Below, piece after piece: positions 1-64,000 of a DNA stretch of 64,000 nucleotides. The DNA is from Paramacrobiotus metropolitanus (Eukaryota > Tardigrada > Eutardigrada > Parachela > Macrobiotidae), in assembly GCF_019649055.1 (NCBI RefSeq), contig NW_026570293.1:186001-250000 (forward strand), given 5' to 3'. The notes under the pieces were generated by a model that was not told where the DNA came from, did no database searches, and saw only the letters and a program-made list of their open reading frames with translations. A program made the translations under genes and the position numbers. The first letter of the stretch is position 1. Every line of letters starts with the position of its first letter.

Positions 1-3000
1 CGTAAACCGTTCAGCATTTGGCCTTTGTTCAAGACAAACTGACTTTTTCCGCTCGAGAGGAGCTGAGCTAATCTAAATAGGTAAAATCTTTACAACTTAT
101 CTAGCTGAAGCCGGAGCCGTAAAAAATTTACGACTACATTTTAACAGCAGAACGACGCTGCCCATAGAAAATAAATCGCTTTTAATGCTGCTTCTTATCG
201 TTCATCAAGCTTGCCAGTTTACTTCGCATTACTCACTTAAATGAAGCCAGTTTCGGCAATGGCTTAGGTTAATAAAACATACCATGCTTTTCAAATTCTA
301 GTTATTAATACAGCTTTTACTAGCATTCGTTTAAATATCGGTATTTTTAAAAAATTGCAACTGCGGCGGAAAATGATAAGCAATATTTTCTTTATAACGT
401 AACAAGGAAAACATTTTGCGTATTAATGCAAGTGAGAAAAAAACGATTTATAGAGGTGCACTTGCGTGGATGACGGTGTTTGCACACATGTGTATGCTGA
501 TTTGATTGTATTTTATGACGGTTTGGTCGGCTGTTGGGAAATTAGCGAGTAAATTGTCGGACAACGAGGCAAGCATTTGTTGTAGTCATATATTATCCGC
601 GCTTGAAACCTGTACAACGCGCAATCTTAGCAGAGAACCATAAAACGCAGATGGCCATTATCGCAAAGCTAATATTGTCGAAATATTTCTCAAGGTCGTC
701 TCGTAAATTATCCACCTGTAACAGTCTAACATTCTTCATACAAAACCGGCAAAAAAACCGCACGATAATTTTTAAAATATATTACTGGAAAACAAATAAG
801 ATTAATCTAAATTAATCATTTTAATGTTTGGACAAAAATTGTATTTTAAATGGGATAAGAAGGCGGTGTATTACATGATTGAAGGGGGCTTCATAAAATC
901 GCCTAATGTTGGTGTCTGGTATTGATATTGACAAAAGATGTTGGACGCGTATAAATCACAGTTCGGCAGATTGTGCAAAAGGTAGACGAACAGTGGTGTG
1001 TCTGTCAAGGCTTGAATACAAGCGGCAGATAACGTTCTGCTATACACGCTATACATGGACAAAGATGGCGGAGAGCGCAATGGCAACTGGCAAGAGAGTG
1101 CCGGCGAATGAATTATGGCTCTTCTTCACACAACACGTCCAGATAAACGGCCTTATCGCACAGCCGGCCAATTACACGGCCCATCCACGTTGAAACACAT
1201 GCACCGACCGGCCGGTCTTTTTATCAGTCTGTATGCACTGCACTACAGAAATGCGTGTAGCCCGGCCAAACAGGTTTTTGCAACGGTGAACGGTAGGAAA
1301 AACACCGCGATTCACTCGAAGAACGAGTGAGATCGCGGTGCAGGCATATCTAGTGTACACACCACAGATTGGCAAGTACTCCACAATGTACACTCTGTGC
1401 TTTACACACGCTGTCGCAATCAGAACCGGTTTACGTCAATCTTGTTGAGGAAATTTCTAAGGTTTGCACGCATGGAGAATTTTTAGGTAAAGGTAAAAAA
1501 TTACGGACAACTCTTTGTTCCCGACAAGCGGGACAAATTCCGTAAAGGTCACTTTGTAATTAGCTAGAGAAAACCGGAAGGTTCGGTCACTTTCAATAGT
1601 ATAAAATTGAGCACCAACCGAATTATATCAACAATAAATGCATATTATATTTAAAATGATTAAATTTTAAGCCAGAGAGAGTAGTTAGAAAATACGGTTT
1701 GAGATTGTTAATTAATAAACTGAAAACCACCGTTCGAAAGTTCGCGATGGCTCATGTATAATTGTATATCAAGTAAGAGAAAATGTTGAGTCCAATATAG
1801 AAAAGATAGAAAAGAATTTAGAAAAAGATAAATACGTACATGGTTTTTAAGTAACTTTTAGGTGACTTCTCAGCAAAATGGACATACCGCTTTTATTCTC
1901 TGCGAGTTCTGTTGAAAAAGTAAATCTATACAGTAATTGGTAGATTTATTTATTGTACAGAGTATAAAATATTCCACGATAAAAAAAATTACATTTGAAT
2001 CGAAAATGCGCTTTTAAAACCCTTTTAAAACTTGGAGATAGCTGCTTATACATATATCAAATAGATGTACCACATGTTTAAATTATTTTTGCAAGAAAAA
2101 TAATTACCCATTCGAAAATCCGTTTAAGGTCACCGCTGCGATATTATTGAGAAAGTGGGTGTGTAGCGCTGCGTGCCGCTCAGACCGGCAAGCAAACAAC
2201 GTCCGTGCATGACTGCGCTGTGTTCTCATTTGTATTACGCCGGGAATTTACAGCCCCGCTCGAGTAATCTCACCCGGCTTTATGGTCCGCATGTGCGTCT
2301 CAACCCGCATTGCAATTCTAAAGCAGTCCAACGTCCGCTGGGCTGGGAAAGCGCAAGCTCCACACTGCGCCCCGATCTTCGCATCGCTCCTTTCTCTAAG
2401 AGAGAGATCAAAGCCGCCGCCCGTTAATTGTCAGCTGTCCTTTTCCTTCGCGTCTGCATCTGATCCCGGAATGCAGTGCCGGGGTTTTTACGACGCCCGC
2501 CGGGCCACCGAATATATACACAACAGTGTATACAGAACCGGCTAATCAATTCCATCCGCACGCAACTTGTGTACCAGCATGTCCCGTAATTTCTATCGCA
2601 TCAACGCAGTGACAAACACAAATTCCCGGGTTACTCCAAAAATTAAAATTGTTGGCAAACGAAACTTCTAAAATTTGCAAACGTGGAAGAGCGGTTCATG
2701 TATACTGCACCCGGTCCAGTTCCTATTCTTCGTTTTTTTATGGAAATTTTTTAAAGGTTATGCTATGAAATTCATGAGCGAAGTGTTACTATGATTTTAC
2801 TATAGAACTATTCATTTCTGGTATTTTTGTTACTCAGGAAATTTTGCCACCAGGTGACCAAAATGTGAAAACGTTATTATTACTATTATTATTACGGCAC
2901 AAGAGCAGACAACCCCAAAGAGACTTCAAGTCTGGTCGAACAAAAACAATTTATGATGAAAATATGAAAAAAAGTACTTGAAATGACCGATATACGAGAA

Positions 3001-6000
3001 AAACCGAAGTATCGATCTGCATGGTAAAATATGGAACTTTCCTTTATACAATAGAAGTTACGGGACAAGCTTGTACAACCCGGCGTTCCATAAGGAAAAC
3101 GCATGTATCTTGCAACCGGCAACATGCATGACTGTCATCGATAGATCAATGTATCCTTTCGGCGTTTCCAACGACACCCCTCCGCGTCTGGCTCATTTCG
3201 TAGGGGAATCAGCAATTGCGCCTCGCAGTCGGGGATCTTCGCTATACGGAAAACATCCAAAAAACATCAATTAACCGGCTTACGTCAGCACGGCATATAT
3301 TATACAGAGAGCCAATCATTCAGCGTTGTCCGCTGGAAATTAATTGCGATCTGTCACTTGCCATTAATTTACGATATTGTCTATACATTCAATTAAAGTT
3401 AAGCGGATCGCCAGTTTGTCATAAGGATCGAGAAACACCGGCTCATGTTGAGTGTTTTTGCTGCTTAATGACGAATTTCCTTACTAGGCCTCACTCCAAG
3501 CGAAATTCACTTTGTCTGTTACGCTGTAAGCACAGCAATTTACAGTTAAATTGACAAACGCACATTTGCCAATAGAATGTTTTACAACTCTCGCCTGGAT
3601 CTTAATTATTCAAGGCATGACGCCTGACGAAGTTATTTGTAATAGCCGGTTTCATGAGAAAAATGCTTATAATTTAGCTACGAATATCGTACAGATATTC
3701 ACCGTACACCGATGCATTACTGATCAAACGCGTCAAACTTCGTGAAGCATTTTGCAATTTTTATCTTTTCGGGACACCGAAAATAAATTTGTAATTAATT
3801 TGTTTTGTGTAAATTATTTATTATTATTTATTTTATTGTCTCTTCACTAAATATTACTTTTTTATTTTGGATCATTTTAGTTCTTCGTCATACTCATTTA
3901 AGTTTATGTTATATTTTTACTGCCGAAATTAACTATAAGGGTTCCAACTTGTTCGTGACCTTGATTAATACGTGACCGTGTTGGTTAAAAATATTTAACG
4001 TCATGCTGGTATAATTTCCTGTAGTACTTAATTATTGTTTTTATTAATTGACAAAATCATAAGCATGAAAATAGCAGGTTTTTCTATTTGAGTAGGTGAC
4101 CTTTACAAAATTTTTTATTCCGAGGTTTTAACGGTGCAATTGCTCAGTGCAGTGGCCGCATTCCTTTGGGGCGACTTGCAAACAAACAGTTTAATGCGGT
4201 ACAGGAACGCGCGGCGCTGGCGCTGATTATCGGAGGTGTTTGTGTACAGCATCGGGGCGGCTGATGCCGACAAAAAGATTGTGCCGAATGGGGACTGCGC
4301 AGGCCAGTATATACGTATATATTAATGAGCTACAGTCAGTCTATATATTGTTTTACGAGCGGTCATTAGCGATAAGCCAGACCATCGTCTTCCGCGAGCT
4401 GGCAAATATTTTCCCCAACCTGGCTCATACAACACAGTCACACAGACAGCTCCTTTTTTTATAGCCCATCACATGCGCTTCATGGCGCAAACACACCGAC
4501 CTATGCACTACTGAGGCATTCATTTCTTCGCCCAGAAATGAGGTCATTTCATTGAGCAACAGCTACAAATTAGAACAGAAAACCGGCAAAATTAGGGTTT
4601 TTTATCAAATTTATTTATTGAAACTTCTTACATTAGTAAAGAATTTCATGGTAGATTTATTAAATAAGAATTAAATTATTAAGTATTTTTATTTTGAAAA
4701 ATAAATAAGCATTATCGTTCACGATAGGGGACGTTCTTAACGAATACTTAGTAGTTGGTACTATACATAAATATTTATTCAGTGAAATTATAAGCACACT
4801 GGTCTTGATAAATGATAAATATTATTTGAAAATTTTTAATATTGATGACTGAATTTATAAATTAATCTCCATATATACTTATTTAGAGTTTATTTCGATT
4901 ATTTTCCCTATTTATCTGAATTTACTGTAATTATTTTCTCGGTATTTTGCCAACTAGCTGCGTAAGTTTCTGATAATGATTTATAAGTTGAAGTTATTTT
5001 TAGTTAAAATAACTGGTAGCGTTTGTTGAACCAGCGCTGAAGAAATGCACAGGAAAACAAGTCGGCAGGAATAAAAGGATGTGTGCAATTTGTCAGCGCC
5101 TAATTGTGCCTGAAATGCCGCTAATGGTTCATTTGACCGGCTGCAGCCATTGGCCGGCCGCATTACAGCGACTGGACCGGTCTTTACTGCATGTACAGAG
5201 GATACGTAACTTAATTGTCGTCGGGGCTTTATTGGATCATTTAGCTAGATAGAGGCGCAAACTGCCATTAGGGCACTGTACAAACATGACGTTGTTCAAC
5301 GGTTTTATTAATGACACACACCGGCCAATAAAGGCATCAACATTTCTCGCCGTGCACTATGCACAACACAGGAACATACACACTGCCATTGACCACCGGC
5401 CGCCAATTATCGGACAGCACCGACGATAACATAATCAGCTGTATATCGTTTCAGGTGCAATATTGACTGCAATTTATGCACAAAACATGCCGCTTTATCG
5501 TTTCCTGCTCATACGTCGTTATTTTTGATTGTGGTCCAGAGCTGGAAATTGCTGAAATAGTAGCGATTTCGACAATACTTTAAATGCGACAATTTGAATT
5601 ATAATTCAAATTTTTAAATAGTACAACAACGGCATTAACAGCTATGACGTACAAGCTAAACTTGTATAGCGCAACCAAATTTTAATCGCTTCTGAAAGAA
5701 TACTTTATATGATTAACGGAAATCACAAAAACTGAAAGCCGATAAATTTTAATTTTATTCGGCAAAAGCCAATGCAGTAAACTAACTAACTACTGACTAC
5801 CAGGCCTGGGTCACCGCTGTCAACACTGTTTTGAAATGAATGATTTTAAATTCAGAGATTGTTTTACACTTTACCTTATTGATTTATCGACTCCCCTGGC
5901 TTTCGCGAATTCATATTGCGATTTTTCAAAGGCGATTTTTCAAAGAAATAATAAATATTATATAATAAATTACGAAAATAATTATTATTAATAGTAGCAA

Positions 6001-7010
6001 CTACTAACGTAAGTACGAAAGAATCCATAATAATATAATATTATGTAAGTAACAATTGTGGTGTGCCTGTAATTAGTCCTCAAATATATACAGTACTCAG
6101 GATTGTCAGTGTACGACAGTTCGTACATATATGCAGAATGTTGTACGAGTATATATAAAATTTTGCCGAAGTTTTGTGCAATCGCATAAAGATGCTGAGG
6201 AGGTCAGCATTACCCGCTTAAAAGCATAACATCTGCGCGATGTAGCGAAGCCTAATGTGTGTGGATGCGAGCGCAACGCAATTAGTTTCCCGCACGCACG
6301 CCCCGACCCGGCACGTCGACATCCGGCTGATGCCGGGCGCAGCCGGATGCCATGCCGTTGTTGCCTGCCTGGCCCAGTGGACACCGGGATCCAGTTAAGC
6401 CATGGCAGTACCGAGAACGGAGGAAAATCATTTAAGTGCTGGGAATCGTAAAACTTTTTACGGCCCCGCGTTCAAACGATCCCATTCTCTTTCGCAGCAT
6501 GTTCTCATTTAAATAGCGTATACACAGCACCCGGAATAACTCTGAATAGTCTCTCAGGCTTTCATTTGAGCGCTTTTAGACAGCGATGCTAAGCTGGCTA
6601 ATGGCTTCAAGATGTGCTTCAAACGTATACATAATAATTCGATCCGAATAATAAAAGATCTTTAAATAGACTTCTAGCAAACTAAAGCACGAACGTTTTC
6701 GGTTTTACAAATCCACGTAATTACTAGTTCAATATGTGGGATGTGTTTAAATTAAAGGTCACTTTTATGCGCTCCCATTTTTCGAGCGCATTGCAATTTC
6801 TTAAATTAAATTAAATATAAATGAAATTAAGTTTAACAATAATGAAATTAAAATAAATAAAAATGAATACCAATATATCTTATAACTAATTAATTATATT
6901 TACGCACTATATATTTGATTTGTACTTGTTTTAACTGCAGCCGCTTATGTTAAATCATCAATGCAATCAGGAAGAGAAAGAGCGTGGAAAGCGGAACTTT
7001 TATAGAAATT
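1..7010. other. AT-rich intergenic DNA, no gene seen
   Basis: No open frame in this stretch shows a recognisable domain, and I could not pair any with a convincing splice partner. Base composition is AT-rich with scattered CCGG-containing patches. A short TTA/TAA microsatellite lies near 2876-2895. The longest frames here look like chance frames. Distant promoters or non-coding RNA genes cannot be excluded. Confidence 0.5.
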
Positions 7011-8546
7011 TTATTGGTCAAACTCTTGCAGCGTTGCATGATTCATGAACCTTAGCCGGTCCCGTTGATAAACTTTCTCATAAATGTAAATAAACCGAAA
7101 CAGCGTCTCCATATTCGGCGAATTCTCCATGCCCACCGTGAACTGCCCGCCCAGCTCCTGCAACAGCCCGCGGAACGGCCGCACCTCCGCGGCCTCCCGC
7201 TTCCTAACCAGCTCCAGGAGATCGTCGGTGTGTTACCGGTATACCCAAATTGAACTCCCGGATTTCTTCGTACATCCGCAGATCGTACACCAAATCCAGC
7301 GCATCCACGCGGCGCACTCTCTCCTCCTCGGTGATGTGGATCCGGGGATCCTGGCCCTCGAGGTTCCGCCAAAAGTCGCTGGACATAATGGCCAGCATGG
7401 GATTGTTGATGCCCAAGAGGCCCAGCGTGGTTATCGGCAGATCGACGCGGTCGTTGGTGAAGACGATGAGATCCTGCGGGATGCCATCGTAGATTAGGAG
7501 CACCACGAGTTTCCACAGTTCTTCCGGTGTCCAGCCGCGCAAACCGATGGAGTCGATGAAGCCGTCGATGTGGAGAATGCTGACGGTGCCATCGCGGGTT
7601 GTCCGTTGGGGTTTCTCACCTAAATTCGATTCGAAGTTGGACATACAGCGGCAATTTTATAAGCAAAGTTTTCAAGAAGGTCGGATAGAAAACCAGGCGA
7701 TCCTAATCAAATTTAACATTAAAGAAAACCAAAGAAAGCATAAAAAAGTGTACTGAAGAAAACCATCTTTGTTAAAACCTACCGAATATGGGAAGTCTAA
7801 CAAAATAAGGAAACCCTAACTGCTAAAATACCCAAGAGCCTAACACAACCCAAGAAACATCAGAAAATTAAAAAGTAGCTAAGAGTTCTTAGTACATAAT
7901 TAAGAAACCTAAGAAGTCATGTAAAAAAAGAAGCCTAAGAAACCTTTTTGAAAACTTAAATTGAGAAGGCAAAATGATCTAACGAACCAAAGTGTCACCA
8001 ACGTAAGAAACCATGAGAAAACTTGAAAAAACTGAGACAGTTTAGCAAAACGCTATAATTTACCTGGCGGGTCACCGGTGTCTAGAAAGAACTAGTTCGA
8101 ATTGGTCTTATTACCTCGTTTGAGGAGCCAGAGGAAGGTGCTCTTTCCGGTTCCTTTGGGTCCCACGAGCAGCAGGGATTCCGACTGATGAATCTGCAGC
8201 TGCAATCCGTTAATCCACTCCACTCTAGCTTGACGGTCCCTAACCGGCTCGTCGAGCTGCTCCTGTATACTGCGCAGCCGCTCCTGCGCCGTCTTCGTAC
8301 TGTCAGCCAGCGCATTGATCCGAGCCTCGTTGCGCAGCCGTTCGGCAGCGGCTTCCTCGTCCCGCTGCTGCTGTTGACGTTGGAGTTCTTCTTGAAGACG
8401 CAGCCGTTCGGCGGCCGCCGCCTGGTTGGCCTCGTCCAGGCGCCGTTGGTGCTCAGCGGCGTCGCGTTCCCGCTGTTCGCGCTGGGGTTTTGTTCGGCCA
8501 GGGCGGCGGCAACGTTCGCCATATGAGCCGACAGTTCGTTCCCCAT
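7011..8546 (-). CDS. P-loop NTPase/GTPase-like protein with coiled-coil N-terminus (two exons)
   Basis: Exon 1 is 8115-8546 (ATG at 8546) and exon 2 is 7011-7619 (TAA stop). The intron is phase 1, with donor GTAATA and acceptor TTTAG. The N-terminal part is rich in E, R, Q and A and looks like a long coiled coil. It ends in a Walker A motif, GPKGTGKST, just before the splice site. Exon 2 carries a plausible switch I threonine (TRDGTV), a G3-like ILHIDGFID and a G4-like FTNDR, so nucleotide binding, probably GTP, is inferred. Two one-base irregularities break the frame: a T4 tract at 8488-8491 (A4 on the coding strand, where A5 restores the frame) and an extra base at 7227-7228. With both compensated, the exons add up to 346 aa with matching phase. 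I do not recognise the family more precisely. The pair of small lesions may be sequencing errors. Confidence 0.6.
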
Positions 8547-11500
8547 TTTGGCCGATCAAGTACGTACAATGCCGGACAAAATACGCGGAAATCGTTCCAC
8601 CGGTTCGCGGGTTGAAACTTAAATTAAATCAACAAACAGTGTGCAGGAACACTCCCAGTGCGCATAAATCGCCGGCGAACAGGGAAGTGTTTATTTGCGC
8701 ATTATATATGTTGAAACAAAGCATCAGCTCTACGTTGTACGTAAAACATGTTTACGCAAGCTACGAAATATCATTACAGTAAAGGAAATAATGTACAGGA
8801 ATCCATTACCTAATATCAAGCTGCAAATGAGCTCTACTATGCAATTTCGTCTTATTACACCAGTGTGCTGACTGCTGAGCTGACTTAATATTTTGATAAC
8901 ACACAATCAGTTGTTAGTCATATTCGGTATACATACTGCATAGTTTAAAGTGCAACAACCAACCGCGTCGCTGATGTCAGAATAAGTCACGTATCCGAAT
9001 CACGAATGAATGTTTAAGCGATTGCTATTGCAATTAACGATTGCGTCCTGCTAAGGTTTGGCTGGCTGATTCAGTTTTCAGAAATAAACGACAATACATT
9101 CTACACTATCCAGACACCGAAGGTTGGGTCATCATGGGTGCGCCAAATGTGCCCTAGAACTTCCGTAAGCTGTTAACTATTGCAGGAAGCGCATACAGGC
9201 GTCAAGTGGAGATTGTCCCCCACCTTTATGTACTGTATATAGGTAAAAAACACGAGATTGCGCTAATTACAAATTTACAAACGCCTATAACTTCATAATT
9301 TAAACTTCCACATTAAAAAACGGGAAATTTGAAGTATAACAAATGTAGCGTCTCCTTTGATAACAGCAAGACTAAAACACTGTTAGTTATCCTTGCAACG
9401 AACGGGAGGCGCGGTAGCAGCTATTACCCGTGAGAGCATACCCCTCTTCTGTTGGACATCCTGTCTGTGGTCTTGGGCTCGATACGGTACTATACAGTCC
9501 TCGCGTTCGCCATGACGGCAGTTACCTGCAGGTAGCCGGTTCCGCGGGCGCTCATGCATGTCGGCAGGTGTAAAGCGCCTTTACCGCACCTCCGAGCTAC
9601 AATAGCAAAGAGCTGGCCGGCCATTTCCAGCGAAAGATAAACAATGACAAGCGTGATCGATCAATAACATTTTAAACACTCTAGGTAAAAAAAAGCAGCT
9701 CTATCACTGGCGTCACTCAAAGCACAGGAAATACGACACCGGATTATCAGTGGTGACAGGTAACAGCGCGTCAAAAAAGAGAGGTTTTAACAGTGAATTT
9801 GGGAACTCGGAAGCCATATCTAGGAACTGGGTAACCAATAGCATATGAAGATATGCATAATGCATATGCTTATACTAGGATCAGTTTATAGCAGCCTGAT
9901 AACTTAAGATCGCATACACATTAAGTGTGCTACAGTGACAAACTGCGCCTTCTTGAACGAACCCTTATCATTCTGTAAATTCTTTACGCGTTTCGCGATT
10001 TAATTTGCCGTTTGACGTTACTGCTTGCATTAAGAAACGGCCATTTAGACGGTGCGATTAAGACCGCGAATGGCCTAATGCACTTATCACGTCCCATGTT
10101 TCCAATCTACTGGCCGGAAGAACCGGTCATGCCGGCTAATAAAACGCCGCGGTCGATAATTACCAGTCTGTTGTGTTACCTGCACAATTGCATTCGGGGA
10201 ATGTTATAATGCTTTATAAGATTGTATACATGTTGCTAGGAGCGGAATAGCGCTCATCCTGGATAACATGCATACAGCTGCATGACTGGACAAAGTAGCC
10301 ATTTGGCGAGCGGTCAGCACCGGCGCAGTGTGTAATTGGTATGGCCGAGCGGCCATAACTGTCAGCGGCGGAGACATCTTCATACAAAGTCCAACAAGAA
10401 TTATGGCCCCGTGGACCGGCCCACGCCGCGGCCTGCTGCGCCGGCCAAAACATGCCGTGATAGCTGGCTATTGTTGGCCGGTGGATAACGCTGTCACCGT
10501 TGTGCTGTGCAATTCTACCATGACATCTTCATCGGGACAATCTACTTATTTTACGGAAAAAAAAAGATTTAAAATACGTATTTGCTGAGTTAAGGTGCTT
10601 AAAATTTACTGCATAGTCTGCATTAGTAAAAGGTCAAACCATTCTGGCACACGCAAGCTATAAATTTATAGTAACATGAACCTAACTTTAGATTTAATGC
10701 ACACGGAAAATTATTACTTAAAAAAAACCCTAATTTTTATATTAAAGCAAATTCATATACTGTAATCTTTTCGGCACCGGATTTTGTAACAGATTAGTCG
10801 CTCATGTTCTGCCATGACAACATCACGGAATTTTGTATACTATACATAGATTGGATAATACAAGACGATCATGTGCATCCATAAAACAGTGTGCGTTTTA
10901 ACTAACGGTATGTAACTTATGTAAGTACATTGCCGTGCGATAGCGGGAAGACTCTCTCCGCGGCGCACACGCACACGAGGTTTATTGCTGCTGTTTCCGC
11001 CGGAAATAAAACTCAGGAGCAACGAAATTTACGGCTGGTGCATGGACGCCATATATACCGAACATTCGTATAACGCCGGCATTTCCTCAAAACTTAACAT
11101 GCGCCAGCAGCTAATAGTTGCGCATTTTTGCCCTATACTGGGGTACATGTATATTGGTGAAAAAATTGCGAGAAAAATAATATTACGGTCACCGATTAAA
11201 ATTTTTAAAACACGGGGCAAACGCCGGAAAAGTGCCGGTCTCATTAATCGTCCTTAAAAATTCTAATATGGTCAGGTGTTTTTCCGGCTCAGTTTGAGTG
11301 ATAAACTGATACACTACTGCAGTCCGGAATTGGTACATATTCCATTTAAAATTTTTGTTTACATTCCGAAGTAAATTAAGCGAAAAACGAAACGCGGGAA
11401 ACGTTTCTTCTCGACACATCTCCAGTCGCAGCCATGCGGAACACGAAAACACGGTTGCACATTCGGCAGAAGCTGTAGATACATTGCGCAACTTCCGCCA

Positions 11501-13277
11501 CGCTTGCATCTTGCCGGTACAGATGCGTATTAGCCTTCCTCGACAGCAGATTGACAAGCTAATAGAGCGTACATTGCAACTTATTTTATCGCAGCGATAG
11601 CAAGCGAACGGTACAATATCATCCCAGTCCAAAAATTAAAATAAACTTCCATTGCACATTGTTTTGCGCGGTTATAAAATATACTGTTTCTTACGGTCCA
11701 CGTGTTTCCTTAAGTTTTATTACAAACGCACGCGCTGGCTAGCTTTTTGCTAATATAACAAATGCAAATGTACATTTCGCGCTTTAGATGAGCGGTTTCA
11801 GTTCCACGATTAATTGATCCATTATAATTATAGTAATCCATATCTGCTGGATATCGCAGTCCAATACCTGTTGCGCAAACAGGATACCTACCGGAAATCA
11901 TCTGCAGGCCGCTTCCTGCAGCGTGCATCCATTGTTATTCCCCTAATCGATCCCAGTAATTCCCGGTTTCGTGCAGTATGATCAAAGCAATCTCCATTAG
12001 AGTAAACCAGCAAATCCATACACAGCCGTAAATGTAATCCTCTGTCATAATCCGAGGCGGGGATATCTCCCGGTTCACATGCATTTTCATTAGCAGTGTA
12101 TCTCGAAACTGCTGGCACATTATTATGCCATAGGATGGCCAAACGGTACAGTAACAAACAATTTATTTTAGTTTTACCACAAACAGCTGCATCTACACTG
12201 ACAATCGCCTACAAGCATCAGTAAATAAAATAATTTCTCTGATGGACATATTGTTTGAGAAGTGTCTAAGCAGACAGAGAACTGGAGAAACATGACAATG
12301 GTGAAGATGTGAGTGTCGGTGTAAAGTAAAGTAAACAGAGAAGGACACGACGGAATGAAATACACCATTCTCTTCTTGTGTTCGACGGCTGTTATTCCGC
12401 TGTCGTCTCCGTACACAGTAGTATGTCGCTGGCTAATGGGTAATAATGAGGAAAATTAAGGTGGCTTTATTGCTTATTTTATTATCTGTGGCAGGCAACT
12501 TTTTCTTCCATTCTCACCCATCAGCACTGAGACGCACGGCGTTCATTGGACACTGGGCCGTTAACGTGCATATACAGCGCGCAGGCGCAGGCAGACAAGA
12601 CAGTAGCCGCACAACTCACTCGTGTCAGCAGTGTCGCCGGCTACGGCTACCACTCATTAGCCGATACTTAACACCGACCGACTCGCTAATTAGCCGGACG
12701 TTAAAACCCGCGCTTGCATACATTATACCAGCGCTACAACTTACAACGGACACATTAAACGCTTTATCATCCAACTTTTAAAATGGATAAAGTTTCTCTT
12801 GTTCGTTTTAATCGCACCGCGAAGCAGCCGAATAAAAAGAGAACGCGCTGATTGGACAATGAGTATAAGCCACACCCTTTTTATGTTGAATGAGCGGTAG
12901 ACGGTGCGCGCACGTACGATCTTTCGTATAGCTTAACAAATGTGCGCTGTATTGCCGATTTTTCGTACAGTTTAACGGATGCGCGCTACACTCAGTCACT
13001 GATTAGCTGTGTACAATACAGCTGACATCCGTTTAAATAAAGCTGTAAGTACGTACAACCAGTACACGGCGCAGTGGCGAAGCAATTACGGAGCAATCAA
13101 CACGGCTTTTATGGCTGCATAATTGCACAGCCATTCATCATGTTCGATCGTCTTTAATTTCCCTTGTCGCCTGCTCCGTGATTCCCGTGCATCTCTTCCT
13201 CTGTTGCCAGAGTAACACCGCCTTGTATCACACTATACAACTCACAAGCTCATTACCGAGGAGAGGATCGTGCCACG
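8547..13277. other. Intergenic stretch without a supported gene
   Basis: Open frames exist (for example 147 codons on the minus strand at 11189-11632 and 111 codons on the plus strand at 12446-12781), but none shows a domain, paralogue or convincing splice partner. A small tandem repeat lies at 12905-12990. I see no RNA gene. Confidence 0.4.
12905..12990. repeat. Short tandem repeat, period about 38 bp
   Basis: Two and a half copies of a unit containing TGCGC, then TTTCGTA, then a TTTAACGGA-like block follow each other at about 38-bp spacing, starting at 12905, 12943 and 12980. The copies are diverged. No coding role is evident. Confidence 0.5.
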
Positions 13278-14208
13278 ATGTTGCCCAGGTTTGTGGAGGT
13301 CACCATGCTGGTCAACTACGCCGCGCTCCTGTCCGCCTGCCCCACCACCGTCCACATCCGCCACGGAGGGATTGTGAGCGTAGACGGGAAGGATATCTAC
13401 TGCCCGTACCGTGCCGGCGCCGGGGAGCGATGTTCGCGGGCGCGGCATGTCTGCATGTGCTATCCGCACGCGTTTCAGGATACATACGATTACTGTGTCG
13501 TGCATAGTGGGTAAGTGCGCTCGTTCTGATGAAAGCTCTTCAGGAACGGTTTGTCAGAAGTGTTGGTTGTAATCCTGGAATTTTAACAAACTTTGTCTGA
13601 ATCGCATGTTTTTCGAAGCCCAATCACTGGTCTCCGGCTTGGACATTGCACTTTAAACAGTAACATATTGTGAAATTGTCTTCTTCTTAGAAAATCTGCA
13701 TGGCTGTACTGTAAAATTAATAACAGAGCCAGTTAATGCCGACAGCATTGACAACTCATTCTGAATAATATTGAGTCAACGAGTTTAAACATTGATGCAA
13801 GCGGTATTAACGTTCATATGCCGTCTACCAATGTAAAGTACATTATGTACAAACTTACCATCTTTATAACGTATCGTTATTATTATTTAGTTAGTATATA
13901 TGACTGCGATTAAAGCGGTTTTAAAATTCACAAAAAACGAGTACGGGGTAAACATTGTTCTATGGTTGGACAGGATCATCAACGATCACTGCTGTGATCA
14001 CTGGCGGAAGGAGTGGTACTGCAACTCCCGCTGGCTTGAAGTACTGGGCAACAGCACCACTACACCGGCCACGGGGGAGAACCGAATTGAGTTCTTCGTC
14101 GAGACCGAGGATGACGAGCCATCCCTACCGCCCAGCACACCCCGCCCGTCGACGACTCCTCGCTTCCGCAAAATTGTACGGATCCCACGAGGACGCCGGG
14201 CGCAGTGA
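13278..14208 (+). CDS. Small cysteine-rich, probably secreted protein (two exons)
   Basis: Exon 1 is 13278-13510, ending at a strong GTAAGT donor. Exon 2 is 13974-14208, beginning after TTGGACAG and ending at TGA. Phases agree (233 bp, then 235 bp) and give 155 aa. The N-terminus has a short hydrophobic run (MLVNYAALLSA) that could be a signal peptide. The mature part has about nine cysteines, in contexts such as IYCPY, RCSR, VCMCY, HCCD and WYCNS. It is followed by an acidic, proline/threonine-rich stretch and a basic C-terminus. I do not recognise the family. The acceptor was chosen because it keeps the cysteine-rich frame open. An upstream acceptor near 13897 would also open a frame from an in-frame ATG but does not match the donor phase. 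Confidence 0.45.
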
Positions 14209-14919
14209 TTATGGAAGAAACTGACCGCACATTAACAGCGATCAGCTGGACGGCCGTGAAACCACAGGGGGCGCGCGTTGCCGGAATGAATGCGGCGATC
14301 GTTCTGTGATATCCCTGAAATCTTTAGCGCCTTTCCTGTCAGATGGGCGGAATTGTAATACTGTACACGGAGAATGTGCATAACTACGAAGAAGCCCGGA
14401 GATCGACATGCCGTTAATGGTTCGTTTGCTAGCTGAAACGATATCCTGTGTGAATGCAAGAAATGTAGCTTTATTTTATAATACGCGTCTTTGTACTGAG
14501 CTCTATTTTATACTGTCACGTGTGGAGATGAAATACCTTAGTCTTTTTGCAAAAGCGACAGATTGCGTCAACATCTTAGATTAAAGCGGCGGTGACGATA
14601 TCAGTTATTGCAAAGAGAATATGCGATTTTAGTTTCGTATTTAATCGGCGCCATAATAATCTATACAAGAAACAGCCTCGGCTTCGCCTCCGCGTTTCTT
14701 GGGATCTAAACTCCTTGGCCGGTTTACGGATTGCTAACTTAGAACGGATAAATCTGAAGAGCCCGATAACAAAAATTTTATAAAAAAATGGATGTTTTGG
14801 TTTCGTGCAGTCGAACGCAATTACTTTGACTTTACAGATCATTTTTTGTTAAATTTTCTTAGCGAAAACCATCCGAATCTAATCACCCACGAGAGTGTCA
14901 CATTACAAACTAAAAGGAC

Positions 14920-15880
14920 GCTAAGACTGGACAGTGGTGCTAGATAGGTCACCCATTAAGAACTTAGCAGGCCCTGCTCTGTTTTGCTCAGTAATATTGC
15001 AGTTTGGTCATACGTTCACCTAACGGGCTCTGTGCACTGGATAGCTTTGGTAGCTCGGTCACCCACCTACCTAACGGGATCTATGCAAAGGACAGTACTG
15101 GTAACTCGGTCACTAGATCACTTAACGGAGTTTATGCGCTGGACAGTAGTGCTAGCTCGGTCACCCATCTACCTAACGGGATCTATGCACTAGACAGTAG
15201 TGGTAGCTCGGTCACTAGATCACTTAACGGAGTTCGTGCACTGGACAGTAGTGTTAGCTCGGTCACGCGTTCACCTAACGGGCTCTGTGTGCTGGGCAGT
15301 ATTGGTAGCTCGGTCACCCATCTTCCTAACGGAATCTATGCACTGGACATTATTGGTAGCTTGGTCACCCATCTACCTAACGGGATCTATGCACTGGACA
15401 GTAGTGGTAGCTCGGTCACTAAATCACTTAACGGAGTTTGTGCACTGGACAGTAGTGGTATCTCGGTACTCTTTCACCTAACGGGTTCTGGGCACTGGAC
15501 AGTGGTGGTAGCTCGGTTACGTACTCACCTAGCGATTTTTTGACGCACTCAATCACTAGGTGAGTGACTGACCGAGCTCAACCTGTCCAGTAAGAAATAT
15601 CGCTAGGTAAGGAGAAAAATCGCTAGGTGAGGATGTGACCCTGCTACAACTACTGTCCAGTGCACAGAGCCCGTTAGGTGAGCAAGAGCAAAGCCCGCTC
15701 GATGACTCACTCACCTAGAAATTCCGCTCAGTGGGCAGTAATGGTGTTTCGGCCACTCACTTGTCTAGTGATTTTTCTTACTGGTCAGTGGTAGTAGCTC
15801 GGTCACCCACTCATCTGGAGATTCCGCTCAGTGGTCGGTGATAGTGTTTCGGTCACTCACTCGTCCAGTGATTTTTCGTA
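14920..15880. repeat. 51-bp minisatellite with an orientation switch
   Basis: About ten units in direct orientation run from about 14925 to 15540. The landmark CCTAACGGG or CTTAACGGAG recurs every 51 bp, and two unit types are interspersed. From about 15545 to 15720 the same motifs appear on the opposite strand (for example CCGTTAGGTGAG), and direct-orientation diverged units resume to about 15880. Because 51 is divisible by three and the units lack stops in one frame, a 179-codon frame at 15004-15543 arises by chance. I do not call it a gene. Confidence 0.85.
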
Positions 15881-16699
15881 TTGATTTTATATTTTTACAT
15901 TTTATATCGGTTGATTTTAAACGTGTTTCGAGCTCGGCAACACCGGCAGCAATGTTTGAATAACGCGAGTGTTTGAATAAGTGCAATAATTTATTTACTT
16001 TTCGGTTTAATTAGCGTGATAATTATGTCAATTGGTATTTTGTATTGTATCTAGGCAAATATTTCTAAGTTTCAAGGTGACCTTTAAGATGGGTTGGATC
16101 AATCTGGTCTTGATGCCGGCTTGATACCGGCTCGATATTTCATAAAAAAAACACATGCCGACCACTTCTGAACTATCCCGGATCTAATGGCGTTGTCCGT
16201 TTTTCCAGAAGTTTTATGGTTATAGAGATCTCAAAACTATGGGGCGCCGCGCGTAGTATAGATCTTGTACTTAATATTGGATGAAATTGAGCGTACAGTA
16301 GTAGCCACTGACCAGATGCTGTACTTAAGTGTAGGCGTCAAGACCTGATCTGTTGACTGTTATGTATAACTGATATCCACTCATCCCTTTTACTACTTTC
16401 TTGCTTCCTTTGATTTTGGCGATCTTTATTATTCGTAAATTCGGTGATGTCCTATCCGTCTCTTGAAAATAATGTAAGAATAATCACACCGATGTTCATT
16501 ATAACAACGCACAAAATCGCAGTACATCCGAGCCGAATACGGCAAAAGCCACAAAAAAGCGCAAAATGAAAGTTACAAACCCCTAGAAAATGTTAACACA
16601 GTATACTTACCGATAACAGCGCAAACCCGTCAAGGCAGAAAGCGTCGTCAGTAAAAGCTACAGACGCACAAAGAAATTGCTGTTGTCGGCTTCCCTTGT
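15881..16699. other. Intergenic stretch, nothing recognised
   Basis: Lies between the minisatellite and the 3' end of the first BTB-BACK gene. No open frame with recognisable features and no clear repeat structure. Confidence 0.4.
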
Positions 16700-18596
16700 C
16701 TACTGGCCAATTTTGCTGGCTTTCCAGGCCACCACCTGGCTGTTGTGCAGCAGCAGCTCGGAGAAATCACACTCGGCCTCCTCCGACGCATTAAACCGAA
16801 CAAGGTGCTTGCTAGCGATGCTACCACGATCCAGGTACTTGCCGTAGGTGGCGGCACGCGGCAGCCCCGCTGCCGTCATACAGTACAGCGGCTGGCCGCT
16901 CTGCAGGATATCCGCCGGCCGCAGCATGGCCTCTTCCTTCACGACATCTTCTCTTCGGCTGGTGCACCACATTAACTCCATGCCCGACACGGTGCCCTTC
17001 CTCAGAAACTTGGCCGGATGCCACCAGCCGCCGGCCCGACTCAACGCCAACACCTCCTGGCCTTTCTTGAACTCCGCCGGGTTGGTACGCCGAGTTGCGT
17101 AGGGGCCGCGGTAAAGGGCGGCTGGAGGGGAACGGCGCCGTTCTGGTACAGGAAGAGACTCAACAGCTCACTCTCCAGGAGCAGACCACTCTGCCGAATT
17201 TTAAAACATCGCTTTACACCTGCGTGAAGGCCATACCGAACCGAACAGCCGCATCGTGGTCGCAGGGCATTTCGCCATAGTTTTTTCGTCACAGCGACAA
17301 TTCGATGCGGACAACTCACAGCGCAACCGATTTGTTACGCGACTTCGGAGCAACACACAATCGGCAAGGTTTGCGTAACGAATTAAGTAACGGTTGGTGT
17401 AACGAATCCAATTGCACATACCTTGCCGGGACCGTTAGCTAGCTGTGTGGCATTCAGCAGCGGAAAACGGACGAGGAACAACGCATCGCCCAGCATCCCG
17501 CGTCGGTTGGCCGCTGACAGCTCACGATTCTCCCGTTTACAAGCCTCCACGGCCCATCTGTAAAAATAGTGACTGAAAAGCGGCTTAAAACCAACTGGTG
17601 GACCATCTGTCCTTATGAAATCTAATTATTGTTGTTTTTATTTAGAAGCTGTTGGGCTTCATGCCAGTAAAGGGTGAAGGTTCGAAAGGAAGAAGCAAAA
17701 TAAGGCGGACAAATACATCACAGGCGAACGGCAATGATACCGTTCTCGTTACGCAAATTAAATGTAAGTACCTTTCAACAGCCAAATAGATGGCATGCTC
17801 ATCCGCGCATAGAGCATTGCGCTGCAGAATCATCTTCAGCGTGTCCTGCGTGATGGCCGTGAACTGCTCCGTCTGCACGATGACATCGCAGCGGCGTTCC
17901 ACCAACCGCAGGCATTTCTCCACGATATCATCAGCGGTCCACTGGACTGCCTGCAACACGCGATACCCTCACACATATATATAGAGTTGTCGCACAGGCA
18001 AAATCCGCTAGCATACTGCCAACCTTACCCGCTCCAGAGTGACCAAGCATTCACCGATATTCATCCGCGTCTCCACACACTCCAGGCACAGATTGGTCAA
18101 CTCTGGCAAATCGTACTTATCAGCGCAGCGCAGTGTGGAGATCACGTTGTCCACGGTGAGATTCTCCACGGTATCCGTGTACATGCAGCTGTACCATACA
18201 AACAAGTATCAACTGAAGCACAGTTCACGCACCAGGTATTCCCGTACCTGAGCATGTTGGCGAACGCGTCGGGCATGCAGTCGGGAACGTCGATCTGCGG
18301 ACCGGATTCGGCCAAACTTCCATAGAAAATTGTGTAGAACACTGGACTGCGAATGCTGATAATGTTCCTGCAGCCAGAAGATTAGTGACAGCGTACTGAG
18401 GAAACGATGACTGCATCCATACTGACTTGTGAGCTTTGAAGATCTTCGCAGCACCGAAATCCCGGCCAACGGAGAATTGTACATCGCTCAGATCGCCAGA
18501 GGCCAGCATCACCTTGATGCGACTATGGAGTCCCGAAGCAAGGCCTTCTCGTTTACGCTTACGGGATGCCGACAAATCAGGGTTTGCGGACGCCAT
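16700..18596 (-). pseudogene. BTB-BACK gene, copy A, frameshifted in last exon
   Basis: Exons: 18427-18596, 18248-18367, 18029-18188, 17772-17950, 17422-17557, 16700-17190, with canonical splice sites. Exons 1-3 encode a BTB/POZ domain (SGDLSDVQFSVG, then SIRSPVFY, then RCADKYDLPEL). Exons 4-5 encode BACK, with the LGDALFLVRFPLL motif typical of the BTBD1/2/3/6 group. Such proteins usually act as CUL3 adaptors. Exon 6 should encode the family's Tudor-like tail (GGWWHPA, WKASKIGQ). Relative to copy C, a net 10-bp deletion near 17095-17110 shifts the frame, so the unrepaired protein is about 304 aa and ends at 17041 without the tail. The remainder of the tail is well preserved in another frame, so the lesion is recent. 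A shortened BTB-BACK protein could still be made. Confidence 0.7.
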
Positions 18597-18663
18597 ACTG
18601 TCAACGCGAGAACTAGTATTGGTTACCAGAGTCAGAACCAGTGAAATCCCACGAAACTGACTA

Positions 18664-18731
18664 AAGTCTCGGCTCAAGCGAACTATCTGTACGTAGTAGA
18701 AATGCTGCAGGCTGAAATAAGAATGCGGTTC
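18664..18731 (-). promoter_or_regulatory. Conserved upstream block shared by BTB copies A, C and G
   Basis: Read on the minus strand, a GCATTCTTATTTCAGCCTGC-like block is followed by ATTTCTACT and then CGCTTGAGC, about 70-135 bp before the ATG of copy A. The same ordered blocks occur upstream of copies C (22746-22800) and G (41762-41811). It may be a promoter, a 5'UTR or a 5' splice region carried along by duplication. Confidence 0.45.
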
Positions 18732-19202
18732 GCTTACTGGGGAAAAAAAAATACAAAAGTGGGACTGTGGAAAAACCGGAGGAATGTGTAGCAAGTAAAT
18801 CACAATATTGCCAACGATAAAACGTTGTTGAAAACGTTGAAGAATAAAACAAAGCAAATGGAGGTGTGGTAGAGCCGACAGACCCGACACGCAGTTGACT
18901 GGGCAACGGTAAGCCGGTGACCAATCAAAATTCGACCAATTCTGCGATTGGTTTTAATCAGGGACTTTTTTAGAACACAGCCCCCAGTGCCCGGGAGTTT
19001 TTGAATAAACCGACTGCAGATTCGGAATCAGCGAATTTTTTTAATCTAAAAAAACTATCCCCCCTTGAAATCAGAAGTGTCGCCCCTGAGGAGTCTAGCG
19101 CCCCACATGCGATGAGCAAACAGCAATGAGTTATTCGGTTAAGTTCTTTCGTTCTTTCTACACTACAGTTTCTTAGTTCTTTCGAAACCGGTTTACTTAC
19201 TA

Positions 19203-19853
19203 CAGTGGAACCTCCTACTTTGAACACCTCCGAATGCTGAACATCTCTGAATTTTGAACAACTTTTTTCGTACCGGCGCTTCTCGTAATGTATAGCATTA
19301 GGGGGGACCTCTGAACTGTTAACACCTCTGAACCGTGAACACTCTGCAATGTACCGCAGTATGTTTTCTTAGATAATTAGACCTCCAGACATGAACAGAG
19401 CAGTTTAGCAAAACACAGGGGAAGATCAAGTGCTCAAGGTGTTCACTTACAGTAGATCATTCGCAAACATTCGTCCGCCCTTTAGTATTTTATTTCGTGA
19501 ACAAATTTTTAGTTTTTTAATGAACATCAAGGCAAGGAATATGCCCCGGACAAGTTGACCGCTGCTTATTCTGATAAGAAATAATCTATTCTCGATAATT
19601 TTTCGGCCGGCGAATATTAAAATTATTATTTTTTAATTGCAATTGCTCTGTTTACCTGTTGTCTTGCCCAACACAATACAATCATACATTTGCTTATTAG
19701 CCAGCTACATATAAATTATATAAAGCCACGTATATTATATAAATCCCTAAGAAAGTCTCCGCCCTGGGGGCAGTACCTCTGAACCATGAACACCTCTGAA
19801 CCCTGAACAAGAAACTGCGTACCGAGGGTGTTCAGGGTCGGGAGGTTCCACTG
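19203..19853. mobile_element. Non-autonomous Tigger/pogo-like element (MITE)
   Basis: The ends are inverted repeats starting CAGTGGAACCTCC at 19203 and finishing GGAGGTTCCACTG at 19853. Each is flanked by TA (19201-19202 and 19854-19855), the target duplication of Tc1/mariner-pogo elements. Pogo/Tigger transposons characteristically have CAGTRGAACCTC-type ends. Inside each end, copies of TGAACACCTCTGAAC-like subterminal motifs repeat. No transposase frame is present in the 651 bp, so it would need a transposase supplied elsewhere. Confidence 0.8.
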
Positions 19854-19855
19854 TA

Positions 19856-20554
19856 CTCAGGAATTCTTTAACCAGGCCATAGACAGAACATTCAGTTTGC
19901 ATTCAGAATAATAATAATAAATAAACACTACCTTCGACAGAGTTTCAGTTGGTGGAAGAATTACCGCGACGAGATGAAGAGGATCTTGACCAGGCTTCCG
20001 TGAAACAGTAGGCATGAGCAGACGTCTTCAGACGGCAAGCATGAGCAGGCGTCTTCCCGGTGGACGGTGGTGCAGCGATTTACACGATCTGATGTGTGAT
20101 AATTGACAGCTTTTACGTATGACTTTTTTATCTTTACTATAAAACCAGCCAATATTTACATAACATTCTGCAAATGACCATTCATCAGCCATTAATTATC
20201 ATCCTCTTAATCATGATTCGCTTGGAAACGAGGTAGAACAAAATCGTCACATCACAGTATCACACTAATATCTATTATGACAACTGTCACAATTGCAGAC
20301 AATCCGAGCGAACGACAAGGCAAACGTCGCAAAGATAAAGCTAAAACTAATGTCAAAAGCGACCAAAAACATGTAGGGACAAATAACGTGCACGTTCAGG
20401 TGAAATAAAAGCAGGAATGGGAATGCAGGATCCATTCGCCAGACAGCAAAGCTGTCTCTATACATACTTTTATGTCAGCATACGTCAGAAGAACTACTGT
20501 AATAAAAAGAAAATGCCAGTAAAAACCGTAAATGTTCTCCGGCTCGAGGACCCG
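19856..20554. other. Intergenic stretch, nothing recognised
   Basis: Between the Tigger-like element and the 3' end of BTB copy B. Contains short near-duplicates (GACGTCTTCAGACGGCAAGC-like, around 20020-20060) but no supported gene. Confidence 0.4.
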
Positions 20555-22277
20555 CTAGCCGACTTTGCTGGCCTTCCAGGCCACCACCTGGCTGTTGTGC
20601 AGCAGCAGCTGGTACAGCCCACATTCGGTCTCCTCCTGCGTGTCGAAACGCACGATATGCTTAGTCCGATGCTGCTTCACGTAGGTGGCGGCACGCGGCC
20701 CCAGTGTCGTCATATGATACAGCGGCTGTCCGCCCTTCAGGAAGTCCTTCACCCGCACCGCCTGCTCGGCCACCACCGTGCCGTCCATGCCGGTGGCGTT
20801 CCACATCAGGCTCCCGCGCTCACCTGCCCACTGCAATATGGCCGGTTGCCACCAGCTACCGGCCGGGCTCAGCGCGAAAACCTCTTCCACCTGTTTAAAC
20901 TGATCGGCGCGCTGGGCCGTGCTGCGGCTGCGTCGCTCCTGAGAAAAGGGCAGCTGGTTCGGGACACCGCCGTTCTGGTGCAGGAAGATGTTGAGCAGTT
21001 CACTATCCAGTAGGAGCCCACTCTGTTGAAGGGACCACGTTAACCAGCGTGAACGGCGTACGCTGATACCAGGTCTACCTTGGCGGGACCAGCGGTCAGT
21101 TGCACGCCGTTCAGCAGCGGAAAGCGGACCAGGCACAATGCGTCGCCCAGCATGGCGCGCCGGTTGATCCCGGACGGTTCCAGATTGCTCCGTTTACAAG
21201 CCTCCACAGCCCATCTAGAAAAACGATTCCACTAAAGCTTATTATTTACGTCAAACATATTGATTTCGAATGATTAAACAATCCAAAAAGCTATACGAGC
21301 GCGACAGTAAGCACACCCGAAAGTTCTTTCTTTCGGCCATGGAAGTACCTTTCAACAGCCAAGTAGATGTCATGCTCATCCGCGGCTAGAGCACTGCGCT
21401 GCAGAATCATCTTCAGGGTGTCCTGCGCGATGGCCGTAAACTGCTCCGTCTGCACGATGACGTCACAGTGGCGTTCCACCAACCGCAGGCATTTCTCCAC
21501 GATATCATCTGCGTTCCACTGAACTGCCTGCAACAAGCGACGTCCCGTCACATAGTCGCTCGTGCAAAATCCGCTAGCATACTGCCAACCTTACCCGCTC
21601 CAGAGTGACCAAGCATTCCCCGATATTCATTCGCGTCTCCACAAATTCCAAGCAAACGGTGGCCAACTGCGGCAGATCGTACTTATCAGCGCAGCGAAGG
21701 GTCGGGACGACGTTGTCCGCCGTGAGATTCTCCACGGTATCCGTGTACAGGTAGCTGTAACGAATAACAAACAAGATACACTGCAACATGAGGATACGGC
21801 GGTATATACACATGCCGGCGGCGGCGGCGGTTTCGTTCATTGTCACGCTCCATTGACACCGGCTACAGCGCAATGCTTCCGATCATGCTACAGTACATGC
21901 TTGTTTACGTACCTGAGCATGTTGGCAAACGCGTCGGGCATGCAATCGGGAATGTCGACCTGCGGACCGGATTCGGCCATGCTTCCATGGAACATCGCGT
22001 AGAACACTGGACTGCGAATGCTAAGAATATACCTGCAGAGACACAAGCATAGCAAAAATGGCGGACAACCGATGATGACGAAACGACTGACGAGTAATCC
22101 GGCGTACTTATGGGCTTTGAAGAGCTTCGCTTCACCGAAGTCCCCGCCAACGGAGAACTGCACATCGCTCAGATCGCCACTGACCAACGTCTCTTTGGTG
22201 TAGATCTGGAGTCCCGAGTCAGGATCTGGTCGTTTACGCTTACGGGATATCGATGAATTAGGATCCACGGACGCCAT
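20555..22277 (-). CDS. BTB-BACK protein with Tudor-like tail, copy B (intact)
   Basis: Six exons: 22108-22277, 21913-22032, 21595-21754, 21349-21527, 21079-21214, 20555-21022. All have GT-AG sites and compatible phases, giving 410 aa with no internal stop. A short KR-rich N-terminus (SRKRKR) precedes BTB (about residues 33-145; SGDLSDVQFSVGG). BACK follows (about 150-255) with INRRAMLGDALCLVRFPLL. Then comes the QSGLLLDSELL segment that in BTBD3/6 precedes the PHR domain. The tail (about 295-405) is not PHR: it has SWWQPA, LMWNATG and VVAWKASKVG and looks like paired Tudor/Agenet-type barrels. The likely role is a substrate adaptor for CUL3 ubiquitin ligases (family knowledge); the tail function is unknown. 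It is head-to-head with copy C, about 590 bp apart. This is the reference copy for judging the others. Confidence 0.85.
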
Positions 22278-22745
22278 ATTGACAACACAGTACAAATGAT
22301 GGTTAACCGAAAATTTACAGAATCACAACCAACGAGGTACTCGCAGTGCTGCAGGTGAAAGTGAAAGTGCACCTCACTCCACCGGAAAACAAGATAACAT
22401 TGAACTGAAAATATAGAAAATCTAGAAGCATGCGTACTTATTGCATAGCAGATAAATTAAGTAGGGTACTACGAGTGATTCGAAATTTACTTTTGTAGGC
22501 TTGGCCAAGTTAAACTGGGGTGCCTGGACTCACACACTCACACCAAGTTGATAGGAAAACCAATCGAAACGTATCAAATTTTGCCGATTGCACCGGATTG
22601 GTCGGATCTCGTACCGTATATGCCATATGCGAAAAGTTTTATTTCGCGTTGGAAAGCTTGGCTTTAAGTTTAATCATTCATCTTTGCTACACACTCTTCC
22701 AGTTTTCTGCATTTTCACTTTTATATTCTTTTTTGCCATTAAGTG

Positions 22746-22800
22746 AACTGCATTCCTATTTCAGGTGGCAGTATTTCTACTGAAACGCTTGAGCCGAGAC
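22746..22800 (+). promoter_or_regulatory. Conserved upstream block, copy C
   Basis: Contains TGCATTCCTATTTCAG, then AGTATTTCTACTG and CGCTTGAGC, about 69-123 bp before the ATG of copy C. It matches the order and spacing of the blocks upstream of copies A and G. After it, both A and C share a GTGGGATTTCACTGGTTCTG stretch close to the start codon. Confidence 0.45.
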
Positions 22801-22868
22801 TTTTTTCAGTTTTGTGGGATTTCACTGGTTCTGCTTTGTCAAGCGTAACTTGTGTTGTGACTTCAAGT

Positions 22869-24769
22869 ATGGCGTCCCCCAGTCCTGATTTGTCGGCATC
22901 CCGTAAACACAAACCAGAAGACCCTTCCTTGGGAACTCCGCACTCGCACCAAGGAGATGCTCGCCAGTGGTGATCGGAGCGATGTCCAGTTCTGCGTTGG
23001 CCGTGATTTCGGTGCGGTAAAGGTCTTCAAGGCCCACAAGTCAGTATGCGCGCTCAGACATCATTTTCTTCAGTACGGTGTCCCTAATCGTCTGGCTGTG
23101 CAGGAACATTATCAGCATTCGCAGTCCAGTGTTCTGTGCCATGTTCTATGGAAGCCTGGCCGAAAAAGATCCGCAGATCGACGTTCCTGACTGCGTACCT
23201 GACGCGTTTGCCAACATGCTCAGGTACGGGAATACCTGGTTCGTGTACTTCGCTTCAGCTGTGATTTGGTTGTATTGACAGCTGCATGTACACGGATACC
23301 GTGGAGAATCTCAGCGCGGACAACGTCGTCCCGACATTGCGCTGCGCTGATAAGAACGATTTTCCGGAGCTGACCAGCCTGGGCTTGAAGTTTGTGGAGA
23401 CCCGGATGAACATCGGTGACTGCTTGGTCACTCTGGAGCGGGTAAGGTTGGCAGTGTGGTAGCGGATTTTGCACGAGCGACTATGTGCCGGGACATCGCT
23501 TGTTGCAGGCCATCCAGTGGCGCGCCGATGATATGGTGGAGAAATGCCTGCAGCTGGTGGAACGGCAGAGCGGCGTCATTCTGCAGACGGAGCAGTTCAA
23601 GGCCATCGCGCAGGACACGCTGAAGATGATTCTGCAGCGCAATGCTCTACGCGCGGATGAGCATGACATCTACTTGGCTGTTGAAAGGTACATTCAAATT
23701 ACATTCAAATCATGTGAAACGAGAATAATTTGCTGCCGTTCGCATGCTGCATATTTTCCGCATTCTTCTGCGTCTCTCTTTCAACCCATCAACATTTCTT
23801 GTCTTGAAGCCAACCGTTTCAAAATAAAAAAAATAATTAAATTTCGTAAAAAAGTTGTCAACAATCTTCACGGTTTTCGATAAATTCTCCGTTGATTTCT
23901 TAATCACTGTCTTTGCAGTCATATTTTTTTGCAGATGGGCCGTGGAGGCCTGTAAGCGGAAGGATCTGGAGCCGTCGGCGGCAAACCGACGCACAATCCT
24001 GGGCGATGCGTTATATCTCGTCCGTTTTCCGCTGATGAACGCCACGCAACTAGCTAACGGTCCTGGCAAGGTAGGCTGTGTCTCGGCTGCACCATTGGTA
24101 CAACTGGGTCGTGGGGCAATTCGTTACACATAGTTGGCCGTGCGGATTATGGGTCGCCCAGAACTCGCGAAATATGTTGTCGCCCCTCGAATTGTCGCTG
24201 TGGCGCAATGTCCCACGATCACGGTGCGGCTGTTCGGTATGGCGTTCACGCAGGTTTAACGCGATGCTTTTCAATTTCGGCAGAGTGGTGTGCTCCTGGA
24301 GAGCGAGCTACTGAGTGTCTTCCTGTACCAGAACGGAGTCCTCCCGTCCAAGCTACCCTTTACCGCGGAGAAACGCGGCACCGACACAACACAGCGCACC
24401 GGCCAGGCGGAGTTCTATAAGGGCGAGGAGATGTTCGTGTTGAGTTCGGCCGGTGGCTGGTGGCATCCGGCCACGTTCCTCTGGAAGGGTAATGCGTGGG
24501 TCAATGAGGTGATGTGGTGCGCCAGCGGAAATCACGGAAAGGTGTTGGAAGGGGAGACGGTGCGGTCGGCGGATATCCTGCAGAGCGGCCAGAAGCTGTA
24601 CTGTATGAAGGTGGCGGGGCGGCAGCGTGCCGCCACCTACGTGAAGCGTCTGAACCGCAGCAAGCACCTTATTCGGTTTAATGCGTCGGAGGAGGCCGAG
24701 TGTGATTTCTCCGAGCTGATGCTGCACAACAGCCATGTGGTGGCATGGAAGGCCAGCAAAATCGGCTAG
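22869..24769 (+). CDS. BTB-BACK protein with Tudor-like tail, copy C (one-base frameshift in exon 1)
   Basis: Exons: 22869-23039, 23104-23223, 23282-23441, 23509-23687, 23935-24070, 24284-24769. Exon 1 has one extra A at 22934-22935 (GGGAACTCC; copy A has GGGACTCC), which would end translation after about 34 residues. Compensated, the gene encodes about 416 aa. BTB, BACK and the tail (GGWWHPATF, VMWCASGN, VRSADIL, VVAWKASKIG) are otherwise complete and all splice sites are canonical. It is the nearest relative of copy A, including the upstream region, and is divergent from copy B. One residue usually Y in the family's CADKYDL motif is N here. It may be intact if the extra A is an assembly error, or else very recently inactivated. 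Confidence 0.7.
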
Positions 24770-26175
24770 TAGTCTGAGAAGCCGACGACAGCATTCTTTG
24801 TGCGTTCTGCCGCTTTTACTGAAGTTTTGGTTTTACCACAATAATTCTGTTTTGACTGGCTTGTGCTGGTATATGTACTGTAAGTTTACTGTATAAACAT
24901 TTGTTCGGGGTTTGCGACTTTTATTTTGCCGTTCTCATGGGGCATTTGCCTTATTCGGATTCGGCTCGGATGTCCTGCGATTTTGTGGACTGTTTTAATG
25001 AGTATCAATGTGATTATTTCTACATTATTTCCAAGAGACTAATAAAGGGCATCGCCGATTTTAATGAAGATCGCCAAAAGCAAGTCAAGCAAGCAAGTAG
25101 AAAAAGGGATGACAGGAGAGTGGATATTAGCTACAAACAGATCAGGTCTTGACCAACAGAGTTACAGAATGTTACAGAACCCATATTGTACAATAATGAT
25201 GATACACTTAACATAGACTACTGGGTAATAATGGTATTTGATTTGTAGAATTGGAAAAGTGTGCCGTGACGCTGTTGTGGCGTCAGACAAATTTATGCTC
25301 TTGACGATCAGTTAATCGCAGCATCTCGCTGCGCTCGATGGATGACTGCACATTTTCATCCTTGTAGAATACCATTGCGTAAGGCGTGTTGCAGCAAGTC
25401 TGGTGTATGTATCTGGTCGACGGATGTTTGTGTGTTTTGTTTATGTGTGCAGACAGTGGAAGTGTACCAAGTTACTGATCCGCGGTGGTTTCAATGCCGG
25501 GCTGGATGCCAGCCGGTCCCACTATTCTCAGCTACAGAAATCTAATGTGGAATTGGCATCGGGTTTAAGATCGAAATCTGATCTCGAAGAAAATACTTCT
25601 ACTCTGTATGCGTATCTTTTAGGTTTTTGGTTCTATGCGTATCTTTTTGGTTTGCAAGCTAAAGCGTACGTACTATTTATGTTCTCATTATTTTACTCTA
25701 CAGATCATCTACCGTGCTTCCGTAGACGAATATGCAACAGTTAGATTTCCGGGAACAAAATAATTTAAAAATAACAAAATGATTGGCCATGGTTACATTC
25801 GGCGCAGCATGCAAGCAATTGCAACTTCTGCTGCACCACTGACCGCCTCGGTGCGAGTCAAGCGGAAGTACTCTGGCTGGCGGTCGGACGACAGCCGCCA
25901 TGTCGCGGCGTTCGGATGGACGCTGGTCAGCACATGCGGCGCGGCCAGAATAGATGCAGTGTGATGACTGAATTTATTATTCCTGTTGCAGTAGTTATAG
26001 CGTTTGTTTTCCCAATCCTATCTATATTCTTTCCTTTTACTGTCATTTTTTAGCTTCAGAGTAAACCGCATTCCGACGTTTCGTCCGCTTGGGCTAAGAA
26101 TATTGCAGAGATTGTCTGGTTGCGTCAGGAGTAAACCATTGTCATAGACCGTTATCAAATGGTGTCAGCATCCCA
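24770..26175. other. Intergenic stretch between BTB copies C and D
   Basis: No recognisable gene. An ACCGCATTCCGA...CGCTTGGGC stretch near 26068-26095 is a weak match to the conserved upstream block of copies A, C and G and could mark the copy D promoter. Confidence 0.35.
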
Positions 26176-26638
26176 ATGGCGTCCCAAAATCGTGCTGCAA
26201 CGACACCGCATGAACGACGAGATCCTGGTGCGGGACTGTTAAGCTGCACCAAAGAGACGCTCGTCAGTGGAGATCTGAGCGATGTGCAATTCTCCGTTGG
26301 CAATGATTTTGGTGCTGCAAAGGCCTTCAAAGGCCACAAGTATGCAATTCCACCTTCAGTTCTCTGTGGTCTTCCCTAATTTTCTGGCTCTGCAGGTACA
26401 TTGTGAGTATTCGCAGCACGGTGTTCTATAGGATGTTCTACGGCAGCGTGCCCGAAAACGGTCCGCAAGTCGACATTCCCGACTGCATGCCCGATGCATT
26501 CGAGAACATGCTCAGGTTCGTGAATAAGGATTTTAAAGTGAATAATGGATCCACTACAGTAGTACACTGCGTCAGAGGCGTAGGGCGGTATGGGCAAAGC
26601 CGTTGTGGAAGACCCCCAAGCTTTTAAATACTGAATCC

Positions 26639-26843
26639 GCGAAGCGAAGGTCTCCTGTGTTCAAGAAACCGGGGCTTTTGTCGGTCGCGTCGGTCACGTC
26701 TTGGTATTATAAAATTCATAAGAGGGAAACAATGTTGAAAACTATATTTATTAAACACAAAAAAATACAAATAAAGTGTTTATTTAATTTTGTTTCCCCC
26801 TCGCTTCGGTCTTTCAGTGCTAGCCAACAGCGAGCGGTGCACT
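26639..26843 (+). repeat. Dispersed repeat, copy 1 (in intron 2 of copy D)
   Basis: Starts GCGAAGCGAAGGTC and ends CAGTGCTAGCCAACAGCGAG followed by CGGTGCACT. The same two ends, at similar spacing, occur on the opposite strand at 46048-46254, also inside an intron. The interiors are diverged and AT-rich. The class is unknown. Confidence 0.5.
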
Positions 26844-28210
26844 ATCAAAGTCTATTTATGTTTTTAAATATTTAGAAATTTTTGGTTCTTGTATAATAAA
26901 AATAGTATGTACTGTAGATAGTTAACTGTGGTTCAGAAATTACGAAGTATGTGGTTTGTACTTTATACCGTACCCTACAGCTACATGTACACTGATGCCG
27001 TGGATAAAGAAAATCTCACCATGGAAAACGTCTTCCCGACGATGCGCTGTGCGGACTAGTACGACTTACCCCAGCTGACCGCCATCTGCTCGGAATTCGT
27101 GTTTGCCCAGTTGAATGTCGAGAACTTTATAGTCACGTTGGAACAGGTAATACACGAACATTTCAGGCCGCGCTGACTGGCGCCCGAAAGTTGTGATTTG
27201 TTCTCGGAACCCGGCCCGTTTTGCAGGCTATCCACTGGCATGCTGACCATATCGTGGAAGCTTGCTTGCAGCTGGTGGAACTGAATAGCGATATCATTCT
27301 GTCGTCAGACTCGTTCTCGACCATCACGCACGACATCCTGAAGATGATTCTGCAGCGCTGCGTTCTCTCCGCGGAAGAGAACGTCATCTACATGGCCGTT
27401 GAAAGGTATACCCATCAGCCCAGAGAGTTTTCTGATATTGTATAGTAGTATTTTGTTATTTGGCATTTATGATTGGCATTTATGACGCCGGCCCCGGCAA
27501 GGTAGGTTTCTCTGTAGTTGGTAACCACCATTTTGTCGACGGAATATTTCATGAACCGCCACTAAGTCGGACAGATCGGTGCCAAGCTGTCACGCAGTCG
27601 AGCTAGTGTTTTGCCAACCGCCTTCGTCTCTTTAGGTACTTCGAATGCTGCCTTATATGGGCTACCCTTATATTACTCTCCCTTATCTGAGCTCCCGGCT
27701 AGTCCGCAATGCCCGTCAAATTAAATTTATCGGATTTATAGCAGAACCCTCTTCTACTTCTTTCAACCATAAATTTTTAAGAAACCGTAAATTTTAGAAA
27801 GATTTTGAATCTTTCGTTGATGCTACCAGAATACTTTGAAACAAACTAAATGCTACAAAGTACTGGCAAAATAAGTATTTTGAATAAATCAAAATTTTCA
27901 GTCAGGCTGACTCAGTCACTAAGGCATAACACTGATAACGGTTGCGAAAGTGTGAGTAATAACGTAACTGCCCATGTAGAGGGTTGCTCATATTGCTCGG
28001 GAGCCCAGATAAGGGAAAGTAATATAAGGGGAGCCCATATAAGGCAGTATTCGAAGTATCTTACGTTCGTTTTCTTCTATCTCCTTCGATTTTTTTTGTT
28101 TTCTTATATTTTCTTAGGTTTCTATAATGGCCCTTAGTGGAGGGCTAAGGGGGTTAAGATGTTTAGTGTTTTTTAATGCGAAATCAGATACGTAGCAAAG
28201 ACGTTTATGT

Positions 28211-28267
28211 GAAGTATCTCGTTATCGAAGTTAATATTAAATATTAACTTCAATAATGAGATACTTC
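28211..28267. repeat. Near-perfect 57-nt palindrome
   Basis: Two 28-nt arms (28211-28238 and 28240-28267) separated by a single base. The arms pair with only two mismatches. It lies in the expanded interval before exon 6 of pseudogene D. It may be a decayed foldback or MITE core. Confidence 0.8.
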
Positions 28268-29483
28268 GTAGCTGATAAATTTTATTAGCTACGATGCAGA
28301 GTACGTACGTTAAGTACACCACAGTTTCCAATAGGAAAACGTCCAAGTTTGAAATTAGTTGTGGCTAGCGGATTATTTTGTTCTTGGCAGAGTGGTCTGC
28401 TGCTGGACAGCGAACTGCTGAGTATCTTCCTTCACCAGAACGGCGCCGTCCAGCCCCACCTGCCCTTGCCCACGGAATGGCGCGGCGGTGGAACCGCGCC
28501 TCCCTACCAACCGGCGTCACCTCCGGAAGACGTGTTCGCCCACAGCCCGGCTTGCGGCTAGGATCATCGGGAGGCGGCCAACGACCGTGGTGGTGCGGTG
28601 GTGTGCCACGGGCGAGCAAGGTAGCGTGGCGGCCGAGAAGGTGGTGCGGGCGGCGGATATCCTGAAGAGCGGCCAACCGGTGTTCTGTCAGATGGAACCG
28701 GTGAGGCGCGCCGGCATGTACTTGCGCGTGCAGAGCGGGCGGGTGGGCGACCAGCACCTGGTCCGTTTTGCGGCGGGCGACCAGGCGTAGCTGTCTCTCT
28801 CGGACCTCCTACTCAGCGACAGCCAGGTGGAGGCCTGGAAAGCTACAGCCTGCGCCGCGTTAGCCAGTCAGAATAAGCGGGGTGTCGATTCCTACAAGTG
28901 GTTTCAGGTGAAGCCGAGGAACGTGACGAATGACGCGACTGTGATGGTTAGGCCCGCTGCGACTAACGGTAGCAACCATGAATGTTCTTGAGATTCGGCA
29001 GAGATGTCGACTGTTTCTGCATGTAGGACAACGCTACTGTAACAATATGTTCTTAAAACGCACGTTTGTTCAGGCAAGCGTTTATCTGTTTGAATCCAGT
29101 TTGATTAACGCGCACCGGATACGTTTGCCTTACTGTTTTTTTATTTAATTTTTCAGTTTCAAAATCACGGACCAGCTGAGCTGCTTTCTTGCGCTGCGCT
29201 GCAGATGCATCGGATGGTTAGGACAGTTCTTCAGTTTCCACTCAGAAACAATTTGATGTGGGCGATTGCGACCAAAATATGCGTCGTTGTTAACCAAGCA
29301 CTGCCTCGTTTTCTCCGCGTAACTAAATTCTTTTATGTTCCAGCTGATTATTTTGTTGATAGAGCTGAATTTGATACAGATCACCAGTTGGGTACGTATC
29401 TGACCATGGTGAATGAAGTAACGTATCTCGCAAAAGTTAACGACCGGTCGTTGGTTTCACTGAAATGCCGAAGTAGCTGGATT

Positions 29484-30662
29484 TGATGGTCTTCCATGCC
29501 ACAACGCAGCCGTTGGGCACAGTAGCTTCGCCAAGCTGGGATACGCTTCCTCGCGCATGCTGAAGCACACGTGATGCGTGCCCTTGTGAAGTTGTGGTCA
29601 GCTGTAGCCGTAGCTGTAGGTCAGTTGTGGTCAGCTGGTGTGTTGTGGTCAGCCTCCTTTTAACAGGAGGTCAACATCGACACTGTCGCCTGCGTCGACA
29701 CCGTCGCTCGATCTTGCCTGGATCCCCCTAGCGTAAGGGCCGGAGCGAAAGCCGACCAGGCTGAAGCAGATAAAAAATACAGCTTCCTGGCAGGAGGTTA
29801 CGCCGGTCGACGCGTTTGCGCATTAGATTGTACTGTAGTTCAAGCACTGCAGCAAGTGAGCTACAAGCCCGCTTTCAAATGGTCTACTGAAAACCGGGCT
29901 TCTACAATGCATAGTTGCAATAATGGATATACAAGTTAAAAAAAGTGGAAATCGGCTAGCAAGGTTTGTTCACGGATCACCAGGAGTAGGCGTTTCATTC
30001 TAATACAGAATACTACAGTACTATATAACGCGCAAACGCGTCGACCGGCGTAGCCTCCTACCAGGAAGCTGTATTTTTTTATCGGCTTCAGCCTGGTCGG
30101 TTGCCGCACCGGCCCTTACGCTAGTGGGATCCAGGTAAGATCAAGCGACAGAGTCGACGCAGCTGGTTGCATCCCCATCCCATGCCAAACACAGTCCTTT
30201 TGTTTACTTAGGTAGCCCCCCACTATGATCAGTGTAAATACGATTTTAGTCTCCATTCGCTAAGCAAATTACTCTAGGGGCGCTATATCATTCGTCGTGA
30301 GTCACGGGCTGGCCGCTGGTTTAATGCAGAAAAACATGTCATACTGTAAGGGACGCCAGCGCACCTTTAATGCCCAAGGCTACTCCTTTGGCAATGAAGT
30401 AGACCATTGGAGGGGACTAGTGTAGCCGGGCATCAGAGAGGCATTCTCCGGAAAGCCGTAATCCTCTAAATTGGCAGCTTTACAAGCGACTGCTCGCAGC
30501 TACTATCAGCTGTGCTCACCAGTTGTACGTGCAGTCTGTAGATCGTGGCTATGTCGTAGTTGCAGTGTGCATATTACAGTGACTAGACGGTTCGCCAGAA
30601 TTGTACATCCACTGACGAGCGTGTCTCTAGTGTAGCTGTTGAGTCCGAGGCAGGATACCCCC
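29484..30662 (-). pseudogene. Decayed BTB-BACK relic
   Basis: At about 29484-29580 the minus strand still resembles the end of exon 6 of copy E (the region coding VSAWKAG and the preceding HVRF). At about 30590-30662 it resembles the end of exon 1 (region coding TKETLVSGDLSD, with a deletion). The order and orientation fit one minus-strand gene. The interior is unrecognisable and holds a foldback element. Confidence 0.5.
29692..30160. mobile_element. Foldback element with ~135-bp inverted arms
   Basis: The left arm 29692-29826 and right arm about 30024-30160 are inverted copies sharing GCGTCGAC, CTGGATCCC...CTAGCGTAAGGGCCGG, ACAGCTTCCTGG and CGCCGGTCGACGCGTTTGCG. About 200 bp of unrelated sequence lies between them. 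No coding frame is present. Long arms with a short centre suggest a foldback-type or MITE element, not a duplicated gene. I could not define target duplications. Confidence 0.7.
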
Positions 30663-31169
30663 GTTTATTTGGTGTCAATAAGTTAAGATTCGGCGACACC
30701 ATTCGATACTGTTGTGATCTCTAGATTTTCATTTTTGGATAAGAGGAAAAATATTTTGGATCTAGTTTTCTTTTTGCATTTGAAGGTGTTTCAACTCATT
30801 GGTGTTACCGTACGTTCTTTATCATGCATTCTCATTACAACACCCTCGATATAGGAGCAACAAACTGCACAAACAACACTATTTTTGAAAACTTTTATCC
30901 TCCAAAACAGCCAAAACCAAAAGCAGCGAAATATACGTCCACAGTACAAAAAAATGCGGCTGCATAATTGTTGGACAAATTTCGAAACTCGCTCGCATTA
31001 CACGACAGACACAAATGCAGTTCGCTATCAGAAAGGTGACAGAAAGTTATTACCTTTACCATAATAAAATTAACTTGACATACCACAATTTCGATTTCTG
31101 AAAGAAACTGCACAAAGATTTATATACCTTGCCAGATTTATCGCGCAACACGATGATGCCTGCAACGTT

Positions 31170-32816
31170 TCACAAGCCGCTGGCTCTACCGGCTTTCCAG
31201 GCCGAGACCTGGTCTGCTTTAAAAAACAGCTGGGAGAAGCAAGGGTAGGCGTCTTCGCCATCGCTGAAGCGGACGTGATGGTGTTCCGCGTTTCGCTGGA
31301 CATATGTGCCGACGCGGGACGGCTGTCTCACCTTACAACACAGCAGTTGACCGCTTTTCAAAATATCCGCGGCCCGCACCACCTTCGCAGCCGCCACCCG
31401 GGCTTCGTTACTGCTGGCGCACCAGGTCAGCACCACCTCGTCCTGCAGCGTGCCTACCACTTTCGCCGGCTGCCACCAACCACCGTCCTGCGCGAACACC
31501 TCATCCTGGACGAACGCCTGACCGGCCGCGCTGCTGCGCCGCTCCGTGGAAAAGGCCAGTTTTGTCTCCACAGCGCCGTTCTGGTGCATGAAGATACTCA
31601 ACAGTTCGCTATCCAGCAGCAGACCACTCTGTCATAATGAAAATAGGTACGACATTAAGGAGCACGAACAGGCGTTTCTGTGCGACCAGCATGGAACGAA
31701 CAGCTGCAACGATAGGCTAACCTTGCCGGGACCAGCGACAAGCTGCGCGCCAGTCAGAAGCGGAAAGCGGACCAGGAACAGCGCGTCGCCCAACTTCGAT
31801 CGACGGTTCACTGCGGTGGGCTCCAGATTGTCCCGTTTGCAAGCTGCCATTGCCCATCTGGAGCGCGATGAGTGCAAATGCAACTTGTAAGTCTTCATGG
31901 ATAATTTCACTGAGGAAAAAAAACTTCGGCTGAGATCGGTACCTCTCAACAGCCGAATAGACGATATTCTCCTCCGACGTGAGAGCGCTGGACTGCAGAA
32001 TCATCTTTAGCGTTTCCTGTGAAATGGTCGTAAACTGTTCCGTCTGCAGTACTGTGTCGCTCTGCCGTTTCACCAGCTGCAGACATTTCTCCACGACATC
32101 CTCAACATGCCACTGAACGGCCTGCAATACAATCGGCGTATTGACTTGCAAAATATTAATAATTCGCTGACTGACAAGCTTCCTTACCTGCTCCAACATG
32201 ACCACACATTCACCGATATTCATCTCCACAAACTTCGTGTCCACAAACTCCAAGCACATGCTGGCCAGCTCCGGGAGGTCGTACTTGTCAGCGCATCGCA
32301 TGGTCGGGACGACGTTGCCTGCGGTGAGATTCTCCACGGCATCCGAGTACATGTAGCTGTACGAATATCGAATAACCAGCTGCGTGCGTAACGTGACTTT
32401 ATTCATTGAGCGGACTACAACGCCATGCATCTAGAGAACATGACGAACCGTGTTTCTTTTACGTACCGGGAGCATGTTGGCAAACGCGTCGGGCATGCAG
32501 TCGGGAATGTCGACCTGGGGACCCGTTTCGACCAGGCTTCCGTAGAACATCGTGTAGAACACTGGACTGCGAATGCTAAGAATGTACCTGCAGAGAAAGA
32601 ATACTGGGAGAAATGGCGGCCTCTTGGGGGTGACTGACGAGGATACTTGTGAGCTTTGAACTTTTTGGCAGCACCGAAATCACCGCCGACGGAGAACTGC
32701 ATATCGCTCAGATCTCCACTGGTCAACGTTTTCATGGCGTAGCTATAAAGTCCCGAGGCGCGGTGGGCTCGTGGACGCTGGTGGGATGTCGATAGATTAG
32801 GATTTGGGATCGCCAT
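31170..32816 (-). CDS. BTB-BACK protein with Tudor-like tail, copy E (one-base anomaly at exon 2 donor)
   Basis: Exons: 32647-32816, 32467-32587, 32188-32356, 31943-32121, 31722-31857, 31170-31628. All coding segments are open and show the family's domains: LTSGDLSDMQFSVGG (BTB), then NRRSKLGDALFLVRFPLL (BACK), then GGWWQPAKVV and WKAGRASGL (tail). Exon 3 is 9 bp longer than the family standard, adding three residues (KFV). At the end of exon 2 the usual CTCAG before the donor is CTCCCG, so the canonical GTACGT donor adds one base and shifts the frame. With 120 bp used instead of 121, the gene is 410 aa. The anomaly could be a real lesion, a shifted splice site or a base-call error. Confidence 0.65.
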
Positions 32817-33548
32817 TCCAGTACTGGTATGTTTAAACATACAGTATTTGACAGCACGCGATCAAACTATTACAATTGACACAACATCGCCACTCGCCAG
32901 TACAGATAAGCTAAGCAGGTAGAATCTTACAAATATACGCGTAATAAAACTGTAGTTGTCTTCACTCTACAGTGAAGACGTAAAAGGAGCGAATATAACT
33001 GATTATGTTGAAACTGAATGAAAGCATACTTAGAAGTTTCTCGCAATCCGGACTCCTGATTTCGAGAACCGGACTGTCCCTCAAAAAAGCCTTAACGGGC
33101 ACTCAGTTGTACGCCGGTAAGTGAGCGGGGTGTCTCGTTCTGTAATCGGCCATCTTTTGGTCAGCCGCGTATGAGCGCAGGTAGTACACCTTACGAACGT
33201 ACGAACGTGCATTACGAAGTACGAACGTACATTACTTACGAAGTACGAACGTACACCTCGCTTGTGATTGGATGCGCGTCTCTGTCTGTTCTGTGTGTGG
33301 GTAGATCCGATATTGTTCCTTGTCTTCACGTCGTACGTGCTGCGCAGTACGCATATGGCGCGCACTTTAGCATGACCGTCTATGGCACTTGGCCAGTGTG
33401 AGATTTCTAGCATTGTCTGTTGATAAAGTTTTCGCAATCGCGTCGTTTCTCGCTTTCCACAGCGTAGACGCTATTTAGCATTGCCAGAATTCTTTGGCAG
33501 GCAGAATTCCGTAAATTCTGTTCTGCTGTTCTTGGTTATGCAAGTTCT
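32817..33548. other. Intergenic stretch with a short tandem repeat
   Basis: No gene recognised. Around 33190-33255 TACGAACGTAC-type units are repeated several times (ACGAACGTACGAACGTGCAT, then AAGTACGAACGTACATTAC). Confidence 0.5.
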
Positions 33549-34062
33549 GTGAGATAGTGGAGGACAAACTGCATGCTCTGAACGAATGCCCGGCATATTC
33601 CCCACACAGAGAAAAACTGAAGGAGCGCCTAGCCGTCATGGAGCTAGCCATACCCGGTGGCGGGATAGTGGAAACGATGCAGAAGTTATTACAAAGAAAG
33701 GATCCACCGACGGAGAACGAGAAAACGAAGTTCTTTTGTTAAGTAATTTTTTTAAGCAGATCCTGAAAGACAGCCGCAAAGTATTTAGCGGTGAGATGTT
33801 ACTGTTGCCTCCTCACAGCCTGAATGTCAATACTGATTGACGCAGCCGAATATATATAGCCCATTTTCTTGTACAAGTCTGCGTAAATCTTGTTTATCTT
33901 TCGTCTATTTTACTATTATTATGTCTGTTTTTACCTTTGCTATGGATGTGCTTAACTTTGATTGCTGTTTTGATATTTGAATGTTAATTAAGTTAATCAT
34001 ACGGCACAACGCATGGTGTGCCCCTGCCAGAAGAAATCTGGGGGAATAAAGTTGCCTTGTCT
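33549..34062 (+). mobile_element. 3' end fragment of a non-LTR (LINE) retrotransposon
   Basis: The frame 33549-33742 encodes FCEIVEDKLHALNECPAYS and ends KTKFFC. A cysteine-x-histidine-x-cysteine arrangement of the type H-x3/4-C-PAY is typical of the extreme C-terminus of LINE reverse transcriptases. About 300 bp of non-coding sequence follows, finishing near AATAAAGTTGCC, plausibly the 3' UTR. Everything 5' is missing, as in dead-on-arrival LINE copies. The clade cannot be assigned from this fragment. Confidence 0.6.
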
Positions 34063-34520
34063 TGTTCTGCGGCGTGAACCCACATCAGGTCGCGCCTTAT
34101 ACGCGCAATCGGATATACTGTACCTACCAGAAGACGTATAAAAATTTATTGGTTTTCTTATCATCCAGAAGTTATAACTTAAAAAGTCTAGATTATGACT
34201 TCTGGACCACGTAATCAGTGTTGCAACAGAGCCACCATTAAATTAAGCGCGATCATTCTACCGAATTCCCTTAATTACACCAGATTTCTGATTATGCACA
34301 AATTGTATTACGTTTGCTTGAGAATGTCCATAAATCGCGTACAGTACATGTGCGTGTTTTAGGTTAATTACAAAATGGTCGCATACCCAACATCTCCACA
34401 TTCAGTACGAATGCAGCGCAGTGCACTGTACGACTGAGTTCAAAATATCCGCTTCGTACAAGTGCACTGCACCGCTTGCGTACAGAATGCTGGGTATGGG
34501 GCTATGCGACCATTTAGTCC

Positions 34521-34713
34521 TACATTGTATGTCCTGGGTTCGATTCCTACTAGGTTGGGTAACTTTAATTCTTTATCATCCTCATTAAACCAAACCAAAA
34601 AAAGGCTAAAATTCTGTAAATTAACCAAAAAAATTTCCATTTGCCTGGTATTTATATTAATGTAATTATATAATATTTAATTATATTAAAAGGTTATTTA
34701 TATAAGTATTAAA
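34521..34713 (+). repeat. tRNA-related SINE-like repeat, copy 1 (uninterrupted)
   Basis: Contains a perfect pol III B-box-like GGTTCGATTCC near 34538, then CTACTAGGTTGGGTAAC, an A-rich stretch and an AT-rich tail. An inverted second copy is found at 39684-39854, continuing at about 36016-36042, where it is split by piggyBac copy 1. In copy 1 the tail reads without a break through the TTAA that was the piggyBac target in copy 2, so it serves as an empty-site control. No A box is evident. Confidence 0.65.
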
Positions 34714-36552
34714 TATGCAGGCGATTGTATTCTGCGCAACTACTTGTACGAATATATTTTTTATAATTCCAGTGAGAGTACGTATCTGGAGATGTCCTTT
34801 CGTTCCAATCTGTTGGCCAAGGTCTGAGCGGAATTCTGTATACTAGTAATCTTCTGTGTTAACTTATTGCTGTTGATCTTTATTAAACTCAGCGGCGTCA
34901 GCGCTAACAGCCATTTAGGCCGTTCTCATTCAACGAACAAAGCCTTCGTAACTGGTACCGCCATAACTATAATTTCCAGAATTCGTCATTGCAGAATTTA
35001 TAACTTAATTATGCAACGAGAACACATCCAGTGCGCACAAATCGCCCGCACTAGACTGAACAGAGAAACGCTTACTCGCGCAGTACTTAAGTATGTGTTA
35101 AGACAGTTAAGTTGTTAACACGCATAGTATGGTTAGCACTAAGTACCGAACACATCGACATCTTTCGTCGCAGCGGGCATAAATCAGTCAGAGTCTCCGA
35201 ATGAATGATAATATTTTGCAGATCCTAGTTGGTTTCGTTAGTCGCAGCGACGGGCCAAACCATCACAGCCGCATCAGCACATTCCTCCGTTTCGCCCGAA
35301 ACCGCTCGCAGGAATCTGATCCCCTCTTATTCTGGCTGCCTGCCACGGCGCCGCCTTTAGCTTTCCAGGCCTCAACCTGGCTGTCGCGCAGTCGGAGCTC
35401 GGAGAAGGGATGGAAGGCCTCGTTATTGTCAGTGTAGCGGATGCGGTGATGCAAGTCTACCCGTCCAAACTGCGCCTGCAGGTAGGTAGCAGCGCACGGT
35501 CCCCTTACCGTCATCCCGTATACCGGTTGGTAGCTCTGCAGGATATCCGCCGCCTGCACCACCTTCTCCGTCGCCACACTGCCCTCGTCTCCGTCGCTAC
35601 ACCACGCCACCAGCACCTCGTCCTGCCGCGTCCCGACAATCTTGGCCGGCTCCCACCAGCAGTCCGTTCTTCTCTGAGCGAACACCTCGTCCTATAGTTC
35701 AAACACCGGTTGGTAGGTGTGCGAGACCGCACCGCGGCGCCTTTCCGTGGGGAAGGGCAGGTCTGGCTGGACGGCGCCGTTTTGGTGCATAAAGATACTC
35801 AGCAGTTCACTGTCCAGCAGTAGACCATTCTGCCAAGAACAAGATAATCGCTAATAACGGCCGATATGTCTTCGACATTTCCTTATGGTAACGGTTTTGC
35901 TAAATACTATGTATCTGATTTCCAAACACCCCTTTTATTATCGATATTATTATTATCACGCTGCAGTAGCCAACTCCTTTTATTATAAATATATCTTGTT
36001 ACTCTTGTATACTAAACATTTAATATATAAATAACCTTTTAACCCGTTGACGGGCATTGGTGTTAGGAAACGACAAGGTGTTTGAGAATTTTTCCCCAGC
36101 GAGCGGCAATAGTTAATCGATAACCCATAACGAAATAAGCAATAAGGGACTTCAAAGCAACAATAAAAACATTATTCAACCTTATGTCTCAAGTTAATTA
36201 AAAACTACAGGTGCGCGAAAATCGCTAATTTCGACTTGTCTGAGCTCTCTGCGTGCCTTGGTCAACAACTTTCTAGTCGATGATTCAATAAATTCGAGAT
36301 AAATCAGCAAGGTACAAGTGATAATGCTTTATTCAGAAATGTCCACCATGGCATCCAAAAGTCAAACACTGCAAGGCCATTGTCCGTCAAACACACGTGT
36401 TACTTGCTAACGCCATTGCCCATGAAGGGTCTAAAAGAACATGGAATTGGCCACGTGCGCTGTAATCCATTCATCGTAAACTTGCAATGTCTTTTAACGT
36501 CACGTTCGACGGGCCGTACTGCGAATGTTAAAAACGAGCAGTCAAATAGCTT

Positions 36553-36994
36553 TTATTCTAACTGCTAATTAAAAATTTTAAATAATTAGTGTACACCGCG
36601 CTTACATCTTGGTGCTTGTTCTCATCTGGGAACATTTCACACAATGCATCCACCAGACAAGCGGGATAAACAGCAGTTTTGATGTCTTCCAGCTTTTTGC
36701 CATTTTGTTATCACGAAAAAACTACTAAAGGTTGCTGCAAAACCGTTGTAAAAAACACCAGATACAATCATCACAATCACAGAACCTCAAAAGTACTCAT
36801 AAATAAATCTCTCTCAAATTTGTATCCAGCTTGAGGGAAACACGCACCTTCAGTTTCCAGTACACAGCACGATAAATCTCGCTCCGCGCTTTCTTGCCAG
36901 TATTCCCACAATCAATCTGCTTCTGTACAATGGCTTTCAACCATTGCGGTATAACTAAATCACGTTCCATAAATAATAATTCCATAATCTCCAT
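36553..36994 (-). CDS. Antisense small gene inside piggyBac copy 1
   Basis: Proposed exons: 36848-36994 (ATG at 36994, strong GTGCGT donor), 36606-36692 (GTAAGC donor) and 36553-36564 (TAA). All are phase 0, giving about 81 aa. The sequence includes MERDLVIPQWLKAIVQKQI, then ARSEIYRAVYWKL and, after splicing, AVYPACLVDALCEMFPDEN. The spacing of YR, then P-x-C-x-V, then FP resembles the small domain related to the P2X7 receptor tail that is often found in transposon-linked proteins; this is a weak resemblance. The acceptor of exon 2 lacks a good pyrimidine tract. It is present unchanged in copy 2. The function is unknown. Confidence 0.35.
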
Positions 36995-37325
36995 AATTGT
37001 TAAATTTAACGTGCGAACAAAGTAAAAACGCGTGCGAACAAAGTAAATCTATTAAAAACACTCGAAAATTAAAAAATCACCTCCGCCGTGAAGCAGAAGA
37101 GCTCTTTGCAATGTCTTTGTTGAGCAACTGCAGTGGTGGTTTGACAACTAATAATTTGGCGCTTGAAAAAAACCAGCGTGCAGCAACAAAGCCGGTAACG
37201 CATGCACAGCTGTGACTGCTTAGTGTACCATCCACTACTACGATTTCCCACTTTTTTATTTGCTTCTTCCCGCGTGAAAATTTTGCAAAATAATAATTTC
37301 TTTATTCGTTGCGTACTTTTTAAAA

Positions 37326-39275
37326 ATGCCTCAAACACGGGCAAAAACGCTTAAAGAGGCAAAGGATATTTTTGAGGAATTGACAAACAGACCACACCGA
37401 GAGATTGACATCGTTTGTCTTCCACCGGAAGCTGGTGTGTGCTCGGATACAGAGGATATTGATGAAAATGATCTGAGACCGCAAATGCCCAAAGATGTGG
37501 CTGGAGATCTCGATGTTTGCTACGAGACTGATTCAGAGGCCGAAGACGGTCCAGCTCCAAAGCGAAAGAAAGGCGTCATTCTCCGGCCGGAAGTAGACTG
37601 GAAGCCTGACGAGAGCGCTGTCGTGCCATTTCCAGAGCACACGGGAGAAATGCCGAGGAAGCTTGCAAACGAACATCCAGAGCTGATCAGCAAGACACCT
37701 TTGGAACTTTTTAAGATGTATTTTGATGATATTGTAGCGACTCATATTATTACGGAATCCGAACGATATGCCAGACAGAACAACGCTGATTTCCAGCTTC
37801 CCATGCGTGATCTTTTTTTGTTCATCGGGATACTCTTGTACAGCGGAATTGTGCAGCTGCCTACTACGAGACACTTCTGGATGCGCTCCGCATTGTTCAG
37901 CTTTCCGGCCGTTTCTTCGAGGATGTCATGTAAACGATTCGAGGTGAGCAAAGGCAAATAAATTTTGTTGGTGCAGTTTTGCCGTCACCTGGGGCGGGTG
38001 CAATATAAGCAGTATTTTTTTATTGTGGAATCAGGATAAGGTCTTGTCGCTTCGGACATAAAACATACGGCACGTACTTCCGGTTGCAGGAACCCATCAA
38101 AAAACGCATTTGTTCATCGACACCCTGGGTGGTTGGCAGTAATAATTTAATTTTATTTTTTCTAGAAAATTAAAAAATATTTCCATTTGGCCGACAACGA
38201 TCACTTGGATCCGGAGGATAAAATGGCCAAAGTTAACCCCTTCTTCACTCTTCTGAAGGAAAAACTTCTTCAGTTCGGGATTTTTGATCCGTTTTTTAGC
38301 GTTGATGAAGAAATGATTCCTTATTTCGGGCACCATTCTTGCAAAATGTTCATGAGAGGCAAACCATGCCGGTTCGGGTACAAGCTCTGGGTGTTGTGTG
38401 GATCACGGGGATATCCGTACACATTTTTCGCGTATACTGGAAAAGATGCTACGGGCAAGGATGTTGCCGAACTATTGAAGCCACTTGGATCTCGAGTTGT
38501 TTTGAAATTGTTGTCTGTGGTCAAGTGTCCAGATGCACACTGTGTGTTCTTCGATAATTTCTTTACGTCTTATGCGCTTTTGGAGGAATTGCGAGCGCTC
38601 GGTTTTAGAGCCACCGGCACAGCGCGTGAAAATCGTCTGAAGAAATGTCCGTTTCCGGACAACAAAAAATTTAAAAAAACTGAACGTGGTAGCCACGCTG
38701 CCTGTTGCACGGCCAATGTGATTGCTGTGAAGTGGCATGACAATACCGCAGTATGCCTCGCGTCCAACTACGATACCGTTACACCTCTTGGAAAGGCAAA
38801 GCGATAAAGTCGCGCCGCGAAGAAGAAGGTTTTAATTGACCAGCCGCGGATGATTGCCAACTATAATAAACATATGGGTGGTGTTGACCTTTGTGACCGG
38901 TTTATTAGTAACTTCCGGCCGATGCTGCGTTTCAAAAAGTGGTGGTGGCCACTTTTTTCAAACTCCATTGCCATGATCGCGGTTGCGGCATGGCGAGTTC
39001 ATGGTGAAGTAGGAGGCAAACTCACACAAATTGAGTTTCTTTCGCAGCTGGTTGAAGAACTGCTGATGTGTGATGCGCCGCCGATCACTACTGCAACTGG
39101 ACCGTCGACTCCAATTTCTGATGCCGCCCGCTACGACAGTTGTAGCCACATCCAGGAAAAATGCAAGCCCGGACGATGCAGGCAGTGTAAACGCAACTCA
39201 GCGTGTCAGAAATGCAGCAAGTGCAATGTTAAATTACACAAGGACTGCTTTGTGAAGTACCATATGCCAGAGTAA
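37326..39275 (+). pseudogene. piggyBac transposase, copy 1 (single in-frame stop)
   Basis: Exon 1 is 37326-37943 and exon 2 is 38166-39275. The intron GTGAGC...TTCTAG is phase 0 and restores the family motif RFE...YFHLADND. The acidic N-terminus precedes the DDE_Tnp_1_7 catalytic core. The three expected aspartates are in VDEEMIPYFG, VFFDNFFTS and MGGVDLCDRF. The C-terminus is the cysteine-rich zinc domain (KCKPGRCRQCKRNSACQKC) that binds element ends in piggyBac. A TAA at 38805-38807 interrupts exon 2 between the second and third catalytic aspartates and is shared with copy 2. The remaining frame is open throughout. The transposase normally excises and inserts elements at TTAA. Confidence 0.85.
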
Positions 39276-39683
39276 CGGAAGTTTTAAAACTACTATTGCT
39301 AGTATCGTTTATTTTGGGTTTTATACCTGTATTATTGTTCAAAATGCTTGAGAACGAGTTTTGGGCGTTTTTAGTTTTTTGCTGACCAGTGGTCAATTTG
39401 TTGACCACTTCTGTATTCCTGTTTTAAAGTGCTTTTTTTGTATTGTATAACGAAGTTATTGCGCTGACATAATGCCTATTTGCTTAATTATTACAGAATT
39501 AAACGTTTTTCTGCCGTAGACTGTCCATGGGCATTGGCGTTGGCAAACGACATGCTCACCACCACTGACCTATGGTCAGCACAAGCTCACAAAAAATTCC
39601 CTGTCTTAATTGATTTTTTTCATCGGGAAATCCCGATTTTCAAAAGGAAATTCGCACTCCTTCGGGTACCGCCCGCTGGAGGG

Positions 39684-39854
39684 TTAATATAATTAAATAT
39701 AATATAATTACATTAATATAAATACCAGGCAAATGGAAATTTTTTTGGTTAGTTTACACAATTTTAGCCTTTTTTTGGTTTGGTTTAATGAGGATGATAA
39801 AGAATTAAAGTTACCCAACCTAGTAGGAATCGAACCCAGGACATACAGTACAAT
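39684..39854 (-). repeat. SINE-like repeat, copy 2 (right part, split by piggyBac)
   Basis: Reverse-complement match to 34521-34690, including GGTTCGATTCC and TTGGGTAACTTTAATTC. Its AT-rich tail continues on the other side of piggyBac at about 36016-36042 (TATAAATAACCTTTTAA). This shows that the transposon landed within the repeat. Confidence 0.7.
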
Positions 39855-40959
39855 CTTAAAAACAGACGTACCAGACTTTGTGTAATTAACCTAAAACAAA
39901 TATAATTATCCGCATGTGCCCTTAAGAAACGTCATACCCTTAAGAAACTCAAGAACGCAAGACACATTAGAAATTAAATTGGTTTACCAAAACCCTAGCT
40001 CGACTTCGTGAAATTTTGGCATCGCCGTATTCGACTTTGTGCCGGTCGACGAAAACTTCCTTCAATTTTTCCAACTAAAAACAAGCCTACCTTGCCTGGA
40101 CCTGTGGCCAGTTGTGGACCACTCAGCAGCGGAAAACGGACGAGGAACAATGCGTCACTCAGTACCTGCCGACAATTGCCCCCCGACGGCTCCAGACCGT
40201 TCCGTTTACATGCCTCCACTGCCCATCTGAAAGCAAGTATTTCAATTGGCATCCGAACTCTATTAACAAATCCCTAACAACATAAAAATACCGGTAATAA
40301 CAAATTCCAAATAACCACACACAATTTTAGAAAAATATCTCCGGCCTGATTGTTACCTGTCAACGGCCATGTAGACGACATTCTCTTCCGCGGATAGAAC
40401 GCGGCGCTGCAGAATCATCTTCAGAATGTCGTGCGTGATGGTCGTGAACGACTCTGACCGCAGAATGAGGTCGGTCTCCATTTCCACCAGCTGCAAACAC
40501 TCTTCCACTACATGGTCCGCCTGCCACTGGACAGCCTGCAATACGCGGTTTCGCAGAACGATTTATAACTGTCGTGTGCCAATCAGCGCGGCAAAGAAGG
40601 GCCTGCTTTACCTGCTCCAAGATGGCTATACAGTTTTGGGCATTCAACTGGGCAGCCACGAAATCCGAGCAAATGGCGGTTAGCTGAGGTAAATCGTACT
40701 TGTCCGCACAGCGAATAGTCGGGAAGACGTTGTCCATGGTGAGATTGTCTTTATCCACGGCATCAGTGTACATGCAGCTGTAAGATACACATAACTTAAA
40801 TAACATACTCCGTTCATATTAAACTATGAAATTATTATTAAACTATGAAATTTTCATATTATTAATGAAATTCGACGGTAATATATAAATCAAATTTACG
40901 GTAATGTATAAATGAGTTAAAGACTTAAAGTAGGTCTAAAAGGAATTAAATCAGGGTTA

Positions 40960-41130
40960 GACTACAGGCACCCCTTTCACCCCCGATCTTTATAAACACC
41001 CCTCTTGCACCCTGTTTTACTATAGGTACCCCTTTTCTATTAGACTTAATTAATCGAAAAGTGCCTATAGTCTAAGTGGGTGCGAAAGGGGGTGCCTATA
41101 GATAACGGGGACGAAAGGGAGTGCCTCTAG
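40960..41130. repeat. Inverted-repeat element in intron 2 of copy G
   Basis: CTACAGGCACCCCTTTCACC at the left is mirrored by GGGTGCGAAAGGGGGTGCCTATAG-type sequence at the right, with further internal copies of GGTACCCCTTT and AAAGTGCC. It is small and non-coding and may be a MITE. Target duplications are unclear. Confidence 0.5.
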
Positions 41131-41761
41131 CCATTTGCTAAAATTAAATTAATGTAACAATTCACAATAATGCCCCACCCCCCCCCCACCATATCCTAAG
41201 GCGCCTTTCCTCCATGCCTCCCCAGGCAAGTGATGTGTAATGCATCAATACAAATTACAACAGGAATTACAGGATCATATAATTGTTGTTTATGGTTAGT
41301 AACATTATTTACGCACCTGAGCATATTGGCAAAAGCGTCGGGAATGCAGTCGGGAATGTCAACCTGCGGACCCTTTTCGGGCACGCTGCCGTAGAACATC
41401 CTATAGAACACCGGGCTGCGAATACTCACAATGTACCTGCAGAGCCAGAGAATTAGCGAAGATAACGTCATAACAAAGAACTGCAGGTGGACATGCATAC
41501 TTGTGAGCTTTAAAGACCCTTGCAGCGCCAAAATCTCCACCGACGGAGAACTGCACATCGCTCAGATCTCCACTGACTAGCGTTTCCTTGGTGCAGCTAT
41601 ACAGTCCCGAGAAAGGATCGCGTCGCTCATGTGGTGTCGATTCAGAAAGATTCTGGGACGTCATTTGCGTGTTGATCATGCCAGAATCTGGCAACAGGCT
41701 ACGAATACACACAACGACCACTAACGCCACAAGTCAACAACAACCCTGCAATGATCAGTAA

Positions 41762-41811
41762 GCTCAAGCGAAGTAGAAATAATCTTGCAGGCTGAAGTAG
41801 GAATGCGGTCC
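41762..41811 (-). promoter_or_regulatory. Conserved upstream block, copy G
   Basis: Read on the minus strand: CCGCATTCCTACTTCAGCCTGC, then ATTTCTACTTCGCTTGAGC, about 100 bp before the ATG of copy G. It matches the blocks upstream of copies A and C. Confidence 0.45.
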
Positions 41812-42575
41812 ACTCTGCAGGATAAGGTGATAGGAACAAGGGAGAATGTACAGTACCGTATTTAGTGTAGAATGTTTAGAAATTAGTGTCTTTTTACATT
41901 TTAGTCAGTTTAGTGGAGAATATTTCAGAAAGTGCTATGTACAAGTCGATTATGACAGAGTCGCCATGCGGAGACAAACCAACGTTCATCCCAATGTCGT
42001 ACTGTGGCGGCTGTCATCCGAAAATCCGATTTACTGACACTTGGGCGGTGTGGCTTGCGTTTTTGTCTAAAAGTACTGACTTTAGCAAGCTGCCGCAAGT
42101 CAACTTTAATTAAAAATCTCTTGTACCAAGGTGATGAAACAACCAACAGATAAACCAGGCCCCTTTGCTGAAATAATTATTACCGACAGCGCCAGGAGTA
42201 ATAAGTAGGGTTTCAAAAGACGAGTCTTAAGCGAACACAAAGGGTTAAAGTAATCGCGCACTGCAGTAACCACTTCGCACAATGAACTCACAACGTTTGT
42301 CAGCGTGAGCAGCTCCTCAAAACTTTCACATGGCCAAAACAACAGCGACATCTAAGGTGCATGTCTTAAATTTAATGGCATTCTCGTAAAGTACACAAAA
42401 ACATATTGAAGCACGCGCAGACTTAGCATATAACATATTTATCACGCAAACATTGGTTACCCATCTAACTGCGAAAGAGTCATCCTAAAAACACACTTCC
42501 TGGTGCACGGTTGTCCAGATGGTTGTAGACATCAAGCAGATTAAACCAAGATACACAAGCTAGCCTCCGCTGCAT

Positions 42576-45500
42576 CTAACCGAGCCCAGGGATCCAGTTC
42601 GCTTTATTGGCTTTCCAGGTCGCGACCTGGGTTGCGTGGAGCAGCAGTTCGGAGAAGGTACAGTACCCCTCATCACGCTCGTTGTAGCGGATACGATGAT
42701 GGGTCTCGCGGTGCAGTGTCATGTAGGTGCCGTTGCGCGGCCCCTGTCCCACGTCAGTATACATCGGTTGGCCGCTTTTCAGGATATCCGTCGCCCGCAC
42801 CACCTTCTCGGCCGCCAAACTATCCTCCTGGCCGCTGGCGCACCACTTCACCACCACGCGCGCCTGCCGCGTCCCGACAATCTTGGCCGACTGCCACCAC
42901 CTGCCGGACGGGCTTTCAGCGAACACCTCCTCCCCCGGCTTGAACTCCAGCTGGCCGATGCGCAGGGCCGCACAGCCGCGCCATTCCGTAGGGAAGGGCA
43001 GCGGCGGCTGAACGCCGCCGTTCTGGTGTATGAAGATACTCAACAACTCGCTTTCCAGCAGTAGACCAGTCTGTCAAGGGAAGAGAAAGCGTCAGGAATT
43101 AAACTGCCATACTCTCACCGTCCCATGTGTAGTGCAAGCAGGATGCTTACACTGTAGGACTGTCCCAAACGGATTGTGCATAGAGCTCAATAAATTAAAA
43201 AATATTCAGATTACTTGTTCGTTTATTTGTTTAATCACCTTAATGTCTACAACGATCAGAAACCTGCACGAGGTTGTGGACAAACGTAGAAGATCATCCA
43301 AGTTCTCCCAAAATAGCGCAGCCCGAGCACATAATAAGCAACACTGAACACTCAACTGCATCAGCTCTAATGAGCGTCAGAAAAATGGTGACAGTACAGT
43401 CCCCACTGGCAATGACTGTGTGGTCATACTTTCTTGACCTTATGAGATTTTTTAAGACCATGCAATCCGGGCTTTGAAATATTTTCGCGCTTCTTCAAAA
43501 TACGCAGCACTCCAAATAAGCGCATGTGTTTGGTTCTGAATTCAACCAACAACCATTGCCAAAATATGCAGGAAGGTAACTTCTAAGTAATATTTGATTT
43601 TCGTATGAACGATTTGTGGGCCACTTGGCTCGAGTTCAGTCATGCAGCAAGAGCGTTTCCCGTATGAAAAGCGCATCGAAATATGCTGCGACGGGCTCAC
43701 CTTGGCGGGACCTTCGGCCAGTTGCGCGCCGTTCAAGAGCGGAAAGCGGACCAGGAATAGCGCCCTGCCCAGCATCTTCCGACGATTAGTCCCGGAGGGC
43801 TCCAGATCGCTCCGTTTACACGCCTCCACGGCCCATCTGCAACATGATGACAGAGCACATGATTTCTGCGTGCGAGGAACTTACTACAGTTCATCAGGGA
43901 ATTTTGGCCTCAGAGGCGTAAACAGAGGGTGTGGCTTTCACAGCCAAACAAAAAACGAGAATGTTTTGGCTCTGTGCATCCCCTACATCTATTCTACCCA
44001 TACATTCATCTATACAGGAGAAAAATCAAAGTGCAGCAGTAAGTACAGCAGCCAACAGGTACAGTACGCATACAACCACAACCACGCATTCGTACAGTAA
44101 GTTTAAGCCTCAAATTTACTGTACGAGTAGTGAATGCAATTTTTGCCTCACTCTTTGAGGCAAAAATTGCCGAACTACAAGAAATAAACTACTGCATCAT
44201 CACCCTACAATAAACAAATGCTTCGATTATCACACCGAAAACATTTGCCGTATAAAGAAATATATGTCTCAGAAAACAAACATTTTGTGTCCGCTGTATA
44301 CAAGTACCGTTCAACGGCCAAATAGATGGCGTTCTCTTCCGCGGAGATGGCGCTGCGCTCCAGTACCATCTTCAACGTGTCCTGCGCGATGGCCGTGAAC
44401 TGCTCCGACTTCAAAATGACATCGCTCTGTAATTCCACCAGCTGCAAGCATTTCTCCACAATGTCGTCAACTTTCCACTGAATGGCCTGCAAAAGTCATA
44501 ATAACCGAAAACATTGCACGGTAAAAATCCACGCGGTAGAAGAATATTACCAGCTCCAGCAAGGCCATACAGTTCTCGGCATTCAACTGGGTGGCAACGT
44601 ATTCCGCGCAGATGAGATCCAGCTGCGGCAAATCGTACTTGTCGGCACAGCGCATCGTCGGGAAAACGTTATCCACGGTGAGTTTCTTCACTTTATCGGT
44701 GTACATGTAGCTGTACGAGTACAAACATAACACAATGAGTGTGAGCCACTCTGCATGCCTTCACGACGGTGTACGTGCTGCCACGCAGTGTACAGATAAG
44801 TACCCATCCTCTGTACCTCAGCATGTTCTCAAACGCATCGGGCATGCAGTCGGAAATGTCAATCTGCGAGCCTTTCTCGGGCACACTGCCGTAGAACATC
44901 CTATAGAACACCGTGCTGCGAATGCTGACGATATACCTACAGAGCCACAATGTTAGGAAAGATAATCGGGCGAAGGGATGCTGAGCCTGTATACTTGTGC
45001 GCTGGAACACCGGTCCCGCATCGCTGTCAAACTGCTGAGCGGCTTTGGGCGCCATCCGCAGGCACTCGCCAACGGTAAACCGAAGAAGGTTACGTGTGGT
45101 GACGATGGCCGGGTCCAGGAGGCGCACCGCGGCGTCCCAGGCGTCGAGTTGTTCCTTACTACCCTGGGCGTACTGAAACGGGTTAACGGTAAGGACGGCT
45201 TCCAGGCGGGCCACCATCTCGGGATTATCGTGACGGAAACGGGTCACGCGGCGGCGCATGACTGCAAACAAATAACATTGTCAAGTAACACCGAAAACCG
45301 ACTTCAGATTCGTGCTCAGCGCATCAAATAACCCCTAAGAAACGGGTTTCAAGCCATTTCACCACGCAGTTATCGAGATCTCAAAACATGTCGAAAATGT
45401 GACATTTCGATAACTTTTCACGGTAAAATTTTTTTTCACGGTAAAATAAAAAAAATACCAACAGATGGCATATTGTCCAAGAAAACACTACGTAAGTTAG

Positions 45501-48500
45501 GTAACCTAATGGCATAATAAATCTATGCCTCAATGACAAGAAAGGCATCGGAGAAGTGTTATCCGAGGTAATCAAACCAAAAAACGTATGAAAATTTTCT
45601 GAACTGGGAAACGCATGTTTTCACAGCCTCGTAACAATATCTCCGGTTACGGGGTTTCGCTCCTCGCACTGTTGCTTGATATAGCAATGATAAAAGAATA
45701 GTTATTATCACCATAATGCAATTCTGCACAAACTAGAAGGTCACCCTCTGGTCATCACAAATACAAGCAACCATTCTGCGAGCAACATTAAAATTTACAG
45801 AATGTAAATTCGAAATAAACGCCGGCAGCATGAAACCGGCCGAAAAATTCCGGACGAGGCGAAAATTAATGCCAGTAAACCGGGCAAACCTCCGGTGCTT
45901 GCGTCGCGACCCAAAGTTACGAGTACTTACGTTTTCGATGATCTTTTGGCTCGTAACTCGCGTCACTATCCTCTGCGCCAGCATCCAGCAGTGTATCCGC
46001 ATCTTCCTCTTCTGTTCAAAATAAATATTAGAAAAACTCACTGGGGAAGTGCACCGCTGCTGGCTGGCACTAAAAGACCCAAGCCAAGCAGGATACCGAA
46101 TTTCTTTTACCACATTTATAAGAATTTGATTGTTCCATATTCGATTTTGTTATAATGAACGTGTCGATTCTCTCAGGATTATTTGCTGCAAAAATTTTAA
46201 CTGCGTGATCGATAAAAGTCCTATTTCTTCAGAGTAAAGGACCTTCGCTTCGCTGCGATGGTCGATAAATCAACCGAGCGATAAATTACCGTGCTCTATG
46301 TCCATTTCCGGGTCCGTAACGACATTCACATGGTTCAGATCTTCGTTGTCATCATCCGTTATGTTTCTTTCGGGAAAAATTGAATCCTGCGTTTCCGGTG
46401 GAAGGAGATCATCGGCGCCGCTCAACATGACATTTTCATCCGGCGAACTGGGCAAAGCAGACTCGCCAACGAGATCATCACCGTGCAATTGCGGCAGGAC
46501 ATCGTCACCAGCGTTCAGCTGGTGCATGGCTAAAAAAATACAAACTTTAATAGGCAATTTAGTTTATTAAGTCGCCTATTAAAATTATTAGGCAAAAATT
46601 TATTAGGCAATTTTATTAGGCAATTTATTTTCTGATTTATTAGGCAAAAGCCATCAAAATAACGAAAGATCCAGTCCCAGGCACACCACTTTGCAGTTAA
46701 AATTTAGATATTAAAAAGACGTCCAAAATCGCTATCCTCCCATGGGTAACAGGCGAAACACTTAACACAGCCGTAGCTTTTACCCTGATATGGCTAACGC
46801 AAGCTAAATTTCAGTGAATATTTCCATCGAATTTTTTTACCAAATATTTATTTTGATCATTATGATCTCCGTTTTCACCAAAATAATATTATCACCAGGT
46901 GTAACAACTCACCCGACTGATTATCAGCTTTTTTAAGCCGCTTCGTGACCTTCATCTCCTGGGCATAACGGGCCGAGTACCAGACCCTCAGTTCTTCCCC
47001 ACCGATGATCTCTCTCATCGCCATAAAATACACTTGTCCGCCCATATCGTACACACTCAAATTCCGCTCGGCCGTGTTGCGGGCCAAGCGAACGAACTGC
47101 ATCCAGTTGCAGCCGTGCAGAGACTCCGTGTGGCAGCCTGCATCCCTGTGCAGCGTGGAACGGTCATCAAGGGTGGAAAGGGTCCGCTGCAGCTTCGCGT
47201 GGGAACAGGTTACGCCACGCATCGGGCCCATGACGGTGCGGGCGGCAATGCGACACCGCGCGCGAACGCCGCTCGGAACAGCTGCAAAGGATATCATAAC
47301 TGACATATACGGTGCCATAGTACAAGCAAGGAGCACCAAGGTCCAAGATAGCGCACAGGTAATAAAACAAATAAAAATGTAAAACAACATAGTAAAATTT
47401 GTAATATAAATCAAAAGCACGATACAGTAACGTTCTTTTTGCAGTCTTTCTTACCATCAGCCTGCTTTCGAATGAAGGAGAGGGATGAGGGGAGCGTGGC
47501 CAGCGCCAAGGGCAGCACCTTGGTATCGGGGATCCGCCGCGAATGCACCGGGCACGGCTCATCCGGGACATTCCGGGAGCAGTAAACGCAGCCACCGTTG
47601 GATTGCGTAGTTCCGTTATTTTCTGATCTGCACCCTAAAACATACAGATAACTTTCAATACTTCGATTGCAGTACTTTCGCATTCCGAACATTCAGCAAT
47701 ATGGATTCGCCGCACTGCAGACTCGAGACACGATATTCTCCGCGTTGTTGCACAGCAGCACAGGAAGAAATTTTGGGAAAATTCATTATGTGATAATTTG
47801 CGTTGTTGTACAAGCTCGTAATAAAAAAAAACCACAAGCTTTCTTTAATGTGGAAAGCAACGCAGAGGATGCCCTGTCTCTGGTGTGCTGTACGCGAATC
47901 CGTACTCTGTGAGAGTGTTCGGAATGCGGTAAACGTCCCAAGTACTGCTTTTAAAGTTAAATTTGCAGTAACCTAGAACTGGAAAAATGGCATCAAGGAC
48001 CCCCCCTCGCAAGCACGATGCCTACCTTTCCTCGATTTCGTTCCGAAATCCAACGATAATGCTGCTGGCGACGGGCATGTGGCAGCAGGCATGCTGGAAA
48101 ATGCTTGGGCTGCAACGGCAGCAGAACCTTCCGAAGATGCTGCACCATGCAGCTGTGCATCGGGTTCTTGTGCAACAAACATCAGCAGATAGGAAGGAGC
48201 GTTCACTGTTGTAACCGCTGCATTAGAACATTCTTGCGTATCCACAACCCTTGGACTCTTCTTCGACGGCACAGCATCACGTACTAATAATCGACGTCTG
48301 CCACTTTCTCCACATAATGCCAACTGATAAGCAAAATTGAAATCAGAAGCATTAAAATGCTCCGAACAAATTACTGCTTGTGAAGATGGTTCTTTAGCCT
48401 GCTCACAAAAACTATACCATTCTTCCCAACGACTCAGCTCTTTCTCTTTACAAGGAAAAGAATGCCAACTCAACTTCTTATCAGCCCCTCGACGATTTTC

Positions 48501-48533
48501 GCACGTATAAACAAAACATCTCATTTTCGCCAT
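42576..48533 (-). CDS. Chimeric THAP - PR/SET - SANT-like - (partial BTB) - BACK - Tudor-like protein
   Basis: Exons: 48026-48533, 47455-47634, 46913-47281, 46290-46529, 45931-46011, 44817-45261, 44551-44710, 44308-44486, 43701-43836, 42576-43070. They sum to 2793 bp, an unbroken 930 aa. Residues 1-90: THAP zinc finger (RCFVYTC, VICSEHF, AVPS). 170-229: zinc knuckle (CVYCSRNVPDEPCPVH). 230-352: PR/SET domain (CNWMQFVRLARN, EELRVWYSARY). Next come two acidic exons, then a SANT-like domain (VNPFQYAQGSKEQLDAWD). All introns of this upstream half are phase 1. The frame then runs without splicing through a former 58-bp BTB intron (44937-44994) into BTB exon 2. The complete BACK and tail exons follow (LGRALFLVRFPLL, RWWQSAKIVG). 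BTB exon 1 is missing. If the 58-bp intron is removed, the frame breaks. The upstream half is chromatin-type; the downstream half is adaptor-type. Confidence 0.7.
43958..44104 (+). repeat. Dispersed repeat, copy 1 (in intron of the chimeric gene)
   Basis: GAATGTTTTGGCTCTGTGCA...AAATCA-AGTGCAGCAGTA...CAGTAAGTTTAAG matches 49228-49344 in the same orientation. It is non-coding and its class is unknown. Confidence 0.45.
44136..44170. repeat. Perfect 15-bp hairpin
   Basis: GCAATTTTTGCCTCA and its exact reverse complement are separated by CTCTT. It lies within an intron of the chimeric gene. Confidence 0.8.
46048..46254 (-). repeat. Dispersed repeat, copy 2 (intron of the chimeric gene)
   Basis: Reverse-orientation partner of 26639-26843. 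Both ends match (AGTGCACCGCTGCTGGCTGG at one end, GGACCTTCGCTTCGC at the other), while the interior is diverged. It sits entirely between two exons of the PR/SET half. Confidence 0.5.
46545..46632. repeat. TTATTAGGCAATTT-type tandem motif
   Basis: Five or so irregular copies of (A/T)TTAGGCAA separated by 12-25 bp, just upstream of the acidic exon. A related AATAGGCAATGAA occurs in the hairpin at 50123-50183. Confidence 0.5.
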
Positions 48534-49380
48534 TTTCAAAGTAATGAAAATCTAAATAAAATCAGCAGCTGCAACTGATTAATTTAATATTAAAATGCAA
48601 AACTTGTCATAGCAATTTAGCCAAAGCAAAAAAGCAAGCGTTCAGACGAACGACGTACAGCGGCGGCTGTCGCCCGACCAGCAGCAGTCCATGTTTCCGG
48701 TTCATTGAGCACCGGTCACTGTTGCGACGGAAGTCTAATGTTCATCCATCTTTATCTCTATGTTTATGTACTTTGTAGTACAGTTTTCATTAACTTAAGC
48801 TTTTTGTTTATGCTTATGCGGCAAAGCCTTATGTTTATGAGTTATAATAGACCGAGCGAAGCTATCCATTCTAAGACCTGCTAAACGGCGTGGCACGCAA
48901 GGACAACCGGACTGAGTACTGACTGTACTTGTGCTCGTCATCTTCAATGCCAATAACATTAGCAGTACAACAGGAACAACAACAACGCCGAAGCGTGTTT
49001 TACAAAAGATAAAAAGTTCAACTAGAAATCACCGATAGCAAAGGTCAGAGTGCAAACAAACCAAAGCCCCAACCGAAAACAAGGTATCATAAACTGCCAC
49101 AGACCAACAAATCCTCAATATTGTAAGTACAGAGTACAGCAAAAAAAAGATTTTCAACTCTAAGCACAATTCATTTCCAAATTTCACGCAAGAGGAAAAT
49201 AAGGGGCTCACACACAGCCTTACAGAGAATAAGAATGCTTCGGCTCTGTGCATCCACATTCAATCCATTCAGGTGTAAAATCAGTGTGCAGCGGTAGTAC
49301 AACAAGCACAGTGCGCACCACAATCACTCCAGTAAGTTCGAGTGAAAAAGCTCCAAATGGGAAAGCGATCAGAAGTATCC
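48534..49380. other. Intergenic stretch between the two PR/SET genes
   Basis: No gene seen. It must hold the promoter of the THAP-PR/SET gene and the 3' end of the downstream-facing neighbour. TTTATG/TTATGC motifs repeat around 48750-48845. A dispersed repeat lies at 49228-49344. Confidence 0.4.
49228..49344 (+). repeat. Dispersed repeat, copy 2
   Basis: GAATGCTTCGGCTCTGTGCA...AAATCAGTGTGCAGCGGTA...CAGTAAGTTCGAG, matching 43958-44104. Confidence 0.45.
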
Positions 49381-52300
49381 TTATGATGACGCACTGCCCT
49401 GCATGAGGGTGCTGGACAGTGTCAACTGCGGCTCGGCGTCCAGCGACCGCTCCGGATGGCGCACCGTTAAATGGTAGGCGAACATCCCGCGGCGCACAAA
49501 ACCCTGCTGACACTCCTCACAGGAGAACGGGAATTCCGTGTAGTGTTTACACTTCTGCGGGGAACGTAATCCCTGCGATTCCCTTCCATCCGCGTGACCT
49601 TTTTACCGGTCGCCATTTTTTTACCGGCCGTCTTCCGCCCGTCCACCTTCCCTTCCGTGTGCACCCACCGGCGATGATTCACGAGATGCCGCGCCGTTGC
49701 GAACGATTTGCCGCATTCACAGACATGTTCCCGCGCCACACTGTGCACCCCTTTCGTATGTACCTGTAATCCTTCACGACGGCTAAAAACTTTGTCGCAC
49801 AGGGTGCAGGCAAACTCCCCGCTGCTGGTGTGCTTGCGGACATGCCGCCGGAAGTCCCGGAAGCTGGTGGGGCATTTCACCGGGAACTGGCTGTTGCAGA
49901 TGGAGCACAGGAGGTCTCCGTCGACGGAGTGGGACGCCAGGAGATGGTCGGAGAGGAGGGTGGTGGTGCGGAATTTCTCGTCACACAGCGGACATTTTAT
50001 GTTGACCGGTCCATCGTGAGACTGCATTCGGAGACAAAAAACATGCAACTTTTTATACATAGTTATTACAATCTATTTTAGCTACTCAGTAGCTAAAATT
50101 CAATTTAACGAAATTTTATGTCCAGTACGGTTTTAATAGGCAATGAAAATATTATATGTTCATTGCCTATTAAAACCGTACTGTATATACTTTGTAGAAT
50201 TTAGTTAAATTATGCGTGGTAAAGTTTTCTCGTGTTAATTGGGACGAATTCTTCACTTGATTGCATTTACTGAGTGGTGCTCATTGATGTGCTTATTGAA
50301 AAATAAATTTTTTGTTGGAAAAAAAATCAATTAAAATCAAAAAAGAATTTATCAATAAATAAGGGAGAAAACGAATAATTAACAAAATAATATACAGACC
50401 ATTCAAAAACTAAACACGATAAATGACAATAAATTAATATCAATTTTACCATGACGTGGCGCGCGAAAGTGTTATTAATGGCGAACCGCTTGTGGCATGT
50501 CGGACACTCGTACGGCTTCTCGGCATCCGACAGCAAATGCACCTGTTGAATATGCCGTTCCAGTCTTTTAAAGGAAATAAACGACCTGTTGCAGCGCGCA
50601 CAAGTATGTAGATCTTTCCGGGTGTGCCGCTCATCCACGTGCGCTATGAGCTCCTGCAAACAGGTCCCGGCAAACGCGCATTCCGGGCACTGCCGAATCT
50701 CCTCATCATCGTTTTGCATGGCATCCGCATCATGTTGGAGAAAATGAATTTTTCGCGCGGCGCGGGATTTAAATTCCAGCTGGCAGTCCGCGCACCACCC
50801 GTAATGACAATCCGGCCTACCCTGGACTTTCTTCCGGCGTTTTCTTCGTTCTACTGCATCTTTCGGCCAGATGCGGTCATATAACGCTTTGCGGGATAGA
50901 TAGTCCAAGCGTTCTTGCTGGATTCCCTCCACGCCGTTATTATTATTATTATTATTACTATTATTATTTTGACATCCTCCTTCGTCATCTGGGTCGATCG
51001 GAACAGCATCCTTTTCCTACGGTTGAACACACAGTTTTACATGTTTTAAATTTCAAGTTACAAATAAATTCATTTCAAATTTACAACGGGTCTCCATGTA
51101 ACTGTAATTTGAAACACGGTTTGTAAAGAAAAATTAAAATGTTCGAATCATTATACGTGTATAAAGTAGGAATTTACTGGGTTATTCACATTAACATAAG
51201 TTAAAGGAAAAATTACGCAGTTCATCGTTTCAACACATAATACACTTCAGAACAGCAAACTGCTAGGAAGCTGCTGCTTTCTTGAAAATTCACCTTAAAT
51301 TAACATTAGTTTTGCAAGGGATGTGCTAGGATCGTATAGAACTTCGGACAAAATCTGCCGATTGAGGGAATCGAACCCACAACTTCCATACTCTAAGGCC
51401 GAGAGAGGCACCACTAGGCTATCGGCAAAGCATACAAATTATTATCGAAATGTTTTATCAAACGATCCTACAGAGAGCGGCTGCCGCTCTAACAGTTTCA
51501 TTCGGGTCGAATCAAAAAATGTCGATAATTTTTTTTTAATTTTTAACCGAACCTTTTCCATCTCATCGGTATCGTGTCGTCCGGCGAGCTTTCGCTTCAA
51601 CTGCCACGCTTCGCGCCACGACAAACACGGCTTTCCCATCAGCTGCATATATTCATTCGCAGCGCGCCAGTCATCCTCCAGAAACGGTACCTTGTCCATC
51701 ACAGATTTGGCTGACGCGTCCGACTGGCATCTTATCCGTAGATACTCCGCGATAACCCCGGATACATCCGTCTTCGTCTGATCTTCGTTCGGTCCTGCGC
51801 GCTTCCATTGCGCAGAGTTTTTTGGCTCATCAAACCATTGGGCTAAGAGCTCCTCTTCCCGCTCCGACCATTTATGGTAGCCTCGAAAACTACGCGACCT
51901 TTTCGACTTCTTTTGTAATCCAGCGGATGCTTCATTGTCGTCTGGTGTCGCTGTAGGTGATTTCCGTTTTGTACCTTTCTTGGCGCTGATTTTCCCGAAA
52001 TGTTTGCGCTCCATCTGGAAAATCTTGTCCTCGATGGATTTGAGTTGGCGTGGCTGGCTGGAACGCTCGTCTCCCCGGTTGACGAGAAATGCCGCAATCT
52101 CTTTTAAGACATGTTGCCGGGCATTGAACTGTTTGCGGGAATTAAGATGTCCGTCGTGCCCGACCGATCCAGTCCATTTGGCGTAGTTATCCGCTGTGTT
52201 CAACCACTCGATAAGCAGATTCTCCTCCTCCACCAACCATTTGTGATAGCGCCGTTTGATTCGGGGTTTATCAGCCTAGGGTGGAAATTCAAAGAGTTTT

Positions 52301-55300
52301 GAGCCATGATTTTTTCATCTAAAAACAAATTCAGAAAATAAAACAAGCTTGTTGCTTTTCTGTTATAAAAACAAAAATTTAAAAAAAAACGATTAGCAGC
52401 ATTTAAACCTTTCGCCGATTTTAGTACACCATATCTCGGCAACCGGATGCTGCGCGCGCAAACGGTTTTCAAAACAATGTATACAAATCATTTAGCTTTA
52501 GAATGACATAAAGTATCACAAAAAAGTGATTCGAAGTCCACGAAAGCGAAAGTTTTAGTGTATGTATCCCATTTTTGACACCATGTACCGGGCCATTTTC
52601 CTTACATAGTCAATAAATTTTATCAATTTCTCCACCTAAGACGTATATTTAAAAATTATAACATTTCTTATTTACAATTTTGGATATTTTTTCAAAGTTT
52701 AGAATCTATTAATTTTTATTGGGGTAAACTTGTGCAAACGTATCGGTCTGTACACCGTGAGCAAATAAAAGTATACATTAAAAAAAGGTAATTTTTATTG
52801 TATTTCATGCCGTTGCAAATGTCCGGTTTGATTCTGAATTACTCGTAATTGTGATGCCTGAAGTGCGAAATGTTGATCGTAATTTTGAAGCCTGAAGCGT
52901 GAAATGTTTGAAAATCTTATTTCAACCCTTACATTAGTTGGCGCACTTTGTGGAGAATCAGTACTGTCTTTCGCCATATCATCCACGGAATCCAAGCCCG
53001 GCGAATCTGCGTCGCCCTCCAAAGGCACACAGCTGTCGGCGTTATTTTCCGCCGGTTGTTCCGCGTTCTCCTCCACGGTGACGACAACTTTCGGCAGGAT
53101 GCCTTTCAACTGTAATTGGAAGATCTTATCCAGAATATTCTGCGCGGTACGCTGCCGGGTGCCGGGTCCGCCCTTGTCCGCCAGCAGGGCGGCGATCAGA
53201 CCGGCGACTTCGATCTTGTTTAACGTCATGGGATAGTTCGATGTTTTGGCATGCGCCAGTCGCCACTGCTTGAAATTCTCCGGATCCTCGAACCAGTCGA
53301 TTAGCCAGCGTTCTTCCTTCGGTCGCCATAAAAGTAGCCGCGTTTCGGTTTTTTGGCGGCAACCGGCGTCGCGGGTGGACGCCCGCCATCCGAACGCAAG
53401 CGACGACGTTCTGCAAAAATAAATCAAAATTTTCATGCGGAAAGCAAGGGTAACGGAAAATGAATACAGCTGCGAAATTTGAATGTTTTTAATTATATTA
53501 AAAACAGCAGATTTGTGAAAATATCCATAACTGTAAAAACGACAAAAGTACTGAATTTCATGAAGCTGCAGTTCTATGCCATACCATACGTTTCCATTGG
53601 AAACGTATGGAAACTGTCCAATAAACCGAATTAATTTTTCAATGATTACAGAATTTAGTGTTTGATAAAGTTGCCTTACTTTCCGCTAACTAAAATTAAA
53701 TCTCTTTTAAATGACAGAAATTAGAAAAACGTTGTGATTAACACATGTAAGTTTGTCATAAATTTTCAATGAAATAAATCAGAAATTTATATTTAATAAT
53801 TAATTTTCAATTTAATTCTAGCCATTGAAAAAGTCATAATGTCAAATGGTATCGTCGCTTTTCTTACCGGCTGTTAGTGTGTTGTTGCTGCCCAGATTTT
53901 TCTTGACCTTTCTGTCGTCGGCATCACCGTTGTTTGGACAATCTCCAGTTGCCACGAAATCCGCCAAACTATGTTGTACACTCTCCGCAACGTCACACAA
54001 ATGCTCCGATGTTGGCAAATATTCGTTCTGATCGCCGTTCGCTGCTTCGATTTCGTTCTCGTCATTCTCCGGTAAATAACCTTAAAAGAACTATCCACAA
54101 TAATCAACGGACAAAAAAAATTAAAGTAATAATATTACAAAAAAGGATACTTATTAAACACACCAGAATTAAAGATTACAGTTATTTTCGAAATTAATAA
54201 ACAGCTAAGAGGTTCCAAGTTCCAACCATACCTTGTGACGGCAGATTTTCCAAGGCCAGATTTTCTTTATTGAGAAGTTGGCCATAGCGTTCGGAGTACC
54301 AGAAGGAGAGCTCCGTATCCGCCGGGATATCTTTTGTAGTGGCCAGATAAACCGCATCATTGTGGCAGAAGGCCACGAGATTCTGCCGATCGGCACGCAC
54401 CGCTTCCCGCACAAATTTCACCCAGTTACACCGATCATCGCAGTCCAGATCAAACACTTGCACACCGTGGATGCGGCTGTTCTGGTCACGCAGGCCAAAA
54501 CGCTGATCAACGGTGAAGGTGACGCTAGCCTGCCGTGTCAGGGGAGCGACCAGCGGGCCGAATACGGTCGGATGCGGGATGGCCGTTCTGGCAAAGACAC
54601 CTTGATCTGCCGGTAAAGTAAAGAAATCACAATGTCATCATATCAAGTTATCAACCCACTCATACAGTACGCTGCACTGCCCATTCATTTTACACAGCGC
54701 AACCGCGCGTACACTGAACCGGCAGTCGTACGAAGCGGATTTAGCGGTTGAATGGAGAAATAGCCGGTTGCGCAACTGAACGAGCTATAACCGGTTGCGC
54801 GGTTTATCACAGAGGCCTCGATCAGTGCAGAACCTAGTACTCGCACTTGTACGTACGAATACACTCGTACGACTGGCACGAGTACAGTATACATGTACTG
54901 CAAATAAAATAAATTATTATGATTTTCGCCACAAACATCAATGAACCGTACCGCAAGTACTGCGCTGGAGTTACTTTCCCTTGGCTGTTTTAATACAGCT
55001 CTGCGCATAGCTGGTTTTTATAATGAATGACAGGTGTCTTGGATTTTTTAGCTACTTACTGGTGTGCGACTGTACGAATTTCCTCATTTTTTTCAGTTGG
55101 ATGATACCTGTTACTACATATTATTTTATCCTGCCAGGTTAAAATCCCGTGCTAGACTGTCACCGTAGCGGGAATGGGCTGCCCGCTCTGATGCGAATTA
55201 AATTAAATTGATTAAACCTTACCAAGCATCCCGTCTTTCTGCGCGATGTACAGCTGCGCCGGTAGAGTGCCGTACGCTTTGGCCACCGTTGGCGTGTCCT

Positions 55301-58300
55301 TCATTAGTGGTGAATGCAGCACGCAAGGTTCATCACTCGACTGCATGAGGACGCAGCTCTCGCACCTCCATAGCACTACAGAAAAGACACTTCTAATACA
55401 CCGCTGCTGGAAATACTGTTCTGATGCGGGTCTCTGATAGAAGCAAGGAAAGTTATCGGAGAGTCGATTATGGAAATGCGGCTTAACCCGTTGACGGGCA
55501 TTGGTGTTAGGAAACGACAAGGTGTTTGAGAATTTTTCCCCAGCGAGCGGCAATAGTTAATCGATAACCCATAACGAAATAAGCAATAAGGGACTTCAAA
55601 GCAACAATAAAAACATTATTCAACCTTATGTCTCAAGTTAATTAAAAACTACAGGTGCGCGAAAATCGCTAATTTCGACTTGTCTGAGCTCTCTGCGTGC
55701 CTTGGTCAACAACTTTCTAGTCGATGATTCAATAAATTCGAGATAAATCAGCAAGGTACAAGTGATAATGCTTTATTCAGAAATGTCCACCATGGCATCC
55801 AAAAGTCAAACACTGCAAGGCCATTGTCCGTCAAACACACGTGTTACTTGCTAACGCCATTGCCCATGAAGGGTCTAAAAGAACATGGAATTGGCCACGT
55901 GCGCTGTAATCCATTCATCGTAAACTTGCAATGTCTTTTAACGTCACGTTCGACGGGCCGTACTGCGAATGTTAAAAAACGAGCAGTCAAATAGCTTTTA
56001 TTCTAACTGCTAATTAAAAATTTTAAATAATTAGTGTACACCGCGCTTACATCTTGGTGCTTGTTCTCATCTGGGAACATTTCACACAATGCATCCACCA
56101 GACAAGCGGGATAAACAGCAGTTTTGATGTCTTCCAGCTTTTTGCCATTTTGTTATCACGAAAAAAACTACTAAAGGTTGCTGCAAAACCGTTGTAAAAA
56201 ACACCAGATACAATCATCACAATCACAGAACCTCAAAAGTACTCATAAATAAATCTCTCTCAAATTTGTATCCAGCTTGAGGGAAACACGCACCTTCAGT
56301 TTCCAGTACACAGCACGATAAATCTCGCTCCGCGCTTTCTTGCCAGTATTCCCACAATCAATCTGCTTCTGTACAATGGCTTTCAACCATTGCGGTATAA
56401 CTAAATCACGTTCCATAAATAATAATTCCATAATCTCCATAATTGTTAAATTTAACGTGCGAACAAAGTAAAAACGCGTGCGAACAAAGTAAATCTATTA
56501 AAAACACTCGAAAATTAAAAAATCACCTCCGCCGTGAAGCAGAAGAGCTCTTTGCAATGTCTTTGTTGAGCAACTGCAGTGGTGGTTTGACAACTAATAA
56601 TTTGGCGCTTGAAAAAAACCAGCGTGCAGCAACAAAGCCGGTAACGCATGCACAGCTGTGACTGCTTAGTGTACCATCCACTACTACGATTTCCCACTTT
56701 TTTATTTGCTTCTTCCCGCGTGAAAATTTTGCAAAATAATAATTTCTTTATTCGTTGCGTACTTTTTAAAAATGCCTCAAACACGGGCAAAAACGCTTAA
56801 AGAGGCAAAGGATATTTTTGAGGAATTGACAAACAGACCACACCGAGAGATTGACATCGTTTGTCTTCCACCGGAAGCTGGTGTGTGCTCGGATACAGAG
56901 GATATTGATGAAAATGATCTGAGACCGCAAATGCCCAAAGATGTGGCTGGAGATCTCGATGTTTGCTACGAGACTGATTCAGAGGCCGAAGACGGTCCAG
57001 CTCCAAAGCGAAAGAAAGGCGTCATTCTCCGGCCGGAAGTAGACTGGAAGCCTGACGAGAGCGCTGTCGTGCCATTTCCAGAGCACACGGGAGAAATGCC
57101 GAGGAAGCTTGCAAACGAACATCCAGAGCTGATCAGCAAGACACCTTTGGAACTTTTAAGATGTATTTTGATGATATTGTAGCGACTCATATTATTACGG
57201 AATCCGAACGATATGCCAGACAGAACAACGCTGATTTCCAGCTTCCCATGCGTGATCTTTTTTGTTCATCGGGATACTCTTGTACAGCGGAATTGTGCAG
57301 CTGCCTACTACGAGACACTTCTGGATGCGCTCCGCATTGTTCAGCTTTCCGGCCGTTTCTTCGAGGATGTCATGTAAACGATTCGAGGTGAGCAAAGGCA
57401 AATAAATTTTGTTGGTGCAGTTTTGCCGTCACCTGGGGCGGGTGCAATATAAGCAGTATTTTTTTATTGTGGAATCAGGATAAGGTCTTGTCGCTTCGGA
57501 CATAAAACATACGGCACGTACTTCCGGTTGCAGGAACCCATCAAAAAACGCATTTGTTCATCGACACCCTGGGTGGTTGGCAGTAATAATTTAATTTTAT
57601 TTTTTCTAGAAAATTAAAAAATATTTCCATTTGGCCGACAACGATCACTTGGATCCGGAGGATAAAATGGCCAAAGTTAACCCCTTCTTCACTCTTCTGA
57701 AGGAAAAACTTCTTCAGTTCGGGATTTTTGATCCGTTTTTTAGCGTTGATGAAGAAATGATTCCTTATTTCGGGCACCATTCTTGCAAAATGTTCATGAG
57801 AGGCAAACCATGCCGGTTCGGGTACAAGCTCTGGGTGTTGTGTGGATCACGGGGATATCCGTACACATTTTTCGCGTATACTGGAAAAGATGCTACGGGC
57901 AAGGATGTTGCCGAACTATTGAAGCCACTTGGATCTCGAGTTGTTTTGAAATTGTTGTCTGTGGTCAAGTGTCCAGATGCACACTGTGTGTTCTTCGATA
58001 ATTTCTTTACGTCTTATGCGCTTTTGGAGGAATTGCGAGCGCTCGGTTTTAGAGCCACCGGCACAGCGCGTGAAAATCGTCTGAAGAAATGTCCGTTTCC
58101 GGACAACAAAAAATTTAAAAAAACTGAACGTGGTAGCCACGCTGCCTGTTGCACGGCCAATGTGATTGCTGTGAAGTGGCATGACAATACCGCAGTATGC
58201 CTCGCGTCCAACTACGATACCGTTACACCTCTTGGAAAGGCAAAGCGATAAAGTCGCGCCGCGAAGAAGAAGGTTTTAATTGACCAGCCGCGGATGATTG

Positions 58301-59538
58301 CCAACTATAATAAACATATGGGTGGTGTTGACCTTTGTGACCGGTTTATTAGTAACTTCCGGCCGATGCTGCGTTTCAAAAAGTGGTGGTGGCCACTTTT
58401 TTCAAACTCCATTGCCATGATCGCGGTTGCGGCATGGCGAGTTCATGGTGAAGTAGGAGGCAAACTCACACAAATTGAGTTTCTTTCGCAGCTGGTTGAA
58501 GAACTGCTGATGTGTGATGCGCCGCCGATCACTACTGCAACTGGACCGTCGACTCCAATTTCTGATGCCGCCCGCTACGACAGTTGTAGCCACATCCAGG
58601 AAAAATGCAAGCCCGGACGATGCAGGCAGTGTAAACGCAACTCAGCGTGTCAGAAATGCAGCAAGTGCAATGTTAAATTACACAAGGACTGCTTTGTGAA
58701 GTACCATATGCCAGAGTAACGGAAGTTTTAAAACTACTATTGCTAGTATCGTTTATTTTGGGTTTTTATACCTGTATTATTGTTCAAAATGCTTGAGAAC
58801 GAGTTTTGGGCGTTTTTAGTTTTTTGCTGACCAGTGGTCAATTTGTTGACCACTTCTGTATTCCTGTTTTAAAGTGCTTTTTTTGTATTGTATAACGAAG
58901 TTATTGCGCTGACATAATGCCTATTTGCTTAATTATTACAGAATTAAACGTTTTTCTGCCGTAGACTGTCCATGGGCATTGGCGTTGGCAAACGACATGC
59001 TCACCACCACTGACCTATGGTCAGCACAAGCTCACAAAAAATTCCCTGTCTTAATTGATTTTTTTCATCGGGAAATCCCGATTTTCAAAAGGAAATTCGC
59101 ACTCCTTCGGGTACCGCCCGCTGGAGGGTTAATCGTCTTCTTGATAAACGTCTTACTGTTAACCCTAAAATTCTTGAAGCCAGTTCCATACCTGCTTTCG
59201 AATTTCTACTCAAAAAATCAGTTGATCTTCCTAGATGCTTTTTTTATAGCATGAAAATTGTTTTTGTTCGACCAGACTTGAAGTCCCTTTTGGGTTGTCT
59301 GCTCTTGCGCCGTAATAATAATAATAATAATAATAATAATGATACTCTTACATGTACTGGCGTAGTTGCCGCTTTTTCCATCTGAATTTAAGCTGCCCCG
59401 AAGAGCTGGATAGTGGTCCCTTAGCTGGTGGGAGAGTGCGGATGGGGGAGCAGCATGGCGTCGGTTTCGTGCGGGAATGATAAACAAATGATTATCATCG
59501 CTCAGAGGAGAGACGTTGAGACTGTTCTGGCTTTGCAT
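49381..59538 (-). CDS. PR/SET - SANT-like - C2H2 zinc finger protein (PRDM-like)
   Basis: Proposed exons: 59352-59538, 55223-55375, 54232-54606, 53868-54080, 52933-53410, 51472-52275, 50450-51016, 49381-50021. Phases agree and total 1139 aa after compensating two one-base homopolymer shifts (A4 at 53330-53333, T5 at 49600-49604). Residues 63-113: zinc knuckle (CESC...CVLHS). 114-238: PR/SET (GVFARTAIPHPTVFGPL, CNWVKFVREA, LSFWYSERYG). Next is an acidic linker. Then a basic AT-hook-like stretch (GGRPPATP) and three SANT/trihelix-like units (ERWLIDWFEDPENF, ENLLIEWLNTADNY, ELLAQWFDEPKNS). A coding Asn microsatellite lies at 50935-50970. Nine C2H2 fingers follow; finger 4 is completed exactly across the last splice (FARHVM|SH). 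A histone methyltransferase-like or DNA-binding regulator is likely (family knowledge). Intron 1 contains piggyBac copy 2. The first coding exon and the weak GTAGGA donor at 51471 are the least certain parts. Confidence 0.7.
50123..50183. repeat. Perfect 25-bp inverted repeat in last intron of the PR/SET-C2H2 gene
   Basis: Arms 50123-50147 and 50159-50183 are exact reverse complements separated by 11 nt. It lies between the two zinc-finger exons. It may be a MITE or a stable intronic hairpin. Confidence 0.85.
51356..51427 (-). tRNA. tRNA-like sequence (probably a pseudogene or SINE head)
   Basis: The minus strand has a perfect 7-bp acceptor stem (TGCCGAT/ATCGGCA), an A-box TAGCCTAGTGG and a B-box GGTTCGATTCC over 72 nt, with a T-arm carrying one mismatch. 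The D and anticodon arms do not fold canonically: the best anticodon stem is CTCT/AGAG and the loop lacks U33. It lies in an intron of the PR/SET-C2H2 gene. Pol III promoter boxes are intact, so it could be transcribed even if not a working tRNA. Confidence 0.35.
52510..52601. mobile_element. Truncated copy of the TTAA-type MITE
   Basis: Shares GTGATTCG, CGAAAGCGAAAGTTTTAGTG and TGTATCCCATTTTTG with 62364-62472 and keeps one terminal repeat (TGTACCGGGCCATTTTCC, followed by TTA). The other end is lost. It is in the intron before the SANT-like exon of the PR/SET-C2H2 gene. Confidence 0.65.
55998..56440 (-). CDS. Antisense small gene inside piggyBac copy 2
   Basis: Same three-exon structure as in copy 1 (first exon 56294-56440). 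The encoded protein is unchanged because the differing A run lies in an intron by this model. Confidence 0.33.
56772..58719 (+). pseudogene. piggyBac transposase, copy 2 (two frameshifts plus shared stop)
   Basis: Exon 1 is 56772-57387 and exon 2 is 57610-58719. One T is missing at each of 57154-57157 and 57258-57263 relative to copy 1. Each breaks the exon 1 frame, and together they leave it two bases short. Exon 2, with the catalytic core and the cysteine-rich domain, is identical in coding content to copy 1, including the TAA at 58249-58251. The shortened T runs may be base-calling errors. Confidence 0.85.
59312..59340. repeat. (AAT)n microsatellite
   Basis: About nine AAT units in intron 1 of the PR/SET-C2H2 gene, immediately beside the exon 1 donor. 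Confidence 0.9.
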
Positions 59539-60929
59539 CGCAGTTTCCGGTCGTACAGTGTGCAGCTGTCCTTGGTGGAGGTGGACCAAATGGCGTGAAG
59601 CTGCGCTTCTACGGCTACAAGAAACCAGACAGTCAGCAACTAACAACTTCGCATAGAATTCTTCTCGACAGTTATCAAGTATCCCGTCATAGCGCGTAAA
59701 CAGTCGCGAAACAACAGGAGACGGAGAACAGTAGATGTGACGTACCTGGGCAGCTGGGCTGTCCTGGATGTGTTCTTGTGGAACGACCATTAATTCGTCC
59801 ATAATTCACAGCTTTCGAAGGAAATAAAGGCAGGGAATAAGCATCTTCACGGTCCTCGGAGTTTCACAAAATTCGCATTGATTACATATAATCGAGCTGA
59901 ACGTAGACACAGTACCCACATGTACTGCGCACATGCGATAAAACCTCGACAGATCGACCAATTTTAAAAAAGACCTGCTGCGAGAACGAATTCGCGTGAA
60001 AAAATAATCACAAACGGAACGTCCGCAATCTGCAGCTTGCCTCTGGATTAATCACTAAAAGCGTTTGGGAACGGTAACTCCAAAACGAAACGAGACAAGC
60101 AACGGACGTTAAACAACAGTGATAACACTGATAATCAATGATCCACTGTTACTGTAAACAACAAATCTGTGTGTTGCTGCATCCCACAGCTGGCAAATCA
60201 GTAATAATCAGACTCCTGAAAATTAAGTAACAGCAAAACGCAATGCAGATACGCTGAGATTCAGCTACTTCCGTTCACGTAACTGCCACATGGTGCCATG
60301 CAGATACAGCCACTTCCGTTCAGCCAACTGCAACTACGGTGGTTTCCAGTGAACAGCTGTAATCTTGTACTCGCAATAGGAAATCAAAATCAATTAAATC
60401 ACCGATATTTTATCCGATCAAAATCACCGATATTACGATATACCGTCATTTTAACCCTCGCTAAAATCTTCTTCGCTCGCTCATGAAATTGTTCTCCGCT
60501 CGCTCGTGCTGTCTCGCCGCATTTCTTTTTTGGTTCAGATCGCACGGCTCGTAGACCACTTCGTCTTTTCTTATCCTCTCGCTCGCAATCGAAACCACAG
60601 GCGCATTTACAGTACAGTAATAACATACAAAAAAGGATTATCTAATATCTGCGGTGTGGATATTTTTCTATTGGCAGTTGGCACGTACACCGGACCACCG
60701 GTACACGTAGTTCCTGCTTTTGTTTTCTGCAAGTTTTGCACAGCAGTTAACTATTTTATTTTGCATAGCTGCAAAGAGACATAATTCAATATCAGAATCT
60801 CAAAGGAATTGATACAGGAAAGCACAGGACGTAAAATATCCACTTGCAAAGATAGCAACGAACACGACTAATTTCTCAACTTTGGTAAGAAATTGCAGAC
60901 GTAATAATTAACGTCGGCTGACACTGTGT
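59539..60929. other. Upstream region of the PR/SET-C2H2 gene; intergenic
   Basis: A short minus-strand frame with ATG at 59802 (MDELMVVPQEHIQDSPAAQ) ends at a good GTACGT donor (exon end 59746). Joined to the acceptor at 59614 it meets a stop at once. It may be a 5' UTR exon with an upstream frame, or an alternative first exon. No other gene is seen up to 60929. Confidence 0.35.
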
Positions 60930-61708
60930 TTATTCAATTCCATTAGGCAGGTCAGCATTAACGTGGATTCGCACTTTCAACGAGAAATCATTAGGATTGA
61001 CGTACCCTTTCCCCGGCTGCAGTAAGACCTTTGAACACAACTTACGTTAAACCAGTGCAACGAAAGGTTTTACAGATGCTTTTACCTCCATAGGCACAGT
61101 ACCGACGCATCGGGAATCATATTCGCCTTTGCGGAACAGATGGGATGTCACTGCAACATGTTAAGCCAACATTTGCGCAGATTGTATGCTATGAATAACC
61201 GTGCAAACAACGCACCGCTCGCAACCGCTATAGTTTCAGCTTTCCACGGGATTACACGAAATTCCGCCGTGGCCTGACACGCCCACGAATCCGCTTCTGG
61301 ATTGCCACGGCACTGCAGGTACATGCCCAAAGAACGAACTCCACCGAAGAAGCTCTTAACCAACTGCATTCTCCTGCACAATGATATGTAGTAATGGCGT
61401 TGATCTACCTTTTTTTAAACCGTACTCGTACGGCAAATATTTTCATTGGGTTACACAGAATTATGAACATTGGTCAAACGCTAAATCACGCAGCACATTA
61501 TTTCAGCATATAATACACTTCATCCAGCCTATCTACGACTTGGTTGATATTTGTTCTTTGCGCTACCTTACCACAGCAGCTTCCGGACGACGATGGGTTC
61601 ACTGCAGAACGTATTTCTATACCCGTTTGTATTCTCGAGCGTTCTGACGTCCGGAATCGTACAAGTGATGACACCCTCTGCGCGCACATCTAGGAAAAGT
61701 CGCACCAT
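60930..61708 (-). CDS. USP7-like TRAF/MATH domain frame (four exons)
   Basis: Exons: 61572-61708 (ATG at 61708), 61216-61373, 61086-61150, 60930-61028. Phases match, giving 152 aa. The whole length aligns by eye with the N-terminal MATH domain of USP7: a strand ending PIVVRKLLW, then MYLQCRGNPEADSWACQA, then TSHLFRKGEYDS, then PGKGYVNPNDFSLKVRIHV. In USP7 this domain binds short peptides of substrates such as p53 and MDM2 (family knowledge). No protease domain follows. The ATG is four bases after the stop of the upstream BTB-BACK frame and no splice acceptor lies between them. The two frames therefore probably share an exon and a transcript. Confidence 0.65.
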
Positions 61709-61712
61709 ACAA

Positions 61713-63882
61713 CTAGAAATTCTTAACACTGACGATAGTCAACATGAGAATGCGCCAACTTTGTCGGGGCTTTGTCGGGAACGGCAGCGGCGGTTTGTTT
61801 CGAGCGTTCTTGTAGTGGAAAATGTCCCATCCCTCCGATTGTAGCAATAAACCACTCTAAAGAAAAATAAGGCAGCCCTTTTTGAACGCTTTTGCCTTAG
61901 CTCAAGACTTGTAAACCGACTAGAAGACCGCACCTTGACGGGACCATCCAGCAGCTCGGCATGGCTCAAGAGCGGGAAGCGCAGGAGATACAGCTCCTGG
62001 CCCAGTACTTCCCGCCGATTGGCAGAAGAAGGCTCCATGTTCCTTAGCGCGCACACGTTAGCCGCCCACCTGACAAAAACAGTCTCGATCTCGCAACAAC
62101 AATCTCGATCGTATGTTCTGGACAAATGAGCGCCTGTACGGCTCTACCAGTTGTACCTGTCAACTGCCCCACAAATGGTGTCTTCATTGGCGGTCAACGT
62201 ATCCCGTTGGAGAATAATGCGTAATGCTTCCTGTCCAATCGCGCCGAAGTGCGGCGAAAACCAGACCGACACCGCTGATGTATCAATCAAACATAAACAC
62301 CGCACCAGGATGCTCGGCGCCGAAGTTTCGTACAGAATCGCCTAGGCAACACAAGCAGATTAAGGGAAAATGGCCCGGTACATAGTGTAACATAAAGTGA
62401 TTCGGAGGGCGCGAAAGCGAAAGTTTTAGTGTATGTATCCCATTTTTGGCATGATGTACCGGGCCATTTTCCTTAATATCTGCGACTGTAAACTGCCAGG
62501 AAAACGTGATAAGCCGCCGAGACCTACGTTGTCCAGAATATCCAGGCAGTTGCTGGTGTTGAGCGTATCCAGGACAAAGTCAGTGCACATGCCGACCAAG
62601 AGTGGTAAGTCGTACTTGTCCGCGCAACCCAGTGTGGAGAAGACGTTATCCAGGGTGAAATCCGTCACGGCGTCGGTGTAGATAAAGCTGTACAATGGAC
62701 GGCGTAGTGTAATGCACTGCATTCACTGCAGAGGGCGATAAAAAAGCGGACAACATACCTGAGCATATTAGCGAAGGCGTCGGGAAGAATGTCGGGAATA
62801 CCGATGGGAGCTGAGCAGTTATCGGCCAAACTGCCAAAGAACATGGCATGGAACACCGTGCTGCGCGCACCCATTATCAACCTTTATCATAAAACCGATC
62901 ACTGAGAAGATGAAATTAATTAACTAATTCATTATGGCGAAGGAAAAATCGACTGCATTGTGTAGTAATTACTGCGAATATGTATCTGTTTAATATCTGT
63001 ACATCCACAGTCTGATCTACATAGCGTCCTGTCTTACCTTCACCTCTTTTAATCGCATATGAACGATACTCTCTTTAGTTTTATTAGCATAAGACAGTCG
63101 CATATTCAAACATAACAAAACCATTAACAAACATCCAAAAATCACAGTAAACAGCACTATCTTTCAGCTTTCTTTTTCATGCACTATTGTTATGATAATT
63201 TTTATCATCAGTATACGTTCATGATAACTTCGTCCTGCACAACTCGGTTCGTTAATTTCTGGTACTATATTTATCATAAAGTGTAACGTAGGTATTTTTT
63301 AAAAATTTTTGTATTAATTTTTATTTCAAACTTGTATATGTCCAAGCAAATGCCATTTACATTTAAAACTCAAAAAAGCCAATAGCTAGAGCAAATAAAA
63401 CAGCTCGAGCTCTCTTGAAGTAGATATTTTATTATAAAATATCATTAGGGTATCCTTTTTCGTTGTTCATGCAATAGCCAATTAACATAACAACAAGCCA
63501 GCGCTGATAGACACTAAATAAAAGTTCGAATTTATACGTCCGTGCATTGAAAACATTACCAAAATCTACGCTTACCCTACCAATTTTGGTCGCGCTCTTA
63601 ATGTACCAAAAACAGCGACCGCATTTCCTTTAACAACAACCAGACTCAAACGTTTTATTGGTATTCTTATTTTATTGATAGAACCAATTACACTACAAGA
63701 TGCCACAAATTTAGCGCTTACCGGTGAGCTGAGAAGATCTTGACGGGGCCATAATCACGTCCCACCGCGAACTGAACATCGCTCATGTCTTCACAGCACA
63801 GCAACTGCTTTACACAATCACTCATCTTTGCCATCCCGGTACGCCGCTCCGCGTCCGTGTTTTGTGAGGAATTTCGGGACAT
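61713..63882 (-). CDS. BTB-BACK protein without Tudor-like tail, copy J
   Basis: Exons: 63722-63882, 62759-62881, 62528-62687, 62157-62341, 61934-62069, 61713-61856. Phases are consistent and encode 302 aa. It is the most diverged copy: BTB (DMSDVQFAVGRDYGPVKIF, then ARSTVFHAMFFGSLADN, then GCADKYDLPLL), BACK (RREVLGQELYLLRFPLL) and the SGLLLQSE segment that normally leads into the C-terminal domain. The frame then ends at TAG (61713-61715) and the MATH frame begins. Removing one T in the TTT before the stop would join the two frames. Intron 1 is long (840 bp) and intron 3 holds a TTAA-flanked MITE. A CUL3-adaptor role is inferred. Confidence 0.75.
62364..62472. mobile_element. 109-bp MITE with TTAA target duplication
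   Basis: Terminal inverted repeats GGAAAATGGCCCGGTACAT / TGTACCGGGCCATTTTCC are flanked by TTAA at 62360-62363 and 62473-62476. It lies in intron 3 of BTB copy J. The TTAA duplication is the signature of piggyBac-type transposition, although the ends differ from the two piggyBac copies here. A truncated relative lies at 52510-52601. Confidence 0.85.
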
Positions 63883-64000
63883 AGCTGCAGGGATTCTGAA
63901 TCTGCGGATTAAAATCGCTACATCGCTGGTATGATGTGACACAATTCGTGGTTAGCACTCAACAATTGTATTCTGCAGCGCAAGCCAAACGCATGTAATG

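Follow-up and report, generated by a model that had tools for sequence, protein, structure and literature searches.

Does the long open frame that crosses this tardigrade locus belong to one working gene, or does it mark the place where two genes were joined by accident? Ten exons on the minus strand, from 48533 to 42576, join to 2793 nt, that is 930 codons and a stop. Two identifiable sources lie in this one open frame, which runs through a THAP domain, a cysteine knuckle, a PR/SET domain, a partial repeat, the second exon of a BTB gene, a BACK domain and a tail. The reading that we prefer, with a probability of roughly 0.55, is that of a chimeric gene that arose through rearrangement where two expanded families meet, and in which an inherited intron decides the product.

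The window denotes the whole stretch of DNA analysed, 64,000 nucleotides long, which corresponds to positions 186001-250000 of contig C73. The assembly searched comprises 169.8 Mb in 533 contigs, and the introns and domains of the window mark it as eukaryotic.

Anatomy of the fused gene

An earlier note on this DNA described ten exons with an unbroken 930-codon frame, and this description holds: all nine modelled introns have GT...AG ends. The interval assigned there, 44817-48533, is too short, as the frame runs on to 42576. Exon 1 (48026-48533; all features of the gene are on the minus strand) provides the start codon, the THAP domain (Pfam THAP, 4.3e-11, positions 1-85 of 87) and a linker. 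Exon 2 (47455-47634) encodes a cysteine/histidine knuckle with 63-67% identity to four paralogs, L004-L007, and exon 3 (46913-47281) the PR/SET domain, which matches the Pfam profile PRDM2_PR (6e-23) and the PR domain of PRDM10 in the PDB (1.1e-14). Two acidic linkers follow in the gene model as exons 4 (46290-46529) and 5 (45931-46011). The first part of exon 6 (44999-45261) is a truncated repeat which ends in GPVFQR. Judged from the exon lengths, the five introns of this half are all in phase 1.

The second half begins with BTB exon 2 (44817-44936), 90% identical in protein to the copy at 26397-26513. BTB exon 3 (44551-44710) is placed by the gene model and by comparison with other copies. 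Exon 4 (44308-44486) carries BACK (2.9e-6, positions 1-99 of 103), which extends into exon 5 (43701-43836) according to Pfam and the gene model. These Pfam matches, obtained with a hand-assembled model of the gene up to BTB exon 5, and the knuckle identities bear out the THAP, knuckle, PR/SET, BTB exon 2 and BACK assignments of the earlier note. The last exon (42576-43070, stop at 42576-42578) encodes a tail conserved in the BTB family; its longer matches to the other copies show roughly 44-53% identity. Its description as Tudor-like finds no counterpart, as the tail has no Pfam match above the cut-off and no NCBIfam match.

Hexamers of the AATAAA/ATTAAA type occur on the minus strand at 43230, 43222, 42603, 42371 and 42105, and there is none from 43236 to 45300. 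With none of them in the path from the join to the end of BTB exon 5, transcription from the head probably carries through BTB exons 2-5, although the two near 43.2 kb come before the last exon.

The join

On comparison with both families, the join is a rearrangement scar between a PR/SET-family gene and a BTB-BACK gene. For the repeat exon, the best-matching paralog (C482:16547-16801, 56% identity) loses its DNA homology to the window at 44999. In paralogs L001, L004, L005, L007 and L008 the GPVFQR codons continue into Y/F-M/I-x-L-L-N/Q; L006 deviates at this site (EPEMQR-YLVLVK). Beyond it, the frames of L004-L007 hold more sequence of the same kind and then C2H2 fingers (Pfam was run on L004 and L006), which are not found in the fused frame past the join. 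After GPVFQR the window reads ACAA and then GTATAC..., which corresponds to the last bases of BTB exon 1 and the first of its intron 1 as seen in other copies. The break lies within a 7-bp overlap, CCAGCGC (44999-45005), which the PR/SET paralogs carry ahead of the break and BTB copy L003 carries where its exon 1 ends; the other BTB copies have at least one mismatched base within it. On the BTB side, identity at the DNA level is 86% over 146 bases, part of the intron among them.

An exon 1 match was detected in nine of the ten BTB copies compared, the fused copy being the lone exception. This set comprised seven other copies of the window including H63, two flanking loci and the fused copy, out of a family with hundreds more elsewhere. 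Between 42000 and 64000 there is one significant exon 1 match, at 63789-63721, which is assigned to H63, and none for the fused copy. The first BTB exon is thus absent as had been claimed, except that its last bases survive at the join.

Could the join be an artefact of assembly? Both families are repetitive, which would favour such an error. The window contains no N, the join is internal to a contig of 709,813 bases, no second version of it appeared among the matches listed for a 584-bp genome search, and we regard this explanation as highly improbable. A genome-wide search for the 26-base junction itself, tolerating up to three mismatches, found it once. A genome-wide search for the lost type of PR/SET tail (E 1e-4; 74 matches listed, 141 of 222 candidates scored) revealed no reciprocal junction. 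Of the matches listed, a single one falls in the window, a weak match (E 1e-7) within a neighbouring zinc-finger frame, 50447-50797.

That neighbourhood has features of its own. A second PR/SET match (54272-54604) lies upstream, on the same strand, of frames lacking Pfam matches and of C2H2 fingers (49467-51016), and the stretch 49467-54604 is probably a second gene of this kind. Within the fused gene, an intron stretch (45295-45400) looks like a satellite unit because it matches arrays of roughly 147-base spacing on contigs C174, C187, C193, C226 and C297.

The THAP-PR/SET head

The head belongs to an architecture used repeatedly in this genome, since a THAP match precedes at least 20 of 70 PR matches, that of the fused gene among them, by 0.8-2.1 kb on the same strand (a count based on 57 of 150 THAP matches). 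It recurs on contigs C12, C17, C26 and C73. The novelty that had been claimed for the domain order is accordingly narrower: THAP-PR/SET is common here, and it is the full join that was found once.

The THAP domain is 54% identical to that of a repeated element (L009/L010), two copies of which share 98.6% identity across about 3 kb; matches of THAP at 52% lie in three contigs. We take the element to be a transposon of the P-element type, its own matches being weak (P-element E 0.095, RNase H-like E 0.084). Identity to the THAP domain of paralog L007 is 30% over 40 residues only, and the exon 1 linker resembles L007 (42% over 52 residues). Because its THAP domain is closer to the P-element-like element than to that of L007, the head may itself be a transposon capture, and the transposon would be a possible third source. 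Further transposase parts were not seen in the fused gene.

The repeat had been called SANT-like. This name was rejected, as the repeat exon in the fused-gene model gave no Pfam match at 0.1, and among eight aligned repeats one reached a SANT model (E 0.064). A profile of the repeat retrieved nothing credible from the PDB (best E 0.13, the entry Super WA20). A distant SANT-type fold is possible; the copy in the fused gene is in any case truncated.

The BTB-BACK half

The BTB match of the fused copy begins at profile position 24-26 of 110 and runs to 109, whereas exons 1-2 of the unfused copy G match from position 5. The domain is therefore incomplete, having lost the first quarter of the profile. 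The closest PDB sequence is BTBD6 (1.8e-13, residues 1-82 of the 198 given), followed by SPOP and Kelch-like chains. Because the BTB domain is incomplete, the ubiquitin-ligase adaptor function suggested for this half is unsupported; the chromatin reader/writer role suggested for the head is likewise doubtful, as the head lacks the C2H2 fingers that its paralogs have.

The family is greatly expanded: scoring 150 of the 1353 first-look candidates yielded at least 215 exon matches at E 1e-6. Several copies deviate from the usual layout. In the part of the window from 16700 to 41600, D26 and G41 carry stops, and the last exon of A18 is out of frame. In G41, exon 5 and the assigned last exon are about 4 kb apart, and transposase-like frames, piggyBac-like by eye, occupy 38166-39275 between its exons. 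The copy in L002 has no AG acceptor at the expected start of exon 5 (L002:3676-3685) and may be damaged, although its frame is free of stops. At C11:1322488-1323078, a BTB-BACK match to query residues 3-198 lies in a single 396-residue frame lacking the usual introns, perhaps a retrocopy.

One might suppose that the BTB half is expressed alone from an unrecognised promoter and first exon, the PR/SET half merely overlapping it. Its constraint, which looks equal to that of other copies, would suit this idea. Against it stand the lack of an exon 1 for it in 42000-64000 and the fact that an internal start would yield a BTB domain short of about a quarter of its profile, and we consider a separate BTB gene very improbable.

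A former intron in the open frame

Between the scar and BTB exon 2 lies the former BTB intron 1 (44937-44994), 58 nt long, with GT...AG ends; six other short-intron copies span 56-75 nt. The 930-codon frame reads it as codons, and the linker peptide of the long chimera is TSIQAQHPFARLSFLTLWLCR. If it is spliced out, the frame breaks, as the earlier note had seen: the product would have 587 residues, the last 39 of them out of frame, and would end at a TGA (44818-44820). Coding use, which had been presumed, is possible and compatible with the retained frame, although the splice signals are intact.

That the total is divisible by three is true, and the coincidence is not improbable. In five of the six unfused short-intron copies (five of nine among all unfused copies), the exon 2 frame is open back through intron 1, a stretch that is modelled as intron there. 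By chance about 0.28 of such fusions (about 1/3 times 5/6) would look like this one. An open in-frame intron is therefore weak evidence, as most of the unfused short-intron copies show the same openness.

The donor of this intron, CAAGTATAC, scores 5.05 and ranks eighth lowest of 53 on a matrix built from 48 donors, five of which come from the PR/SET half of the fused gene. It outscores the intron 1 donors of the unfused copies B22 and E32. At position +5 it has A, where D26 and G41, the sister copies in the tree, have G. The intron also retains a CTAAC motif and a TAG acceptor. Splicing is plausible given GT, AG, CTAAC and a donor above those of B22 and E32. The donors of introns 2 and 3 of the fused copy are the weakest of the ten in their respective sets. 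Cryptic routes out of the repeat exon were considered and rejected, as the six donors with the right phase for BTB exon 2 score 3.14 at most.

These observations could be accommodated by a recent fusion without a future, in which the intron is spliced, the frame is broken, and the mRNA is degraded or a truncated THAP-PR/SET protein is made. The intron signals are complete, the donor falls within the family range, the other BTB gene models imply splicing, and the retained frame has the chance expectation given above. Truncation of both the repeat and the BTB domain, the weak donors of introns 2 and 3, and the stops or frame breaks in nearby D26, G41 and A18 point the same way. The BTB half would then be intact merely because too little time has elapsed. 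Set against this are the absence of any lesion across 930 codons and the short span left for unconstrained evolution, discussed below. We regard such an outcome as possible, at clearly less than even odds.

Constraint on the two halves

The codon model covered 350 codons in nine BTB copies. On the branch to the fused copy dN/dS is 0.24 (upper bound about 0.39) versus 0.28 elsewhere, and fixing it at 1 costs 2dL 27.7; in the six copies without stops or frame breaks the branch value is 0.21 (2dL 27.0). Exons 2-5 alone give 0.17 with an upper bound of about 0.31. Taken singly, exons 2, 3, 4, 5 and 6 give branch values of 0.04, 0.23, 0.23, 0.26 and 0.47, with 2dL against 1 of 17.1, 3.9, 4.8, 3.6 and 2.2; the signal of constraint comes mostly from exon 2, and the last exon is no different from 1. 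In 260 columns the fused copy has three unique changes and the other copies 2-11. Its BTB half contains neither stops nor frameshifts. The branches of D26 and G41 (0.37 and 0.39) show no clear rise despite their stops.

In the head, the PR exon has a branch dN/dS of 0.16 (2dL against 1 of 18.0) and the knuckle exon 0.26 (2dL 8.4). The truncated repeat, at 0.79, differs neither from 1 nor from background (2dL 1.72 against one common ratio), and the repeat of paralog L001 is similar (0.94).

All these branches include time before the fusion. From the upper bounds we estimate that unconstrained evolution could fill at most roughly 7-15% of the fused-copy branch, so a fusion without use would have to be very recent. 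As the BTB half is constrained and its branch includes pre-fusion time, the fusion is either very recent or still translated; the selection result does not choose between the two.

Proposed origin and products

On the preferred reading of a rearrangement chimera with a decisive intron, a PR/SET-family gene would have broken after its GPVFQR codons, and a short microhomology would have let the broken end join the closing bases of exon 1 in a BTB-BACK gene. Comparison with paralogs shows what is gone: on the PR/SET side the last helix of the repeat, the second repeat and the C2H2 fingers, and on the BTB side the start and first exon, presumably together with the promoter. Transcription probably begins at the THAP end and continues into the BTB exons. 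The old 58-nt intron would then decide the product: if kept, a protein of 930 residues with THAP, PR/SET and a partial BTB-BACK; if removed, a THAP-PR/SET protein of 587 residues including 39 foreign ones. The mRNA of the spliced form should be a target of nonsense-mediated decay. Such a layout points to a single promoter and a single 3' end, with the leftover intron acting as switch. Both RNA forms are likely to be made, and we slightly favour, at even odds or a little better, some production of the long protein.

The preferred reading draws on the 930 open codons, the paralog homology ending at 44999 with BTB homology beyond it, and the 7-bp scar; on the single junction, with no unfused version among the matches listed and no exon 1 for this copy in 42000-64000; and on the hexamer-free interval 43236-45300. 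The BTB half, intact and constrained while sisters D26 and G41 carry stops, the constrained PR domain (0.16) and the A at +5 of the intron 1 donor also argue for it. It is disfavoured by the intact splice signals, by the open intron 1 frames in five of six short-intron copies, and by constraint which may predate the fusion, the last exon and the truncated repeat being no different from 1. The weakest donors at introns 2 and 3 and the two hexamers before the last exon weigh in the same direction. A stronger proposition is that the chimera is translated and kept by selection, with the intron as a coding linker from a transposon-derived THAP and PR/SET head to a BACK tail and splicing as the switch between long and short forms. 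We hold this proposition to be tentative and, on balance, doubtful.

Relation to known systems and significance

The PR domain links the fused gene to the PRDM family, some members of which have methyltransferase activity; it differs in lacking its paralogs' C2H2 fingers and in carrying THAP at its front. With BTBD6, SPOP and Kelch-like proteins it shares sequence and the BACK domain, but it has lost the first BTB exon and carries a family-specific tail. Its likeness to transposase-derived THAP proteins of the P-element type lies in the THAP domain. Among the titles listed in a literature search, none dealt with THAP joined to PR/SET or BTB-BACK. Rearrangement is a familiar source of chimeric genes, and this junction resembles theirs in lying inside two expanded families, in its microhomology and in its shared frame. 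It differs in having kept a whole intron on whose retention the frame depends.

Should the fusion prove a dead end, it would be a useful warning that a frame left open by a former intron says little for the existence of a new protein. If it is translated, the long form would place a PR/SET head, without fingers, on a BACK tail with the last three quarters of the BTB profile. This would be a clean and dissectable one-step origin of a new domain order, in which the break, the microhomology, both parent families and the change from intron to exon are visible in one genome. It would show that large, unstable nuclear gene families, here THAP-PR/SET and BTB-BACK, recombine with each other.
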